From contig CANGJJ010000009.1 of NCBI GenBank assembly GCA_947454485.1, positions 1 to 64,000 on the forward strand: DNA of 64,000 nucleotides. Direction: 5' to 3'. Position numbers and translations under genes: made by a program. Below the pieces are notes generated by a model, which saw nothing but the letters and a program-made list of their open reading frames with translations, searched no databases and was not told the origin of the DNA. Below, one piece after another: positions 1 through 64,000 of the stretch (its first letter is position 1; each line of letters begins with the position of its first letter). Source of the DNA: Beijerinckiaceae bacterium. Its GTDB lineage: Bacteria; Pseudomonadota; Alphaproteobacteria; Rhizobiales; Beijerinckiaceae.

Positions 1-201
1 ATCATGGTCTGCCGTCAGCTGTATGATCGCGCCAGCACCCGCACAGACGGGCACCCATAAAAACAGCCGGCGCTCGTCAATTTCAGTTTGAAATGATGAC
101 GACCAATGCGCATGAAATGCGCGTACGAGATCCAGACGCGCATCAGCAGGCAAACCCCGCCCAGCACGCCCAGATCCGAGCGCTTCTGCAATGATCGACA
201 T
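1..201 (-). CDS. comEC: ComEC/Rec2-family DNA uptake protein, N-terminal fragment
   Basis: This reading frame is not in the ORF track because it runs off the left edge. Reading the minus strand from the ATG at 201 gives 67 uninterrupted codons. After a hydrophilic leader of about 40 residues comes ERRLFLWVPVCAGAGAII, which resembles the 'RLFLWLPVAFGAGIALYF' type of first membrane segment that opens many alphaproteobacterial ComEC proteins. ComEC forms the inner-membrane channel for transforming DNA. The call rests on this short motif, so it is tentative. No strong ribosome binding site is visible at the ATG and in-frame upstream alternatives such as TTG exist. It is divergent from the photolyase gene. 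Confidence 0.5.
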   Translation of the reverse strand, partial: MSIIAEALGSGRAGRGLPADARLDLVRAFHAHWSSSFQTEIDERRLFLWVPVCAGAGAIIQLTADHD

Positions 202-341
202 GAACTCAAACCAAACGCATAAAGAATTGCCCAAACTAGGCCTCACACGACCCTGCGTAAAGACATGATCAATGTTGAGCGTGGCGCCAACTGGCATGGA
301 ATGAGTCACGGGCGGGACCAACCAGCATTTATGGCCCCGAC

Positions 342-369
342 CAATCCGTCCTCGCTTCAAAAACGTAAA
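342..369 (+). promoter_or_regulatory. Candidate ECF (RpoE/ChrR-type) promoter for the photolyase gene
   Basis: CAATCC, 16 bases, CGTAAA. The predicted transcript would start near 376, about 30 bases before the chosen photolyase ATG. The same layout (TGATCC, 16 bases, CGTATC) lies before the ChrR-like gene at 6797-6824. It resembles the TGATCC...TAAG elements I recall for Rhodobacter RpoE. That resemblance is from memory, and the element is unproven here. Confidence 0.45.
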
Positions 370-405
370 GGCTGGGCGTTGGTTGAACAGAGGAAGTTAC
401 TCTCC

Positions 406-1878
406 ATGGCACTGTCTGGTTCGGATGCCCCGGTTGTGGTCTGGTTTCGGGAGGATCTGCGACTGGGCGATCACCCTGCCCTTGCGGCCGCGCTGGCGCG
501 TAAAGCCCCGCTGATCTGCCTCTATGTGTTCGATGAAGAGAGCCCCGGCTTGCGGCCTTTGGGCGGCGCCTCGCGCTGGTGGCTGCATCACAGTCTCAAA
601 GCCCTGTCAGCGCAGATTGAAGCGCTGGGTGGTCGGCTCGACATCTTGCGCGGTCCTGCACGGAAAGTCGTTCTCGACACTATGCGTGCGCTTGAGGCGC
701 AAGCCGTGTTCTGGACGCGCCGTTATGAGGCGGCCGGGATCGAGATCGACAAACAGATCAAAGCCGATCTGACCGCAGATGAGACCCATGCCGAGAGCTT
801 CAATGGGCAGCTGCTCTATGAGCCTTGGACGATCAAGAACAAGGCGGGAGAATTTTTCCGCGTCTTCACCCCCTTCTGGAAAACCTGCCTCTCCACGGGC
901 GCGCCTGAGGCGCCTTTGTCGGCTCCGCGCAAGCTGACTGCTGCCGATTGGCCGAGCAAGGGTCCCAAGCGCACCGCTTTGAAAGATTTGCGCCTGCTAC
1001 CAACCAAGCCTGATTGGTCAGGCGGGATCGCAGCCAGCTGGACGCCGGGTGAGGCTGGCGCGCGCGCACTCCTCAAGACCTTCCTTGATGAAGGGCTACA
1101 ATTTTACGCCGCCGAACGCGACCGCGCGGACAAGGCCTCCACCTCGCGCCTGTCTCCGCATATTCGCTTTGGCGAGATCAGCCCGCGTCAGATCTTCGCA
1201 GCCGCCCGCCATGCTGGCGATGCGGGCAAGGCCTCTGGCAAAGATGTCGAGAAATTCCTGTCCGAAATCGGTTGGCGTGAATTTGCCCATCACTTGCTGT
1301 TCCATTTCCCCAAGCTCGCGACAGACAATTTCCAGTCCCGTTTTGACAACTTCCCCTGGCGCAAGCCAAAGCCTGCCGACATGAAGGCGTGGCAGACCGG
1401 CATGACGGGCTATCCCATCGTGGATGCGGGGATGCGCGAGCTTTGGTTGACCGGGACGATGCACAATCGCGTGAGGATGATCGTCGCCTCCTTCCTCGTG
1501 AAGGACCTGATGGTCGACTGGCGCGAAGGCGAAGAATGGTTCTGGGACACTCTCTGCGATGCCTGCCCCGCCAATAATACGGCCAGCTGGCAGTGGGTCG
1601 CGGGCTCGGGCGCTGATGCTGCCCCCTATTTCCGCGTCTTCAATCCGATCCTGCAGGGGCAAAAATTCGACCCACAAGGCACCTATGTCCGCAAATTCGT
1701 GCCCGAACTCGCCAAATTACCCGATGCCTGGATCCATCACCCCTGGGAGGCCCCCGATCCTGTGTTGAAGGCGGCGGGCGTATCTTTGGGCAAATCCTAC
1801 CCCGTCCCCATGGTAGACCATTCCAAAGCACGCGATCGGGCATTGGCTGCATTCTCCTCGCTGAAAGCCGCCAGCTAA
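406..1878 (+). CDS. phrB: Deoxyribodipyrimidine photolyase (class I, cryptochrome/photolyase family)
   Basis: A blue-light-driven flavoenzyme that splits pyrimidine dimers in DNA. The ATG at 406 gives 490 residues, normal for class I photolyases. It is preceded by AGAGGAAG nine bases upstream and places VVVWFREDLRLGDHPAL at the N-terminus. The longer frame from 265 would cross the candidate promoter. Residues 1-130 are the N-terminal Rossmann-like chromophore domain. WREFAHHLLFHFP (around 288) and NNTASWQWVAGSGADAAPYF with RVFNP (around 390-410) are the FAD and substrate region typical of the family. It is followed on the same strand by the FAD oxidoreductase, DUF1365 and CFA-like genes, the usual company of photolyase in RpoE/ChrR photooxidative-stress regulons. 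Confidence 0.95.
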   Translation: MALSGSDAPVVVWFREDLRLGDHPALAAALARKAPLICLYVFDEESPGLRPLGGASRWWLHHSLKALSAQIEALGGRLDILRGPARKVVLDTMRALEAQAVFWTRRYEAAGIEIDKQIKADLTADETHAESFNGQLLYEPWTIKNKAGEFFRVFTPFWKTCLSTGAPEAPLSAPRKLTAADWPSKGPKRTALKDLRLLPTKPDWSGGIAASWTPGEAGARALLKTFLDEGLQFYAAERDRADKASTSRLSPHIRFGEISPRQIFAAARHAGDAGKASGKDVEKFLSEIGWREFAHHLLFHFPKLATDNFQSRFDNFPWRKPKPADMKAWQTGMTGYPIVDAGMRELWLTGTMHNRVRMIVASFLVKDLMVDWREGEEWFWDTLCDACPANNTASWQWVAGSGADAAPYFRVFNPILQGQKFDPQGTYVRKFVPELAKLPDAWIHHPWEAPDPVLKAAGVSLGKSYPVPMVDHSKARDRALAAFSSLKAAS

Positions 1879-1989
1879 CCGTGCCCAGCCCCTCGTTTTT
1901 TCTCGCGGAGCGCGGTCTGAGCCGTTATGGTGCGTGTCAACTCGACCTGACACTTGCCGTCCCTGACACAATCCACGCCTAGGCCCTCT

Positions 1990-3306
1990 ATGACCGCAAA
2001 GCAACGCATCGCCATTATTGGCACTGGCATCTCCGGCATTGGTGCCGGGCTTGCGCTCGACCATGCGGGCCATGAGGTCGTCTTCTATGAAAAAGACCGC
2101 CGCCCGGGCGGCCATTCGGCCACTGTCGATATCGTCCATTCGCGCGAAGAGATCTCGGTCGATACCGGCTTCATTGTCTACAATGAGCTGAACTATCCCA
2201 ATCTCACCGCCATGTTCGATTGGTTGCAGGTTCGCACGCAAGACTCCGACATGAGCTTTTCGGTCTCGGCGGATGGTGGCAAATTTGAATGGTGCGGGCG
2301 CAATGGCGATGGCGTGTTTCGCTCGCTCTTTGCACAGCGCAGCAATCTCTTCTCACCCAGCTTCATCAGAATGCTGCAAGAGATCCTGACCTTCCAGAAA
2401 AAGGCGCGCAGTGATCGCGCCGCCGGCACGATTGGCAGCGGCACGCTGGGCGACTATCTCACCGAGCATAAATTCTCGCAGCGTCTGCGCGATGATTATC
2501 TGGTGCCAATGGGCGCGGCGATCTGGTCAACCTCGCCGGCAAAAATGCTCGAATTCCCGGCCCAAAGTTTTATCGACTTTTGGGACAATCATTGTCTGCT
2601 GCAATGGGACCGCCCGCAATGGCGCACGGTGCATGGGGGCAGCCGCAATTATGTGCGCCGCGCTTTGCGTGGCTTTGGCGACCGTCTGCGCTTGAATGCA
2701 GGTGTGACACAGGTCACGCGCCACGGCTCCAACGTGAGCGTTGTGGATGTGACGGGTCATAGCGACACATTCGACCACGTCATCATTGGTGCACATGCAC
2801 CTGACGCGCTCGCCATGCTCACGGACGCCACAGCGCTCGAGCAAAAGGTTCTCAGCGCCTGCAGCTATTCGCCCAACACGGTCATTCTGCATCGCGACCC
2901 CAGCCTGATGCCGCGCCGCAAAGATGCTTGGGCGGCATGGAACTTCCTGCGCAATGGCAAGGATGATACGCGCAAAGTCGCAGTCACCTATTGGATGAAT
3001 ATTCTGCAGGGCATCAACAAAGATCTGCCGACCTTTGTCACTCTAAACCCGCCTTTCGAGCCAGACCCTGCTCTCACCTTCGCGCGCTTCACCTATGAGC
3101 ATCCGCTCTTTGATACAGCCGCGCTTGAGGCTCGCCATCATCTGAACGAAATGCAGGGACAGTCTCGCACATGGTTCTGCGGCGCATGGACTGGCCACGG
3201 CTTCCATGAAGATGGATTGCGCTCTGGTCTTGAAGTGGCTGCAGCGCTGGGCGCACAGGCGCCCTGGCTGGTACCCGCTGCACGCGAGCCAGTGGCCGCG
3301 GAGTAA
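1990..3306 (+). CDS. FAD/NAD(P)-binding oxidoreductase (COG2907, amine-oxidase-like)
   Basis: 438 residues from the ATG at 1990. The ORF-track start at 1954 adds 12 residues with no family support. The dinucleotide-binding motif IIGTGISGIGAGLAL sits at residues 8-22, followed by an acidic strand end (YEKD) and GGHSATVD, a hallmark of this flavoprotein group. The C-terminus has WFCGAWTGHGFHEDG, the second FAD-contact region. Homologues nearly always sit beside DUF1365 and a CFA-synthase-like methyltransferase, as here, and are thought to act with them in modifying membrane fatty acids during oxidative or light stress. The substrate is not established. It lies 111 bases after the photolyase and two bases before the DUF1365 gene, so the set is probably one operon. 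Confidence 0.88.
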   Translation: MTAKQRIAIIGTGISGIGAGLALDHAGHEVVFYEKDRRPGGHSATVDIVHSREEISVDTGFIVYNELNYPNLTAMFDWLQVRTQDSDMSFSVSADGGKFEWCGRNGDGVFRSLFAQRSNLFSPSFIRMLQEILTFQKKARSDRAAGTIGSGTLGDYLTEHKFSQRLRDDYLVPMGAAIWSTSPAKMLEFPAQSFIDFWDNHCLLQWDRPQWRTVHGGSRNYVRRALRGFGDRLRLNAGVTQVTRHGSNVSVVDVTGHSDTFDHVIIGAHAPDALAMLTDATALEQKVLSACSYSPNTVILHRDPSLMPRRKDAWAAWNFLRNGKDDTRKVAVTYWMNILQGINKDLPTFVTLNPPFEPDPALTFARFTYEHPLFDTAALEARHHLNEMQGQSRTWFCGAWTGHGFHEDGLRSGLEVAAALGAQAPWLVPAAREPVAAE

Positions 3307-3308
3307 AA

Positions 3309-4109
3309 ATGCACGCGCACAACTTCAAGCCGCCAACAAATCCCCTCTCGCTTTACGCGGGTCAGGTGATGCATGCGCGCATGAAGCCCTTCGCTCATCG
3401 TTTCACCTATCGCGTCTTTTCAATCCTGATCGATCTCGACCGTCTTGACGAGATCAAGGCGCTCTCGCCTGTCTTTTGTGTGGACCGGTTCAATCTTTTG
3501 TCCTTCCACTGCGCTGATCATGGGGCTCGTGATGGGTCCCATCCGCGCGCCACTGTCGAGCGCCAACTCGCCGAAAAAGGCCTCGCTGCGCCGGATCGCA
3601 TCTTGCTGCTGTGCTATCCGCGCATCCTCGGCTTCACCTTCAATCCGCTCGCTGTTTATTACTGCTATGATGCGCAAGACCAGCTGATCGCGCTCATTTA
3701 TGAAGTGCGCAATACATTTGGCGGCATGCATCCTTATGTGCTCCCCGTCAGAGACGGCAGCTTGGATGCGCGCGGCGTGCGGCAGGAGCAGTCGAAGCTT
3801 TTTTATGTCTCTCCCTTCCTCGAAATGCAGATGCATTATCGCTTCCGCATGCGCCCTCCGAGCGAGACCATCTCTGTCCGCATTTTGGAAACTGACCCCA
3901 ATGGGCCGATCTTGTCTGCGACTTTTCATGGTCGCCATGAGGTCGCCACCACAAAGGCTCTGCTCAAGGCTTGGGCCAGTGTTCCCTTCCTCACGTTCAA
4001 AGTGATCGCTGCCATTCATTGGCAGGCATTGAAGCTTTGGCTAAAGGGGGCAAAATATGTCCCCGAAATTCCAACATCTGCGCCGCTCGCCGGCGAAAAA
4101 GGCAAGTAA
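3309..4109 (+). CDS. DUF1365 family protein
   Basis: 266 residues, starting two bases after the FAD oxidoreductase stop. Recognised as DUF1365 by MHARMKPFAHRFTYRVFSI near the N-terminus, LGFTFNPLAVYYCYD in the middle (around 115) and the following YEVRNTFGG. The molecular function is unknown. The family is almost invariably encoded between a COG2907 flavoprotein and a CFA-like methyltransferase, which points to a shared step in lipid modification. A hydrophobic stretch near residues 220-240 (SVPFLTFKVIAAIHW) may associate with the membrane. Translation is probably coupled to both neighbours: the CFA-like gene starts three bases after its stop. Confidence 0.9.
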   Translation: MHAHNFKPPTNPLSLYAGQVMHARMKPFAHRFTYRVFSILIDLDRLDEIKALSPVFCVDRFNLLSFHCADHGARDGSHPRATVERQLAEKGLAAPDRILLLCYPRILGFTFNPLAVYYCYDAQDQLIALIYEVRNTFGGMHPYVLPVRDGSLDARGVRQEQSKLFYVSPFLEMQMHYRFRMRPPSETISVRILETDPNGPILSATFHGRHEVATTKALLKAWASVPFLTFKVIAAIHWQALKLWLKGAKYVPEIPTSAPLAGEKGK

Positions 4110-4111
4110 AC

Positions 4112-5344
4112 ATGTCCGCGTCCGAATGGCGAACCACTGATCTCACGAGCGCGAATGTAGCTCATATCGCCAGCACCTATCCGCTTGCGATGCGCAAGGT
4201 GCTGGAATTATCCGCTCATATCGAAGTGGGTTCACTCGAAATTCGCTTGCCTGATGGGCAGGCCTATCGCGTCACTGGCACGACCAAGGGCCCGCAGGCT
4301 GTCATGATGGTGCATGATCTGGATTTCGCGCGCGCGCTCTCGCAAGGCGAGATCGGTGTCGCCGAAAGTTTCATCAAAGGTCAGTGGGAAAGTCCCGATT
4401 TGACGGCTTTTCTCGAATTGTTCTGCCTCAACCAGCATGTAATTGCCCGGTTGATGAAGGGCCGTCCCGTCGTGCGCTTCATGCAGATGGTTCACCATTG
4501 GATGAACCGCAACACGCGCTCAGGCTCGCGCCGCAATATTCATGCGCATTATGATTTAGGCAATCGCTTCTATTCGGCTTGGCTCGACAACAGCATGACC
4601 TATTCATCAGCGATCTTTGACGAGACGCGTGATCTGGCATCGGGTCAACGCCGCAAATATGCCGAGCTTGCTGAAAAGACCACCATCAATCCTGATCATC
4701 ATGTGCTGGAAATTGGCTGTGGCTGGGGTGGGTTTGCAGAATTTGCCGCGCGCGAAATCGGCTGCCGCGTTACAGGTCTGACCATCAGCCAAGAGCAGTT
4801 CGACTTCGCACAAAAGCGCATCTTCGATGCTGGCTTGAACGAGAAGGTCGAGATCAAGCTGCAAGACTATCGCGATGAGCGCACGGCTTATGATCGCATC
4901 GCCTCCATCGAAATGTTTGAAGCTGTGGGCGAAGAATATTGGCCGACTTACTTTCGCCAATTGCGTGACTGCCTGAAGCCCGGCGGCATGGCGGGTCTGC
5001 AAGTCATTACGATTGAAGAGAGCCTGTTTGCGCGATATCGCCGCGAATTGGATTTCATCCGCCGCTATGTTTTCCCCGGCGGCATGTTGCCCACGGGGCG
5101 CATCATGCGCGAACTTGGCGAGAAGAACGGCCTGTCACTCGCCAATGAAAATATCTTCGGCATGGACTATGCGATGACACTGGTCCATTGGCGCGATCGC
5201 TTCCGTGCCGCATGGCCGCAGCTAACCCCGCTTGGCTTTGACGAGCGCTTCCGTCGCCTGTGGGAATATTACCTTGCTTATTGCGAAGCAGGTTTTCGCG
5301 CTGGCACGATTGATGTGCGCCAGATGGTCTTTGCGCGCAGCTAG
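4112..5344 (+). CDS. cfa: Cyclopropane-fatty-acyl-phospholipid synthase family SAM methyltransferase
   Basis: 410 residues from the ATG at 4112, two bases after the DUF1365 stop. The track start at 3971 lies inside the previous gene. The enzyme transfers a methyl(ene) group from S-adenosylmethionine to unsaturated phospholipid acyl chains. HYDLGNRFYSAWLDNSMTYSSAIF (around 145) is the family's substrate-side motif, LEIGCGWGGFAEFAA (around 200) the SAM-binding glycine loop, followed by VTGLTISQEQFDFA and SIEMFEAVGEEYW. In Rhodobacter sphaeroides such proteins in the RpoE regulon take part in making modified (including furan) fatty acids. Whether this one makes cyclopropane or another methylated product cannot be told. 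Its TAG stop shares the palindrome CTAG with the stop of the convergent SDR gene. Confidence 0.92.
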   Translation: MSASEWRTTDLTSANVAHIASTYPLAMRKVLELSAHIEVGSLEIRLPDGQAYRVTGTTKGPQAVMMVHDLDFARALSQGEIGVAESFIKGQWESPDLTAFLELFCLNQHVIARLMKGRPVVRFMQMVHHWMNRNTRSGSRRNIHAHYDLGNRFYSAWLDNSMTYSSAIFDETRDLASGQRRKYAELAEKTTINPDHHVLEIGCGWGGFAEFAAREIGCRVTGLTISQEQFDFAQKRIFDAGLNEKVEIKLQDYRDERTAYDRIASIEMFEAVGEEYWPTYFRQLRDCLKPGGMAGLQVITIEESLFARYRRELDFIRRYVFPGGMLPTGRIMRELGEKNGLSLANENIFGMDYAMTLVHWRDRFRAAWPQLTPLGFDERFRRLWEYYLAYCEAGFRAGTIDVRQMVFARS

Positions 5345-6117
5345 GCCTGACCGGTGCCGCGCCCCACAAGCCAGAAATAGGCGCGATAGGGCAGCAAATT
5401 GATCGCCTTCAAAAGCCACACCATGCGGCGCGGGAAGGCGATCTCAAATCTGTCACTGACAAGCCCTTCACAGATGCGCCGTGCCGCATCCTCCACCTTG
5501 ATGAGGAAGGGCATCGGAAAATCGTTCTTGTCCGTGAGCGGTGTTTCGACAAAGCCGGGACAGATGACCTGCACACCAACGCCCCTGGGCTCAAGCATGA
5601 AGCGCATGGCCTGCGCCATCACAATCAAAGCAGACTTGGACGAGGAATAAGCAATCGAGCGCGGCAGGCCAGCATAGCCAGCCACAGAGGCCATGATGGC
5701 CACCTGCCCGCGACCGCGCGCGATCATCTTGGGCACAAGTGGCTCAAGCCCATTCAATGTGCCGCCAAGATTGACGTCAAAGGTCTTGCGGAAAGCATCG
5801 CCAAACCAGGCGCCATCATCGGGAAAGAACGTGCCAACATTCAGCACAGCCAGAGCGATGGGCGCTTGCGATTCAATCTCTTCAATGAGGCGCGCCATGC
5901 CAGCACGGTCAGTCACATCACCCACGAATGGTAAAATGACATGACCTTCGTCAGCAGCTTGTTTGGCGAGAAGTTGAAGCTCTTCAAGACGGCGAGCCGT
6001 CACAGCAACACGCCAACCTGAGCGGGCCAGCTGCAAGGCAAGCTCGCGGCCAATGCCAGAGCTCGCCCCCGTCACCCAAGCAAGACCATCAGCAGGCCGG
6101 GTGCGGGTGAGTGTCAT
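5341..6117 (-). CDS. Short-chain dehydrogenase/reductase (SDR)
   Basis: 258 residues. The classical SDR signature is complete: TGASSGIG at 16-23 for cofactor binding, the LAVLNVG strand (variant of NNAG), MASVAG with the catalytic Ser around 154, and YSSSK with Tyr167 and Lys171. A C-terminal hydrophobic segment (MVWLLKAINLLPYRAYFWLVG) suggests membrane association, common in the SDRs next to CFA/DUF1365 genes. It follows the ChrR-like gene by three bases on the same strand and converges on the CFA-like gene with the two stop codons overlapping in CTAG. It probably belongs to the same stress regulon. The substrate is unknown. Confidence 0.9.
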   Translation of the reverse strand: MTLTRTRPADGLAWVTGASSGIGRELALQLARSGWRVAVTARRLEELQLLAKQAADEGHVILPFVGDVTDRAGMARLIEEIESQAPIALAVLNVGTFFPDDGAWFGDAFRKTFDVNLGGTLNGLEPLVPKMIARGRGQVAIMASVAGYAGLPRSIAYSSSKSALIVMAQAMRFMLEPRGVGVQVICPGFVETPLTDKNDFPMPFLIKVEDAARRICEGLVSDRFEIAFPRRMVWLLKAINLLPYRAYFWLVGRGTGQA

Positions 6118-6120
6118 CGA

Positions 6121-6768
6121 TTAATGACGACCGAAGAAGCGGTCGAGAATGCGACCCACAGGGCCGGTCAGATGCAAAGGCGCATCGGTGACAACGAAGC
6201 ACAGGCAATCCTCGCCCTCTTCGGTCATCGGCATATGGTCGAGGTCAGCTTCCGCGATGGCGATATCGCCACGCGCATAACGACCCGTCGTGTCGCAGAA
6301 GGCGCCCTTGAGCACCAAGGTTACTTCCGAACCTTCGTGGGTATGGGAGGGCATACGGCGACCGCCCTTGACCCAGAGCAACGAGGCATCGCCGCGACCG
6401 CTTTCAGAGATGCGATATTCACGCACACCGGGGATCTTGTGGCGCCACTTCAGGCCACCCACATCCTCACCCACCAAACGCATCAAAGGCGCCGGCAATG
6501 TGCCCTGCGAGCGCGACAGAACAGGCTGGTCTTGACTGCCAAAAATGGCCGAGAGGCGCGCATCACGGTCGCTCAAGGGGGCCGGAGCCAGATGTTCGAT
6601 TTCGCCAGCCGCAATCCCCTCAAGGGCAGCAACAAAGGCTCGGCTATCGGGCTTCAGGATCAAGTGAGACGCGACAAGCGCATGAGTAGGCTTGTCGAGC
6701 GCACCCGCGCAGTAGGACGCCAGCAGGGCATCCAAAGGACGGGAGAGAGTTTCAGTATGTGACATCAT
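6121..6768 (-). CDS. ChrR-like cupin protein with degenerate anti-sigma domain
   Basis: 215 residues. The C-terminal half is a ChrR-type cupin with intact metal ligands: His142 and His144 with Glu148 in HTHEGSE, and His178 in DLDHMP. The N-terminal helical part matches the ChrR anti-sigma domain in pattern (LLASYCAGAL...ASH), but where ChrR has the zinc cysteines of H-x3-C-x2-C this protein has H35 followed by Lys39 and Ser42. Zinc binding by the sigma-binding domain is therefore unlikely. No sigma factor gene adjoins it. It may be a paralogue acting as a sensor or cupin enzyme rather than a true anti-sigma factor. ATG codons at 6768 and 6765 are both possible starts. A candidate ECF promoter lies 30 bases upstream. 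Confidence 0.85.
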   Translation of the reverse strand: MMSHTETLSRPLDALLASYCAGALDKPTHALVASHLILKPDSRAFVAALEGIAAGEIEHLAPAPLSDRDARLSAIFGSQDQPVLSRSQGTLPAPLMRLVGEDVGGLKWRHKIPGVREYRISESGRGDASLLWVKGGRRMPSHTHEGSEVTLVLKGAFCDTTGRYARGDIAIAEADLDHMPMTEEGEDCLCFVVTDAPLHLTGPVGRILDRFFGRH

Positions 6769-6796
6769 GATCGTTCAGCAGAGCCCAGGAGCCGGG

Positions 6797-6824
6797 GATA
6801 CGGCTGAATCGCTCTTGTGGATCA
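6797..6824 (-). promoter_or_regulatory. Candidate ECF (RpoE/ChrR-type) promoter for the ChrR-like/SDR operon
   Basis: On the minus strand TGATCC (6824-6819), 16 bases, CGTATC (6802-6797). The predicted start is about 25 bases before the ATG. Spacing and core elements match the element before the photolyase gene, which supports common control. It is not experimentally shown. Confidence 0.5.
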
Positions 6825-6915
6825 TAAAATGCACAAGACCGATAAGGAAGACAATGCCGCCAGCTTGCCCAAGCCCGCTGTCAGCGCTTAGGTCTTACAC
6901 GGAGGGGGAGCGCAA

Positions 6916-7749
6916 ATGGACCTGTTGATCTCGACACAATGGCTGGCAGACCATCTGAACACCCCAGATCTGGTGCTCATCGACGCTTCCTGGCATATGC
7001 CCGCGACAAAGCGTAGCGGGGCCGCAGAATTTGCAGAAAAGCACATTCCTGGCGCGGTTTTCTTCGATCTGGACGCCGTGAGCGACCATTCCACGCCCCT
7101 GCCCCATATGCTGCCCGATGCGCAGAGCTTTGCTCGGGCCATGTCAGCCCTTGGCCTGCGCAACACCAGCCGGGCCATCATTTATGATGCCGCAGGTCTC
7201 TTCTCAGCCCCGCGCTTGTGGTGGATGCTGCACGTCTTCGGCTTTCACAATGTGGGCATTTTAGACGGTGGCCTGCCTGCTTGGATCGCCGAGGGGCGCG
7301 CAACTGAGACTGGCCCCGCCCCGCAACGCTCCGGCAATTTCACGCCCATCCGCAAAGACAATCTCGTGGCAGGGCTTGAGGAGGTGCGGGCCGCGCTCGC
7401 AGGAGGTTCGGACCTCGTCCTCGATGCCCGCGCAGCTGACCGCTTCTATGGACGGGCAGCAGAGCCCCGTCCCGGCCTTGCCTGTGGTCATATGCCCGGC
7501 GCCCTTAACCTGCCCTCCTCTGATCTGGTGGCAAATGGCCGCCTGAAGGAGCCGCAGGCCCTCAAAGAGGCACTGAACGCCCTTGGCGTCGATGGCCGCC
7601 AGCCGGTCATCACCTCCTGCGGTTCGGGCGTGTCGGCCGCGATCATCACTCTGGCAATGGCGCGAGTCGGCCTGCCACTGGGTCGGCTCTATGATGGATC
7701 ATGGACCGAATGGGGCGGCAGAGCGGATCTGCCCGTCGCGACCGAGTAG
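6916..7749 (+). CDS. sseA: 3-mercaptopyruvate sulfurtransferase (tandem rhodanese)
   Basis: 277 residues, with GGAGGGGGAG just upstream of the ATG. Two rhodanese domains are visible: an inactive N-terminal one (about 5-130, ending GFHNVGILDGGLPAWIAEG) and a C-terminal one (about 155-275). The active-site loop SCGSGVSAA places the catalytic Cys at 235. CGSG[VT][TS]A is the loop of mercaptopyruvate sulfurtransferases, whereas thiosulfate sulfurtransferases have CRKGxT. The enzyme moves sulfane sulfur from 3-mercaptopyruvate to thiol acceptors in the cytoplasm or periplasm; there is no signal peptide here. It is divergent from the ChrR-like gene and followed by its own terminator. Confidence 0.93.
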   Translation: MDLLISTQWLADHLNTPDLVLIDASWHMPATKRSGAAEFAEKHIPGAVFFDLDAVSDHSTPLPHMLPDAQSFARAMSALGLRNTSRAIIYDAAGLFSAPRLWWMLHVFGFHNVGILDGGLPAWIAEGRATETGPAPQRSGNFTPIRKDNLVAGLEEVRAALAGGSDLVLDARAADRFYGRAAEPRPGLACGHMPGALNLPSSDLVANGRLKEPQALKEALNALGVDGRQPVITSCGSGVSAAIITLAMARVGLPLGRLYDGSWTEWGGRADLPVATE

Positions 7750-7784
7750 CCGGGCAGCTTATCCACAACTTCAATTCGCACAGG

Positions 7785-7812
7785 AGCCGGGCAACCAGAG
7801 CCCGGCTTTGTT
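7785..7812 (+). terminator. Intrinsic terminator after sseA
   Basis: AGCCGGGC, seven-base loop, GCCCGGCT, then TTGTTCGTT. A perfect eight-base-pair stem 36 bases past the sseA stop. Confidence 0.7.
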
Positions 7813-7912
7813 CGTTCTCGACCCATGCGGGGCCGGTCACATCAAGCTGGCAGATCCAGAGGATCGGCTGCGCAAACAAGGGCTGGGGCGTCTCGAAGAA
7901 CGGAGCATCGGC

Positions 7913-8287
7913 ATGTGCGACTACTCCTTGGAAATGTACGGATCCCGTCCAGCGCGGGAATTCGAACGATACGAGACCACCCGTTTCCCCTCTGGCAGCA
8001 TTGGTCTGGCAGCCCCCGGAGACTGCAACACAGCCGTGTGCATCCAATACGACACACATCTGCGACTGGAGAATATTCCCGCGCATTTGCAGGCCGCGCT
8101 GCATATTGGCGCTGGTGAAGATGTCGTCTTTACGCGCCTCGATCACGGCGCCTATCGCGATGGCGTTCGCTTTGCCAATGGCAAAGAGATCTCCCTTCAA
8201 CAGCTCAATTCAGGGGTCAGCGCCGTCGTGACCCAGCTTCTTGAAACGGCCCCGGCCCCCAAACTGGCGCATCTGGAGCCTATCTGA
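7913..8287 (+). CDS. Small conserved alphaproteobacterial protein beginning MCDYSL
   Basis: 124 residues from the ATG at 7913. The longer track ORF from 7583 overlaps sseA and is not credible. The N-terminus MCDYSLEMYGSRPAREFERYETTRF with a central GDCNTAVCIQYDT matches a hypothetical family I recall from rhizobial relatives that opens with MCDYSL. There is no signal peptide or membrane segment. Two cysteines beyond Cys2 (in GDCNTAVC) are spaced four apart. Function unknown. It is a single gene between the sseA terminator and a hairpin at 8296. Confidence 0.75.
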   Translation: MCDYSLEMYGSRPAREFERYETTRFPSGSIGLAAPGDCNTAVCIQYDTHLRLENIPAHLQAALHIGAGEDVVFTRLDHGAYRDGVRFANGKEISLQQLNSGVSAVVTQLLETAPAPKLAHLEPI

Positions 8288-8295
8288 GCCGGCGT

Positions 8296-8323
8296 TGGCC
8301 GCCCGTTTATCGGCGGGTGGCCA
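8296..8323 (+). terminator. Hairpin after the MCDYSL gene
   Basis: TGGCCGCCCG, eight-base loop, CGGGTGGCCA: ten pairs with one G-T wobble, nine bases past the stop. There is no clean T-run, so termination may be weak. Confidence 0.45.
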
Positions 8324-8462
8324 CTGCCATCTTTATTGGCACATCTGCCTCTTTTTTATGCATAATGATCAAAGCTTGACCCCGACGTGAGGAGGGCTTA
8401 GGGCCGCCTTGCGCAAAACCGCGTCATCTGGGCGCTTTTCTCCTGCACAGCCCCATGGCAGT

Positions 8463-8479
8463 TTGGCACGGCAGGTGCT
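8463..8479 (+). promoter_or_regulatory. Sigma-54 (RpoN) promoter for glnB-glnA
   Basis: TTGGCACGGCAGGTGCT matches the -24/-12 consensus YTGGCACGRNNNTTGCW in all but one fixed position, with GG and GC exactly ten bases apart. The predicted start is near 8490, about 65 bases before glnB. This fits the well-known nitrogen (NtrC) control of glnBA. GGTGCTAAGCACC, a perfect inverted repeat, overlaps the -12 box. Confidence 0.8.
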
Positions 8480-8552
8480 AAGCACCCGCCGTTTCCTGAC
8501 TGAGCGTTCCCACTCCCGGGGACGACTCGGCCGGATCTTTCGAAAGGGCTGA

Positions 8553-8894
<342 letters not shown>

Positions 8895-8967
8895 CGCCCC
8901 CGCCAGACCTGTCAGCTTTAATTCAACGCATACGACCCGCATAACGACCAAAGAGAGAGGCTCTCAC

Positions 8968-10377
8968 ATGAAGACCGCCAAGGACGTCCTGAAGGCGATC
9001 AAGGACAACGACGTCAAATACGTCGATCTGCGTTTCACTGACCCGCGCGGTAAGTGGCAGCACGTCACCTTCGACGTCTCGCTCGTAGACGAAGAAATGT
9101 TCTCGGAAGGCACCATGTTCGACGGTTCGTCGATTGCCGGCTGGAAGGCGATCAACGAGTCCGACATGACCCTCATGCCTGACCCGACCTCGGCTTGCAT
9201 GGATCCTTTCTTCGCAGCCTCGACCATGGTCATCAACTGCGACATTCTTGAGCCCTCGACCGGCGAGCCCTACAGCCGCGACCCGCGTTCGATTGCCAAG
9301 AAGGCAGAGGCCTATTTGAAGTCGACCGGCATCGGCGACACCGCCTTCTTCGGCCCCGAAGCTGAGTTCTTCGTGTTCGACGACGTGCGCTTCAAGGCCG
9401 ATCCCTACAACACGGGTTTCGTGCTCGATAATATCGAACTGCCCACCAACATGGACACGCAGTACGAAGGCGGCAACCTCGGTCACCGCGTTCGCACCAA
9501 GGGCGGCTACTTCCCGGTTCCCCCGATCGACTCGGCGCAGGATATGCGCGGCGAAATGCTCGCTGCCATGCAGTCCATGGGCGCTGTGGTTGAGAAGCAT
9601 CACCACGAAGTCGCATCCGCTCAGCATGAGCTGGGTCTGAAGTTCGGCACTCTGACAAAGATGGCCGACCACATGCAGATCTACAAATATGCGATCCATC
9701 AGGTTGCGCAGAGCTACGGCAAGACCGCGACCTTCATGCCCAAGCCCATCTTCGGCGACAATGGTTCGGGCATGCATGTCCACCAGTCGATCTGGAAGGA
9801 CGGCAAGCCGGTCATGGCTGGCAACAAATATGCTGACCTGTCGCAGGAGTGCCTGTGGTATATCGGCGGCATCATCAAGCATGCCAAGGCTCTGAACGCC
9901 TTCACCAATCCGTCGACGAACTCCTACAAGCGTCTCGTCCCCGGCTATGAAGCCCCCGTTCTGCTCGCCTATTCGGCGCGTAACCGTTCGGCCTCCTGCC
10001 GTATTCCGTGGACGTCTAACCCCAAGGCCAAGCGCGTTGAGGTTCGCTTCCCCGATCCGACCGCCAACCCCTATCTGGCTTTCGCAGCCATGCTGATGGC
10101 TGGCCTCGACGGCATCCAGAACAAGATCGATCCGGGCGCTGCCATGGACAAGGATCTCTACGACCTTCCCCCGAAGGAGCTGAAGAAGATCCCGACCGTT
10201 TGCGGCTCGCTGCGCGAAGCTCTCGCCAGCCTCGACAAGGATCGTACCTTCTTGAAGTCCGGCGGCGTCTTCAACGACGACTTCATCGAGAGCTATATCG
10301 AGCTCAAGATGCAGGACGTGATGCGTTTCGAAATGACGCCTCACCCCGTCGAATTCGACATGTACTATTCCTACTGA
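8968..10377 (+). CDS. glnA: Glutamine synthetase type I
   Basis: 469 residues from the ATG at 8968, preceded by AAGAGAGAGG. The track start at 8776 lies inside glnB in another frame. The enzyme makes glutamine from glutamate, ammonia and ATP as a dodecamer. Landmarks are FDGSSIAGW (around 50), [13 protein letters not shown] with metal ligands (around 130), [10 protein letters not shown] (around 265) and the adenylylation loop with Tyr in [10 protein letters not shown] (around 397), marking the adenylylated GSI-beta class. It is cotranscribed with glnB and ends at a strong terminator. Confidence 0.97.
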
Positions 10378-10401
10378 TCTCAAAGAGATCGGCAGACACA
10401 G

Positions 10402-10434
10402 TCCGGGCGCCTCGTGCGCCCGGATTTGTTTTTG
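10402..10434 (+). terminator. Intrinsic terminator after glnA
   Basis: TCCGGGCGC, loop CTCGT, GCGCCCGGA, then TTTGTTTTTG. A perfect nine-pair stem with a T-rich tail 25 bases past the glnA stop. Confidence 0.9.
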
Positions 10435-10533
10435 GGGGTATGATCCACAACTGCGTTTTCGTTCCGTTCCCATTTTTGGCCAGATCGTGCCATAGAGAAT
10501 GGACCTACCGAATCGAACCACCCCGCAGGACCA

Positions 10534-12579
10534 ATGGCCAGCAACTCTGATCTATTTGGCGGCTCAGCCCCGAAAAAGACGGCTCCGGCAAAGGCCGAGA
10601 AGGCTCCACCCAAGGCGCTCGGCACGCCCGGTGAGGCTGGCTATACCGCTGCATCCATTGAGGTTCTGGAAGGGCTGGAGCCCGTGCGCCGCCGCCCCGG
10701 CATGTATATCGGTGGCACGGACGAAACTGCCCTCCACCATCTGTTTGCTGAAGTGCTCGACAACTCCATGGACGAGGCCGTTGCAGGTCATGCCAGCTGG
10801 ATTGATGTGCATGTTGAAGAAGGCGGCTGGTTGACGGTCAGCGACAATGGTCGCGGCATTCCGATTGATCCGCATCCCAAATTTCCGAAAAAGTCCGCGC
10901 TCGAAGTCATCATGACGACGCTACATGCGGGCGGTAAATTCGACTCTGGCGCTTATCAGACGTCGGGTGGTTTGCACGGTGTTGGCGTGTCGGTCGTCAA
11001 TGCACTGGCAGAGCGCCTCGAAGTGGAAGTCGCGCGCGGCCAGATTTTATATCGCCAGTGTTTTGAACGCGGCAATCCAGTCACGAAACTCGAGACAATT
11101 GGCAAGGTCAATAATCGTCGCGGCACACGTGTGCGGTTCCGTCCCGATGCTGAGATCTTTGGCAAGGGCGCGCAGTTCAAACCCGCGCGCTTGTTCCGTA
11201 TGGCGCGCTCGAAAGCCTATCTGTTTGGCGGCGTTGAAATTCGCTGGCATTGCGATGAAGCTGCCATCACCGCTGGAAGCGACGTGCCGCAGGAGGCTGT
11301 ATTCCGCTTCCCCGGTGGTTTGAAAGATTATCTGTCGCAAGACATCGACGGCAAACTCACCGTTGTCGACCAACCCTTCACGGGCAAGGTCGAAAAACCC
11401 GGTGGTCATGGCTCGGTTGAATGGGCGGTGAATTGGCTCGGCGAAGACGATGGCTTCGTTCATTCTTACTGCAACACGATCCCCACGCCCGACGGTGGCA
11501 CGCATGAAGCAGGCCTGCGCACAGCTTTGCTGCGGGCGCTGAAAGATCATGCTGAGCGCATTGGTCAATCCAAGCGAGCCTCCAACATCACAACCGATGA
11601 TGTGATGGCCGGTTGCGCTGCGCTCATCTCCATCTTCATTCGCGAGCCCGAATTCCAAGGCCAGAACAAAGGCCGTTTGATGAGTTCAGAGGCCTCACGC
11701 ATTGTCGATCAGACCGTGCGCGATGCCTTCGATCATTGGCTGGCTGCCTCGCCTTCGCAAGCGCTGAAGCTTCTGGAATGGACGATCGAGAAAGCCGATG
11801 AGCGCCTGCGCCGCAGGGCCGAAAAGGATGTCGCGCGCAAATCCGCGACACGCAAATTGCGTCTGCCCGGCAAGCTTGCAGATTGCTCCAGCTCTTCGTC
11901 TGAGGGTTCTGAACTCTTCATCGTGGAAGGTGACTCCGCCGGTGGCTCTGCCAAGCAAGCGCGTGATCGTGCCAAACAGGCTGTGCTACCGCTGCGTGGT
12001 AAAATCTTGAACGTGGCCTCGGCGACCAAAGACAAGCTGAACCAGAACCAGCAGCTGGGCGATCTTGTGCAGGCACTTGGTTGCGGCACGGGCTCGCATT
12101 ATCGCGATGCAGATCTGCGCTATGACAAGATCGTCGTCATGACAGACGCGGATGTCGACGGCGCGCATATCGCCTCTCTTCTCATCACTTTCTTCTATCG
12201 CCAGATGCCGAAGCTGGTGGAGGGTGGCCATCTCTATCTCGCCGTGCCGCCGCTCTATAAGCTGACGCAAGGCTCCAAGACGGCCTATGCACGTAATGAC
12301 GCGCATCGGGCTGAATTGATGCGCAGCTTCTTCACGGGCAAAGGCAAAGTCGAAGTCAGCCGCTTCAAAGGCCTTGGCGAAATGCTGCCTGCGCAGTTGA
12401 AGGAAACGACGATGGATCCGCGCAAGCGCACCTTGCTGCGCGTTGTCATCAAAGACGAAGATCGTGAAGGCACCGCTGACTCGGTTGAACGTCTGATGGG
12501 CAACAAGCCCGAAGCGCGTTTCACCTTCATCCAGGAGCGCGCCTCATTCGCTGCCGAGCAGGAATTGGTGGACATCTGA
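10534..12579 (+). CDS. parE: DNA topoisomerase IV subunit B
   Basis: 681 residues. The ATPase subunit of topoisomerase IV, which decatenates daughter chromosomes with ParC. A lysine/alanine-rich leader of about 40 residues precedes the GHKL ATPase domain: RRRPGMYIGG, EVLDNSMDEA, SDNGRGIPID and the ATP-lid GLHGVGVSVVNAL. The TOPRIM domain has FIVEGDSAGGSAKQ (around 464) and MTDADVDGAHI (around 539). The C-terminal KGLGEM...TMDP signature is present. Length and the short C-terminus (no GyrB insert) favour ParE over GyrB. It is a single gene with the glnA terminator upstream. Confidence 0.95.
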   Translation: MASNSDLFGGSAPKKTAPAKAEKAPPKALGTPGEAGYTAASIEVLEGLEPVRRRPGMYIGGTDETALHHLFAEVLDNSMDEAVAGHASWIDVHVEEGGWLTVSDNGRGIPIDPHPKFPKKSALEVIMTTLHAGGKFDSGAYQTSGGLHGVGVSVVNALAERLEVEVARGQILYRQCFERGNPVTKLETIGKVNNRRGTRVRFRPDAEIFGKGAQFKPARLFRMARSKAYLFGGVEIRWHCDEAAITAGSDVPQEAVFRFPGGLKDYLSQDIDGKLTVVDQPFTGKVEKPGGHGSVEWAVNWLGEDDGFVHSYCNTIPTPDGGTHEAGLRTALLRALKDHAERIGQSKRASNITTDDVMAGCAALISIFIREPEFQGQNKGRLMSSEASRIVDQTVRDAFDHWLAASPSQALKLLEWTIEKADERLRRRAEKDVARKSATRKLRLPGKLADCSSSSSEGSELFIVEGDSAGGSAKQARDRAKQAVLPLRGKILNVASATKDKLNQNQQLGDLVQALGCGTGSHYRDADLRYDKIVVMTDADVDGAHIASLLITFFYRQMPKLVEGGHLYLAVPPLYKLTQGSKTAYARNDAHRAELMRSFFTGKGKVEVSRFKGLGEMLPAQLKETTMDPRKRTLLRVVIKDEDREGTADSVERLMGNKPEARFTFIQERASFAAEQELVDI

Positions 12580-12584
12580 CAGCT

Positions 12585-12627
12585 GCGTTAACGCGGTTTT
12601 CATTCGCGTAGCTTACGTTACGCGAAT
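12585..12627. repeat. Palindrome plus perfect nine-base inverted repeat after parE
   Basis: GCGTTAACGC (12585-12594) is a ten-base palindrome. It is followed by ATTCGCGTA, eight bases, TACGCGAAT (12602-12627). No T-run follows, so it could be a parE mRNA-end structure or an operator for the small gene starting at 12650. Confidence 0.5.
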
Positions 12628-12649
12628 TGCCAGCCCGTGAGTTTCCGCT

Positions 12650-12955
12650 ATGTCATTGCTTCTTCGAAGCGCGTCCTTTCGCGCGACCATTCTGCAAGCT
12701 TTTCTGATCGTCAGCCTCGCCTATTGGGGCGCTCAAAAGCTGGCTGTCGGGCTTAATGCTGAGCCCTCGCCTGCCGCGCGCGCGGATATATCCCCCAAGC
12801 TGGTGCAGGTGAGCCTGGATTGGCAGCCAAGCTGTCAGGCACCGATCAATCTCATCAATCCACCCTCCCATGCCGAATGTCAGCGCCCCGTAGCGCCCGC
12901 AAAACCGCGCCTCAGTGACCTAGAAGCATCTATTCCGTTGACTTTCCGGAAATAG
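12650..12955 (+). CDS. Small single-pass membrane or secreted hypothetical protein
   Basis: 101 residues. An N-terminal arginine pair and a hydrophobic stretch (ATILQAFLIVSLAYWGAQ) suggest an uncleaved signal anchor. The rest is proline-rich, with two cysteines in SCQAPINLINPPSHAEC. I do not recognise a family. The case for a real gene is position (it fills the gap between parE and the helicase on the same strand), the good hydrophobic start, and the absence of a longer competing frame. The ribosome binding site is weak. Confidence 0.4.
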   Translation: MSLLLRSASFRATILQAFLIVSLAYWGAQKLAVGLNAEPSPAARADISPKLVQVSLDWQPSCQAPINLINPPSHAECQRPVAPAKPRLSDLEASIPLTFRK

Positions 12956-13100
12956 CCCCTATTGCTGAACGGGCCGAGCGAGTGGCCCCCGCGTGCCCGT
13001 CGGCAATTCCGTTGCAAACCGTGCAGCGAGGTTCTTCAAAAGACGCGGAGAGTGTGACGGTCGATGCGTCGTCGCGCCACCTCCCCCAGGCAACTCACGT

Positions 13101-14684
13101 ATGAGCTTTAAAGACACAGGACTGAGCGAGAAGGTGCTCGCAGCCGTCGAATCCGCCGGCTATACCACCCCCACCCCCATTCAGGCTCAGGCTATTCCGC
13201 ACGCCCTTCAGGGCCGCGATGTTTTGGGCATCGCCCAAACTGGCACCGGCAAGACCGCCGCCTTTACGCTCCCGATGCTCTCGCGTCTGGAACAGGGCCG
13301 CGCCCGCGCGCGTATGCCCCGCACACTCATCCTTGAGCCTACGCGCGAACTTGCTGCGCAGGTCGAAGAGAGCTTCAACAAATATGGCATCAATCATCGT
13401 TTGAATGTTGCGCTGTTGATCGGCGGCGTCTCCTTCGGCGATCAAGAAGCTAAAATCATGCGCGGCGCTGATATTCTCATCGCAACGCCCGGTCGCCTGC
13501 TCGACTTCTTCGAGCGCGGCAAGCTGCTGCTGACCGGCATCGAAATTATGGTCATCGACGAAGCCGACCGCATGCTCGACATGGGCTTCATCCCTGACAT
13601 TGAAAAGATCTGCAAACTGGTGCCCTTTACGCGCCAAACCTTGTTCTTCTCGGCCACCATGCCGCCGGAGATCACGCGTCTGACAGAGCAGTTCTTGCAT
13701 AATCCTGTGCGCGTGGAAGTTGCGCGCGCATCATCAACAGCACTCACCATCACGCAGGGTCTTGTGGCTTCTGCGGGCGGTGCTGCAAAACGCGAGACCT
13801 TGCGCAAACTGCTGCGCAGCGCCGAGAGCCTCAAGAATGCGATCATCTTCTGCAATCGCAAACGCGATGTGGCGATCCTTCACAAGTCTCTCACCACTCA
13901 TGGTTTCAGCGCTGGCGCTTTGCATGGCGATATGGACCAGATGGCCCGTATGGCCTCGCTCGACGCTTTCAAAACCGGCGATGTAAATTTGCTGGTCTGT
14001 TCGGATGTGGCCGCGCGCGGTCTTGATATTCCCGATGTCAGCCATGTCTATAATTTCGACGTGCCGATCCATGCCGAAGACTATGTCCATCGCATCGGCC
14101 GCACAGGCCGCGCAGGTCGCAGCGGCACAGCGCTGACCATCGTCACGCGTCCTGACGCCAAATATATCGAGTCCGTCGAGAAGCTGATCAATCGCAAGAT
14201 TGATTGGCTCGGTGGCACGCTCGATGATGTCGTTGAAACCGACGAGGGTGATGAGCGCCGCTCGCGCCGTCATCGTGGTGAGCGCAGCGAAACTGGCGGC
14301 GAAAGCCGCCGTGAAGGTCGCTCTGGCTCTGGCCGTTCACGCTCAGGCGACCGTCGCCCCGATCGAGGCCCGCGCCCCGAGGCTGAGCCCCGCGCTGCCA
14401 TTACGCCCTTGGCCGAAGTTGCAGCAGCCCCTGCGGCGGCCCCTGCCCCTGTGCGCGAAAAGCGCGAGGAGCAACCCCGCCGCGAGCGCAGCCCCCGCCC
14501 CCAGCGCGAGGAGCGCTCGGCAGCCCCCGCCCATCACGAGCGTCGCCACGATCGCCGCCGCCATGATGACGATGATGGCCCTGCCGTGATCGGCCTTGGC
14601 GATCATGTCCCCTCCTTCCTGCTGCGTCCGGTTCGCCTGAAGCCGCGCAAGGAGAGCGTGACCGAGACCACCAGCGAGGATTGA
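13101..14684 (+). CDS. rhlE: DEAD-box ATP-dependent RNA helicase (RhlE-like)
   Basis: 527 residues from the ATG at 13101. The track ORF from 12993 adds 36 residues with no helicase similarity. Helicase motifs in order: Q-motif TPTPIQAQAIP, I AQTGTGKT (around 45), Ia PTRELA, II VIDEADRMLDMGF (around 152), III SAT, V ARGLDIPDV, VI HRIGRTGRAGR. The core ends near residue 370. The remaining 150 residues are an Arg/Glu/Pro/Ala-rich disordered tail (RRERSPRPQRE), typical of RhlE proteins and probably RNA-binding. Such enzymes unwind structured RNA in ribosome assembly, cold adaptation or decay. GAGGGG-CCAT-CCCCTC overlaps the stop and may form a 3' hairpin. Confidence 0.93.
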   Translation: MSFKDTGLSEKVLAAVESAGYTTPTPIQAQAIPHALQGRDVLGIAQTGTGKTAAFTLPMLSRLEQGRARARMPRTLILEPTRELAAQVEESFNKYGINHRLNVALLIGGVSFGDQEAKIMRGADILIATPGRLLDFFERGKLLLTGIEIMVIDEADRMLDMGFIPDIEKICKLVPFTRQTLFFSATMPPEITRLTEQFLHNPVRVEVARASSTALTITQGLVASAGGAAKRETLRKLLRSAESLKNAIIFCNRKRDVAILHKSLTTHGFSAGALHGDMDQMARMASLDAFKTGDVNLLVCSDVAARGLDIPDVSHVYNFDVPIHAEDYVHRIGRTGRAGRSGTALTIVTRPDAKYIESVEKLINRKIDWLGGTLDDVVETDEGDERRSRRHRGERSETGGESRREGRSGSGRSRSGDRRPDRGPRPEAEPRAAITPLAEVAAAPAAAPAPVREKREEQPRRERSPRPQREERSAAPAHHERRHDRRRHDDDDGPAVIGLGDHVPSFLLRPVRLKPRKESVTETTSED

Positions 14685-14813
14685 GGGGCCATCCCCTCAC
14701 CTCTGCGTGATTGATCTTGCAGCTTGTTGATCTTCTGCTCGATTGAGCTTGGCCGAGTGCCATCCCTGCCTATATGAGGGAGACACTGGGCATGCCCGAT
14801 CGAGGAGGACTTT

Positions 14814-15842
14814 ATGGCTACCAAGACCCTTGCTGCGCTGATCGCAGCTGCTTCCCTCATCGCGAGCGTGGCGAGCGCCCAAGACAAGGTGCATGTGGGC
14901 GCTGTCGGAAATAGCGGCGATGTCGGCTTTCTGATCGCGCAGGACAAAGGCTATTTCAAAGCCGAAAATCTCGACGTCCAATTCACCGTCTTCGACAGTG
15001 CCGCGCGCATGATCGCGCCCATGGGCACGGGTGATCTTGATGTGGGCAGCGGTGCTGCCTCTGTTGGTCTTTACAACGCCGCCGAGCGCAAGATTGATAT
15101 TCGCGTGGTCGCGGATCGTGGCCGCACAGCACCAGGCTATCAGTATCAAACGCTTTTGCTGCGCAAGGATCTGGTCGAGAGCGGGCGCGTGAAGGATTAC
15201 AAAGATCTCAAAGGTCTTAAATTCGCGGCCGCTGCCCCCGGCGTGACCTCGCTCTCCGTGCTCAATGAAGCCTTGAAAAAAGGCGGCACGTCATTTGCCG
15301 ATGTCGAGAAAGTTTTCATTGGCTTTCCGCAGCAAGTTGCAGCGCTGCGCAACAAGGCCATTGACGGCTCCATTATGATCGAGCCCTTTGCAACAGCACT
15401 TGTGAATTCAAACGACGCCGTGCGCTGGAAGTCGACGGAGGACTTCTACCCTAACGACCAGATTTCGATGGTGTTCTTCGGCGATAAATTCGCGCGCGAG
15501 CGCACTGATGCCGCCAAGCGTTTCATGAAAGCCTATCTGCGCGGTGTGCGTGACTATAACGATGCACTCGAAAATGGCATGTGGACACAAACGCCCGCTG
15601 CGGACGAGATCCTCGCCATTTTGTCGAAGAATCTAAACATGCCCGTCGCGCAAATTCGCGGCATCTATCCCCATGCCGTCTCGCCCGATGCCAAGGTCAA
15701 TCTCGACAGCATGCGCAAGGATTTGCAGTTCTTCAAAGACCTCGGCGATGTCCCGGCAGCTGCCAGTGTCGACAAGATCGTCGACATGAGCTTCGTCGAA
15801 GCCGCGCTCAAGGATCTGGGTCCCTATAAGCCAAAAAAGTGA
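14814..15842 (+). CDS. Orphan ABC-type solute-binding protein (NMT1/SsuA-like)
   Basis: 342 residues with GAGGAGGA before the ATG and a signal peptide ending ASVASA-QD (about 22 residues). The mature part is a periplasmic type 2 binding protein of the nitrate/sulfonate/taurine (NMT1/SsuA) group: NSGDVGFLIAQDKGYFKAENLDVQ, MGTGDLDVGSGAASVGLYNA and FMKAYLRGVRDYNDAL. No permease or ATPase gene is near, so the transporter partner must be elsewhere. It is a clear paralogue of the protein at 31353-32402, sharing GLYNA.ER.I.I..VAD and RGV.DYND. The ligand cannot be inferred. Confidence 0.85.
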   Translation: MATKTLAALIAAASLIASVASAQDKVHVGAVGNSGDVGFLIAQDKGYFKAENLDVQFTVFDSAARMIAPMGTGDLDVGSGAASVGLYNAAERKIDIRVVADRGRTAPGYQYQTLLLRKDLVESGRVKDYKDLKGLKFAAAAPGVTSLSVLNEALKKGGTSFADVEKVFIGFPQQVAALRNKAIDGSIMIEPFATALVNSNDAVRWKSTEDFYPNDQISMVFFGDKFARERTDAAKRFMKAYLRGVRDYNDALENGMWTQTPAADEILAILSKNLNMPVAQIRGIYPHAVSPDAKVNLDSMRKDLQFFKDLGDVPAAASVDKIVDMSFVEAALKDLGPYKPKK

Positions 15843-15951
15843 AGCCTTCAGGCACTATTCGACAAAAGTCTGATAAGGACTAGACAATTGCGTTCTTAGG
15901 AAGCAAAGATACCGTTCCGCCATAGCTAACAGTGGCGGAGCGGGGGGATGA

Positions 15952-16971
15952 ATGCGCGCAAAGTTGCGCTGTGTTGTGGCGGCTACTCTGATCTGTCTGG
16001 CGGGTCCGGCTTGGGCTGAGGACATGCCTGATCCCATGCCATCGCGCGGCGTTCTCATGGTCATTGGAGCGGCGACAGCGAGCCCTGACGACACCCATGC
16101 CCGCCTCGTTGCCCGCCATCTGCCCAAACATCTGCCCGGCAAGCCTGCAGTCTATCTGCGCAATATGCCGGGCGCTGGCGGCATGATCGCGGCCAATTTC
16201 CTCTATGCCAATGCTCCCAAAAAAGGGCTGACCTTTGGCCTGCTCAACAGCTCCGTCCTGATTGAGGGCCTGCTGGGCCATCCCGACGCGCATTTCCTCG
16301 CCCATCGGTTCAACTGGCTCGGCTCACCCAATTACGAGACGGGTGCCTTGGTCGTTCGCGGCGATACACAGGCGGGCTCATGGCGCGAGGCTTTGGGCCG
16401 CGAGATCACCACAGGCGCGCCGGGCCTCAACTCCTCCACGACATTCACCAGTGCAGTGCTCAACGAAGCACTGGGGCTCAATCTACGCACCCATCGTGGG
16501 TATTCAGGCCCTTCAGATGCTTTGCTGGCGATGGAGCGCGAAGAGATTGATGCCTTTCCGATCCTGCTCTCCGCCCTCACCCGTGCGCGACCTGAATGGC
16601 TGGCGCAGGGCAAAGTCCGCGCACTGGTGCAATTGGGCCCAAGGCCCGATCCTTCATTGAAAGATGTTGGCTTTGCGCCCGATCTTGTCAGCGATCCCCA
16701 GAAGAAGCGCTTGCTGCGTGCAGCGGCGGCGCCTTTGGCGCTTGGCCATCCCTTTGCAGCGCCACCCAGCATGACCAGCGAGCAGACCGCCACATTGCGA
16801 CAGGGGCTCGCGCGCACTTTTGCTGATCCCGCCTATCTTGCTGAGGCCGCGCAATTGGGATTGCTGCTCAACCAGCCGCGCACCGCAACACAGTTGCAGA
16901 CAACTCTCGACGAATTTTCCAATCTGCCCGCAGAGTTGAAAGATCAGTTGCGCAGGCTCACAAAACCCTGA
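15952..16971 (+). CDS. Bug/TctC-like tripartite tricarboxylate receptor (orphan)
   Basis: 339 residues with a signal peptide ending AGPAWA-ED (about 23 residues). The motif PGKPAVYLRNMPGAGGMIAANFLYANAPKKG is the ligand-loop region of Bug-type extracytoplasmic receptors, which capture small carboxylates for TctAB transporters. No tctA or tctB is nearby. It belongs to the same branch as the proteins at 22479 and 57050 (NMPGAG, NY.YN.APK.G) rather than to the classical Bug protein at 23510. Such orphan receptors are abundant in some proteobacteria and may serve sensing as well as uptake. Ligand unknown. Confidence 0.82.
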   Translation: MRAKLRCVVAATLICLAGPAWAEDMPDPMPSRGVLMVIGAATASPDDTHARLVARHLPKHLPGKPAVYLRNMPGAGGMIAANFLYANAPKKGLTFGLLNSSVLIEGLLGHPDAHFLAHRFNWLGSPNYETGALVVRGDTQAGSWREALGREITTGAPGLNSSTTFTSAVLNEALGLNLRTHRGYSGPSDALLAMEREEIDAFPILLSALTRARPEWLAQGKVRALVQLGPRPDPSLKDVGFAPDLVSDPQKKRLLRAAAAPLALGHPFAAPPSMTSEQTATLRQGLARTFADPAYLAEAAQLGLLLNQPRTATQLQTTLDEFSNLPAELKDQLRRLTKP

Positions 16972-17047
16972 GAGCCGCACTTTCCCTTGCCCGAAGGCCA
17001 TCGCTTCGCTTACACATGCACTTCACCACCAATGAAGGGGATGGGGC

Positions 17048-17905
17048 ATGAAGCTCGTTCGTTTTGGCAAGCCGGGAAAAGAAAAGCCGGGTCTCATTGA
17101 TGCAGACGGCAAGATCCGCGATCTCAGCGGCGTCATTCCCGATCTGGCTGGCGAATATCTCTCGCCGAAATATATGAATGCGATTGGCAAGAAGCGCCTT
17201 TCGAGCCTGCCCGTTGTGCGCGGCAATCCGCGTTTGGGCTCCTGCGTCGCGCAGCCTGGCAACTTCATCGCCATCGGCCTCAACTATGCCGACCATGCTG
17301 CTGAAGCCGGCATGAAGATCCCCGCCGAGCCGATCATCTTCAACAAGGCGCCCAACTGCATCGTTGGCCCCAATGACGACATCATGCTCCCCAAGGGCTC
17401 AACCAAGACCGATTGGGAAGTGGAACTCGCCATCGTCATCGGCACCAAAGCCGTCCATGTCAGCGAGCGCGATGCACTGAACTATGTCGCCGGCTTCTGC
17501 GTCTGCAATGACGTGTCAGAGCGCGAATATCAGGTTGAGCGTTCGGGTGGTCAGTGGGGCAAGGGCAAGGGCTGCCCGACCTTTGGTCCGCTCGGTCCCT
17601 GGCTCGTCACGCCCGACGAGATCGACAATCCGCAGAAGCTTGGCCTGTGGCTCGATGTGGATGGTGTGCGCCAGCAGACCGGCAACACCAAGACCATGAT
17701 TTTTGGCGTGAAGACGCTGATCTCTTATGTGTCGAAATTCATGCAGCTCGATCCCGGCGATGTGATCACCACTGGCACACCTCCCGGTGTGGCCATGGGC
17801 CGCAAGCCGCCGAACTACCTGCAGGCAGGCCAGACGCTGTCTTGCGGCATTGACGGGCTCGGCCAGCAGGCGAGCCGCATCGTCACCTGGAAGAAGCAGG
17901 CTTAA
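17048..17905 (+). CDS. Fumarylacetoacetate hydrolase (FAH) family protein
   Basis: 285 residues with GAAGGGGATGGGGC before the ATG. The FAH fold is recognised from FIAIGLNYADHAAEAGM, IIFNKAPNCIVGPNDDI, the metal-ligand segment KTDWEVELAIVIG (Glu-x-Glu) with CNDVSEREYQ, and DVITTGTPPGVAMGRKPP. Members cleave or decarboxylate beta-diketo or 2-oxo acids in catabolic pathways, for example acylpyruvase, oxaloacetate decarboxylase or 2-hydroxyhepta-2,4-diene-1,7-dioate isomerase. The exact reaction cannot be chosen by eye. It follows an orphan carboxylate-receptor gene by 76 bases, which is compatible with, but does not prove, a role in using a transported carboxylate. Confidence 0.88.
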   Translation: MKLVRFGKPGKEKPGLIDADGKIRDLSGVIPDLAGEYLSPKYMNAIGKKRLSSLPVVRGNPRLGSCVAQPGNFIAIGLNYADHAAEAGMKIPAEPIIFNKAPNCIVGPNDDIMLPKGSTKTDWEVELAIVIGTKAVHVSERDALNYVAGFCVCNDVSEREYQVERSGGQWGKGKGCPTFGPLGPWLVTPDEIDNPQKLGLWLDVDGVRQQTGNTKTMIFGVKTLISYVSKFMQLDPGDVITTGTPPGVAMGRKPPNYLQAGQTLSCGIDGLGQQASRIVTWKKQA

Positions 17906-17923
17906 ACAAACCAGTCTTGCGGT

Positions 17924-18832
17924 TCAGAGCCCGAGCATCAGCTCAAGGTTCTGGACCGCAGCGCCAGATGCGCCTTTGCCAAGATTATCAAGGCGCGCCA
18001 CCAGAACCACATGACCCCGGCTCTGGTTGGCCAATACGAACAACTCCATATCATTCGTATCATTGAGCGCCTGCGGCTCGAGCTTGCCTGATGCGGGCGC
18101 GCTCATCACGCGCACATAGCGCCCACCCGCATAATGCGCCCGCAATGCCTCTTCGAGAGCCTGTGCGCTGACGCCCTTCAGCATATCCAGATGCAGTGGA
18201 ATGCTGACAAACATGCCTTGGCGGAAATCACCAACCGACGGCACGAAAATCGCGCGGCGCGAGAGCTTCGAATAGGTCTGGATCTCGGGCACATGTTTGT
18301 GCTCAAGGCCCAGAGCATAGAGTTCAAAATCAGGCGCGCTGCGGCTCTCATAGGCTTCGATCATCGACTTGCCGCCGCCTGAATAACCAGACACAGCATT
18401 GATCGAGACAGGGAAGTCAGCCGGGATCAAACCCGCATCTGTCAAAGGACGCAGCAAGGCAATCGCCCCCGTCGCATAGCAGCCCGGATTCGAGACCAAA
18501 GGCGCTTTGGCGATGAGATCCGCCTGCCCCTTGGCAAGCTCAGGAAAGCCATAGGCCCAGTTCGGGCTCACACGATGAGCCGTGGAGGCATCGAGCAGTC
18601 GGGGGGCGTCAGCGCCCATCCCAGCCACGATAGCGGCGGTCTCTTTGGCGGCATCGTCTGGCAGGCACAAGATCACCACATCCACAGAGGACATGAGATC
18701 ACGCTTGGCGGCCGGATCCTTCCGCTTGGCAGGATCAATGCTGCACATTTCGATCGCTTGCATCTGCGCCAACCGATCGCGGATACCCAGACCCGTGGTG
18801 CCAGCCTCGCCATCAATGAAAACCTTGGCCAT
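17924..18832 (-). CDS. argC: N-acetyl-gamma-glutamyl-phosphate reductase (type 2 ArgC)
   Basis: 302 residues, the shorter type 2 form (about 310 residues). It reduces N-acetylglutamyl phosphate to the semialdehyde with NADPH, the third step of arginine synthesis. [17 protein letters not shown] at the start is the nucleotide-binding loop. SNPGCYATG places the catalytic Cys at 118, and [10 protein letters not shown] supplies the active-site His region. It converges on the FAH gene with 18 bases between stops. In many Rhizobiales argC follows rplM-rpsI, but here it stands alone some 10 kb from them. Confidence 0.93.
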
Positions 18833-18942
18833 GCTCGAAAGCTCCTTTTGCGCACCATGCCCATCGCGCGCATGGAGCCATCTGTCAACGCTGCAACGAC
18901 AGGAACATGACAGCGGCGCATGGTCTGACTAGAGTGGCGCCG

Positions 18943-20631
18943 ATGACGCTGCGCGACCGCCTCTCTGCCCCCCAAAAGAGCCCTTGGCTTGTGCCAGCCC
19001 TCATCAGCTGTGCTTTGGGGCCTGTGCTCGCCTATCTGGCGCTCAGCGAAGGCCATCTTGGCATTATCGCCCATTCCGCCACGATCACACTCGCCCTCTG
19101 GCTGGCCCTTGCGCTGGCAGGCCGGCGCTTGTTGCCCGCCGCAATCTGGACCTCAGGGCTTGTCTGGCTGGTCGTCTTGATCTCAACCGCCAAGCGCGGT
19201 GCCGATCTCATGGTCTTCCACGCCTATGATCTGGTTTTTTATCTGAGCGATTATGACGCGCTCACCAAAATCATCACCCATCAAACAGCTTGGCTCGCAG
19301 CCGGACTGACCTTGCTCCTGACAACGGTCTGGCTCGCGCAAGCTGCGCGTCGCTTGGAGCCCCTGCGCACAGACCGCTTTGGTTTGATGGTTGCCACCTG
19401 CGCCATGGCTGCACTGGCAAGCGCAATCTCGCTCACAAAGGAAGAGCGCCGACATACCCAATTTTATTGGGAGGATCGCTATCTCTCCTCATTCTATTCC
19501 TCATTCGTGGAAACACTGCAGACCTTGGTGCAAGGCGAGATGGTCGCAACTGCGCGCAGTTCACAGCGCGCATCACTCACACCGCCAGAACATTGCGCAC
19601 CCGAACACAAACCTCCGCATATTATTCTCATCCATCTTGAGTCCGTCTTCGCACCCTCGCAATTCGCGCAACTGCCCTATGACAAAAGGCTCGACCAGTT
19701 CTTCCGCTCCGATGATGGACTGTCGCATCAATTGCGGGTGGAGACCTATGGCGGAGCCTCGTGGCTGACAGAATTCTCCGTCATGACGGGCCTGTCCACG
19801 CGCGCCTTTGGCGGGATGAAGAGCTTCGTCCAGACCTATATGATCAACCGTATTGGCGACACGCTGCCCCAGGTTCTCACACGCTGCGGCTATCGCAATG
19901 CGATGTTCTATCCAATGTTGAAGAGTTTTATTTCAGCCGCGAGCTTCTATCGCTCCGTTGGCATTCCACTCATCTTTGATGCCAAGGATCAGAATGCGCC
20001 GGGCGTCACCGCGCGCGATCAATTTTATTATGCCAATGCGCTCGACCATATCGCCAAGCAGCTCGCCGAGACATCTGCCCCAACCTTCACCTTCATCGAG
20101 ACCATGTTCACGCACTGGCCCTATGATGAAGCGCTGGAGCCACAAGAGACAGTGCCTGGCGGGGGCAATGATCCGCAGATGAATGAATATCTGCGCCGGT
20201 TGTGGTTCTCTTATCAGGACTTCGAAGAGTTGAAGCGCGCATTGCACATGCGCTTTCCCGGAGAGCCATTCTTGATTGTGGGTTATGGCGATCATCACCC
20301 AACCGTCACGCAGCCGCTGATCAACATTCCAAAAGACCGCGATGCTGAAGATGTCGTCCTGCTGCCCGAGTCAGCCGGCTTTATCACGCCGCTCATATTG
20401 CAAGGTGTCGGCTTTAAGCTCGACACGGGCCTGCCTGCAGGTCCGGTGGATGTTGCTTATGTGCCATCCATGATCTTGCAAGCAGCGCGCCTGCCCCTGC
20501 CGCCTTCACATGCCGAGCGGCTGAGCCTGATGCAGCGCTGTGAAGGTCGCTATTTCAACTGCAAGAGCGAGGCTGAGATCCGCGATTTTCACCGCCGTCT
20601 TGCCAATGCTGGCTTGCTCAAACAGCGCTGA
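18943..20631 (+). CDS. Membrane-anchored sulfatase-fold transferase (LTA synthase/OpgB-like)
   Basis: 562 residues from the ATG at 18943. An ATG at 18907 is the alternative but has a poorly spaced Shine-Dalgarno. Four or five hydrophobic segments fill residues 15-165, then a periplasmic sulfatase domain follows: HIILIHLESVF (metal-binding Glu), YGGASWLTEFSVMTGL (region of the catalytic Ser/Thr) and VGYGDHHPTV (metal-binding Asp-His). Proteins of this build transfer phosphoglycerol or phosphoethanolamine to glycans or lipids. The convergent neighbour is an OpgG/OpgD-family glucan protein, so decoration of periplasmic glucans is a reasonable guess. Its TGA stop abuts the neighbour's stop (TGATCA) with no spacer. 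Confidence 0.82.
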   Translation: MTLRDRLSAPQKSPWLVPALISCALGPVLAYLALSEGHLGIIAHSATITLALWLALALAGRRLLPAAIWTSGLVWLVVLISTAKRGADLMVFHAYDLVFYLSDYDALTKIITHQTAWLAAGLTLLLTTVWLAQAARRLEPLRTDRFGLMVATCAMAALASAISLTKEERRHTQFYWEDRYLSSFYSSFVETLQTLVQGEMVATARSSQRASLTPPEHCAPEHKPPHIILIHLESVFAPSQFAQLPYDKRLDQFFRSDDGLSHQLRVETYGGASWLTEFSVMTGLSTRAFGGMKSFVQTYMINRIGDTLPQVLTRCGYRNAMFYPMLKSFISAASFYRSVGIPLIFDAKDQNAPGVTARDQFYYANALDHIAKQLAETSAPTFTFIETMFTHWPYDEALEPQETVPGGGNDPQMNEYLRRLWFSYQDFEELKRALHMRFPGEPFLIVGYGDHHPTVTQPLINIPKDRDAEDVVLLPESAGFITPLILQGVGFKLDTGLPAGPVDVAYVPSMILQAARLPLPPSHAERLSLMQRCEGRYFNCKSEAEIRDFHRRLANAGLLKQR

Positions 20632-22236
20632 TCAGAAGTCGTAGACTTTCCACGAATAAGACCAGGTCTCGGTCAAAACGCGCCCTGCCGTGCGCAATTT
20701 GCAGGTGAAATAAGTGATATCCTGCGGATGCATTTCAATATCGAGCATCACGCGGAAGCCACCAATCGCAGGATTGGGCACAAGGAACTGGCGGAAGATC
20801 TTGCCCTTGGTGCAGGACGAGACAATCTCAACAGCTGATGTCTTGTTGAGGAAATATTTGAGATCACCGCCCACAAAATCAATCATCAAGCGGCGTGTGT
20901 TGCGACCAACAGATTCCGCCGCACCCAGCGCATAAGCAGGTGCTGAGAAGGTGTTGAGCGTGTAGCCCAGTTGATGCAGCTGCAGCCCATCCGTGAGCGA
21001 GCGCAATTTGTAGGAGAAGCTGAAGGGCTTTTTAGGCTCCAACACTTCATCGGTCACAAAAGCGCAAATGATATTGTCGAACGTCTCATCTTTGGTCGCA
21101 AGCTCGACAAGTTCGATCCGGCCAGAACCCCAATCGTCTTCGGGTTCAATCCAATAGCTGGGCCGATCTTCGTACCAAAGCTCGATGTCCTGATAATGCG
21201 CGAAATTGCGATCACGCTGCATCAAGCCAAAGCCACGCACATTGGTGACGGGGAAATTATGGACCTCTTGAACGAGCGGATTGCGCAGCGGGCGCCAAAT
21301 CCATTCATCGTCACTGGTATGAATGAGCAAGCCATCTGAATCATGCAGCTCAGGGCGAAACTCATCATATTTGTTGCGGTCATTGAGATGGCGATCATTC
21401 TCGCCCAAAAAATACATGGAGGTGAGCGGCGCCAAGCCCACAGCATCCGTGCGCTTGCGCGGAAACAGCGTAACCTCAACATCAATGGGAGATTCCGGTC
21501 CCGGCTCCATCACCATCTTAAATGCGCCTGCGAGTGACGGACTGTCCATCAGAGCATTGACTGTGATCTGCGGCACATTCGGGCCGGGCTTGTCGATCCA
21601 GAATTCCTTGAAGATGGGGAACTCTTCCTTGTTGTCGAGACGCCCCGTGCCAATCGACAGGCCGCGCGCGGACAAACCATATTTCTGATCGCGACCAAGC
21701 CAGCGGAAATAGCTCGCGCCCAAGAAAGAGACAAATTCGTCAGCACGCTTGAGATCATTCAAAGGATAGTGAATGCGGAAACCAGCCACTCCCAAATCAG
21801 CAGGAAGCGGTTTGGGAAATTTGACCGAGCCATAATCGAACAGGCGCGCGACATTCAAAAGCGGCTCTGACACGCCCTCATTGATCAGATGGATCGTGAT
21901 GGGGCGATGGAACAAATGACCGAGATGGAAAAGCTGCAGACGGAACTGTCCACCCGTGTCACCCAGCAAGGCTTTCTCAGCGGGGAACCTGATTTCGCGC
22001 CAACGGTCAAAGTCGAGCCGCGCGAGATCTTCGGGCAAAGGCGCGAAGCTGCCCTCGTAATCATTCAGCGCCACTTCGCGCGCGCGCTTGAGCACATCTT
22101 CAAAGCCAAAGGCAGCGGCTTTTTCAGCCACCTTCTTTGCAGGGGCCTGTGCCGAAGCGCTCCACACAGGCAAGAGCGCGGCTGACGCGCTGGCTGCCAG
22201 CGAGGACAAGAGAGAACGACGCGTAAGATCAATCAT
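20632..22236 (-). CDS. Periplasmic glucan biosynthesis protein, OpgG/OpgD (MdoG) family
   Basis: 534 residues. The N-terminus MIDLTRRSLLSSLAASASAALLPVWSASA-QA looks like a twin-arginine signal peptide, which favours OpgD-type over Sec-exported OpgG. The MdoG domain is recognised from FGFEDVLKRAREVALNDYEG, FDRWREIRFPAEKALLG, the LQLFHLGHLFHRPI region, and the C-terminal immunoglobulin-like part ending FTCKLRTAGRVLTETWSY. The family shapes the backbone or branches of osmoregulated periplasmic glucans. The glucosyltransferase OpgH is not in the window. It is convergent with the sulfatase-fold transferase and divergent from a Bug-type receptor across a 242-base gap. Confidence 0.9.
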   Translation of the reverse strand: MIDLTRRSLLSSLAASASAALLPVWSASAQAPAKKVAEKAAAFGFEDVLKRAREVALNDYEGSFAPLPEDLARLDFDRWREIRFPAEKALLGDTGGQFRLQLFHLGHLFHRPITIHLINEGVSEPLLNVARLFDYGSVKFPKPLPADLGVAGFRIHYPLNDLKRADEFVSFLGASYFRWLGRDQKYGLSARGLSIGTGRLDNKEEFPIFKEFWIDKPGPNVPQITVNALMDSPSLAGAFKMVMEPGPESPIDVEVTLFPRKRTDAVGLAPLTSMYFLGENDRHLNDRNKYDEFRPELHDSDGLLIHTSDDEWIWRPLRNPLVQEVHNFPVTNVRGFGLMQRDRNFAHYQDIELWYEDRPSYWIEPEDDWGSGRIELVELATKDETFDNIICAFVTDEVLEPKKPFSFSYKLRSLTDGLQLHQLGYTLNTFSAPAYALGAAESVGRNTRRLMIDFVGGDLKYFLNKTSAVEIVSSCTKGKIFRQFLVPNPAIGGFRVMLDIEMHPQDITYFTCKLRTAGRVLTETWSYSWKVYDF

Positions 22237-22478
22237 GGTGAGCTAGCGCCTGACGGCCCCGAAAATTGGTGCGAAAAGGAAGCCCGAACCGCAAGGATTT
22301 AAGCCGCCGCTGTCGAAAACTTATAGCGACATGGCACAGCCTGTGCCAGCGCCAAGCGGCGAAATGAAGGCGCCTGCATGCAAATCAAAGCGAGATGGTT
22401 GATGGATTTTGTTCCTACGCCGCTTGCGCTCGTCCAAGGGCCTGCCATACTCGCGAAAACCAATATGTGGGGGAAAAC

Positions 22479-23507
22479 GTGCGTCATTCATTGGCTCTGG
22501 TCGTGGCTCTTGCCGCAACGCTCGGTTTCGGCCCTGCCGGTAAGGCCCAGACCCCCGAACAATTCTATACGGGCAAGGATGTCCGCGTGCTGATCGGCGC
22601 AGGGGTTGGCGGCACCTATAGCCTCTATGCGCAGCTCGCGGCCCGGCATATGCGCCAATATATCCCCGGCAAGCCCAATGTGATTATGCAGGCCATGCCC
22701 GGCGCTGGCGGTCTCGTTGGCCTCAATTATAGCTTCAACATTGCGCCCAAAGACGGGACGCTGATGCATCTGGTACACGCCGAAGTGCTCTATGAGAGCC
22801 TGTTGAACAAAGACGCCAAATTCAATGCGCAGGACTATCACTGGATCGGTCGCTTTGCCGATGCAGATTCCGTCGTGCTAATGACGCGCCGCTCTGCCAT
22901 CAAGACGCTGGAGGATGCATCGAGCCGCGAAGTGACATTGGGTGCGACCGGCATTTCCAATGTCTATGCGCTCGGCCCTTTGATGCTCAACCGTCTCGCC
23001 AAGACGCGCTTCAAAATCATTGGCGGCTATCCGGGTCAAGCCGATATTTCACTGGCTATGGAGCGCGGTGAACTCGATGGTTCGGGCATGACGTTGGCCA
23101 ATGCGGTGGCAACGCAGGGCGAGAAACTGAAGAGCGGTGACATCGTCCCGCTCTTTGCCATTTCCGCGCGACGCCTGTCGGCCTATCCCGATGTTCCGGC
23201 GATGACGGAATTCGGCTCTGGCCCCTCCAAGACTTTGATGGAGATCTATGCCTCAGCGGGCACGATCGGCCGCGCACTTGCCTTCCCACCTGGCACACCG
23301 ACTGATCGCGTCGCCGCCTTCCGCGAGGCCTTCCAGAAGACGATCAATGATCCAGTGTTTCAGGATGAGGTTCGCAAAGCCAATATATTGATCTCGACCA
23401 TGAGCGGGGAAGCGCTCAGTGCCGAGATCAACCGCATCTTACAAACACCCGCCAGTGATCTTGCAGCCGCCCGCGCTTTGCATGAGGAGCTGCTGCAAAC
23501 CAAGTGA
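22479..23507 (+). CDS. Bug/TctC-like tripartite tricarboxylate receptor (orphan)
   Basis: 342 residues from a GTG at 22479 preceded by GGGGGAAAA. This start gives a proper signal peptide (RHSLALVVALAATLGFGPAGKA-QT), while the track start at 22395 does not. The receptor domain shows FYTGKDVRVLIGAGVGGTYSLYAQLAARHM and PGKPNVIMQAMPGAGGLVGLNY with APKDGT. It is related to the proteins at 15952 and 57050. No TctA/TctB membrane partner is present. It converges on another Bug-type gene with two bases between the stop codons. Ligand unknown. Confidence 0.82.
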   Translation: MRHSLALVVALAATLGFGPAGKAQTPEQFYTGKDVRVLIGAGVGGTYSLYAQLAARHMRQYIPGKPNVIMQAMPGAGGLVGLNYSFNIAPKDGTLMHLVHAEVLYESLLNKDAKFNAQDYHWIGRFADADSVVLMTRRSAIKTLEDASSREVTLGATGISNVYALGPLMLNRLAKTRFKIIGGYPGQADISLAMERGELDGSGMTLANAVATQGEKLKSGDIVPLFAISARRLSAYPDVPAMTEFGSGPSKTLMEIYASAGTIGRALAFPPGTPTDRVAAFREAFQKTINDPVFQDEVRKANILISTMSGEALSAEINRILQTPASDLAAARALHEELLQTK

Positions 23508-23509
23508 GA

Positions 23510-24487
23510 TTAGTTGGTGAAGAGATTGCCGGTCTCGGCAACCGTGCGCCAGTTATCATATTCAATTTTGAGCGCCGCACCAAAATCAGCGCCAGTGCCA
23601 CGGAAGGTCGTGGCGCCCTCTTCTTCAAAGCGCTTGCGCATGGCGGGCGCCATAGCCGCTTCATTGATGGCCGCATTGAGTTGCTGAACAATGTCATCTG
23701 GAATATTTGCAGGGCCGACGATGCCCCACCAAGTCTCAAGATTGAGGCCCGCAACACCTTCTTCAGCAAGGGTCGGCGTGTCAGGGAACAAAGGCGAGCG
23801 CTGCTGACTGGTCACGCCAAGTAGTTTCACATTCTTGCTCTGCACCTGACCCAAAATCGTCGGCACAGTCGAGATGAACACTTCAGCACGACCCGCAACC
23901 AGATCAATCACAGCAGGCCCGCTGCCATTGTAAGGCACATGGGTGATGGCGATACCAGCCTTCTGTTTGAAGAGCTCGGTCGCAAGGTGAAGAATACCGC
24001 CAACGCCCGACGAAACATAATTCAGAGAGTCAGGCTTGTCTTTCGAGCGTTGCACAATTTCGCGCACTGAATTGAGCCCGGACTGATGGCTTGCCACAAC
24101 AAGCAAAGGCCCGCGACCCAACATGGCGATGGGAGTGAAATCTTTGGTGACATCATAGGGCGGTGTGCGGCGCGTTGCCGCCGTCGTCACAAAGGTCGAG
24201 GTGACGAAGAGCAATGTCGTCCCATCTGCCTTGGCGCTTGAGACCGCGCGCGCAGCAAGCGCACCACCTGCACCCCCGCGATTGTCAATGATGACATTGG
24301 CTTTGAGCGTATCATTCAGAATACGGCCCATCTCGCGCGCCAGAATGTCAGTGCCGCCACCAGGTGCAAAGGGAACGAGAATGGTCACAGTTTTCCCGGC
24401 CAGCGCAGACTGCGCCGATGCGGTCTGGCCACTGATCAACAGGAGAGAAGCCGCCAACACCATCAACTTGCAGATGAATTTCGACAT
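23510..24487 (-). CDS. Bug family extracytoplasmic carboxylate receptor (classical type)
   Basis: 325 residues, signal peptide ending GQTASA-QS (about 25 residues). Classical Bug features are visible: KTVTILVPFAPGGGTDILAREMGRIL at the start, VIIDNRGGAGGALAARAVSSAKADGTTLLF for the ligand loop, and HVPYNGSGPAVIDLVAGRAEV in the middle. Such proteins bind di- or tricarboxylates, nicotinate or amino acids in the periplasm. No transporter membrane genes adjoin. It is divergent from the DUF71 PP-loop gene. It belongs to a different branch from the three other Bug-like proteins of the window. Confidence 0.87.
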   Translation of the reverse strand: MSKFICKLMVLAASLLLISGQTASAQSALAGKTVTILVPFAPGGGTDILAREMGRILNDTLKANVIIDNRGGAGGALAARAVSSAKADGTTLLFVTSTFVTTAATRRTPPYDVTKDFTPIAMLGRGPLLVVASHQSGLNSVREIVQRSKDKPDSLNYVSSGVGGILHLATELFKQKAGIAITHVPYNGSGPAVIDLVAGRAEVFISTVPTILGQVQSKNVKLLGVTSQQRSPLFPDTPTLAEEGVAGLNLETWWGIVGPANIPDDIVQQLNAAINEAAMAPAMRKRFEEEGATTFRGTGADFGAALKIEYDNWRTVAETGNLFTN

Positions 24488-24566
24488 AATTCAGCTCCCC
24501 GCTCGACGATCGGGCTAGCCTGCTTGAAGCCTCTGCCCGACCGGTCTATTCCTCTCTTGTTTGTAA

Positions 24567-25268
24567 ATGGTGATGCCAATGATTGAAACCCCAACTCATT
24601 TCCCCTCCCGCGCCCTGATCTCCTGGAGTGGAGGCAAAGACTGCAATTTCGCACTCTATGAAACTCTCAAGGCAGGACAGATCAAGATTGAGGCTTTGGT
24701 CGCCACCATCATCGAAGGCTCGCAGCGCCTCAGCGCGCATGGCGTAGAACTCGCTCTCATCGAGGCACAGGCGCGGGCCATTGGCATCCCGCTGGAGTTG
24801 GTTTGGGTACCCAAGAACCCAAGCAACCCCGTCTATGAGGCTGCCACTCTTGCGCAATGGCGCGCGCATCACGATGCGGGGCTCCGCCATGTCATCTATG
24901 GCGATCTCTTCTTGCAAGATATCCGCGACTATCGTGATGCATTGCTCGCGCGTGGCTCTATGACTGGGCTTTATCCTTTGTGGATGCGCGACACAAAAAC
25001 CCTTGCGCGTGATGTCATCAAAGCGGGGCTCAAGGCCATTCTCGTCTGCGTTGATACCACCCGACTTGATGCGTCTTTCGCAGGTCGCACTTATGATGAG
25101 CAATTGCTCGCAGATCTGCCAGACCATATCGACCCTTGCGGTGAGAATGGCGAATTCCACACTTTCGTTTGGAATGGTCCGCATTTTCAGCATCCCGTCG
25201 GCTTCCATAAGGGCGAGATCCTGCGCGATGAAAAATATGCATTCTGCAACCTTATTCTGAAAGTTTGA
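24567..25268 (+). CDS. DUF71/COG2102 PP-loop ATPase (Dph6-like), probable B12-salvage type
   Basis: 233 residues. SWSGGKDCNFALYE (around 19-32) is the PP-loop that adenylates carboxyls, and VIYGDLFLQDIRDYRD and PCGENGEFHTFVWNGPHF are the conserved middle and end motifs of DUF71. In archaea and eukaryotes the family makes diphthamide, but bacteria lack diphthamide. Published comparative genomics of DUF71 predicted a cobalamin-salvage role for a bacterial subgroup. The next gene, a cobalamin-binding-like protein, starts at or beside the stop codon, which fits that proposal. Several ATG/GTG codons between 24567 and 24579 could be the start. Confidence 0.85.
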   Translation: MVMPMIETPTHFPSRALISWSGGKDCNFALYETLKAGQIKIEALVATIIEGSQRLSAHGVELALIEAQARAIGIPLELVWVPKNPSNPVYEAATLAQWRAHHDAGLRHVIYGDLFLQDIRDYRDALLARGSMTGLYPLWMRDTKTLARDVIKAGLKAILVCVDTTRLDASFAGRTYDEQLLADLPDHIDPCGENGEFHTFVWNGPHFQHPVGFHKGEILRDEKYAFCNLILKV

Positions 25269-25270
25269 CC

Positions 25271-26182
25271 ATGCGCATCGTCTCGCTTTTGCCCTCTGCT
25301 ACAGAAATGGTTTATGCGCTTGGTCTTGGCGACCAGCTCGTGGGTGTCACGCATGAATGCGATTATCCCCGTGCAGCCTTGTCACTGCCCAAAGTCGTAA
25401 AAGCAGCGCTTGACCTAGCTGACATGACGCAGGCGCAGATTGATGCGGCCGTCACGGCACGTTTGCGCGAAGGCAAGACGCTCTATGAAGTCGACGAACA
25501 ATTGCTCGACCAACTCGCACCCGATCTGATTTTGACGCAGGATCTATGTCAGGTTTGCGCACCATCAGGCAATGAGCTTAGCCGCGCAGTGTTGACCTTG
25601 CGGAAAAAGCCACAGTTGATCTGGATGACACCGCGTGATCTCAAAGGTGTGCAAGACAATATCAGGGTACTTGCTGAGGCCACCAACGCGAAATTGGCAG
25701 CCACGCAGTTGCTGTCAGATTGGGATGTGCGCATCGCCAAAGTGAAAGCCGCATCACAAAAGCTCACGCAACGACCACGCACTTTCTGCTTTGAATGGAT
25801 TGATCCTGTTTTTTGCGCGGGCCATTGGATTCCCGAAATGGTGCGGCTCGCGGGCGGTGATGAAAATCTAGGGCGCGAAGGTGGTGAATCTGTGCGCATC
25901 CCCTGGAGCGATGTGCTTGCTCATCAACCCGACATGATCCTCATCATGTCCTGCGGCTATCCGATGCACACCGCTTTGGAACAAGCACAACTCATCCGCA
26001 AACTCGATGGCATCGCTGATCTACCAGCTGCGCGCAATGATAAGATCTATGTGCTCGACAGCAATGCGCTCTATGCCCGCCCCGGCCCGCGCCTTGTTGA
26101 TGGAACTGAGCTGCTCAGCCATCTCATCACCGGCGCATCATGGACCGGCGATACCAATCATTTTGCGAAATTCACTGTCTAG
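25271..26182 (+). CDS. Cobalamin-binding-like protein (BtuF/TroA fold) without signal peptide
   Basis: 303 residues from the ATG at 25271. A TTG at 25265 that overlaps the previous stop is the other option. The helical-backbone binding-protein fold is seen from MRIVSLLPSATEMVYALGLGDQLVGVTHECDYP and a C-terminal half with AGHWIPEMVRLAGGDE and QPDMILIMSCGY. There is no signal peptide: the first beta-strand begins at residue 2, so the protein is probably cytoplasmic, unlike true BtuF. Cys-rich QDLCQVCAP is conserved in this soluble subgroup, as I remember it. It is tightly coupled to the DUF71 gene and probably acts with it on corrinoids. Corrinoid binding is inferred from family and context only. 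Confidence 0.83.
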   Translation: MRIVSLLPSATEMVYALGLGDQLVGVTHECDYPRAALSLPKVVKAALDLADMTQAQIDAAVTARLREGKTLYEVDEQLLDQLAPDLILTQDLCQVCAPSGNELSRAVLTLRKKPQLIWMTPRDLKGVQDNIRVLAEATNAKLAATQLLSDWDVRIAKVKAASQKLTQRPRTFCFEWIDPVFCAGHWIPEMVRLAGGDENLGREGGESVRIPWSDVLAHQPDMILIMSCGYPMHTALEQAQLIRKLDGIADLPAARNDKIYVLDSNALYARPGPRLVDGTELLSHLITGASWTGDTNHFAKFTV

Positions 26183-26185
26183 TCG

Positions 26186-26668
26186 TTACGCTGACAGGAG
26201 CTTTTCGATATCAGCCTTGATGGCGTCAGGCTTGGTGGTTGGCGCATAGCGATCAATCACGCGGCCTTGCTGATCGACGAGGAATTTCGAGAAATTCCAT
26301 TTGATCGCCTCAAAGCCAAGCAAGCCCGACTTCTGCGAGGTCAGATATTGATAGAGCGGATGCGCATCCGCGCCATTCACATCGATTTTGGCGAACATCG
26401 GGAAGGTGACATCATAAGTGAGCGAGCAGAATTGTGCGATCTCTGCTTCATTGCCCGGCTCTTGCGCGCCAAATTGATTGCAAGGAAAAGCCAGCACTTC
26501 AAAGCCACGCGGCTTCAACTCGCGATAGAGCTTCTCAAGTCCCTCATATTGCGATGTGAAGCCGCATTTGCTCGCGACATTCACAATCAACAAAACCTTG
26601 CCAGCATAATGGGAGAGAGAAACGGTCTCGCCCGTAATCGTCTTGGCAGAATAATCATGCACGCTCAT
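26186..26668 (-). CDS. Glutathione peroxidase family protein
   Basis: 160 residues from the ATG at 26668. The track start at 26749 overlaps the upstream gene. A thioredoxin-fold peroxidase: NVASKCGFTSQY places the peroxidatic Cys at 35, with the partner Gln in FPCNQFGAQEPG and Trp in WNFSKFLVD. The Cys of FPCNQFG fits thioredoxin-dependent bacterial Gpx rather than glutathione-specific enzymes. It reduces hydroperoxides in the cytoplasm. It starts eight bases after the DUF3429 stop on the same strand and converges on the cobalamin-binding-like gene. Confidence 0.93.
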   Translation of the reverse strand: MSVHDYSAKTITGETVSLSHYAGKVLLIVNVASKCGFTSQYEGLEKLYRELKPRGFEVLAFPCNQFGAQEPGNEAEIAQFCSLTYDVTFPMFAKIDVNGADAHPLYQYLTSQKSGLLGFEAIKWNFSKFLVDQQGRVIDRYAPTTKPDAIKADIEKLLSA

Positions 26669-26676
26669 CTGGACTC

Positions 26677-27138
26677 CTAGGCCATGAAGCCGATCAAGAG
26701 AGAGGCTATGGCGCCCGTACTCAGAATGCGCCGCAACCTCATGAACCAATGCGGGGCAAAGCCATCGCGAAGGGACATACGGTCAACAACCAGCACCAAA
26801 GCCAGCGCCAAAGACAGAACAAGGAAACCAACCCTGCCATTGATGAAGAGCGCCGCCCAACCAATGAGCGAGGGTATGACGCTGAGAAGGAAGCGCGCAG
26901 CGAGCTGCTTTTGAGTGAGCTTGGGCGCGCCTGTGGCCACCAGCAAGCCCCAATGGACCCCGCCTAAAAAGGACAGAATGATAGCCCCATAGGCAAGCAA
27001 AAGATTGAGCGCGAAACTGCGCAAAGGCTCGCTCGCCAGCGTGCCAATCAGCGCGCAGCCGATGAACGGAATGAGCCCGCTCAGCCCCAGCCATTTGGCT
27101 GGCGCTGGCATCGCCCTTTGTGCACCTTCATCTGACAT
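26677..27138 (-). CDS. DUF3429 membrane protein
   Basis: 153 residues with about four hydrophobic segments. WLGLSGLIPFIGCALIG at the start and YGAIILSFLGGVHWGLL in the second segment are the DUF3429 signatures. SVIPSLIGWAALFI and GFLVLSLALALVLVVDR form later helices, followed by HWFMRLRRILST. Function unknown. It is the upstream gene of a two-gene unit with the peroxidase, eight bases apart. It is divergent from the copper-related genes. Confidence 0.87.
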   Translation of the reverse strand: MSDEGAQRAMPAPAKWLGLSGLIPFIGCALIGTLASEPLRSFALNLLLAYGAIILSFLGGVHWGLLVATGAPKLTQKQLAARFLLSVIPSLIGWAALFINGRVGFLVLSLALALVLVVDRMSLRDGFAPHWFMRLRRILSTGAIASLLIGFMA

Positions 27139-27278
27139 GAGGATCCCTGCTGCGCGTGTCTCTTGTCTTATTCGGTTCGCACGGCGGATGGATCAAACCG
27201 CACTCACAGGAAAACACAAAGCTGCGGCCAAAGGCCCGGCCCAGTTGACGCGCGGTCGCGCTTTGCCATAGTGCGCCT

Positions 27279-27644
27279 ATGAGCCAGCAGTCCACTCGCA
27301 CCGTCTTTGCCCGCGCCGTGATCGGCGTGTGCTTGGTCTATGCGCTGCTCTTTCAGGCCTTCTTTCTGGGGCTCACCAGCTCGGCACAAGCGCTCGACCA
27401 ACATGCGCTGTGCATCACCGATCAGGGGGGCCTGAGCGAGCGAACTGATGGCGCGCCCACGCTGCCGCCCCATGATTGCTCCTGCCCCGCTCTGTGCCAC
27501 GCGGCTTTTGTTCCCCCCGCCCCGCAGGCGCTCGCCACTTTGCGCATCGCGCAAGATGCGCATTTCACCGCGCTGACTCAGACAGATTTAGCCTCGCGGC
27601 CTCATTTTGCGCCAAGCGCGCGCGGCCCTCCTCTCGCAGCCTGA
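27279..27644 (+). CDS. DUF2946-like copper-associated small protein
   Basis: 121 residues with one N-terminal hydrophobic segment (AVIGVCLVYALLFQAFFLGL). It is followed by a Cys/His-containing stretch ALCITDQ...PPHDCSCPALCHAAF resembling DUF2946 proteins, small secreted proteins often encoded beside copper-handling genes. The next gene encodes a YcnI-PCuAC copper fusion, which supports the assignment. Possible metal ligands are the CSCPALCH cluster near residue 67. Moderate confidence. Confidence 0.68.
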   Translation: MSQQSTRTVFARAVIGVCLVYALLFQAFFLGLTSSAQALDQHALCITDQGGLSERTDGAPTLPPHDCSCPALCHAAFVPPAPQALATLRIAQDAHFTALTQTDLASRPHFAPSARGPPLAA

Positions 27645-27697
27645 TCCCACATCACATCAGGCGCGCCTGCGGGCGCTTTGTTTGCGAGAAAATCACT

Positions 27698-28654
27698 ATG
27701 TCATCGCTGAAAATCGCGGCTCTTGCTGCTGTGCTGTCGATCGGCAGCACCCCTGCCTTTGCACATGCAACCTTTGAGAAATCCGAAGCCACCGTGGGCA
27801 GCGGCTATAAAGGCGTGCTGCGCGTCCCACATGGTTGCGGCAAAGAAGCGACCCATACGGTTCGCGTTCAATTGCCGCCTGAATTGGTGGCCGTAAAACC
27901 CATGCCCAAAGCCGGCTGGAAGCTTGAGACCAAGACCGGCCCCTATCCAGTGCCATTTAACAATCACGGTCATGAATTGCGTGAGGGCGTGCGCGAAATC
28001 ATCTGGTCGGGCGGCAATCTGCCCGATGAGCATTATGATGAATTCGTCTTTGCCGGCACTGTTGCGCCCTCAGCGACAGCAGATGTGCTCTATGTGCCGG
28101 TGACGCAGATTTGCGCCAATGGGCAACAGGCCTGGACGGAGATTCCACTCGCGGGCCAAAAAGCTGGCGCATTGCAAAATCCCGCGCCCAGTATTCGCCT
28201 CATCAAGGCACAGGGTCAGCAACAGCCATCCGTCTATACAGCAGGCGCCATGACGGTCACATCTGCCTGGACACGCGCAACGCCCAAGAGCGCACCCGTT
28301 GCAGGCGGCTTTGTCACCATCACCAATACAGGCAAAGAGAGCGACACTTTGATCGGTGGCAGCTTTGCCAATGCAGGCTCAGTTGAGGTCCATGAAATGA
28401 GCATGGACAATGGCGTGATGCGAATGCGCGCGCTGACGCAAGGATTGGAGATCAAGCCGGGACAGACGATTGAGCTGAAGCCCGGCGGCTATCATTTGAT
28501 GTTCATGCAACTCAAAGCGCCCAATGTTGAGGGCGAACGCATCAAAGGCAGCCTCACCTTCCGCAAGGCGGGGAATGTGGAGATTGATTTTGCCGTCGCA
28601 CCTGTTGGCGGGCCCATGCCTACTGCACCAAGCGGTCACGAACATCACCACTGA
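27698..28654 (+). CDS. Periplasmic copper protein: YcnI (DUF1775) fused to PCuAC
   Basis: 318 residues from the ATG at 27698. The track start at 27476 lies inside the preceding gene. The signal peptide ends TPAFA-HATFEKSEA, so His23 becomes the N-terminal residue, as needed for the histidine-brace copper site of YcnI. Residues 23-165 are DUF1775. Residues 185-300 are PCuAC (DUF461): GSVEVHEMSMDNGVMRMR and GGYHLMFMQLK give the H-x-M...HxMxM copper ligands. A histidine tail (HEHHH) ends the protein. The fused pair probably captures periplasmic copper and hands it to cytochrome oxidase assembly. A DUF2946-like gene precedes and a shared terminator follows. Confidence 0.92.
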   Translation: MSSLKIAALAAVLSIGSTPAFAHATFEKSEATVGSGYKGVLRVPHGCGKEATHTVRVQLPPELVAVKPMPKAGWKLETKTGPYPVPFNNHGHELREGVREIIWSGGNLPDEHYDEFVFAGTVAPSATADVLYVPVTQICANGQQAWTEIPLAGQKAGALQNPAPSIRLIKAQGQQQPSVYTAGAMTVTSAWTRATPKSAPVAGGFVTITNTGKESDTLIGGSFANAGSVEVHEMSMDNGVMRMRALTQGLEIKPGQTIELKPGGYHLMFMQLKAPNVEGERIKGSLTFRKAGNVEIDFAVAPVGGPMPTAPSGHEHHH

Positions 28655-28669
28655 GCGACAAGCGCCAAT

Positions 28670-28699
28670 AAAAAAAGCCGCCCGAAAGGGCGGCTTTTC
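28670..28699. terminator. Bidirectional terminator between the copper gene and rpsI
   Basis: AAAAAAAGCCGCCC, loop GAAA, GGGCGGCTTTTCT. The stem has A-run and T-run flanks, so it can stop transcripts from both sides. It lies 20 bases from the rpsI stop. Confidence 0.9.
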
Positions 28700-28718
28700 T
28701 GTAAGTGGCGAGAGCCAA

Positions 28719-29201
28719 TCAGCGCTTCGAGAACTGGAAGCTGCGACGGGCCTTCTTCTTGCCGTACTTCTTGCGCTCGACCACGCGGCTGTCGCGGGTG
28801 AGGAAGCCTTCGCGCTTCAGCGCGGGGCGAAGCTCGGGCTCGTAATGGGTGAGCGCCTTGGCAAGACCATGACGCACCGCGCCGGCCTGACCAGACAGAC
28901 CACCACCAGCAACCGTGACCATCAGGTCATACTGGCCGGTACGCTTGGCGACTTCGAGCGGCTGACGCAGGATCATGCGCAGCACGGGACGCGCGAAGTA
29001 AACTTCGACGTCACGGCCGTTGATCGAGATCTTGCCCGAGCCGGGCTTGATCCACACGCGAGCGACAGCGTCCTTACGCTTGCCGGTCGCATAGGCGCGG
29101 CCAAGCTTGTCGAGCTTCTGGGTGTAAACAGGAGCGGTGTTCTCAGAACCAGCCGAAGCGGCGCCCTTGAGATCCTGCAAGGAGGAGAGAGTCTCAGCCA
29201 T
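28719..29201 (-). CDS. rpsI: 30S ribosomal protein S9
   Basis: 160 residues. An alphaproteobacterial N-terminal extension of about 30 residues precedes [27 protein letters not shown], the S9 core. The C-terminus [24 protein letters not shown] is the conserved tail that reaches the P-site tRNA. It starts two bases after the rplM stop in the usual rplM-rpsI operon. Confidence 0.98.
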
Positions 29202-29203
29202 GT

Positions 29204-29674
29204 TCAGGCGCTCCGCTTGTTCTTCGGGTTGAGGCTGCCGATGTCGAGGACGGCCGGCTGCTGAGCGACGTGAGGATGCTCACTGCCCTTATAGACGCGC
29301 AGATTGCTGAACTGCTTGCGACCCAGAGGACCACGCGGAAGCATACGCTCCACAGCCTTCTCGACGATGCGCTCAGGGAAGCGGCCTTCCAAGATGAACT
29401 TGGCCGAACGTTCCTTGATGCCACCGATGAAGCCGGTGTGGTGATAGTAGTTCTTCTGCTCGAGCTTGCGGCCCGTCAGAACAACCTTGTCCGCATTGAT
29501 CACGATGACATTGTCACCATCGTCAACATGGGGCGTGAAAGAGGGCTTGTGCTTGCCGCGCAAGCGCATGGCGATGAGAGTGGCGAGGCGGCCGACGACG
29601 AGACCTTGCGCGTCGATCAGCACCCACTTCTTCTCCACATCAGCGGTCTTCGTGACTGTGGTTTTCCCGAACAT
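29204..29674 (-). CDS. rplM: 50S ribosomal protein L13
   Basis: 156 residues from the ATG at 29674, preceded by GGAAG at good distance. The track start at 29719 adds 15 unsupported residues. L13 signatures are [47 protein letters not shown] and the [13 protein letters not shown] segment. It is an early assembly protein of the large subunit, cotranscribed with rpsI. Confidence 0.98.
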
Positions 29675-29728
29675 GGGAGCGACTTCCTTGTGTATCCGGC
29701 GCAAAGCACTCTGCCCCACGCCGACGGT

Positions 29729-29759
29729 GGCTGGGTTCTATGAACCGCAGCCCTTTTTG
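29729..29759 (+). other. Terminator-like hairpin in the rplM upstream region
   Basis: GGCTGGGTTC, loop TAT, GAACCGCAGCC (one bulged base), then CTTTTTG on the plus strand. No plus-strand gene leads into it, so on the minus strand it would be an rplM leader structure. Confidence 0.4.
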
Positions 29760-29768
29760 TCAACGAGG

Positions 29769-29805
29769 AAAAGCTCAGGAAAGCCCAGAAAAACGAGCTT
29801 TTTTT
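29769..29805 (-). terminator. Possible terminator after the Mur-ligase-like gene
   Basis: AAAAGCTC and GAGCTTTTTTT are separated by 18 bases, just past the stop of the minus-strand gene at 29820. The stem is A/T-rich and the loop long, so it is a weak candidate. Confidence 0.4.
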
Positions 29806-29819
29806 GATCTGGTATTCAG

Positions 29820-31253
29820 TTACCGCAAAGGCCAGCGCCGCTCGCACATGGCAGGCACAGCCTCGATCAACCCGCCCAGATTGCCGGAGGACAGCAAGAT
29901 CACCGCCTCATCCCCCACCATCGAGCCCTCAAGCGCTGCAACGCCCTCTTGCGCACTGGTGACAGGAGTCGCGCGATAGCCCGCAGCTGTGAGCCGGGCG
30001 ATGATTTCGCCTTGCGTCACCTGCTCATGGGTGCCTGCGCCCTGCGTGGCGGGTTCGAAGACCAGAACCTCGTCGCAGCCTTCAAAGGCGTCATCATACC
30101 AATGCAGCGTCGCCCGGTTGCGCCAACTGAATGTATGCGGCTCGAAGATCGCGATCAGGCGGCGACCGGGGAAATGTTGCTTCATGGCCGCAATGGCGCT
30201 GCGGGCCTTGTCATAGGACGAGCCGAAACCCTCATAGATCGGCACCGCGGTCTTCTCGGACTTGCGGTCAAGGCGCCGGCGAATACCCCTGAAGCTGCCC
30301 ATAGCATCGGCATAGGCCTGCGCGCTCATCAGGCCACGCGACAGAACAAAGGCGCCAATCCCGACCATATTTTCAATATTGTGCAGGCCAAGCTGGGAGG
30401 TCTCGACCTCAACCAGCGTCTTGCCCTTATGGGTCAGGGTGAAGCGGCTGCGCTCCCCAAGCCTCACATCAACGCCCTGCCATTCGCCCTGCCCGACACC
30501 AAAGGTGGTCACAGGACGCTTCACAGTTTCCAGAAAGCCCCGGCTCAATTCGCCGCTGATGGCCGCCAAAAGCGTACCGCCCTCAGCCACCATCTCCACC
30601 AACTGGTGAAAGGGCGCGAGATAATCCTCGACCGTCGGGAAGACATTCACATGGTCATGGGCAAGCGGGGTGAGGATCAGATGGCTCGGATGATAATGCA
30701 AAAATTTCGAGCGATTATCGGTATTTGAAGAGGGATATTCATCCCCTTCCAGAAGAAAGAACTCGCCCTTTCCCAGCTGCGCAGCCTTGGGCGGGGACAG
30801 GGGCGCAGCACCAATCATGAAGCTGGGATCAAGCCCACCCTCGATCATGCAATGGGCCATCAAGGAGACTGAGGTCGTTTTGCCAAAGCTCCCCGCCATG
30901 ACCAAAGCCTGCCGATCCTGCGAGAGCAGACCCAATACCTGCGCAAAGGAGAGGATCACCGCGCCCTTCTCAGCGCGGGCAAAGGCCTCGGCTACTTCCA
31001 AATTGCTCTCTGGCACCAGCCGGGCATTCTTGCCGATCACAATGGCATCCACGCCTTCAGGGATATTGGAAGGCGCATAGGGTGTGCGGCAATCGAGCCC
31101 CTCAGCTTTCAAGACCTCTGAGATCGGCGGATAGATCGCCTCATCGGACCCCGTAACGGCAACACCAGCATCGCGCAGCAGCAGAGCGGTGGCACTCATG
31201 CCCACGCCCGCGATCCCGATGAAATGAACTTTGCGATAGGCAAATGCCGTCAT
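29820..31253 (-). CDS. Divergent Mur ligase family protein (Mpl/MurC-like)
   Basis: 477 residues. The order of parts follows Mpl, the UDP-MurNAc:tripeptide recycling ligase: VHFIGIAGVGMSATALLL (UDP site), a P-loop at 121-127, FFLLEGDEYPSSN...NRSKFLHY (compare Mpl EADEYDTAFFDKRSKFVHY), and FRGIRRRLD before the C-terminal domain. Several normally fixed residues differ. The P-loop is GSFGKTT instead of GTHGKTT, the Asn before xxxDH is Thr195, and the C-terminal DFAHHP motif is replaced by EGFGSSYD (341-348). It may have another substrate or have lost ligase activity. It stands alone, upstream of rplM in transcription order but separated by a hairpin. Confidence 0.75.
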   Translation of the reverse strand: MTAFAYRKVHFIGIAGVGMSATALLLRDAGVAVTGSDEAIYPPISEVLKAEGLDCRTPYAPSNIPEGVDAIVIGKNARLVPESNLEVAEAFARAEKGAVILSFAQVLGLLSQDRQALVMAGSFGKTTSVSLMAHCMIEGGLDPSFMIGAAPLSPPKAAQLGKGEFFLLEGDEYPSSNTDNRSKFLHYHPSHLILTPLAHDHVNVFPTVEDYLAPFHQLVEMVAEGGTLLAAISGELSRGFLETVKRPVTTFGVGQGEWQGVDVRLGERSRFTLTHKGKTLVEVETSQLGLHNIENMVGIGAFVLSRGLMSAQAYADAMGSFRGIRRRLDRKSEKTAVPIYEGFGSSYDKARSAIAAMKQHFPGRRLIAIFEPHTFSWRNRATLHWYDDAFEGCDEVLVFEPATQGAGTHEQVTQGEIIARLTAAGYRATPVTSAQEGVAALEGSMVGDEAVILLSSGNLGGLIEAVPAMCERRWPLR

Positions 31254-31352
31254 GCGTCCCCAGACCTCGAATCGATCCCCGTCTGGGCCTACAGTAAAGC
31301 ATTCGCCCGCTGAGAGGATGGCCCCACAGGGCCACCCTGCCCGCCAAGTCCT

Positions 31353-32402
31353 TTAGCCCTTGCGGCTATAAAGGCCGACCTTGGCCTGAGCAGCTTTGAG
31401 GAAGCTCAGATCAACGACCTGCGAAACGGTCAGCTTCTTGTCGACAAGCCCCATGCCCTGAATGAAGGTCAGATCCTTCTGCAGCCCCTCTTCATTGGGC
31501 AAACCATCGGGATGGCAGGCAGCGGGAACGACATTCTTCAAGATCGCCACATCCTTGAAGCCCGAATATTGGGCGATGATGCCAATGACCTCATCGGCCG
31601 CGCGGCCCGCGATGCGGCCATCCTTCAGGCTGTCGTTATAGTCGTGGACGCCGCGCAGATAGCCCCGCATGAAGGCCTCGGCCAATTCGCGCTTCTTGAC
31701 GAAGGGCGCGCCGAATGTCGTCACAGCCGCCTGCTGATCGGGATAGAACTGGTCGACCGTCATCAGCCGTTCGGCCACGCCGCGCTGCTTGGCGAGCGAG
31801 ACAATCGGCTCAGCGACAATGGTCGCATCAATCGCCTTGTTGCTCATGGCCGCGAACATATCGGGCGTTGAAATATAGACGCGCTCGACCTCGTCAAACT
31901 TGATACCCGCCTTCAGACAGGCCTGATTGAGCGTAGATTGCTCGCCCGCGCTGCCGATGGCAGGGATGGCGACCTTCCTGCCCTTGAGATCGGCGAGGGT
32001 CTTGACCGCGCCGCTGTCGATCAGATCCTTGCGCACGATGAGCGACTGAAAGCCATAACCGGGGCCATTGCGGGCCTTGTCAGCCACGATCTTGATGGCG
32101 ATTTCGCGCTCATTGGCGTTATAAAGCCCCGCCGAGACGGCACCGCCACTGACATCAAGATCGCCCGTGGAGAGCGACGAAATCATCTTGGCGCCCGACG
32201 GAAAGGGCAAGATTTCCACAGAAAGTCCCTCGTCGCGGAAGTAACCGCGCGCATCGGCGATAAAGTAAGGCGCATCGCTGATCGTATTCACGATGCCAAG
32301 CGTCACCTTGCGTGTTTGCGCCCGTGCGATCGCAGGCATGAAGACCGCCGTAGCTGCCGCGACCTTCAGCACATCTCGCCGATTGACCTGTTTCGAGCGC
32401 AT
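31353..32402 (-). CDS. Orphan ABC-type solute-binding protein (NMT1/SsuA-like) with twin-arginine signal
   Basis: 349 residues from the ATG at 32402, which has GGAGGA seven bases upstream. The track start at 32777 is unsupported. The signal VNRRDVLKVAAATAVFMPAIARA-QT has a twin-arginine motif, hinting at Tat export. The mature part parallels the binding protein at 14814: APYFIADARGYFRDEGLSVE, LSTGDLDVSGGAVSAGLYNA, and YLRGVHDYNDSL. No permease or ATPase genes are near. Ligand unknown. It is divergent from gltA across 280 bases. Confidence 0.85.
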   Translation of the reverse strand: MRSKQVNRRDVLKVAAATAVFMPAIARAQTRKVTLGIVNTISDAPYFIADARGYFRDEGLSVEILPFPSGAKMISSLSTGDLDVSGGAVSAGLYNANEREIAIKIVADKARNGPGYGFQSLIVRKDLIDSGAVKTLADLKGRKVAIPAIGSAGEQSTLNQACLKAGIKFDEVERVYISTPDMFAAMSNKAIDATIVAEPIVSLAKQRGVAERLMTVDQFYPDQQAAVTTFGAPFVKKRELAEAFMRGYLRGVHDYNDSLKDGRIAGRAADEVIGIIAQYSGFKDVAILKNVVPAACHPDGLPNEEGLQKDLTFIQGMGLVDKKLTVSQVVDLSFLKAAQAKVGLYSRKG

Positions 32403-32682
32403 CCAATTGTCCTCCCAAGCTTCGGGCTCAAGCCCGTTGGGGGGACTTAACCAAGCGCCGCGCAAAGACGCAACTGCTCCGGGACCGGCGCGTTGCCCGC
32501 CTGGTGGGACGGTCACGAAAAACGACGCGGACAAAAGGCCTATCGGCGAAAGTACGGTCCTTGGTCTGCTTGAACGGCGCGACGCAATGCGATAGCTGTA
32601 CTGCAACGCAAAATAACCGCCACGCAAGGGATCAACCGGATGGAAGATCCACTCGTGAGGCCCGCGAGCAAAGGTACGTGAG

Positions 32683-33969
32683 ATGAGTGCAGCTGGAACC
32701 TTCACCTTCGGCGACAAGACCGTAGACATGCCCATCCGCAAGGGCACCATTGGTCCCGACGTCGTTGATATCGGCAAGCTCTATAATGCGACGGGCTGCT
32801 TCACCCTCGACCCCGGCTTCCTGTCGACCGCCTCTTGCGAATCCAAGATCACCTATATCGATGGTGACGAAGGCGTGTTGCTGCATCGCGGTTATCCGAT
32901 TGAGCAACTGGCCGATCAGGGCGACTTTCTTGAGACCTGCTATCTGCTGCTCTATGGGGAGTTGCCGACCGCCTCGCAGAAGGCTGATTTCGACTATCGC
33001 GTCACGCGCCACACAATGGTCCATGACCAGATGACGCGCTTCTTCAACGGCTTCCGCCGCGACGCCCATCCGATGGCTGTCATGGTGGGTGCGGTTGGCG
33101 CGCTCGCTGCCTTCTATCATGACTCGACCGACATCACGGACGAGAAGCAGCGCATGATCGCCTCCATGCGCATGATCGCCAAGATGCCGACTCTCGCGGC
33201 CATGGCTTACAAATACAATGTCGGTCAGCCCTTCGTTTATCCGAAGAATGATCTCGACTATGCAGCCAACTTCCTGCGCATGTGCTTCGCTGTTCCTTGC
33301 GAAGAATATCATGTGAACCCGGTTCTGGCCCGCGCGCTCGACCGCATCTTCATCCTGCATGCGGACCATGAGCAGAACGCCTCGACCTCGACGGTGCGTC
33401 TGGCTGGTTCGACCGGCGCCAATCCCTTCGCATGTATCGCTGCTGGCATCGCTGCCCTGTGGGGACCTGCGCATGGTGGCGCCAACGAGATCTGCCTGCG
33501 CATGCTCGGCGAAATCGGCACGGTTGATCGCATCCCTGAATTCATCGCACGCGCGAAGGACAAGAATGACCCCTTCCGCCTGATGGGCTTTGGTCATCGC
33601 GTCTATAAGAACTTCGACCCCCGCGCGAAGATCATGCACAAGACCTGTCACGAAGTGCTGGGTGAGCTTGGCATCAAGGACGATCCATTGCTCGAAGTCG
33701 CGATGGAACTCGAGCGCATCGCGCTCACAGATGAATATTTCATCGAGCGCAAGCTCTATCCGAATGTCGATTTCTATTCAGGCATCACGCTGAAGGCGAT
33801 GGGCTTCCCCACGACGATGTTCACCGTGCTCTTCGCGGTGGCGCGCACTGTTGGTTGGATTGCCCAGTGGAAGGAAATGATCGAGGAGCCGAACCAGAAG
33901 ATCGGTCGCCCGCGTCAGCTCTATACCGGTTCGCCGCAGCGCGAATATTCAGCCATCAGCAAGCGCTGA
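32683..33969 (+). CDS. gltA: Citrate synthase (type II, hexameric)
   Basis: 428 residues, the length of Gram-negative hexameric citrate synthases inhibited by NADH. It condenses oxaloacetate and acetyl-CoA at the entry of the citric acid cycle. The active-site histidines lie in [13 protein letters not shown] (around 227) and GPAHGGANE (around 263), followed by [14 protein letters not shown] and the catalytic Asp in VDFYSGI. The 280-base gap upstream holds no other gene I can support and must contain both divergent promoters. It ends at a strong UUCG-loop terminator shared with lpxB. Confidence 0.97.
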
Positions 33970-33988
33970 TCGCAGCAAGATCCAAATC

Positions 33989-34016
33989 AAAGGGCTCCCT
34001 TCGGGGAGCCCTTTTT
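33989..34016. terminator. Bidirectional terminator between gltA and lpxB
   Basis: AAAGGGCTCCC, loop TTCG, GGGAGCCCTTTTT. An eleven-pair stem with a stable tetraloop. The lpxB stop codon lies inside the T-run. Confidence 0.92.
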
Positions 34017-35181
34017 ATTGGCAGTGAGACAGAATGAGCTGCGCTGCGCGTGTGCTCGGGCTCTCGCCATTGGGCAATTGCATCACATGGTCAAGCCGTG
34101 CAAGAGCCGCAACCTGCGCCTCACGCGCATCGCCAGATTTAATCACACGCGCCAGCGCTTTGCTAAGAGTTGTCGGTGACGCATCTTCTTGCAAATATTC
34201 AGGCACGGCCGCTTCACCCAAGATCAGATTGGGCAGAACGATAGAGGGCGCAGTTGCCAGAGCGCGCACGATCCACTCTTCAATCTTGCCAACGCGATAA
34301 GCAATCACCATCGGAATGCCGGAGAGCGCGAGCTCAAGCGATACTGTGCCAGAGGCTGCAAGCGCGGCACGCGCCCGCCTGAAGGCGCGCAGCTTCTCCT
34401 CTTCACCCAGCACAATACGCACAGCCACAGGCCATTGCGCTGTCTTCGCCGCGATAATGTCATGCAGATGCGTGACAGCAGGCAAAACGAACTCCACCTC
34501 GCCGATCCGCTCAGTGAGCTGACGCGCCGTCTCACCAAACAGATCAAGCAAGCGCTCAATCTCAGCGCGGCGCGAACCGGGAAGAATGAGAACACAAGGC
34601 ACGGCACTGTCGCGCAAGGCGCGCTCATCAGCATCAGGGCGCAGCTCGCTCAAATGTTCAATCAGCGGATGACCAACATAGCTTGTCTCTGGCCCGCCAA
34701 GATCGGCATGAACTTTGGGCTCGAAGGGCAGAAGCGCCAGAACATGATCGACATAAGCGCGCATCTTGCGTGCCCTGCCCGGCCGCCACGCCCAAACAGT
34801 GGGACTGACATAATCAATCACAGGCAGATGTGGCAGCGCTTTGCGCACGCGCTTGGCAACGCGATGCGTGAAATCAGGACTATCAATGATGACGAGAATA
34901 TCCGGCGGATTGGCGATGATCGCATCAGCCGTTTGCCGAATACGCCGCAACAAGATGGGGAGATTTTGCAGGACGGGCAGAAAGCCCATCACAGCAATGT
35001 CTGACTGCGGGAAGAGACTTTTCAGCCCTTCACGCTCCATACCCTCGCCACCCACACCGCGCAAAGTGACGCGGCCATCTGTGAGCGCGCGCAAGGCGCG
35101 CATGAGTTTCCAACCAAGCTCATCGCCAGACTTCTCGCCAGCGACGAGAAATATATCAGGCGACTTTGCCGCTTGGTTCAC
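34015..35181 (-). CDS. lpxB: Lipid-A-disaccharide synthase
   Basis: 388 residues. It joins UDP-diacylglucosamine and lipid X to form the lipid A disaccharide at the inner face of the membrane. Signatures: FLVAGEKSGDELGWKLM at the start, ILVIIDSPDFTHRVAKRVR (around 95), IDYVSPTVWAWRPGRA (around 122) and the C-terminal VAYRVGKIEEW. Its start overlaps the lpxA stop by four bases (ATGA), so the two are translationally coupled. The intervening lpxI gene of most Rhizobiales is missing. The gene ends within the shared gltA terminator. Confidence 0.96.
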   Translation of the reverse strand: MNQAAKSPDIFLVAGEKSGDELGWKLMRALRALTDGRVTLRGVGGEGMEREGLKSLFPQSDIAVMGFLPVLQNLPILLRRIRQTADAIIANPPDILVIIDSPDFTHRVAKRVRKALPHLPVIDYVSPTVWAWRPGRARKMRAYVDHVLALLPFEPKVHADLGGPETSYVGHPLIEHLSELRPDADERALRDSAVPCVLILPGSRRAEIERLLDLFGETARQLTERIGEVEFVLPAVTHLHDIIAAKTAQWPVAVRIVLGEEEKLRAFRRARAALAASGTVSLELALSGIPMVIAYRVGKIEEWIVRALATAPSIVLPNLILGEAAVPEYLQEDASPTTLSKALARVIKSGDAREAQVAALARLDHVMQLPNGESPSTRAAQLILSHCQ

Positions 35182-36023
35182 GCGGGCACATCCTTGGGTG
35201 TCACAATCGCGCGGTCGCCACCTTCGCGAATGAAGTCGAGAATTTCATGCACCTGCGGATGGGCCGAAAACTCAGAGGCGACATCTTCAACGCGCTCTTT
35301 CAATGTACCCTCTGCTGCAAAGAGCAGACGATAAGCGCGACGCAGATCGTGAATGGATTCACGCGAGAAGCCACGACGCTTCAAACCGACAAGATTGAGA
35401 CCTGCGAGATAAGCGCGATTACCAAGCGCCATACCATAGGGGATCACATCATTCTCAACGCCAGCCAAACCGCCAACAAAAGCATGATCGCCAACGCGCA
35501 CGAATTGATGCAAGGCCGAACCACCACCCATGATGACGAAATGACCAACACGCGTATGGCCCGCGAGCATCACATTGTTGGAGAAGACGCAGTTGCTGCC
35601 GATGATGCAATCATGCGCAACATGAGCATTGGCCAGGAAGGCGCATTTGTCGCCAACGATCGTCTTGAGACCGCCACCTTCCGTGCCGGGATTCATCGTC
35701 ACGCCTTCGCGGATCAAACAATCAGCGCCAATGTCGAGCGTCGAGGGCTCGCCATGGAATTTGAGATCCTGCGGTTGATGACCGATGGACGCAAAGGGGA
35801 AGATGCGCGTGCGCGCACCAATCGTGGTGCGGCCATGGATGGCAACATGCGAGACAAGCTCAACACCATCACCAATCGTGACATCAGGCCCGATATGACA
35901 GAAGGGCCCAATCGCCACATCAGCGCCGATCTTGGCACCGGGCTCGACGACCGATGAAGGGTGAATACCCACTTTGGTGATACGCAGATCGCTCACGTCA
36001 TGCGCTCGCTGTGTCTGATTCAC
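35178..36023 (-). CDS. lpxA: UDP-N-acetylglucosamine acyltransferase
   Basis: 281 residues from the ATG at 36023, with GGTGAG just upstream; this start lies 26 bases inside fabZ. A GTG at 35996, just past the fabZ stop, is an alternative. The left-handed beta-helix hexapeptide repeats run over the first two-thirds ([27 protein letters not shown]). [13 protein letters not shown] and [13 protein letters not shown] carry the catalytic region, and [14 protein letters not shown] begins the C-terminal helical domain. First acylation of lipid A synthesis. Confidence 0.96.
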
Positions 36024-36480
36024 TCACCAACATGGCGCTGACTTCTGCTTCGCAGGCCACAACGCCATCAACTTTCGCAACGCCCTTGTACCACCACATA
36101 TTCTTGCGCTGGTTCGTCTTCTTCATGTGAAACTCAACGCGATCACCCGGCACAACGGGCTTGCGGAATTTCGCATTATTGATCGTCATGAAATAGACGA
36201 GCTTGGGACGCGCGATGATCCCGGAGCTGACGCACAAAGCGCCCGCCGTTTGCGCCATGCCCTCGATGAGCAACACACCTGGCATCACGGGCATCTCAGG
36301 AAAATGACCCTGAAACTGCGGTTCATTGAATGTGACATTCTTGATGCCGATGCAGCTGTCATCACCATCGCAGTCGATGATGCGATCAACGAGCAAGAAG
36401 GGATAGCGATGCGGCAACGCCTTCAGCAGCTTGAGGATGTCGACCGTTTCAAGTGTCTTGGCGGCAGTCTCAGTCATCAT
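35998..36480 (-). CDS. fabZ: 3-hydroxyacyl-ACP dehydratase FabZ
   Basis: 160 residues, hot-dog fold. The catalytic pair is His59 in [13 protein letters not shown] and Glu73 in [11 protein letters not shown], 14 residues apart as in the family. [13 protein letters not shown] is the conserved N-terminal signature. It dehydrates beta-hydroxyacyl-ACP in fatty acid synthesis and shares substrate with LpxA/LpxD, which explains its place between lpxD and lpxA. Confidence 0.97.
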
Positions 36481-36532
36481 AAAGTCCCTCAGCGAATAAT
36501 CGACTCTGACACGCGTTCAGAGCCGGTCTGGA

Positions 36533-37582
36533 TCAGCTCTTGTCTGACCCGCTGTTCTTGACGAGGCGCTGCACCACAGCAACGCCGCGCAACCAATCAC
36601 GCATAGGCACGGCCGGAGAGCCGCCCCATTTCTCGCCGGGCGGCACATCATTCATGAGCCCGGCTTGAGCGGCAATCTGCGCGCCCATACCAATTTTCAA
36701 ATGACCTGCGACACCGGCCTGACCGCCAAGCGCTGCATAGTCACCAATCGTCGTGGAACCGGAAATGCCAACCTGCGCGACGATCACACAATGGCGACCG
36801 ATGACGACATTATGTCCGATCTGGACAAGATTATCGATCTTGGTCCCCTCGCCGATCACCGTGTCACGATTGGCACCGCGATCAATCGTGGAATTGGCAC
36901 CGATCTCAACATCATTCTGCACGATGACACGGCCAACTTGCGGCACTTTGAGATGGCCTTGAGGCCCCATCGCAAAACCAAAACCATCCTGACCGATACG
37001 CGCGCCCGGATGAATGATGACACGGTCGCCAAGCAGAGCATGTTGCAACATAGCCCCTGCCCCAATGGAGCAATTACGACCGATGCGCACATCAGCGCCA
37101 ATGACCGCGTGAGGACCGATGATCGTGCCAGCACCAATCCAGGCGCGCGGGCCAATCACGGCACCCGGATCAACCACAACACCATCCTCAAGCCGCGCTT
37201 CGGGATGGACATAGGACATGGGCGAAACGCCCGTCCCGCCAAAGACTGAAGCAGGCCGCATTGCATCGGGAAAGAGCTGGCCGACGAAGCTGGCAAAAGC
37301 GCGATAAGGATCCGCGCACACAAGAGCGACCGTCCCCGTCGGAACACGCGGCGCATAGCGCTCATGGACGAAGACAGCGCTGGCGCGCGTCACGCTCAGT
37401 TGCTCGGCATATTTGGGATTATCAAGAAAGCTCAGCTCGCCGGGACCGGCCGTATCAAGCGGGCCAACGCCCGTGATGGTGAGGCCGAGGTCTGCGCCCT
37501 CCGCAACCTTGGCACCGCTTTGCGCGATGATATCGCCAATCGAAGGGGTGATCGCGCGGCGGAAAAATATGGGCTCGTTCAT
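36533..37582 (-). CDS. lpxD: UDP-3-O-(3-hydroxymyristoyl)glucosamine N-acyltransferase
   Basis: 349 residues from the ATG at 37582. The track start at 37624 is upstream of any similarity. An N-terminal uridine-binding domain ([23 protein letters not shown]) is followed by a long hexapeptide-repeat helix ([29 protein letters not shown]...). [14 protein letters not shown] and [10 protein letters not shown] mark the active-site histidine region. Third step of lipid A synthesis. It is separated from bamA by a terminator-like hairpin, so it may need read-through or its own promoter. Confidence 0.96.
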
Positions 37583-37654
37583 GCAGCTTGGTCCTGCGAG
37601 GCTGATCCCACGGACCGGCCGCAATGGGAAGGACGACTCGGCGTCGCCGCCATG

Positions 37655-37680
37655 AAAAAGGGGCTCGTCATGAGCCCCTT
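37655..37680 (-). terminator. Terminator after bamA
   Basis: On the minus strand AGGGGCTC, loop ATGAC, GAGCCCCT, then TTTTCATGG. A perfect eight-pair stem in the bamA-lpxD gap. Confidence 0.8.
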
Positions 37681-37717
37681 CATCATCTGCAATGACGCAG
37701 AAGTCAAACCGGGTGGT

Positions 37718-40216
37718 TCAGAAGCTGCCGCCACCCGAGAAGCGGAAGGCCTGACCGACGTCATTCGTGTCCTTGGTGAGAACGAAGGCATAGTCAAAGC
37801 GGATCGGACCGAGCGGCGAGGCCCACAGAAGCGAGGCGCCAACCGACGAGCGGATCTTGGCCGAGTCATGCAGGGAGATACAGGTTGCCTGCTGATAGGT
37901 ATTCGGCGTCGTCGTGGTGATCACACCAGCCGACGAACAGGTCGACGAATAAGTGCCCGTCACGACATCGGTAAAGTTGGTGCGGCCATTATAGCCAAAC
38001 AACGTACCGGCATCGGCGAAGAGCGCGCCCTTCAGGCCCAGCTCCTTCGGCATGCCGAAGAAGGGGAACTGAAGTTCGGCCGTAGCGCCCACATAGGTCG
38101 TGCCACCGAGCGAAGAGGTGCGGCCAGCATAAGTGGTGGCAAGATCGCGAGGACCAATGCCGCCGGGCGCAAAACCACGCACCAGCTGCGGACCAAGATT
38201 GAAGTTATCAGTCATGCGGAGCGTATCGCCACCAAAGGCTGCGATATGACCACCCTGCAACTTCAGGAAGCCAACGACATCATCCCAAACGGGGAAATAG
38301 TAGCGAGCCTCAGCGGTATTACGCAGGAACTTGGCATCACCACCAGCACCAGCCACATCCTGACGGAACTGGCCGAAGATACCAGCGGTGGGGTTACGGT
38401 TGTTGTCCAGCGTCGAATAGGTCAGGCCATAGCCAACCATGGAGACGATGCGGGTACCAGCAGCTTCCTTGATGGCCAATGAGGCTTCGCCGTTGGACAC
38501 GCAGTTATAAGTCGTGTCGGCATTGGCAGAACTATCACCCGGATTCACATAGCCGGTCGTACCAGGCGTTGTACCCGTCAGAGGATTGGTACAATCGTTA
38601 TAGGGACGAGACGCCGTGTTCGGGATTTCGATCTTCGTGCTGTAGAGCGAATAACGCGGCGCGAAGGTCAGCTCATCGGTGATCGGAACGCCCAAGCGGA
38701 GCGCGCCACCAATCGTTGTGCTGTCATAGATCGACCAGCGATTGTTCACGCTGCGGCGCGCGAACAGATCGACACCCGCTGCGAGGCGCTGATCCATGAA
38801 GAAGGGCTCAGTGAAGGAGAAGTCGATACCGCGTGTGCGCTGGCCGCCGGTGACAGCAACCTTGGCGAACTGGCCACGACCGAGGAAGTTCGACTCAGAG
38901 ACAGCAACTTCAGCGATAATGCCATCGAGGGTCGAATAGCCACCCGCCACCGAGAAGGCGCCAGTCGACTGATCTTCCACTTCCACATTGATCACAACAC
39001 GGTCAGGCGAAGAACCCGGCTCGTTGGTGATGCGAACGCGCTTGAAATAACCAAGGCTGTTCAGGCGGCGCTCAGCGCGATCCATGAGGACGCGGTTATA
39101 AGCATCGCCCTCGCCGATCGGGAACTCGCGACGGATCACAAAGTCACGGGTACGCGTGTTGCCGCGAATATTGATGCGCTCAATATAGACGCGCGGCCCC
39201 TCTTCGATCACGAAGGCCAGATTGATGGTCGCATCCTCGGGGACGCGCTCAGCACGCGGACGGGCCGAGGCGAAGGCATAGCCATAACGCGCCACGACGC
39301 GGGTCATAGCTTCAACCGATTTCTCAACCAGGTCGCCGTTATAGACTTCGCCCGAATTCAGGCGGACAGCCTTGAGCAACTCAGCGCGGTTCACGTCGGG
39401 AAGCTGGTTCTCAACATCGACGCGACCAACACGATACTGACGGCCTTCATCAACCGTGATGGTGACATCATAGCCCTTGCCCTCGGGGGCATAGCGAACG
39501 TCAGCGCCGGTGATGCGGAAGTCGGCATAACCATTCTTCAGATAGAAGCGACGGATCAGCTCCTGATCAGAGGCGATCTTGTCGGGATCATAAACGTCGG
39601 TCGACTTGAAGAAAGACAACCAGTTCATCTCGGTCGTCTGCATCAGGCCACGCAGACGCGATGACGAGAAGGCAGAGTTGCCGACGAAATTCACATTGCG
39701 AATGCCAGTCTTGCCGCCTTCATTGATATTGAAGACAACGTCCACGCGGCCATTGGGCAGGTCAACGGTGCGGGCAGTCACAGTTGCATCAGAACGACCA
39801 CCACGGCGATAGAGGTCGAGGATACGCTCGATATCAGCCTGAACGGTGGACGGATTGTAAGCGCCGCGAGACTTCGACTGAACCTCGGACGTGATGACTT
39901 CGCTCTTGAGCTTGCTGTTGCCCTCGAAGAAGACGCGATTGATGAGCTGGTTCTCGGTCACATACACAACAATGCGACCGCCCTCACGCTCGGTGCGGAC
40001 ATTCGAGAACAGGCCAGTTGCATAAAGCTCCTTGACCGCCTGATTGACCTTGGCCGGATCGCTGCCGCCGAAGTAGCTGCGGATTGTCTCCGCATCCACG
40101 CGCTGGCTGCCGCGAACCTCGACCGTCTGGGCATAGGCGCCGGACGACAAGACCAAAGCGCTGCTGAAGGCCACGCTCAGGACGAGCTGTTTGATGGAAG
40201 CTCGAATAGACTGCAT
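37718..40216 (-). CDS. bamA: Outer membrane protein assembly factor BamA
   Basis: 832 residues from the ATG at 40216. The track start at 40357 precedes the signal peptide. Signal peptide ends SSGAYA-QT (residue 29). Five POTRA repeats fill about 30-420 (VEVRGSQRVDAETIRSYF, FFEGNSKLKSEVI, VNFVGNSAFSSSRLR, VDVENQLPDVNRAEL, INIRGNTRTRDFVIRREFPIGEGD). The Omp85 barrel follows, with VAVTGGQRTRGIDFSFTEPFF, LGPQLVRGFAPGGIGPRDL and the terminal Phe of FRFSGGGSF. Core of the machine that inserts outer-membrane proteins. It is downstream of rseP in the conserved order. Confidence 0.97.
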   Translation of the reverse strand: MQSIRASIKQLVLSVAFSSALVLSSGAYAQTVEVRGSQRVDAETIRSYFGGSDPAKVNQAVKELYATGLFSNVRTEREGGRIVVYVTENQLINRVFFEGNSKLKSEVITSEVQSKSRGAYNPSTVQADIERILDLYRRGGRSDATVTARTVDLPNGRVDVVFNINEGGKTGIRNVNFVGNSAFSSSRLRGLMQTTEMNWLSFFKSTDVYDPDKIASDQELIRRFYLKNGYADFRITGADVRYAPEGKGYDVTITVDEGRQYRVGRVDVENQLPDVNRAELLKAVRLNSGEVYNGDLVEKSVEAMTRVVARYGYAFASARPRAERVPEDATINLAFVIEEGPRVYIERINIRGNTRTRDFVIRREFPIGEGDAYNRVLMDRAERRLNSLGYFKRVRITNEPGSSPDRVVINVEVEDQSTGAFSVAGGYSTLDGIIAEVAVSESNFLGRGQFAKVAVTGGQRTRGIDFSFTEPFFMDQRLAAGVDLFARRSVNNRWSIYDSTTIGGALRLGVPITDELTFAPRYSLYSTKIEIPNTASRPYNDCTNPLTGTTPGTTGYVNPGDSSANADTTYNCVSNGEASLAIKEAAGTRIVSMVGYGLTYSTLDNNRNPTAGIFGQFRQDVAGAGGDAKFLRNTAEARYYFPVWDDVVGFLKLQGGHIAAFGGDTLRMTDNFNLGPQLVRGFAPGGIGPRDLATTYAGRTSSLGGTTYVGATAELQFPFFGMPKELGLKGALFADAGTLFGYNGRTNFTDVVTGTYSSTCSSAGVITTTTPNTYQQATCISLHDSAKIRSSVGASLLWASPLGPIRFDYAFVLTKDTNDVGQAFRFSGGGSF

Positions 40217-40452
40217 CTGGAACCAAGTCCCCGCGAAAACAAATGCTCGGCCGCAAGATCGACCAAAAATGTGGCTAAAGCCCGGCAAGGGCCTACCACA
40301 CCCGTTCCGTAAAGCTTCTACAGAGTTTGACCGCTCATGCAATGGTCTTTGCGCCAAAGTTGGGCAATTCCACCCCTCATGGCCTGCGCGACACGCCGCG
40401 TGGTTAACGCTAAGTATCCAGCTGGCCGCTGCAATTCGACACGGCCCCGCAC

Positions 40453-41577
40453 TTAGCCCCCCGCCAAATTCATCACATCATTGAAGGTCGCCAACAGCAT
40501 CAGAGCAATGACGATGGTGAAACCTAAGCGGAAGGCATAGTCCTGTGCTTTTTCACTCAAAGGTTTTCCCTTAAGTGCCTCAATTGTATAGAAAACTAGA
40601 TGTCCGCCATCAAGGATCGGGACTGGCAAAAGGTTCAGCAAACCAATCGAAACGGACATGACCGCAGCCAGATTGATGAGAGCCGAAAAGCTGATTTTAG
40701 CCACCTGACCAGCGACATAGCCCGTGCCAATCAGGCCGGAGATCTGGTCCGTGGATTCCTTGCCCACAAACAGGCGACCCAGATAGCTGCCCGTGCGCTC
40801 AACGATAAACCAGGTCTCTTTGATGCCGTCGACAACCGAATCGACCGGCCCCAACACCAGACGGACCTGATCTTCGGGCTTACTCGACCCATAAAGGCCA
40901 ATCATATTGACCCGAGCTTTGCCGAACATGGTCTTCATTTCGCGCACAGCCGGCAGGGCCTTCAAGGTCACATCCTTGCCGCCCCGCTCGACCCCGAAGT
41001 TCAATTCGCGATCATAGGCGGCCTGAACGACCCGCTGCATCTCGACCCAGCTGCGGATCGGCTGGCCGTCGATGGAGATGATGAGATCACCCGGCTGGAA
41101 CCCGGCCTTTTCGGCAGCCCCGCCCTCAACCAGCGCCGCCACCCGCGGGGCCGTCAGATAGCGCCCGACCGTCCCCGACAGGACCGCGAAGATCACGATG
41201 GCGAGGAGAAAATTGGCGAGCGGGCCAGCAAAGACAATGGCCGCGCGCTTCCAGACGGGCTGGGTGAAGAAGCTGACCTTCTTCTCCTCTTCGCTCATCT
41301 GGGCCGCATCAACGCCAGCAGAGGCTGGATTGGCATCGCCATGGAACTTCACATAGCCGCCCAGCGGAATGGCAGCCAGACGCCAGCGGGTACCGTGCTT
41401 GTCAATGCGATGCCACAACTCAGGCCCGAAACCCATTGAAAAGACGTCAGCTTTTACGCCGCACCAGCGCCCGACCAAAAAGTGCCCCATCTCATGAATG
41501 AAGATGATGAGGCCCAACACAAAGAGCAGCGGCACGACATAGCCGCCAAAGGACCACAGGTTGGACAGGATCGACAT
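40453..41577 (-). CDS. rseP: RIP site-2 protease RseP/MmpA
   Basis: 374 residues, membrane zinc metalloprotease. FIHEMGHFLVGRWCGVKADVFSMGFG gives the zinc ligands His28 and His32 with Glu29. The third ligand lies in LLNLLPVPILDGGHLVFY near the C-terminus. One PDZ domain is visible (VAALVEGGAAEKAGFQPGDLIISIDGQPI, about 148-180). It cleaves membrane-bound anti-sigma factors or polar factors within the bilayer. In alphaproteobacteria it lies between dxr and bamA, as here. A 236-base gap separates it from bamA. Confidence 0.96.
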   Translation of the reverse strand: MSILSNLWSFGGYVVPLLFVLGLIIFIHEMGHFLVGRWCGVKADVFSMGFGPELWHRIDKHGTRWRLAAIPLGGYVKFHGDANPASAGVDAAQMSEEEKKVSFFTQPVWKRAAIVFAGPLANFLLAIVIFAVLSGTVGRYLTAPRVAALVEGGAAEKAGFQPGDLIISIDGQPIRSWVEMQRVVQAAYDRELNFGVERGGKDVTLKALPAVREMKTMFGKARVNMIGLYGSSKPEDQVRLVLGPVDSVVDGIKETWFIVERTGSYLGRLFVGKESTDQISGLIGTGYVAGQVAKISFSALINLAAVMSVSIGLLNLLPVPILDGGHLVFYTIEALKGKPLSEKAQDYAFRLGFTIVIALMLLATFNDVMNLAGG

Positions 41578-41597
41578 GGAGCTTCCTTAAAGGGTGC

Positions 41598-42776
41598 TCA
41601 TGGCACCAGACGGCTGGCAGTCTGCCGTGACATATGGTCAATCTCGAGGGCATGTTCAACGGAGCTCGGCTCCTGACCATTGCCAGCACGCAAAGCGGCC
41701 TCGCAAACCTCTTCGACGAGGCTGGCGATGCGGGGAAAGGCGATCTTGCCATCGAGGAAGGCGGCGACCGCGATCTCATTGGCCGCATTGAGGACGGTCG
41801 GCAGACTGCCCCCGCTTTTCAGCGCATCCAGAGCCACCCGCAGCGCCGGAAAACGTTCCAGATCAGGGGCTTCAAAGGTCAGCTGCGCAATGGCGGCCAG
41901 ATCCAACCGGCGCGCACGGGTGGCGACGCGCTCGGGATAGCTCAGGCAATGAGCAATGGGCGCGCGCATATCAGGGACAGCCATGCCCGCCGTCACAGCG
42001 CCATCGGCAAAGGAGACGAGGCCATGGACGATCGACTGGGGGTGAACCAGCACATGCAAGCGCTGCGGGTCGATGCCGAAAATATGATAAGCCTCAATAA
42101 GTTCGAGGCCTTTGTTCATCAAACTTGCCGAGTCGATCGTCACTTTCGGCCCCATCGCCCAATTGGGATGGGCGAGCGCCTGCGCCGGGGTCGCTGCGGC
42201 AATCTGATCCGCGCTCCAGGTACGGAACGGGCCACCTGAGGCGGTAAGAATCATCTGCTCGACATGGGCAATGGGCTCCCCGCCCAAGGCCTGAAAGATC
42301 GCATTATGCTCGCTATCCATCGGCAGGATCTTGGCCCCAACCCGAGCGGCCGTCTTCATGAAGGGGCCGCCCGCGCAAACAAGGCATTCTTTATTGGCGA
42401 GGGCGATGGTGCGCCCTGCCGCCATAGCCGCATAGGTCGGCAAGACACCTGCCGCACCGGCAATCGCGCCCACGACCAGATCCGCATCATAAAGCGCAGC
42501 TTCTTCAACAGCTTGCGCACCAGCTCCGGACGCAATCCCAGAGCCCGCCAGAGCGGCCTTCAGGGCTGGCCCCTGCTCCGGGTCAGCCAGAGCCGCAAAC
42601 TTGACCCTGAGGCTTCTGGCGGCCTTGGCGAGGCCTTCTACGTCCCGCCCACCGGCGATGGCGCTGACCGTGAATGTGCCGGGCGGGGCATGTTCGATGA
42701 CATCTTGCGCCGAACGGCCAATCGAGCCGGTGGCCCCCAGAATGACGAGGCGGCGGGGTGAGGTGGAGCTGCTCAT
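41598..42776 (-). CDS. dxr: 1-deoxy-D-xylulose 5-phosphate reductoisomerase
   Basis: 392 residues from the ATG at 42776, two bases after the cdsA stop. The track start at 43208 lies inside cdsA in another frame. NADPH-binding ILGATGSIGRSAQDVI is at the N-terminus. ANKECLVCAG, LPMDSEHNAIFQAL and the metal site with TASGGPFR (around 205) are diagnostic, as is MGPKVTIDSASLMNKGLE. Second step of the non-mevalonate isoprenoid pathway. The neighbour uppS uses the pathway's product. Confidence 0.97.
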   Translation of the reverse strand: MSSSTSPRRLVILGATGSIGRSAQDVIEHAPPGTFTVSAIAGGRDVEGLAKAARSLRVKFAALADPEQGPALKAALAGSGIASGAGAQAVEEAALYDADLVVGAIAGAAGVLPTYAAMAAGRTIALANKECLVCAGGPFMKTAARVGAKILPMDSEHNAIFQALGGEPIAHVEQMILTASGGPFRTWSADQIAAATPAQALAHPNWAMGPKVTIDSASLMNKGLELIEAYHIFGIDPQRLHVLVHPQSIVHGLVSFADGAVTAGMAVPDMRAPIAHCLSYPERVATRARRLDLAAIAQLTFEAPDLERFPALRVALDALKSGGSLPTVLNAANEIAVAAFLDGKIAFPRIASLVEEVCEAALRAGNGQEPSSVEHALEIDHMSRQTASRLVP

Positions 42777-42778
42777 AT

Positions 42779-43636
42779 TCACCACCTCAACAGGCCGGTG
42801 GCGACAAAGCCCGGCCCTGCGGCCTTGGCGAGACCCAGCAGGGCCGCAAAAGTCGCGGTCACGATGAAACCATCCAAGCGATCCATAAAGCCGCCATGGC
42901 CGGGAATGAGATGGCTTGAGTCCTTCACACCAAAATGTCGCTTGATGCTTGATTCCAAGAGATCGCCCGCCTGTGCCACGACACCGCCAGCCACACCGAC
43001 GATAAAGATGATGAGAAAATGGGTCTGCGCACTGCCAAGCGCACCGGCAACAGTCGCCACGCCCAGAAGCGCACCGCAGGTGACGCCGGTAATGAAACCC
43101 GACCAGGTCTTGGAGGGCGAGACACGTGGCCACAGCTTTGGCCCGCCAATCAGGCGGCCGCCAAAATAGGCCATGATGTCTGTGCCCCAGACCACTGCGA
43201 AGATCCACAAAATGGCTTCGAGCCCGTCAAGCGCCGAGGAGACGCGCAAAAGTACAACCGACAGGACAAGGCAAAGCGCATACAGCACCCCTGCCCCAGC
43301 CCAGATCCGCAACCCCGGCCCTGCCAGAGCTGCTGCCCCCGCGATACCGAGCAGCGACGCGCCAAAGAGCAGTTCGGGCAAGCCCAAGCGCAGACCAATC
43401 ACGGCGCTGCCCATACAAGCGATGCCAAGCCCGATGCGCGACCAGCGCGCAGGGCCACCAATCAGGGTCTGCCACTCATAGATGATGGCGCCCGCACACA
43501 AGACCCAGAAGATCGTGAAGACGAGCCCCCCGGCCCATAGAGCGCCCAAGGCAGCCGCAATCATCACCACGCCTGAAAGAGTGCGCGGAAGCAGATCTGC
43601 CGAAAGGGCGCCGGCCAGAGAGGTCTTCAAGCTCAT
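42779..43636 (-). CDS. cdsA: Phosphatidate cytidylyltransferase
   Basis: 285 residues with about seven to eight membrane segments. The C-terminal CTP-transferase signature is [20 protein letters not shown]...[26 protein letters not shown], where the [18 protein letters not shown] motif is diagnostic. It makes CDP-diacylglycerol for phospholipid synthesis. Its start overlaps the uppS stop by four bases (ATGA) and dxr follows two bases after its stop. Confidence 0.96.
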
Positions 43637-44412
43637 GAACCAGTCTTTGCTGCGTTGGACCCTGTGCCGCCAAACCGACGCTCGCGCGACACATATTCCG
43701 CCAAGGCTTGATCAAAAGCAGCCTTGTCAAAATCCGGCCAATGCTGAGGCAAGAAGACAAATTCCGCATAGGCCGATTGCCACATCAGAAAATTCGACAG
43801 GCGCTGTTCACCGGAGGTGCGGATAATCAGATCGGGGTCAGGAATGCCAGCCGTATCGAGGCTGGCGCTAATGGTTGCGTCATCAATCTCGTCAGGCGCC
43901 AAAGCCCCATTCGCGACACGCGCGGCGATCTTCTGCACCGCACGGGCGATCTCCTGCCGACTGCCATAGTTGAAGGCGATGATGAGCGTCAGACGGTCAT
44001 TGGCGCGCGTCAACTCCTCCGCCTCGTTCAGCAGGGAGACGATATCGGCTTCAAGTCCCTCTCTGGAACCAATCACCCGGACGCGCACACCATTGCTGTG
44101 CAATTCAGCCAGATCATTGCGAATGAAGCGGCGCAGCAGGCCCATGAGGAAGCTGACCTCCTCATGCGGGCGGGACCAATTTTCGGTCGAGAAGCTGTAA
44201 ACGGTCAGAAAGGAGATTTCGCGCTCCAGCGCGGCCCGCACGGTGCGGCGCACGGCCTCAACACCCCGGCGATGGCCCTCCATACGCGGCAGACCGCGCG
44301 CAGACGCCCAACGCCCATTGCCATCCATGATGATGCCAATATGGCGCGGCAAGCTGCGCCCGAAACCGGCGGCGGGCGGATTTGCGGTCCCTTGATCGAC
44401 CTTGTTGTGCAT
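43633..44412 (-). CDS. uppS: Isoprenyl (undecaprenyl diphosphate) synthase
   Basis: 259 residues. [27 protein letters not shown] contains the catalytic Asp30 and the diphosphate-binding loop. [22 protein letters not shown] and the C-terminal [28 protein letters not shown] are the remaining family signatures. It makes the C55 carrier lipid for peptidoglycan and O-antigen. Translationally coupled to cdsA. Confidence 0.97.
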
Positions 44413-44444
44413 CTCCGCGCGCGCCTTCCCCGCGTATTGGGGTC

Positions 44445-45005
44445 CTAGATCTGCATGATTTCTTTTTCTTTGCTCGCCAGAACCTGATCCACCTCAGCCA
44501 CCGCAGCATCGGTGGCCTTCTGGACCTCGCCTTCGTGGCGCTTCTCGTCATCTTCGCTGATGGCCTTGTCCTTGAGAAGCTTCTTCAGCGTATCCAGACC
44601 ATCGCGGCGGATGTGGCGCACCGCCACGCGAGCATCTTCGCCATATTTATGAGCGACTTTGACCAGCTCCTTGCGGCGCTGCTCATTGAGCTCAGGGATC
44701 CGGATGCGCAGCACCTGACCCTCAGTGGCGGGATTGAGGCCCAGATTGGAATCACGGATCGCCTTCTCAACGGCGGCCACCATGCTCTTGTCCCAAACCT
44801 GCACGGAGATCATGCGCGGCTCAGGGACCGAAATCGTCGCCACCTGCGTGATGGGCATGGCCGAGCCATAGGCATCGACATTGATCGGCTCAAGCAAGCT
44901 CGCCGAGGCGCGCCCGGTGCGCAGGCCGCCCAGCTCATGGCGCAGCGAGGCAATCGTGGCCTGCATGCGGCGCTTGATGTCGGCAAGGTCAAAAGTGGTG
45001 CTCAT
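44445..45005 (-). CDS. frr: Ribosome recycling factor
   Basis: 186 residues from the ATG at 45005, the usual length. Helical domain signature [47 protein letters not shown], and [36 protein letters not shown] in the C-terminal helix. It splits post-termination ribosomes with EF-G. It follows pyrH by 52 bases. Confidence 0.98.
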
Positions 45006-45057
45006 CTCACATGTCCTGTTCTGGCGACCGCTCTGCGGCGGGCTTGGCTGGCGCTGA

Positions 45058-45771
45058 TCAAGGGACCACGATGGTGGACCGACCGCGACCCTCAAGAGCC
45101 GCCGTGATGGCGCCCGGCTCCTGTATGGAGAAAACGATTATCGGAATACGGTTCTCGCGGGCAAGTGCGAAGGCCGCCGTATCCATGATGGCGAGGTTTT
45201 GCGCAATGGCCTCGTCATGGGTCAGGCGTTCATAGCGGGTGGCGGTGGGATCCTTCTTGGGATCCGCCGTATAGACGCCATCGACCTGAGTGGCCTTCAA
45301 AATCGCGTCGCAGGACAATTCAGCCCCGCGCAAGGCCGCGCCCGTATCAGTGGTGAAGAAGGGATTGCCTGTCCCCCCCGACAAAACCGTGACGCGGCCC
45401 TTGCCCAGATGATTGATCGCGGCCTGACGCGAATAGGGCTGGCACACATAGGGCATAGGCACAGCCGAGAGACAGCGGGCCGATTGGCCTTCTTTCTCAA
45501 TCGCATGTTCCAGAGCCAAACCATTCATGACGGTCGCCAGCATGCCGATGGAATCAGCTCTGGCGCGGTCGATGCCTTTGTCGGCCCCCTGAATGCCCCG
45601 GAAAAAATTGCCGCCCCCCACGACGACCGCAATCTCGACCCCGAGCTTTGCCGCCGAGGCCAAGTCCTTCGAGATGCGCGCCAAAGTGGGCTCATGCAGC
45701 CCATGGGTCTGCGGCCCCATCAGGGCCTCACCCGACAGCTTCAAAACCACACGTTTCCAAGAGGAGGACAT
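45058..45771 (-). CDS. pyrH: UMP kinase
   Basis: 237 residues, amino-acid-kinase fold, hexameric bacterial UMP kinase. [13 protein letters not shown] at the start, [12 protein letters not shown], the ATP site [14 protein letters not shown]-like stretch ([18 protein letters not shown]) and [17 protein letters not shown] are diagnostic. It phosphorylates UMP in pyrimidine synthesis. Normally tsf lies directly upstream; here a toxin-antitoxin pair and a PhnA-domain gene are in between. Confidence 0.98.
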
Positions 45772-45902
45772 GACGACCCCGACAAAAATCTAGCCAATGG
45801 CCGGGCACGATCCGGCCTTTCTCGTTAACGCGATTCGAAGGGCAAAACCAGCAAGCGAAAAAGAGGCAGCTGCGCCTATGCTGGCTCATTGACTTTACTG
45901 CC

Positions 45903-45923
45903 AACCTATAAGATTTATAGGTT
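45903..45923. promoter_or_regulatory. Perfect palindromic operator before the toxin-antitoxin pair
   Basis: AACCTATAA-GAT-TTATAGGTT, nine perfect pairs around three bases, 21 bases before the toxin ATG. TTGACT at 45889-45894 may be the -35 element, so the palindrome would cover the -10 region. The AACCT/AGGTT half-sites resemble those recalled for E. coli MqsA, though spaced further apart. Probable site for autorepression by the antitoxin. Confidence 0.7.
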
Positions 45924-45944
45924 CGTTTTATCAATGGATTTCTC

Positions 45945-46271
45945 ATGGCGTCCGCCCGAAACATTTCCGGGGCACCCCGCCTTGAGGCTCTATTGCGCAT
46001 CATCAAGCGCCTCACCAAAGAGGACCGTATCAGCTATCTCGCCCACGCCCTCGAACGCATGAATGAGCGAGGCTTTGACATATTCGATGTGAAGCAAGTC
46101 CTGACCAGCGGCTATATCGCGAGCCCTATCAGAGCAGGTGCCAAGGATGGCGAATGGACCGTGAAGCTCGTCGATGCTCTGGAAGGGACCACTCGCAAAA
46201 TGGGTGTGGTGACAATCGTCGTGCGCGAAGACCGATTACTCATCAAGACGACGGAATGGGAAGACCTATGA
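45945..46271 (+). CDS. DUF4258-type toxin (MqsR/RelE-like) of a toxin-antitoxin pair
   Basis: 108 residues. The core ISYLAHALERMNERGFDIFDVKQVLTSGYIASP matches DUF4258 (HaxxRMxERGIsxxdVxxvL), and the end VVTIVVREDRLLIKTTEWEDL is the closing beta-sheet seen in these small RNase-like toxins. The gene overlaps the antitoxin start by four bases (ATGA), toxin first, the order of mqsRA and higBA pairs. A perfect operator palindrome precedes it. RNase activity is inferred from the family. It lies on the plus strand inside an otherwise minus-strand essential cluster, and sampled sequence here is poorer in G+C than pyrH. Confidence 0.8.
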   Translation: MASARNISGAPRLEALLRIIKRLTKEDRISYLAHALERMNERGFDIFDVKQVLTSGYIASPIRAGAKDGEWTVKLVDALEGTTRKMGVVTIVVREDRLLIKTTEWEDL

Positions 46272-46768
46272 CCGACCGCCTCGAATTCATCTGCGCCAAT
46301 GCGCCACGATTGAAGCGACCGTTTCATTACACGGCCTGCGGCTTGGGCAATGTCTATCTGTTGAGTGGCGTGAAGAGCGAGAAAGACCAAGAATACGGCC
46401 CAGTCGTCACCATTGAACGCACTCAAGACTTGCACCGCGCAATTGCTTTGCAGCTCATTCATATGGAGCGCAAGTTGAGCGGAAGCGAGTTTCGGTTCCT
46501 GCGCAAACTCATGAACCAGACACAGGCAGATCTTGCGCGCGTCATGAAAGTCGATGTGCAAACGATCGCGAATTACGAAAAGAAGGGCAATATCCCCGGT
46601 CCTTCTCAGCAACTCATGCGCATATTCGCTTACGTCCATCTCCTGCCTGAAGAGGCAAGCGCGAAAGCTGCCAAATCAATCGCGCTTGATGGAAATTTGC
46701 GTGAGCACCTGCCGCTCAAAGAACTGCGCAAGATCACGCAGAACTGGCGAGAATACGCACCAGCCTGA
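46268..46768 (+). CDS. XRE-family (MqsA-like) antitoxin
   Basis: 166 residues from the ATG at 46268, which overlaps the toxin stop. The track start at 46154 is inside the toxin. The N-terminal half holds HYTACGLGNVYLLSGV, a motif found in antitoxins paired with DUF4258 toxins. It has only two cysteines (9 and 24), so it lacks the zinc fold of E. coli MqsA. Residues 77-106 (FLRKLMNQTQADLARVMKVDVQTIANYEKKG) are a clear helix-turn-helix of the XRE/Cro type. It should neutralise the toxin and repress the operon through the upstream palindrome. Confidence 0.82.
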   Translation: MTDRLEFICANAPRLKRPFHYTACGLGNVYLLSGVKSEKDQEYGPVVTIERTQDLHRAIALQLIHMERKLSGSEFRFLRKLMNQTQADLARVMKVDVQTIANYEKKGNIPGPSQQLMRIFAYVHLLPEEASAKAAKSIALDGNLREHLPLKELRKITQNWREYAPA

Positions 46769-46771
46769 GCT

Positions 46772-47074
46772 CTACCGCTTCTTCAAAAACTCCGCGCGTA
46801 GGACAAGGCCTTTGATGCCGTCATAGCGGCAGTCGACTTCCTGCTCATCACCCGTGAGGCGGATAGACTTGATCACCGTGCCACGACGCAGGGTCTGTCC
46901 AGCACCCTTGACCTCAAGATCTTTGATCAAAGTCACTTGATCGCCATCTTGCAAAATATTGCCGACAGAGTCGCGCACGACCACACTATTGGCCTGCGCC
47001 TGTTTGGTGCGCATCTCGCTCTCAGGGATCCACTCGCCCGTCTCTTCGTCATAGACGTAATCATCATCTGCCAT
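46772..47074 (-). CDS. PhnA-domain protein without zinc ribbon
   Basis: 100 residues from the ATG at 47074. The track start at 47233 reads through the tsf terminator. Residues 34-100 (VRDSVGNILQDGDQVTLIKDLEVKGAGQTLRRGTVIKSIRLT...EVDCRYDGIKGLVLRAEFLKKR) match the PhnA C-terminal SH3-like domain closely. The N-terminal zinc ribbon of E. coli PhnA is replaced by an acidic, cysteine-free segment (MADDDYVYDEETGEWIPESE). Despite the name, a phosphonate role is not established. It sits tail-to-tail with the antitoxin, three bases apart. Confidence 0.85.
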   Translation of the reverse strand: MADDDYVYDEETGEWIPESEMRTKQAQANSVVVRDSVGNILQDGDQVTLIKDLEVKGAGQTLRRGTVIKSIRLTGDEQEVDCRYDGIKGLVLRAEFLKKR

Positions 47075-47104
47075 GCTTCTCTCCTGAAAATCTGTGATGC
47101 CAAG

Positions 47105-47133
47105 AAAAAAGGCGGCCCCAAGGACCGCCTTTA
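47105..47133 (-). terminator. Terminator after tsf
   Basis: On the minus strand AAAGGCGG, a short loop region, CCGCCTTT TTTC. It lies 21 bases beyond the tsf stop and separates rpsB-tsf from the inserted genes. Confidence 0.85.
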
Positions 47134-47153
47134 CAAAGACTATGCGTAACCGA

Positions 47154-48077
47154 TTACGCCTGACCGCCAGCGGCAGCGGCGACTTCAGCAGCAAAATCGC
47201 TTTCCTGCTTCTCAATGCCCTCGCCAAGCGCATAGCGCACGAAGCCTTTGAGTGTCACAGGCGCGCCAGCGCTCTTGGCAGCTTCTGCCACGAACTGCGC
47301 AACGGTCTTGGAGGGATCATGGATGAAAGCCTGATCGATGAGGCAAACTTCCTTGAAATAGGTCTTCATGCCGGACTCGACGATCTTGTCGAGCACATGA
47401 TCGGGCTTGCCCGCATTCTTCTCGCGCAGCACATTCTTCTCGCGCTCCAACACAGCCGGATCAACCGTTGTGTTGTCGAGAGCAACAGGCGAGGCTGCTG
47501 CAACATGCATGGCAACCTTGCGGGCCACATCGGCAAGCGCCGCTGCATCGCCGGTCGACTCGAGCGCAACGAGCACGCCGATCTTGCCAAGGCCATCAGC
47601 GATGGCGTTGTGGACATAAGAGCCGATGACACCCGCCGACACGGACACTTCCTGCGCGCGGCGCAAGGTCATGTTCTCGCCGATCGTGGCAATCGCATTG
47701 GCAATGGCTTCTTCAACCTTGCCGCCGCCGGGATAGGCTGCGCCCTTCAGCGCTTCCACATCGCTACCAGCGGTCAGAGCGACAGTCGCAATGTTGCGAG
47801 CGAGCTTCTGGAAGTCTTCGTTACGAGCCACGAAGTCAGTCTCAGAGTTCACTTCAACAGCGACACCCTTGGTGCCGTTGATCGCAATCGAAACGAGGCC
47901 TTCAGCCGCGACGCGGCCAGACTTCTTGGCGGCCTTCGAGAGGCCCTTCTTACGCAGCCAATCAACAGCTGCTTCGATGTCGCCGTTGGTCTCATTAAGT
48001 GCGGACTTGCAGTCCATCATGCCAGCGCCGGTCTTCTCGCGAAGATCCTTCACCATTGCAGCGGTGATATTCGACAT
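47154..48077 (-). CDS. tsf: Elongation factor Ts
   Basis: 307 residues from the ATG at 48077. The track start at 48143 is unsupported. [38 protein letters not shown] is the N-terminal UBA-like domain, and [28 protein letters not shown] the hallmark TDFV region that contacts EF-Tu. It recycles EF-Tu to the GTP form. It follows rpsB on the same strand with a 121-base gap and ends at a terminator. Confidence 0.98.
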
Positions 48078-48198
48078 GGGAATTTTCCTTCGAGTGTGGA
48101 TGCGTCTTGAACGCACCAATGGTCGATGAAGATGCGGGTTCAATGACGAAGCCGCGACAGCCGGTCAGGCCATCGCAGCTTGTCAAATTGAATGACGA

Positions 48199-49203
48199 TT
48201 AGGCCGAGAGAAGCGCGCGGGCCTGATCGATCCAGCCATCGCGAGCAATGCGGCCATTGAGCTTCAACGAAGCATCAACCTTGGCAACATCGTCAGCGGT
48301 CATCGCAGCGAACTGCCAATAGTGGAAGATGCCAGCATCATTGAGCTTCTTGACGAGCTGGGGACCAATGCCGGTCAGCTTGGCCAGATCATCGGGTGCG
48401 CCGCGCGGAGCGGTGAGCAGCTCAAAAGCGCCCTCAGCCGCAGCAACCGGAGCTGCATCGAGAGCTGCCTCAACGGGAGCTTCAGACGCGCCGATATCCA
48501 TGCCGGACGAACCCTGCGAACGCGAGATACCATCAAGCGCAGCGCGAGCAATGAGGTCGCAATAGAGCGCAATCGCGCGGCCAGCGTCGTCATTCGCGGG
48601 AACCGGGAACTGGATGCCATCGGGATCGCAGTTGGTGTCGACAATCGCAGCCACCGGAATGTTGAGGCGGTTGGCCTCCTTAATGGCGAGCTGTTCTTTG
48701 TTGGTGTCGATCACGAAGATCAGGTCGGGCGTGCCGCCCATGTCCTTGATACCGCCGAGCGCCTTCTCGAGCTTGTCGCGCTCACGCGACATCATCAGGC
48801 GCTCTTTCTTGGTGAGGCCAACGCCGCCCGAATTCAGCTGCTCGTCGAGCTTGCGCAGACGCTGGATCGAACCAGAGATGGTCTTCCAGTTGGTCAGCAT
48901 GCCGCCGAGCCAACGCGAATTGATGTAATACTGAGCCGAGCGCTTGGCAGCATCAGCAATCGCGTCAGCAGCCTGACGCTTGGTGCCAACGAACAGAACG
49001 CGACCGCCCTTGGCAACCGTGTCCGACACGACCTTCAAAGCCTGGTGCAGCATGGGCACAGTCTGGGCGAGGTCGATGATGTGGATGTTGTTGCGGGTGC
49101 CGAAAATATACTGGCCCATCTTGGGGTTCCAGCGGTGAGCCTGATGGCCGAAGTGGGCGCCGGCCTCAAGAAGGCCACGCATGTTGAAATCAGGAAGTGC
49201 CAT
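48199..49203 (-). CDS. rpsB: 30S ribosomal protein S2 with C-terminal helix-hairpin-helix extension
   Basis: 334 residues from the ATG at 49203. The track start at 49356 passes through the leader. The S2 core ([74 protein letters not shown]) ends near residue 230. An alanine-rich linker leads to residues 270-334: [61 protein letters not shown], a helix-hairpin-helix-like domain seen in extended alphaproteobacterial S2 and L21. Its role on the ribosome is not settled. Confidence 0.97.
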
Positions 49204-49340
49204 TGTCGTTCTTCTCCGGTTGAACCTCGGCGGAGCCTGTTGCGGGAAAACCCGCACCGGAGCGCTACTTGAAGCAGCAGCGCGACACTCCGCCTGTGGA
49301 ATGGTCGCGTACTTAGAGCAAAAGCGCCGCCCTGGCAAGC

Positions 49341-49370
49341 AAAAGGCCCCGGACAAGCTGCCGGGGCCTC
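49341..49370 (-). terminator. Terminator after the methyltransferase-like gene
   Basis: On the minus strand AGGCCCCGG, eight-base loop, CCGGGGCCT, then TTT. A perfect nine-pair stem 20 bases beyond the stop at 49390, and upstream of rpsB. Confidence 0.8.
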
Positions 49371-49389
49371 CAACCTCCTAAAGCAAAGC

Positions 49390-49974
49390 TCAAGCGGTCT
49401 TGCGATAGACCAGCAAGGTCTCAAACATACCCACTTTCTCGACCCCGCCAGCCTTCTCCCACTGGGCAATGACCCCTTCGGCCGTATTGAAGGCGAAGCT
49501 CTTGGTATAAAACAGCACATAGCCCCCGACCCGGGTCTTGCGGGTCAGCATTTCCAGCACTTCCAAATCGGTCAGCGCGCCATATTCGTCATTCCGCTCG
49601 TTGCGGAATTCGCACAAATGGAACAGCGTCACGACATCAAAGCCGGGCAGGAGCCGCTCTTCCAGCTGATAAATATCGCCAAAGACCGCCTTGTAGATCT
49701 TCTCGACCTCGGGGCGCTCAATCGCCAGCTTGACGAAAGTGTCATATTCGCCGGGGCTTGCCGTAATGCCGAGGACGCAATTGTTGCGGCCTGACTCTGC
49801 TGCATGCAGGCCCACAATGTGATGGGTGCCGGTGCCAAAGTGAAAAATCGCGGCGTTCGAAATATTCGCCTTGTCCGTCCACTGGTTAAAGTGGGCATCG
49901 CAAGGACAGACATCGAGATGCAGATCCCACACCGCATCCCAGAAGTGCAATTTACCCTTCGTCGCCTCGACCAT
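49390..49974 (-). CDS. Class I SAM-methyltransferase-like conserved protein
   Basis: 194 residues from the ATG at 49974, which has GGAGAGGAC upstream. The track start at 50070 lies well inside the ABC gene. A Rossmann-like layout is suggested by NAAIFHFGTGTHHIVGLHAAES (variant SAM loop FGTGTHH), VFGDIYQLEERLLPGFDVVTLFHLCEF (post-motif II and acidic strand) and GGYVLFYTKSFAF. HFWDAVWDLHLDVCPC near the start is distinctive. It overlaps the end of the degenerate ABC gene by 23 bases, so the two are translationally coupled. Substrate unknown. Confidence 0.65.
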   Translation of the reverse strand: MVEATKGKLHFWDAVWDLHLDVCPCDAHFNQWTDKANISNAAIFHFGTGTHHIVGLHAAESGRNNCVLGITASPGEYDTFVKLAIERPEVEKIYKAVFGDIYQLEERLLPGFDVVTLFHLCEFRNERNDEYGALTDLEVLEMLTRKTRVGGYVLFYTKSFAFNTAEGVIAQWEKAGGVEKVGMFETLLVYRKTA

Positions 49975-51802
49975 TGTCCTCTCCGGCGGCCACTTGCATT
50001 GTGTTGGCAGGCTGGGCCAAGCCCTGCTCTGCCAGTGAAGCAGCTTCTGCGCCGTGACGCACCAACTCAAAATGACGATTGTGGAGCGGCACGAGACCCG
50101 CAGCGCCCCCCACAGTGATGATCACAGCCTTGGGAAGCAGCTGTGTCAGAGTCTCAAAAAAGTTGATTTGTGCAGGCTGGTCGAAGGCCGACAAACCACC
50201 TTCAATCATCAAGATTTCCGGGCAAGAACACAGAACTTGCACAAGCGCCAAACGCTGCCGGTCATGAGGAGCGAGCGCCTGATCCCAACGTCCTTTTTCA
50301 TCCAATCGGGAGACGAAAGCAGAGGCTCCAAAGGCCTGTAACGCGCTGATCACAACTTCGTCAGAACGCCGCTCAGGCAGCGCCATGGAGAGCAAAGCAT
50401 CGCGCAACCGCCCTGCTGGAAGGAAAGGTTGGGCCGACAAGAACCCAATGCGCGCATTGACGGGCAGCAGCACCCCGCCTGAACCCCACTGCCAAATGCC
50501 AGCAATGGCGCGCAGCAAAGAGGTTTTGCCAGTGCCTGCATCACCGCTCAGCCAAATGCGATCACCGGGCGCAAATTTGGCATCAGCATGCCCAACCACA
50601 AGACGTCCGCTCGCATCGGTGAGGCGAAGATTCGCCAGATGAACAAGACCATCATCGCTGACACCGCGCGCAATCGCGGGTGCATCGCCGCCGCATTCAG
50701 CGTCCGTCTCATCATAAGCATCGATCAGCTCAACAACACGGCGGGCCGAGGCATACCATTCAGCAATGCGCCAATAATTATCAACGAGCCAGCTGATCGC
50801 GATCTGCACCTGAAAGAAGGCTGAGGCCAGTTGCACCACTTCTCCCAGCGACAAATCGCCAGACAGATATTTCGGTGTTGCCAGCAACAATGGCACAACG
50901 GGGATCAGCGCCGTATTGGCATTCATCACCCAAGTCACATTGCCATGCTGGCGCACAACATGGAGCCAATCAGCGACAAGTCCGCGATAGGTGCGCTCCA
51001 ATCGCGCGCGCGCGCTGGGCTCGGCATGGGACAGAACGACAGCTTCTGCATTTTCGCGCAGATGAATCATCTCAAAGCGAAAACGGGCCTCAGCTTCGTT
51101 CTTGGCCGCAGCCGCACCTGCAAGCTGACGCCCGGCAATTGGCACCAATGAAGAGGCAACAACGCCATAGACAAGGGCGCCAATCACCATGAAAGCGGGA
51201 ACGGTGAGATCAACGCTGCCAATAGTGACATTCAGCGAGCCACCCACGCTCCACAAAATGCCAACGAAGGTTGAGGCCGAAAGCAATGCGGTGAAAAGAC
51301 CAATGGCGAAATCCACCAAAGGCTCAGTTGCCATGCGCACATCATCGGAGATGCGATATTCGGGATTGGGCATGCCCTGCGCCGACAGGCCCATGCGATA
51401 GAAGCGCTGACGCGCTAGCCAGCTGTCGAGCAAACGCGCGGTGATCCATTCACGCCAGCGCACTTGCAACGTCTCGCGCGTTCGCACAATGCCAACGCCC
51501 ACAGCCGCAATCCCGACCACCAAAATCGGAAAAGCGATACCCGCCACCAACAAAGTCGAGCCGTCGCGATTTTCCAGCGCATCAAAGAACCAGCGGTTCC
51601 AGCTATTGGTGGCGACATCAACGATGAGTTTGAGAACAAGGAAGCCAGCCAGACCAAAGGTCAGCAACCAGGCCATGCGACCTGACGGACCGGACCAAAA
51701 GCCCGCCGCAAAACGATTGAAGCGATTGACTGTGGCGCGATCAATGACGCCGGGAGACGTCAGCGCCTCTTGCGGCGGAATATCACTCATGCGCGCAGCC
51801 AA
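49952..51802 (-). CDS. SbmA/YddA-type ABC transporter with degenerate ATPase motifs
   Basis: 616 residues, a fused membrane domain plus nucleotide-binding domain. The membrane half (40-345) contains WNRWFFDALENRD and RWREWITARLLDSWL, signatures of the SbmA/BacA and YddA/ABCD group. The ATPase half keeps a Walker A (GDAGTGKTS, 420-428). Other motifs are broken: the signature LSxGE is LAPHD (510-514), the Walker B Asp is Glu534, the catalytic Glu is Gly535, and the switch His is Gly566 (compare YddA VGHRS with VGGAA). ATP may bind but hydrolysis looks unlikely. Its partner or cargo is unknown. It is coupled to the downstream methyltransferase-like gene. Confidence 0.88.
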   Translation of the reverse strand: MAARMSDIPPQEALTSPGVIDRATVNRFNRFAAGFWSGPSGRMAWLLTFGLAGFLVLKLIVDVATNSWNRWFFDALENRDGSTLLVAGIAFPILVVGIAAVGVGIVRTRETLQVRWREWITARLLDSWLARQRFYRMGLSAQGMPNPEYRISDDVRMATEPLVDFAIGLFTALLSASTFVGILWSVGGSLNVTIGSVDLTVPAFMVIGALVYGVVASSLVPIAGRQLAGAAAAKNEAEARFRFEMIHLRENAEAVVLSHAEPSARARLERTYRGLVADWLHVVRQHGNVTWVMNANTALIPVVPLLLATPKYLSGDLSLGEVVQLASAFFQVQIAISWLVDNYWRIAEWYASARRVVELIDAYDETDAECGGDAPAIARGVSDDGLVHLANLRLTDASGRLVVGHADAKFAPGDRIWLSGDAGTGKTSLLRAIAGIWQWGSGGVLLPVNARIGFLSAQPFLPAGRLRDALLSMALPERRSDEVVISALQAFGASAFVSRLDEKGRWDQALAPHDRQRLALVQVLCSCPEILMIEGGLSAFDQPAQINFFETLTQLLPKAVIITVGGAAGLVPLHNRHFELVRHGAEAASLAEQGLAQPANTMQVAAGEDNGRGDEG

Positions 51803-51865
51803 CTCTCCCCAAAGCCCAACCTTTGTTATACGGGCAAGTCCAAATCGGCCAGAGCCAAGATGACG

Positions 51866-53668
51866 TTACACACGGCGCACCGGTTTGGCAGCATCCAGCA
51901 GGCGCAATTGCACACGCTCGCCCCCGCCCCAGCGGTCGATAGCCAGCGTACCCGCCAAATGCAAAGGCTCGCCCCGCGCAGCCATAATGGCGCGCCCAAG
52001 GGGCTCATGCGCCTGCCGGAAGGCAATGGCATTAATAAAGGCCCCATCGCCCGCTTTGGCGCGCACCCGCAAATGGCCCGTACCAACCTCGCTTGCATCC
52101 ACGATACGATGCGCCGGGAAGACGAAAACCGGATCCGGATTGCCCGAACCAAAAGGCCCTGCCCGTTCCATCTCTTCAACAAGCTCAGGACGAGCACCAG
52201 CCGCCGTCAGCGCCGCATCGACCATAAGAGCCTCGCCCGCCCGAGCCGCCTCCACAGCGCTCGTGAGCTTCTCCTCGAGGAAGGCCCGGAAGTCACCGAG
52301 CCTCTCGCGCTCAACCGTAATGCCTGCCGCCATGGCATGGCCGCCGCCCTTGACCAGAAGGCCGGCCTCAACCGCCGCGCGCACAACGCGGCCCAGATCA
52401 ACGCCTGGGATCGAGCGACCAGAACCAGTCCCCACCTTGCCCATCATCGCGATCGCAAAAGCAGGCCGCTTGAACCGCTCCTTCAAACGCGCCGCAATCA
52501 GGCCAACAACACCCGGGTGCCAGCCCTCCTGCGCCGTCACAACCGCCGCGCCATGATCTTGCGCGCCCAAACTGGCAAGCGCTTCGGCTGTAGCCTCTTC
52601 AACGGCAGCCACTTCGATTGTTTGGCGTTCGCGATTGAGCCGGTCGAGTTCAGCGGCAATCTGCGCAGCCTCCACCTCGTCCTGCATCAGAAGTAATTTT
52701 GCACCCAGAGCCGCATCACCAATACGGCCCCCAGCATTGATGCGCGGCCCTATCAGATAGCCCAGATGATAGCTGCTGGGCGGGCCTGCAGCACCTGCTG
52801 CATCAAAGAGCGCGCGCAGACCCGGACGCGCCCGCGCGCGCATCACCACAAGGCCGCGCATGACAAAGGCCCGGTTGAGCCCTTTGAGCGGTACGACATC
52901 GGCCACAGTTGCCAAAGCCACCAAATCAAGCCGGGCCATCAGATCAGGCTCAGCGCGCGCGGATGACCAATAGGCCTTGCGGCGCAAGGCGCGATTGAGA
53001 CCCACCAGCACCATGAAAGCAACGCCCGTGGCACATAAATGCCCAAGGCCCGACAAATCATCCTGACGATTGGGATTCACCAGCGCCACGACTTGCGGCA
53101 GCACTTCAGGGGCTTGGTGATGGTCGATCACGACCACATCCATGCCGGCTTTTTTCGCCGCCTCGAAAGGCTCGAAACTCACCGTGCCGCAATCAACCGT
53201 GACAAGAAGCGTTGCGCCGCGCTCAGCCAAGGCGCGGATCGCCTCCACATTGGGGCCATAGCCCTCAAAGATACGGTCAGGAATATGGATGATATAGGGA
53301 ACGCCGCAGTCTTCGAGATAGCTGGCCACCAAAGCACTCGAACAAGCGCCATCGACGTCATAATCACCAAAGATCGCGACCGTCTCTTTCGTCTCGATAG
53401 CGCGAACAAGACGGGCCAGAGCGGGCTCCATATCGCTCAGCACATCAGGATCAGGCATGAGGCTGCGCAGCGTCGGCTCTAGAAAATGTGCGGCCTCGTC
53501 AGGCGCAACGCCCCTGCCCGCCAAAACCCGCGCCAACATGTCCGAATGGCCATAGAGCTGCACCATGGCCTGCGCATGGCCCTGCGCTTCCAGATCCAGC
53601 CGGTCGCGCCATGCTCGACCGAGGAAAGAGGACTGCACATCAAGAAAGAGGCGGTTCTGCGCGAGCAT
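51866..53668 (-). CDS. recJ: Single-stranded-DNA exonuclease RecJ
   Basis: 600 residues from the ATG at 53668. A GTG at 53707 is the alternative. DHH phosphoesterase motifs: IFGDYDVDGACSSALV (I), TLLVTVDCGTVSFE (II), VVIDHHQAPEVLP (III, DHH) and NPNRQDDLSGLGHLCATGVAF (IV). The C-terminal DHHA1 and OB parts include KGGGHAMAAGITVERERL and GRSIPGVDLG. A 5'-3' exonuclease for recombination and mismatch repair. It is in the neighbourhood of glpX and hom as in many alphaproteobacteria. Confidence 0.95.
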   Translation of the reverse strand: MLAQNRLFLDVQSSFLGRAWRDRLDLEAQGHAQAMVQLYGHSDMLARVLAGRGVAPDEAAHFLEPTLRSLMPDPDVLSDMEPALARLVRAIETKETVAIFGDYDVDGACSSALVASYLEDCGVPYIIHIPDRIFEGYGPNVEAIRALAERGATLLVTVDCGTVSFEPFEAAKKAGMDVVVIDHHQAPEVLPQVVALVNPNRQDDLSGLGHLCATGVAFMVLVGLNRALRRKAYWSSARAEPDLMARLDLVALATVADVVPLKGLNRAFVMRGLVVMRARARPGLRALFDAAGAAGPPSSYHLGYLIGPRINAGGRIGDAALGAKLLLMQDEVEAAQIAAELDRLNRERQTIEVAAVEEATAEALASLGAQDHGAAVVTAQEGWHPGVVGLIAARLKERFKRPAFAIAMMGKVGTGSGRSIPGVDLGRVVRAAVEAGLLVKGGGHAMAAGITVERERLGDFRAFLEEKLTSAVEAARAGEALMVDAALTAAGARPELVEEMERAGPFGSGNPDPVFVFPAHRIVDASEVGTGHLRVRAKAGDGAFINAIAFRQAHEPLGRAIMAARGEPLHLAGTLAIDRWGGGERVQLRLLDAAKPVRRV

Positions 53669-53737
53669 AGCCGTGCCTAGCACGGCCAGGTCCCGTCCAA
53701 AAGCCACGCTGGACCGCCATCCGCAGACTTTGTCACC

Positions 53738-54211
53738 CTAGCGGGTCGCAGGCCGCCCCATGCGATTGGCCCTGTCGATGGCCACCAGCTGCTGGCTCTT
53801 CACGGCTGCCAGCGCGAGGGGAATGAAATCCCCGACCCGATGTTCCTGTCCGCCACCGCCGCGAAACACATAAAGCCCCTGCGTCGTCACAACGACATCG
53901 CCCGCCCGCAGGGTCGTGTCGTAGAGAAAGGGCCCCAGCGGCCCTTTGCCGACCGGTGGCGGGGGTACTTTCTCGGGCTTGGAGGATGGCTCAGCCCCCG
54001 GCGCATAAGTGTCCATATAGGGGTTGCGTTGTCCGGGCGGGATTGAGCCTGCCGGCAAAGAGGCGACTGTGGGCTGGCGGCTCACACGATCGCTCCAGAA
54101 AGGCTGCGTCGCAGGTGGTCGTCTGCTCCCGAACAAAAATTCAAGCAGTCCTTCCGCCTGCACAGCGCTCGCACAGAAAAGCAGACTCGAAAGCAGAATG
54201 GCACGCAACAT
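53738..54211 (-). CDS. Secreted or periplasmic hypothetical protein
   Basis: 157 residues. The signal peptide MLRAILLSSLLFCASAVQA-EG is clear. The mature part starts with a short amphipathic stretch (LLEFLFGSRRPP), then a proline-rich linker (EKVPPPPVGKGP), and ends in a compact domain: LYDTTLRAGDVVVTTQGLYVFRGGGGQEHRVGDFIPL. I recognise no named family. It is on the recJ strand, 69 bases upstream of recJ. A start at 54211 is supported by the signal peptide. Confidence 0.7.
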   Translation of the reverse strand: MLRAILLSSLLFCASAVQAEGLLEFLFGSRRPPATQPFWSDRVSRQPTVASLPAGSIPPGQRNPYMDTYAPGAEPSSKPEKVPPPPVGKGPLGPFLYDTTLRAGDVVVTTQGLYVFRGGGGQEHRVGDFIPLALAAVKSQQLVAIDRANRMGRPATR

Positions 54212-54269
54212 TCACAGCACTCCGGCTAAGCCAGAATGCCAACGCACAAAGCGTGGCAGAGTTGCCAAA

Positions 54270-54297
54270 CAAAAAGGGCCGCCCAATGGGCGACCCT
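54270..54297 (-). terminator. Terminator after glpX
   Basis: On the minus strand AGGGTCGCCC, short loop, GGGCGGCCCT, then TTTTG. It lies 25 bases beyond the glpX stop. Confidence 0.85.
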
Positions 54298-54321
54298 TGA
54301 TGCTGTGAATATGTGTGCAAC

Positions 54322-55308
54322 TTAGAACTTGGTGAAGTCGCGATGTTCAGCCTGAATGCGGCGCACAGTACCTGTGACAGAGCGATAGATCACCGTCTCG
54401 GTCTCGATCTTGTCCGCGCCAAACTTCACGCCCTTGAGCAGCGCACCATCCGTCACGCCAGTGGCGCAGACGATGACATCGCCAGACGCGAGTTCGGTCA
54501 TTTCGTATTTCTTATGGGGATCCTTGATGCCCATCTTCAAAGCGCGTTCGCGCTTGGCCTCAGTGTCGAGGATCAAGCGACCCTGCATCTGGCCACCCAC
54601 GCAGCGCAATGCACCCGCAGCAAGAACGCCCTCAGGCGCACCGCCCGTGCCCATATACATATCAACGCCTGTGGTCTCAGGCTGTGCGGTGAAGATCACG
54701 CCAGCCACGTCACCATCAGTGATGAGACGCACAGCAGCGCCAGCCTTGCGCACGCCTGCAATGAGATGTTCGTGGCGCGGACGATCAAGGATCAGCACCG
54801 TGATCTCGCCGGGAGGAACGCCCTTGGCTTTTGCCAGCGCGCGCACATTTTCTTCAGCGCTCTTGTCAAGATCGACCACACCCGCCGGATAGCCCGGGCC
54901 AATGGCAATCTTTTCCATGTAAACGTCGGGCGCATTGAGCAGCGAGCCAGAACGGGCCATCGCCATGACAGCGATGGAGCCAGGCATATCCTTGGCGCAG
55001 AGCGTTGTGCCCTCGAGCGGATCAACCGCGATATCGACCTTTGGGCCAGTGCCCGTGCCCAGCGTCTCGCCGATGAAGAGCATGGGCGCCTCATCGCGCT
55101 CGCCTTCGCCAATCACAACCGTGCCAGCGATGGGCAGGCGGTTGAGTTCGCGGCGCATAGCATCGACCGCCGCCTGATCGGCAGCCTTTTCATCGCCACG
55201 ACCGCGCAGACGCGCAGACGCCACTGCCGCGCGCTCGGTGACGCGCACCAGCTCCAGCGTCAGGATGCGTTCGATAATCTTTTCTTCCTGAATGACGAGA
55301 TCGGTCAT
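54322..55308 (-). CDS. glpX: Class II fructose-1,6-bisphosphatase
   Basis: 328 residues from the ATG at 55308; upstream in-frame sequence belongs to hom. Lithium-sensitive phosphatase fold: VVIGEGERDEAPMLFIGE (metal site), VDIAVDPLEGTTLCA (DPxxGT motif), YMEKIAIGPGYPAGVVDLD, and GTGGAPEGVLAAGALRCVGG. It makes fructose 6-phosphate in gluconeogenesis. It starts 28 bases after the hom stop. The hom-glpX pair is conserved in Rhizobiales. Confidence 0.97.
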   Translation of the reverse strand: MTDLVIQEEKIIERILTLELVRVTERAAVASARLRGRGDEKAADQAAVDAMRRELNRLPIAGTVVIGEGERDEAPMLFIGETLGTGTGPKVDIAVDPLEGTTLCAKDMPGSIAVMAMARSGSLLNAPDVYMEKIAIGPGYPAGVVDLDKSAEENVRALAKAKGVPPGEITVLILDRPRHEHLIAGVRKAGAAVRLITDGDVAGVIFTAQPETTGVDMYMGTGGAPEGVLAAGALRCVGGQMQGRLILDTEAKRERALKMGIKDPHKKYEMTELASGDVIVCATGVTDGALLKGVKFGADKIETETVIYRSVTGTVRRIQAEHRDFTKF

Positions 55309-55336
55309 GATGGTCCTCTGGTCGGGCCGGTAAAAG

Positions 55337-56641
55337 TTATTCGCGTTCGATTCGGATGACCTGCGGGCGTTCCGCGATATAGCCGTCCTTGACCACCGCT
55401 TCCAGCGCCTCGCGGATCGCTGTTTCGGAGGTCGCATAGGTAATCAGCACAACAGGCACAGTACCCTTGGCGCCGGTCTCGCCCGGCGGTTTGCGCTGCA
55501 TGATGCTCTCAAGCGAGATTTGGCGCTCAGCCATGCGGGTCGCGATGGCAGCCGCAGCACCGGGGCGATCTTGCACAGACAAGCGAATGTAATAGCCGCC
55601 CTCATGAATCTGCATGGGCAGACGCTTGGCGCTCTCCAGCGAAGCAACAGGCAGGCCGAAAGGCGCTGAGCGAATGCCCTTGGCGATATCGGCAATATCC
55701 GCCACGACCGCCGAGGCCGTTGCATCACCGCCAGCACCCGGGCCAACAAGTGTCAGCTCCTTCACCGCATCCGCGTCAATCGTCACAGCATTGGTCACGC
55801 CCATGACTTCTGCAACTGCAGACGACTTCGGCACCATGGTGGGATGAACACGCTGCTCGATGCCATGCGCCGTGCGCTGTGCAACACCCAAAAGCTTGAT
55901 GCGATAGCCAAGCTCATCGGCTGATTTCAAATCAGCGAGCGTGATCGACTGAATGCCCTCAACATGGATGGCATCTTTATCAACGGCCGTACCGAATGCG
56001 AGCGAAGTCAAAATGGCAAGCTTATGGGCCGTATCGAAACCGCCGATATCAAAGGTCGGATCAGCCTCGGCATAGCCAAGACGTTGTGCTTCTTTCAGGC
56101 AATCTTCAAAGGACAGTCCCTCGCGCTCCATACGCGTCAGGATGTAATTGCAGGTGCCGTTCAAAATACCATAGACGCGCACGATCTGATTGCCAGCAAG
56201 ACCCTCACGCAGCGTCTTCACAACCGGAATGCCGCCCGCAACCGAAGCCTCAAAGCCAAGCGCAACATGCTTGTCTTCCGCCATGCGCGCGAGCTGCATC
56301 CCATGAGCCGCGAGCAGTGCCTTGTTGGCCGTGACGACAGATTTGCCAGCCAAGAGCGCAGCTTCAACAGCCTCACGCGCAGCGCCTTCAGAGCCGCCCA
56401 TCAATTCCACGAACAGATCAATGTCGGGCGAGCGCGCCAGAGCAACAGGATCATCGAACCAGCTGAGGCCCGAGACATCAATGCCACGGTCGCGGCCGCG
56501 CTCACGCGCTGACACCGCCACAACCTTGATGGAGCGGCCACTGCGGCTGGCAAGAGCTGCCGACTGGCGCTCGAGCAAACGAATAACGGAAACGCCGACG
56601 GTACCAAGACCGGCTATGCCGACGCGAAGGATCTGGGACAT
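55337..56641 (-). CDS. hom: Homoserine dehydrogenase
   Basis: 434 residues from the ATG at 56641. The NAD(P) loop LRVGIAGLGTVGVSVIRLL is at the start. VTANKALLAAHG, FEASVAGGIPVVKTLREGLAGNQI and the hallmark ILNGTCNYILTRM follow (around 100-190), with the catalytic Lys region AYAEADPTFDIGGFDTAHKLAIL. A C-terminal ACT domain (YYIRLSVQDRPGAAAAIATRMAERQISLESI) suggests feedback control by threonine. It converts aspartate semialdehyde to homoserine. Confidence 0.97.
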   Translation of the reverse strand: MSQILRVGIAGLGTVGVSVIRLLERQSAALASRSGRSIKVVAVSARERGRDRGIDVSGLSWFDDPVALARSPDIDLFVELMGGSEGAAREAVEAALLAGKSVVTANKALLAAHGMQLARMAEDKHVALGFEASVAGGIPVVKTLREGLAGNQIVRVYGILNGTCNYILTRMEREGLSFEDCLKEAQRLGYAEADPTFDIGGFDTAHKLAILTSLAFGTAVDKDAIHVEGIQSITLADLKSADELGYRIKLLGVAQRTAHGIEQRVHPTMVPKSSAVAEVMGVTNAVTIDADAVKELTLVGPGAGGDATASAVVADIADIAKGIRSAPFGLPVASLESAKRLPMQIHEGGYYIRLSVQDRPGAAAAIATRMAERQISLESIMQRKPPGETGAKGTVPVVLITYATSETAIREALEAVVKDGYIAERPQVIRIERE

Positions 56642-56719
56642 GGGGCCTCTGGCAAAAGGGCAGCGCCGCGCCTTGTGCCTCATTTGTGCGGCCCAATCAA
56701 GGAACGCTCGCGCTTGGCG

Positions 56720-56956
56720 TTAATTCAGGCCCGTGGGGGAGACATCGTCGGGGCGTACAGGCACCGAGCGCACCCGCCGGGTGGGCAGGTCCACAGGGCT
56801 GAATTCCCCCTTGGAAGGCTCCATAGAGGCCTGAGGTGCGGGGGTTCCATGCCCATGCGGCGCATCCTCGCTCACGGTCCCAAACAGGATCCCGACGAGA
56901 AAGACGAGCATTCCGAGCAGGAAAACCCACAGATAACGAATGGCGCGATCGATCAA
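56720..56956 (-). CDS. Possible small membrane protein
   Basis: 78 residues from a TTG start with GAGG five bases upstream. One strong transmembrane segment (YLWVFLLGMLVFLVGILFG) is followed by a polar His/Pro-rich tail (HGHGTPAPQ). It lies upstream of hom on the same strand, 78 bases away. Another frame (56697-56960) covers the same bases, so this is tentative. No family recognised. Confidence 0.38.
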   Translation of the reverse strand: MIDRAIRYLWVFLLGMLVFLVGILFGTVSEDAPHGHGTPAPQASMEPSKGEFSPVDLPTRRVRSVPVRPDDVSPTGLN

Positions 56957-57049
56957 GCAAGCCTCACAACGCCGACTCAGGCCTAGCGAAGCTAAGTCAG
57001 GGGCCGCGCGACGGCAAGATGAGCCACCTCACCGCCGCGCCCCAACCTA

Positions 57050-58090
57050 TCACTTATTGTGCAATGCTTTCTTGATCTCGTCTGGCAGCGCTTTGGGCGC
57101 GGCATAGATCTTCTTGATGAGGGCGTGGACATCCTCCGCACTCACCGGATCGACATCGAGCGAGGCGCGCTTGGCATCGGCCCTCAACTCAGGATCCTGC
57201 AACGCAGCCCAGAACGCTTTGCGCAGCGCGTCAACACGCTCCTTTGGCACTTCAGGGGCGAGCATATAGGGACGACCAAAGACCATCTGCGCGAAAAAGA
57301 GTTCGAGCATGGCGCGCTGATCATCTGTCTTGGCAAAGCTCATCGCATTGGGAACGCCTGCCTTGTTCAGATCGGGATGACCTTTGGTATGGGTCTGCAA
57401 CACGACACGCATCGTGCCATTCTCACCGAACCAACCCGGATTGGTCACAGAGATCGAGGGCCAGGCAAAACCGCAGGCCGCCTGCACTTCGTTTTTATCA
57501 ATTGCCAAACCGATTTCGCGGCTGCCGGGATAACCCAGCACCATCTTGAATTTCGTGCCGATGATCGCATTCAGGATCTTCGGAAAATCCGAGGTCGAGC
57601 TGGCATTGCTGGCCCCCAGCAGCAGCTCCTTCTTGAACAGATCTTCCACATTGGTGGTGGAGGCATCCTTGCGAGCAACGCAGATATAGACATCGTCATT
57701 CGCGCTGCCGAGGAAATAGGCCTTGGAGGGATCATGCTGCACAGGTGTGATGCCGATCAGCGGCTCCAGCAATGCACCGCCATATAGCGCAGCGATCACC
57801 GTGCCATCTTTAGGTGCGGCATTGTAAACATAATTGCCGGCAACATTCGAACCTGCGCCCGGCATATTGGAGACGACAAAGGTCGGAGCGCCCGGCATAT
57901 GTTTCGTCATATGACGCGCAAGCAAGCGCGCATAAGTGTCATAGCCACCGCCCGCTGAAGAGCCGACGAGAATCTGAACAGTCTTGCCTTTGTAGAAAGC
58001 GGCGATGGCCTCATCGGCCGATTGCGCCATGGCGCCAGCGCATGACAGGCCCAAGGCAACGAGACTGACGAAAGCCCTCTTCAACAGCAT
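57050..58090 (-). CDS. Bug/TctC-like tripartite tricarboxylate receptor (orphan)
   Basis: 346 residues from the ATG at 58090 with AGGAA upstream. Signal peptide ends SCAGAMA-QS. The receptor core has FYKGKTVQILVGSSAGGGYDTYARLLARHMTKHMPGAPTFVVSNMPGAGSNVAGNYVYNAAPKDGT. It is related to the orphan receptors at 15952 and 22479, which share the arrangement of glycine-rich ligand loops. No TctAB genes are near. It lies downstream of the aminotransferase but behind a hairpin, so it probably has its own promoter. Confidence 0.83.
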   Translation of the reverse strand: MLLKRAFVSLVALGLSCAGAMAQSADEAIAAFYKGKTVQILVGSSAGGGYDTYARLLARHMTKHMPGAPTFVVSNMPGAGSNVAGNYVYNAAPKDGTVIAALYGGALLEPLIGITPVQHDPSKAYFLGSANDDVYICVARKDASTTNVEDLFKKELLLGASNASSTSDFPKILNAIIGTKFKMVLGYPGSREIGLAIDKNEVQAACGFAWPSISVTNPGWFGENGTMRVVLQTHTKGHPDLNKAGVPNAMSFAKTDDQRAMLELFFAQMVFGRPYMLAPEVPKERVDALRKAFWAALQDPELRADAKRASLDVDPVSAEDVHALIKKIYAAPKALPDEIKKALHNK

Positions 58091-58157
58091 TTCCTGACCC
58101 CTCAAGATGCGCCTGCGGCGCTTGGGGCAATCAAAACAGACTCGGCGCCAAACAGCA

Positions 58158-58182
58158 ACGGCCGGACACGAGGTCCGGCCGT
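58158..58182 (-). terminator. Perfect ten-pair hairpin after the aminotransferase gene
   Basis: ACGGCCGGAC, five-base loop, GTCCGGCCGT, 23 bases beyond the stop at 58206. No long T-run follows on the minus strand, so it is a terminator-like hairpin. Confidence 0.6.
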
Positions 58183-58205
58183 AAATAAACGGAAAAGCAG
58201 GAAGA

Positions 58206-59423
58206 TCAGGCCGGACGCTTCAGATCCACGACATTGTGGAGGATCTCGTCGGCACTGTCGAAGAATTTGCGAATGCCGCGCGCCGCCTGACGGATACGCT
58301 GCTCATTCTCGACAATGGCGAGGCGCACATAGTCATCGCCATATTCGCCAAAGCCAATGCCCGGCGCCACAGCCACATCAGCCTTCTCGATGAGAAGCTT
58401 TGAAAACTCAAGGCTGCCCAGATGGCGGAACTTCTCGGGCACCGGCACCCAAGCAAACATGGTTGCCTCAGGGGTCGGGATATCCCAACCGGCCGCAGCA
58501 AAGCTCTCCACAAGCGCGTCACGACGCTTCTTGTAGATCGAGCGCATCTCTTTGATGCAATCATCAGGACCGTTCAGGGCTGCGGCAGCCGCCACCTGAA
58601 TGGGCGTGAAAGCGCCATAATCAAGATAGGACTTCACGCGCGCCAGAGCCGCCAACAAGCGCTCATTGCCAACCGCAAAGCCCATACGCCAGCCAGCCAT
58701 GGAGAAGGTCTTCGACATGGAGGTGAATTCAACCGTCACATCCATCGCACCGGGAACCTGCAAGACAGAAGGCGGTGGGTTATCGTCGAAATAAACCTCA
58801 GCATAGGCGAGATCCGACAGAACGAAGATCTCATGCTTCTTGGCGAAAGCAACAAGGTCTTTGTAAAAATCGAGACCCGCAACACAGGCCGTCGGGTTGG
58901 ACGGATAGCAGGTCACAACCGCAATCGGCTTGGGGATCGAATGAATAACCGCACGTTCAAGCTGAACGAAGAAATCCGGCGACGGCTCTGCATTGACCGA
59001 GCGAATAACACCGCCCGCCATCAAAAAGCCGAAAGCATGGATCGGATAGGACGGGTTAGGCACAACCACGACATCGCCGGGCGCAGTGATAGCCTGCGCC
59101 ATATTGGCGAAGCCCTCTTTGGAGCCCAAGGTCGCGACAACCTGCGTATCGGGATTGAGCTTCACGCCAAAGCGGCGCTCGTAATAGGAGGCCTGTGCAC
59201 GGCGCAGACCCGCAATGCCCTTGGAGGCAGAATAGCGATCAGTGCGCGGCTTGCCGGCCGTCTCAACCAGCTTCTCGATGACATGTTTGGGGGCGGGCAA
59301 ATCAGGATTGCCCATGCCAAGGTCAATGATATCGGCTCCATTGGCGCGGGCCTGTGCCTTCAGGCGGTTCACCTGTTCGAACACATAAGGCGGCAGGCGC
59401 TTGACGCGATGGAAGTCGCTCAT
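58206..59423 (-). CDS. PLP-dependent aminotransferase (AlaC/LL-DAP aminotransferase-like)
   Basis: 405 residues, fold type I class I aminotransferase. DIIDLGMGNPDLPAPKHVIEKL near the start, YSASKGIAGLRRA, VVPNPSYPIHAFGFLMAGG, LSDLAYAEVYFDD (Asp and Tyr holding PLP) and the PLP lysine in FTSMSKTFSMAGWRMGFAVGN. The family includes glutamate-pyruvate transaminase AlaC and LL-diaminopimelate aminotransferase. In Rhizobiales it usually precedes hom, as here, which suggests amino acid biosynthesis. The exact substrate cannot be settled by eye. Confidence 0.92.
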   Translation of the reverse strand: MSDFHRVKRLPPYVFEQVNRLKAQARANGADIIDLGMGNPDLPAPKHVIEKLVETAGKPRTDRYSASKGIAGLRRAQASYYERRFGVKLNPDTQVVATLGSKEGFANMAQAITAPGDVVVVPNPSYPIHAFGFLMAGGVIRSVNAEPSPDFFVQLERAVIHSIPKPIAVVTCYPSNPTACVAGLDFYKDLVAFAKKHEIFVLSDLAYAEVYFDDNPPPSVLQVPGAMDVTVEFTSMSKTFSMAGWRMGFAVGNERLLAALARVKSYLDYGAFTPIQVAAAAALNGPDDCIKEMRSIYKKRRDALVESFAAAGWDIPTPEATMFAWVPVPEKFRHLGSLEFSKLLIEKADVAVAPGIGFGEYGDDYVRLAIVENEQRIRQAARGIRKFFDSADEILHNVVDLKRPA

Positions 59424-59489
59424 CGATTCATCCTCGAAAGTAGTGCACTCGTCTAACTTATCTGCGTTTCACTTCCAACTTGTGAACGC

Positions 59490-59900
59490 TCAACGGCCCG
59501 GCAGAATTGCCCCCTTGGCCTGACAATAGCCCACGCAGCGCTCGGCAGCCTTTGGCTTGGGCTTTGGCTCAGCAGCGAGTGGCTTATAGTTCCCAGCCAC
59601 GGCCTTGCGGCCACCCAGCTGGTCATGATCCCGGCGCAATGCGTCGAGTTGCGCCTCTTGGGCGCGGATCTGGGCCGGGGTCAGTGCCTTGCCCGCAGGC
59701 TCGGGGCGCTGGGAATGAACCGGAACAAAGTCCATCTCAGCCGGACGGGAGTTGCGGACGAAATCGGGAGCCTCAACGGGACTGGAGCGCAAATTGAGGA
59801 AGCTCAGCGGCGACATGGAGCGCTCCTGCGCAACCACAGGCGCGGCAAGACCGGCCACCAAGGCCAGAGCCAAAAACCCGATCCCAATGCGCTTGCCCAT
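59490..59900 (-). CDS. Secreted hypothetical protein
   Basis: 136 residues from the ATG at 59900, chosen because it opens the signal peptide MGKRIGIGFLALALVAGLAAPVVA-QE. The track start at 59942 gives no signal. The mature protein is polar, with a charged stretch (QIRAQEAQLDALRRDHDQLGG) that could form a short helix. It ends PKPKPKAAERCVGYCQAKGAILPGR, with two cysteines four apart (CVGYC) that could form a disulfide. No family recognised. It is upstream of the aminotransferase on the same strand. Confidence 0.6.
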   Translation of the reverse strand: MGKRIGIGFLALALVAGLAAPVVAQERSMSPLSFLNLRSSPVEAPDFVRNSRPAEMDFVPVHSQRPEPAGKALTPAQIRAQEAQLDALRRDHDQLGGRKAVAGNYKPLAAEPKPKPKAAERCVGYCQAKGAILPGR

Positions 59901-60148
59901 CACTTCACCCGTGGTTCGAAGAACCGCATCTAGCACCGCCACTGGGGCGATATCATGATCGCCCCCTTTCTACAGCCTTCGCAGAAACTTGGCACTAGAC
60001 TTCTGTCAGCATGACGGAAAGCCGACAGGTGCACGGGGCTGGAAAGGAAATTATCGTTTATTTTCCGTTACTTAAATTCAGCCCCCAGATTGGCCTCTGT
60101 CTTGCTAACCTTGTCTTGGACCCTTCGAGTCACTTGGGAATCAAGACC

Positions 60149-60379
60149 ATGAACCGCCTGCACGCCTTCTTGTTCGGCTCAATCGAGAGTATCGACATCC
60201 ACTCCGACAGTTCGGATGGGCAGGAGCTGCGCACCAAGGCGCTCGCCTCAATCGGCATTTTTGATGCCCCGGTCCCGGTCCGCATGCAGCCCGCTTTGCT
60301 GGGGGCTGACTATGTCCTCGTCCAATATAAGGCCGGGCTTTTGCGCGAGGCCCATGCCGATGTTCTGGTTCTAAACTGA
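60149..60379 (+). CDS. Small hypothetical protein
   Basis: 76 residues from the ATG at 60149. The track start at 60011 extends into likely leader sequence. MNRLHAFLFGSIESIDIHSDSSDGQELRTKALASIGIFDAPVPVRMQPALLG is soluble, acidic, and without signal or cysteine. A strong terminator lies 46 bases beyond its stop, which supports a real transcript. Function unknown. Confidence 0.5.
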   Translation: MNRLHAFLFGSIESIDIHSDSSDGQELRTKALASIGIFDAPVPVRMQPALLGADYVLVQYKAGLLREAHADVLVLN

Positions 60380-60424
60380 CAACCAGCTTGCAAGCCTAAA
60401 AAACCGCTTATATCCTAGAGCCTT

Positions 60425-60449
60425 CCCCGGACCTCTTGTCCGGGGTTTT
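60425..60449 (+). terminator. Strong terminator before the 60461 gene
   Basis: CCCCGGAC, loop CTCTT, GTCCGGGG, TTTT. Eight perfect pairs with a T-run. It ends only 11 bases before the ATG of the next gene. Confidence 0.88.
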
Positions 60450-60460
60450 GCGTGACGGTC

Positions 60461-60877
60461 ATGAGCGGTCGAAAGCCAAATTATCTCCCCGCCCTTGTGC
60501 CGGACGCCAAGTCCCCGGCACCTGCAGACGCGTGGAATGGCCCGCAGATCGAAGGTGTCATCGAGGGTGAGACTTTCGAGCAAGAGCCGCCGATTGACGT
60601 GATCATCGACGCTCGTCAGCTCAAAGAACGCATCATTGATTATCTCGGTGCGGTTCTGGCGCGCTGCTGGATTGATCGCACCCTGCTCGACCGTATTGAA
60701 GAAAATCCGCATCGGGCTTTGCGTCATCTGGGCATTCTTCTGCCTGACGAGATCGACATCAAGGTTGAGCGTCAAAACCAAGAGCGCCCGCGCATGGTGA
60801 TCTATGAGTTCAACCAGACGCGCACCTTCCGCCGCCGCATCTGCTATCTGCAGTTGATCATGATGGCGGGTAAATAG
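60461..60877 (+). CDS. Hypothetical protein with nitrile-hydratase-leader-like segment
   Basis: 138 residues from the ATG at 60461. A GTG at 60452 is the alternative. The first 45 residues are proline-rich and acidic. Residues 61-116, in pieces YLGAVLARCWIDRTLLDRIE and NPHRALRHLGILLPDEIDIKV, follow the pattern A.aW.d..f...ll.dP..al..lG..lPe.v.v.V of the nitrile hydratase alpha N-terminal/NHLP leader family. A basic tail (FNQTRTFRRRICYLQL) ends it. No RiPP-modifying enzymes adjoin. The similarity is by eye only. Its 3' end overlaps the convergent gene at 60858 by 20 bases. Confidence 0.55.
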   Translation: MSGRKPNYLPALVPDAKSPAPADAWNGPQIEGVIEGETFEQEPPIDVIIDARQLKERIIDYLGAVLARCWIDRTLLDRIEENPHRALRHLGILLPDEIDIKVERQNQERPRMVIYEFNQTRTFRRRICYLQLIMMAGK

Positions 60878-61559
60878 TCCCGATCCCTGCTTCAACCAGA
60901 TGAACGCGCTCCGAGCTGAAACGCCAGGGGATGATACGGCGCGTCACGGATGCTGGTAGTATATCGCCCGTCAGATGATCGAGCCATTCGCCGCCCAGAC
61001 CATAGCGTTCCAAAATCTGCACGCCGTTGATCTGCTCGCTCCATTCTCGCACCGGCAGTACATTGAAGCCGGGCGCCGACAGTCGATCATGAAACGACGC
61101 CCAGTCTCTGCCCGCCAAAGCCTCTCGCACATCTTTGAGGCTCTGCTCAGTGGCTTGCGAATCTTTCAATTGAAAGCAACGCTGCCCCGCAACATTGGAG
61201 AGCAAGACTGCGCTGGCTGGATATGCGCTCAAGATGCGCGCGGGCGCAGCAAAAAAATCTTCGCGCGACCAAGTGATCGTCACCCCTGCCCGCCTCAACG
61301 AGCGACCATGCACAAAGTCAAACAGAGGTGATGCAAGCGGGTCGATATCAACGCAGTGAATCTGCGTGAAGCGTGACAGAAAAGAAAAAGGCAAACACCA
61401 GCCAGCGCTGGGACCAATGATGACGAGCGATGAACTCTTTGGTTGCCAATTGGCCAACCACCGCTCGACATCATCACGAAAGGTTTGCCACAGGCCTGTG
61501 CGGGCCCGCAAAGCGCGCAAATGCCAGACAAGGCCGCCCGTTATATCGCTCACGCGCAC
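60858..61559 (-). CDS. SAM-methyltransferase-like protein coupled to the mot operon
   Basis: 233 residues from a GTG at 61559; GTG at 61553 is also possible. SSSLVIIGPSAGWCLPFSFLSRFTQIHCVDIDPLA (around 44-78) reads like a Rossmann-type SAM loop with an acidic residue at the end of strand 2 (CVDID). ASAVLLSNVAGQRCF would be the strand 4 region. No definite family is recognised. Its start overlaps the end of the Cys-rich secreted protein by ten bases, making it the fourth gene of the motA-motB unit. A role in motility is suggested only by this linkage. Confidence 0.55.
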   Translation of the reverse strand: MRVSDITGGLVWHLRALRARTGLWQTFRDDVERWLANWQPKSSSLVIIGPSAGWCLPFSFLSRFTQIHCVDIDPLASPLFDFVHGRSLRRAGVTITWSREDFFAAPARILSAYPASAVLLSNVAGQRCFQLKDSQATEQSLKDVREALAGRDWASFHDRLSAPGFNVLPVREWSEQINGVQILERYGLGGEWLDHLTGDILPASVTRRIIPWRFSSERVHLVEAGIGTIYPPS

Positions 61560-61837
61560 TCACCAGGACTGCGCGAACCAGCGGGGGAGGATTTTCCCGC
61601 CGGGCAAGCAAGCGGATATGTCGCACCAGAGGGAACGTAAAAACCCGGAGGTGAGGGCTTGCAGATATTGCCTGCCGCATAAGTGCCAGCTTCGCATTTA
61701 GGCACAGTATTGCCTGTCAGCCCTGCTGGACGCGCCGGTTTTGGTTTGGGGGCCTCAACAGGCTTGGGCGGTTCGGACGCAAAGGCAGTGGTAAGATATG
61801 CGCCGGAAAACAAGGCGACGCAAAACTTACGGATCAT
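61550..61837 (-). CDS. Secreted Cys-rich protein with GCC2/ephrin-receptor-like repeat
   Basis: 95 residues. The signal peptide MIRKFCVALFSGAYLTTAFA-SE is followed by a Pro/Lys linker (PPKPVEAPKPKPARPAG). Then comes a four-cysteine module: KCEAGTYAAGNICKPSPPGFYVPSG...CPAGKSSPAGSRSPGEC. The CPaGkyS.PAGs.sP..C pattern is like GCC2/GCC3 or ephrin-receptor-like repeats better known from eukaryotic surface proteins. Its ATG overlaps the motB stop by four bases (ATGA), so it is translationally coupled to the flagellar stator genes. Function unknown; a periplasmic or surface location is expected. Confidence 0.65.
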   Translation of the reverse strand: MIRKFCVALFSGAYLTTAFASEPPKPVEAPKPKPARPAGLTGNTVPKCEAGTYAAGNICKPSPPGFYVPSGATYPLACPAGKSSPAGSRSPGECA

Positions 61838-62808
61838 TGCGCCTGCTCCTGGAATTTCAGCGTCACACTGATACGGCGATTACGAGGATCACCTTTATCC
61901 GGCGTGAAGGGCTCGTTATCCGCAACGCCTTCGATACCCGCAAAGCGATCTGGCTTCACACCACGGCGCTCCAGAATCTGGCGCGTAGCCTCCGCGCGTT
62001 CAGCCGACAAGGTCCAGTTGTTGCGCGCTTCCTGATTGCCGGTGAAGGGCACACTATCAGTATGGCCGCGCACCTTGACCTTGTTGGGCATGCCCGCAAC
62101 CGATTTGGCGATCTCATCAATGAGCGCCTGCGCGCGCGGCAACATACGCGATGTGCCAGAGCCAAACATCGAGAAGTCCGACTTGTCGATCACTTCAATG
62201 CGCAGGCCTTCGCGATCACGCGTGATCTGCACCTGACCTTCAAGACCAGACAGCAGCGAGCTTTCCTTCATGCGCTTGCGCAACTCAGCTTCGATCTTGT
62301 CGAAATTCTGCTGATCAATCTCATCGGCAGCCGCTTTTTTCTGCTCAGGATTGAGCGGCTCTTTCGACGGGCCCTTGCCTTCGCCAGCATCAGGCTCTGC
62401 GCCCTTGCCAACATCCTTGTCAGGACCATTGCCCATGCCGTCCTGAGCTTCGGGCATTTTCGGCGGCTCAAGATCGAGGATCGACGTTTGCGAAGCTGCA
62501 TTGGGCAGGCCTTCAGGATCAAGGATGGAGCGGCCACCCAAAATACCGTTCGAGCCAGCCAGCTGACCCATTTGCACAAGGCTCTTGGGCGTCGGCTTGA
62601 AATAATCGGCGATGCTTTTGCGCTGCGCTTCGGAGGTTGCACCCAAAAGCCACATGAGCAGGAAGAACGCCATCATGGCGGTCATCATATCGGCGAGCGC
62701 GATCTTCCACGCACCACCATGCGCGCCAGCCTCTTCACCCTGGATCTTCTTGATGATGATCGGGGCGACCGGAGGGGCTTCTTCCTTGCCTTTCTTGGCC
62801 TCAGCCAT
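61834..62808 (-). CDS. motB: Flagellar motor stator protein MotB
   Basis: 324 residues. GGAWKIALADMMTAMMAFFLLMWLLGATS is the single membrane helix with the proton-carrying Asp40. A long polar linker (about 90-165) leads to an OmpA-like peptidoglycan-binding domain: VKVRGHTDSVPF, NNWTLSAERAEATRQIL and PRNRRISVTLKF. It starts two bases... after the motA stop in the minus direction and overlaps the following gene by ATGA. It anchors the stator to the wall and conducts protons with MotA. Confidence 0.96.
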   Translation of the reverse strand: MAEAKKGKEEAPPVAPIIIKKIQGEEAGAHGGAWKIALADMMTAMMAFFLLMWLLGATSEAQRKSIADYFKPTPKSLVQMGQLAGSNGILGGRSILDPEGLPNAASQTSILDLEPPKMPEAQDGMGNGPDKDVGKGAEPDAGEGKGPSKEPLNPEQKKAAADEIDQQNFDKIEAELRKRMKESSLLSGLEGQVQITRDREGLRIEVIDKSDFSMFGSGTSRMLPRAQALIDEIAKSVAGMPNKVKVRGHTDSVPFTGNQEARNNWTLSAERAEATRQILERRGVKPDRFAGIEGVADNEPFTPDKGDPRNRRISVTLKFQEQAQ

Positions 62809-62809
62809 C

Positions 62810-63673
62810 TTACTTGCCTCTCAGCCCGTCGAAGACTTCGCCGAAGGTCGGCTGGTTATGAGAGCTGATGGCCACGCGCGCCGCCTCAATGACGAGCGGC
62901 TGGGGATGGCCATGCAAGCTGGCAACGATGATCTGCTTCACGACGTGATAGATCTGGCCTTCTTCCTTGATGACCTGCGTCAAGCGGCCGGCCATGGGCT
63001 CCACGATACCGTAGGCCAGGAACACGCCCAAGAAGGTGCCCACCAGCGCCGAACCGATGAGGCCACCCAGAACGGTCGGCGGCTGATCGATGGCGGCCAT
63101 GGTCTTCACCACGCCAAGCACGCAGGCCACGATGCCCAGCGCAGGAAGCGCGCCCGCGAGCGAAGCCAGAGCGTGAGCGGGATGACCCGCGTGATTCATA
63201 TGTTCCTTGATCGCAGCATCCATCACCTCTTCCACCGCATAGGCATTGAGATTGCCCGACGAGATGACCATGAGACGGATCGTATCTGTGATCAGATGGA
63301 CGAGATGATGATCGTGCAGGATCTTGGGATATTCACTGAAGATCGCGCTCGATTCAGGATTTTCGACATGGGACTCGAGGGCCACCGGACCATCAACGCG
63401 CAAGATCTTCATCAAGCGCGAGACGAGGAAGATGACATCGAGAAAGTCCTGCTTCTTCCATTTGGAGCCGCCGAAGATCTTACCAAAGCCGCCAGCGACG
63501 CCTTTGATCGTATCAAGGTCGTTGCCCACCAACATCGCCGCGATACCCGCGCCAAGAATGGTTGCAAGCTCCGCAGGTGCGGCGTGGGCAATCACGTCCA
63601 TGCTGCCGCCGTGCAGAATGAACACGCCGAACACGCAGATATGAAGCAGCACGAGGCCGATGATGCCGAACAC
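62810..63673 (-). CDS. motA: Flagellar motor stator protein MotA
   Basis: 287 residues from a GTG at 63673 with GGAG upstream. Four membrane segments are visible. The two conserved prolines lie in ALPALGIVACVLGVVKTM and ALVGTFLGVFLAYGIVEPMAG. The cytoplasmic loop between segments 2 and 3 contains the charged rotor-interaction region (SRLMKILRVDGPVALESHVENPE). It forms the proton channel and torque generator with MotB. The gene follows the flagellar hook/rod gene at the right edge by 85 bases. Confidence 0.96.
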   Translation of the reverse strand: MFGIIGLVLLHICVFGVFILHGGSMDVIAHAAPAELATILGAGIAAMLVGNDLDTIKGVAGGFGKIFGGSKWKKQDFLDVIFLVSRLMKILRVDGPVALESHVENPESSAIFSEYPKILHDHHLVHLITDTIRLMVISSGNLNAYAVEEVMDAAIKEHMNHAGHPAHALASLAGALPALGIVACVLGVVKTMAAIDQPPTVLGGLIGSALVGTFLGVFLAYGIVEPMAGRLTQVIKEEGQIYHVVKQIIVASLHGHPQPLVIEAARVAISSHNQPTFGEVFDGLRGK

Positions 63674-63707
63674 TTGAAACTCCGTCCGTGAAGCTGCCGT
63701 GGCAGCA

Positions 63708-63733
63708 GGGGAAGCCGCCGGAGGCGACTCCCC
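63708..63733 (-). other. Hairpin between the flagellar gene and motA
   Basis: GGGGA...GCC-GGA-GGC...TCCCC, an imperfect stem in the 85-base gap, without a T-run. A second perfect repeat, GCTGCC-GT-GGCAGC, lies at 63693-63706. They may be attenuating or mRNA-stability structures. Confidence 0.35.
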
Positions 63734-63758
63734 AACTAGCTGTAGCTAGACCCTTTTA

Positions 63759-64000
63759 TCAGATTTTGTCGGTAATGCGCGAGGCAACTTCAACGGCTGT
63801 CTGGAGCATACGGGCATTGCCGTTATAGACCTGCTGGGCGCGCAGCATGGTCATCAACTCATGGGTAATATCGACATTGGCCTGCTCAAGTGTACCTGAG
63901 AGGATGTCGCCAGCCGCCGGAGCGCCCGCCTTGCTCTGGATGGCCGGGCCGCTGTCATCCGTCGCCACGAAGTTGGTGTTACCCGTCGGCTTGAGACCCG
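63759..64000 (-). CDS. Flagellar hook/rod protein (FlgE/FlgF/FlgG type), C-terminal fragment
   Basis: The frame is open to the right edge, and the GTG at 63968 in the ORF track is internal. The visible end GLKPTGNTNFVATDDSGPAI...GDILSGTLEQANVDITHELMTMLRAQQVYNGNARMLQTAVEVASRITDKI has the flagellar rod/hook C-terminal pattern: G.LE.SNVD...E...M...Q..Y..N. That pattern is shared by FlgE, FlgF and FlgG, so the exact member is open; FlgE or FlgF is likely. Linkage to motAB fits. Confidence 0.85.
   Translation of the reverse strand, partial: GLKPTGNTNFVATDDSGPAIQSKAGAPAAGDILSGTLEQANVDITHELMTMLRAQQVYNGNARMLQTAVEVASRITDKI

Follow-up and report, generated by a model that had tools for sequence, protein, structure and literature searches.

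What drives, and what preserves, an ABC half-transporter whose nucleotide-binding domain (NBD) keeps its Walker A motif and lacks the residues of ATP hydrolysis? The question is raised by a locus within a 64,000-nucleotide stretch of a Beijerinckiaceae genome (contig CANGJJ010000009.1, positions 1 to 64,000; hereafter the window), in which a first-pass annotation, made from the sequence alone, had described an SbmA/YddA-type protein with a probably dead ATPase beside a methyltransferase-like gene and had proposed a non-hydrolysing role such as an ATP-gated channel, a sensor or a pseudo-transporter.

The transporter gene and its nucleotide-binding domain

The open reading frame at 49952-51802 was confirmed on the minus strand and encodes 616 amino acids.

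49952..51802, minus strand: ABC half-transporter of 616 amino acids, putative pseudo-ATPase; TTG start, with an in-frame ATG four codons on
50690..51682, minus strand: transmembrane domain (TMD), residues about 41-371 (ABC_membrane_2 / SbmA_BacA)
50051..50647, minus strand: NBD, residues about 386-584, with an intact fold in the predicted model

The protein is an SbmA/BclA/Rv1819c-like half-transporter with Pfam matches to ABC_membrane_2 (6.9e-30), SbmA_BacA (1.9e-12) and ABC_tran (2.2e-6), and it has the fusion of an ABC_membrane_2-type TMD to an NBD that characterises BclA, Rv1819c and YddA-type half-transporters. Its best PDB match by sequence and by fold is Rv1819c of M. tuberculosis (6tqe; phmmer 1.1e-54, Foldseek 1.6e-24). 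Structure prediction, which had been suggested as a check, gave an AF2 model of moderate overall confidence (mean pLDDT 83; weak near residues 186-205 and at the two termini), in which the NBD is well ordered (pLDDT mostly 86-97); the domain thus looks folded, not ruined.

The window protein was aligned with about 110 relatives and with Rv1819c (6tqe), and the NBD motifs were located as follows.

50522..50545, minus strand: intact Walker A, GDAGTGKT, residues 420-427
50432..50434, minus strand: Ala457, replacing the Q-loop Gln
50261..50275, minus strand: LAPHD, residues 510-514, replacing the LSGGE signature
50198..50203, minus strand: Glu534-Gly535, replacing the Walker B Asp and the catalytic Glu
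50105..50107, minus strand: Gly566, replacing the switch His

Among the motifs of a working ATPase, Walker A (GxxGxGK[ST]) is therefore present, and the signature LSGGE/Q, the Walker B Asp with the catalytic Glu, and the switch His are absent. The alignment bore out every residue assigned by hand in the first-pass annotation (GDAGTGKT, LAPHD, Glu534, Gly535 and Gly566) and added a fifth motif loss missing from it, that of the Q-loop Gln. Misalignment was considered and rejected: the motif columns are gap-free against 39 canonical relatives and no register shift places canonical motifs elsewhere. With the switch His and the catalytic Glu lost, little or no hydrolysis is predicted; with Walker A kept, nucleotide binding may persist.

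Motif loss across the clade

We compared the motifs of 39 canonical relatives, a set selected on the switch His alone among the motifs, with those of 39 full-length members of the clade described below. The canonical proteins are uniform at all eight positions (Q, S, G, G, E, D, E and H in 39/39). The suggestion that orthologues might share the four changes first noted held for the switch His, which is absent from all 39 clade members, but not for the catalytic Glu, kept in 8 and lost in 31, nor for the signature Ser, kept in 30. The Q-loop Gln is found in 13 of the 39, the Walker A Lys in 38, and either Asp or Glu occupies the Walker B Asp position in every one. These losses are not due to chance, since all canonical proteins carry every motif residue and no clade member carries the switch His. 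The window protein stands near the extreme of degeneration, and relatives show steps towards it (e.g. LSASERQR / ILEDALS / VVGG); slow hydrolysis may be possible in the eight members with the catalytic Glu. Nearly all copies from a genus of another family (L166-L177) read ILDGATSALD / SVGL in an otherwise well-kept NBD.

Several further observations concern natural variation at these motifs. The catalytic Glu is naturally Gly in the genus just mentioned (Ser in one copy), the change that was used to inactivate Rv1819c: engineered E576G is reported as inactivating (PMC12713380), and Gly stands at the equivalent position in the window protein and in most copies from that genus. One clade member with an open frame (L037:1288-3270) has lost Walker A too. 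A separate change of the switch His to Arg was seen in the canonical group (L123 and L126), at loci without the methyltransferase-like gene.

Phylogeny and loss of the nucleotide-binding domain

Orthologues were drawn from 149 family genomes, from genome contigs, from 298 order genomes by way of the methyltransferase-like gene and from fetched stretches; three truncated matches (L086, L098 and L099) were excluded as contig ends. The TMD tree of 83 rows contains one alphaproteobacterial clade of 47 rows (support 100/99) made up of 39 degenerate and 8 NBD-less proteins, with no canonical member. The tree has no named BclA or ExsE reference; its outgroup rows, BclA-like only by PF05992 match, are set off by a long branch. 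SbmA/BacA form a separate branch (100/100, length 3.85) far outside the clade, and the assignment of the NBD-less relatives to SbmA/BacA was accordingly rejected.

Among the NBD-less proteins, which end cleanly just after TM6, L084 and the full-length L068 are sisters (100/100), a second group (L089 and L092-L096) is placed with the degenerate L128 (99/92), and L091 sits on a long branch with unsure placement. No separate, split-off NBD gene was found next to the NBD-less members at the loci inspected; the only NBD matches near NBD-less genes were ORFs several kb away at L221 and L224, both outside the clade, and one of these resembles an ordinary ABC ATPase. Further NBD-less TMD proteins were noted outside the clade (L100, L202, L214 and L221), three of them adjoining the methyltransferase-like gene (two divergently transcribed). 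L202, L214 and L221 fall on long branches outside the clade and are therefore not counted among its NBD losses.

Parsimony requires two changes of the switch His overall, one on the clade stem and one in the unrelated L123, six changes of the catalytic Glu over the whole tree, and four changes of NBD presence within the clade, so that the domain was lost up to four times. As reconstructed from these sequences, the ancestor of the clade had already lost the switch His, and the losses of the catalytic Glu, signature and Q-loop came later in various lineages; the four separate losses once taken as special to the window gene are not so. By the same reconstruction, NBD loss in the clade is a case apart from that of SbmA/BacA.

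The TMD itself has a clade-specific residue.

51473..51475, minus strand: Glu110, acidic, close to where TM2 ends on the cytoplasmic side; Met or Leu in canonical relatives

Glu110, seven residues ahead of the conserved RWR, is present in 45 of the 47 clade rows, including all eight NBD-less ones; in 20 canonical rows the position is Met (17) or Leu (3) and never Glu (0/20). Its gain maps to the same clade stem as the loss of the switch His. Glu110 is a candidate compensating change, and its role could also be structural. The gain of an SbmA-style glutamate ladder was considered and rejected, as E203 and E287 correspond to Val163 and Arg249 in the window protein. In the absence of both equivalents a proton mechanism would have to differ from that of SbmA, and a copy of the SbmA mechanism in the clade is not supported by these residues.

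Selection on the two domains

Nei-Gojobori estimates of omega, obtained from pairs that are not independent, gave NBD medians of 0.19-0.42 in the degenerate groups against 0.18-0.21 for the TMD. The NBD/TMD divergence ratio was 1.4-2.2 in degenerate groups and 0.9-1.3 in canonical groups, and the NBD/TMD omega ratio was also high (1.76) in one canonical group. Across Alphaproteobacteria, the 39 distinct full-length members all have open frames, and many TMD residues are invariant. The NBD is under relaxed but purifying selection and is not neutral; given the non-independent pairs and the high-ratio canonical group, the selection estimates serve as supporting evidence only. The view of this protein as a probably dead ATPase with an intact frame beside a methyltransferase-like gene is thus upheld by clade-wide motif loss, open frames, NBD omega well below 1 and a conserved gene pair.

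The methyltransferase-fold partner gene

49390..49974, minus strand: methyltransferase-fold protein of 194 amino acids, conserved partner gene; its start overlaps the end of the ABC gene

In almost all full-length clade loci where the contig reaches far enough, and in several NBD-less loci, the partner is the next gene downstream, on the same strand and at a spacing of -18 to +131 bases (a listing that contains duplicate loci); it follows the ABC gene in none of 47 canonical loci. A search of the 298 order genomes with the partner alone yielded 18 further genomes, 15 of them with an ABC gene directly upstream. All 15 of these ABC proteins are His-less and 14 are without the catalytic Glu as aligned, L163 being the one that keeps it. 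Within the family the partner is present in 36 of 149 genomes, among them all 24 with a degenerate or NBD-less relative (by cross-reading of listings; G075 is outside the strict clade). It occurs without a clade transporter in 12 of the 125 other family genomes (a divergent NBD-less protein is present in two of them), so action of the enzyme does not require the clade transporter. Four genomes (G019, G059, G094 and G117) have both an NBD-less gene and the partner, unlinked, and the neighbours of lone partner genes are varied. Beyond the order the partner was found in 4 of 385 class genomes and 3 of 299 phylum genomes (the window genome counted), confined to the window's class. Because the clade is one lineage, the association is largely a single evolutionary event and not many independent ones.

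A constant wider neighbourhood around the pair was not found, crude neighbour clustering giving mostly antisense ORFs; among the loci compared, recJ adjoins the pair in the window only. The rpsB ORF (ribosomal protein S2) at window positions 48199-49356 bears a C-terminal helix-hairpin-helix-like extension. At another locus (L046:7498-9288) the partner gene is followed immediately by a second ABC gene of the SbmA/YddA-like kind, whose product shows the opposite defect, its Walker A being destroyed (TTPQAAEA) and its switch His and catalytic Glu kept.

The partner is predicted to share the Rossmann fold of class I SAM-dependent methyltransferases (AF2 pLDDT 93.9; Foldseek E about 1e-8, TM about 0.6). 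It differs from them in belonging to no Pfam or NCBIfam family, sequence and family searches having given nothing useful, and in its invariant residues, which comprise a CPCD motif, Cys23, Cys25, Asp26, His45, His51-His52, His119 and Glu122. His45 and Thr71 occupy the positions that we take to be those where SAM-binding acidic residues usually stand. The protein possibly has a metal site or is a pseudo-methyltransferase.

Proposed mechanism

We favour, with a probability of about 0.58, a transporter with a pseudo-ATPase NBD that works independently of hydrolysis, is en route from primary to secondary transport and is tied to the methyltransferase-like protein. A stem lineage of presumably homodimeric SbmA/BclA-type transporters would have lost the switch His, and with it probably efficient hydrolysis, and gained Glu110; the catalytic Glu, Q-loop and signature would then have eroded to differing degrees, and some lineages would have deleted the NBD. 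Transport would be driven otherwise than by ATP hydrolysis, most likely by an ion or proton gradient or by the substrate's own gradient, and the substrate may be a small hydrophilic compound or a peptide, possibly one that the methyltransferase-like enzyme produces or modifies. Where the NBD is retained it could act as an ATP-binding clamp or a structural scaffold. We infer the energy source, the substrate, the direction of transport and the role of the partner alike. Transport driven otherwise, with a vestigial or regulatory NBD, is the most economical mechanism. The fuller proposition, that a primary-to-secondary transition is in progress in which ion coupling followed a single loss of the switch His with gain of Glu110, the still-attached NBD became dispensable and decays or is deleted, the whole arose independently of SbmA/BacA and it serves the partner enzyme's product or substrate, is put forward tentatively, with the odds somewhat against it.

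Alternative explanations

Retention of the Walker A Lys in 38 of 39 members while the hydrolytic residues vary, together with the sound modelled fold of the NBD and the conserved partner gene, would suit an ATP-gated channel, a sensor or a pseudo-transporter, in which bound but unhydrolysed ATP would switch the TMD or send a signal to the partner. The NBD evolves faster than the TMD, however, and up to four deletions have removed it while the TMD, Glu110 and co-occurrence with the same partner persist. Repeated deletion indicates that the NBD is not needed for the shared function, and so speaks against a core role in ATP gating as well as against any heterodimer that depends on the NBD; gating is thus not essential to any function held in common. 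An ATP-gated channel or sensor is possible but weakened by the NBD losses; not specifically supported, it appears unlikely to us, and the first interpretation of the locus is, overall, partly supported.

Alternatively, the protein might be the degenerate subunit of a heterodimer in which a canonical half-transporter supplies the sole working site, as for TAP1 or TM287, both of which are known for such degenerate-site changes. The E to D and H to Q changes common in the clade resemble those at degenerate sites (PMC7756269), and the window genome holds a canonical YddA-like paralogue (L002, at G000:C1). That paralogue is only about 30% identical, though, and similar canonical copies are widespread, also in genomes without the clade gene; no adjacent half-transporter partner was found within the window, the partner's good site would need the signature of the window protein, which is LAPHD, and some clade members are without any NBD. 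We regard a heterodimer as decidedly improbable.

That the protein is a true, if slow, ATP-driven transporter whose catalytic residues are unusual could be argued from the catalytic Glu in 8 of 39 members and the Asp or Glu at the Walker B position in all 39. The window gene, with Gly at the catalytic position and four other losses, makes this a poor prospect, as does the inactivation of Rv1819c by the equivalent E576G (PMC12713380). A decaying pseudogene, although in line with the relaxed constraint on the NBD, is very hard to reconcile with 39 open frames, TMD omega of about 0.2, NBD omega of 0.2-0.4 and many invariant TMD residues.

Comparison with known systems

The hydrolysis-independent transporter that we favour would belong to a clade that provides a graded series: canonical outgroups, then His-less, Glu-less and five-motif-dead proteins, and finally NBD-less ones. 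With its candidate compensating residue and conserved partner gene, the series allows the conversion of primary into secondary pumps to be studied by direct comparison within one gene family. No description of a fused degenerate intermediate was found in the literature searched, which is weak evidence of novelty given the many subscription papers outside its coverage.

SbmA is the NBD-less, proton-driven precedent (PMC13316013), and SbmA/BacA have been proposed to descend from YddA/BclA-like ABC transporters by NBD loss, with split or orphan NBDs also reported (PMC13316013, PMC12003926). The TMD of these proton-driven SLiPT-family proteins is homologous to that of the clade, whose NBD-less members share their simple layout; SbmA/BacA differ in their separate branch, and the window protein is without the E203/E287 ladder and retains its NBD. 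Rv1819c and BclA, the BacA-like importers with fused TMD and NBD, have the same architecture and fold as the window protein, but their NBD motifs are functional and Rv1819c depends on hydrolysis, whereas the motifs of the clade are not kept. In TAP, TM287/288 and CFTR the catalytic Glu and the switch His are likewise lost from an NBD that keeps Walker A; there one site is canonical, whereas for the clade no adjacent canonical partner was found and the NBDs are dispensable in relatives.
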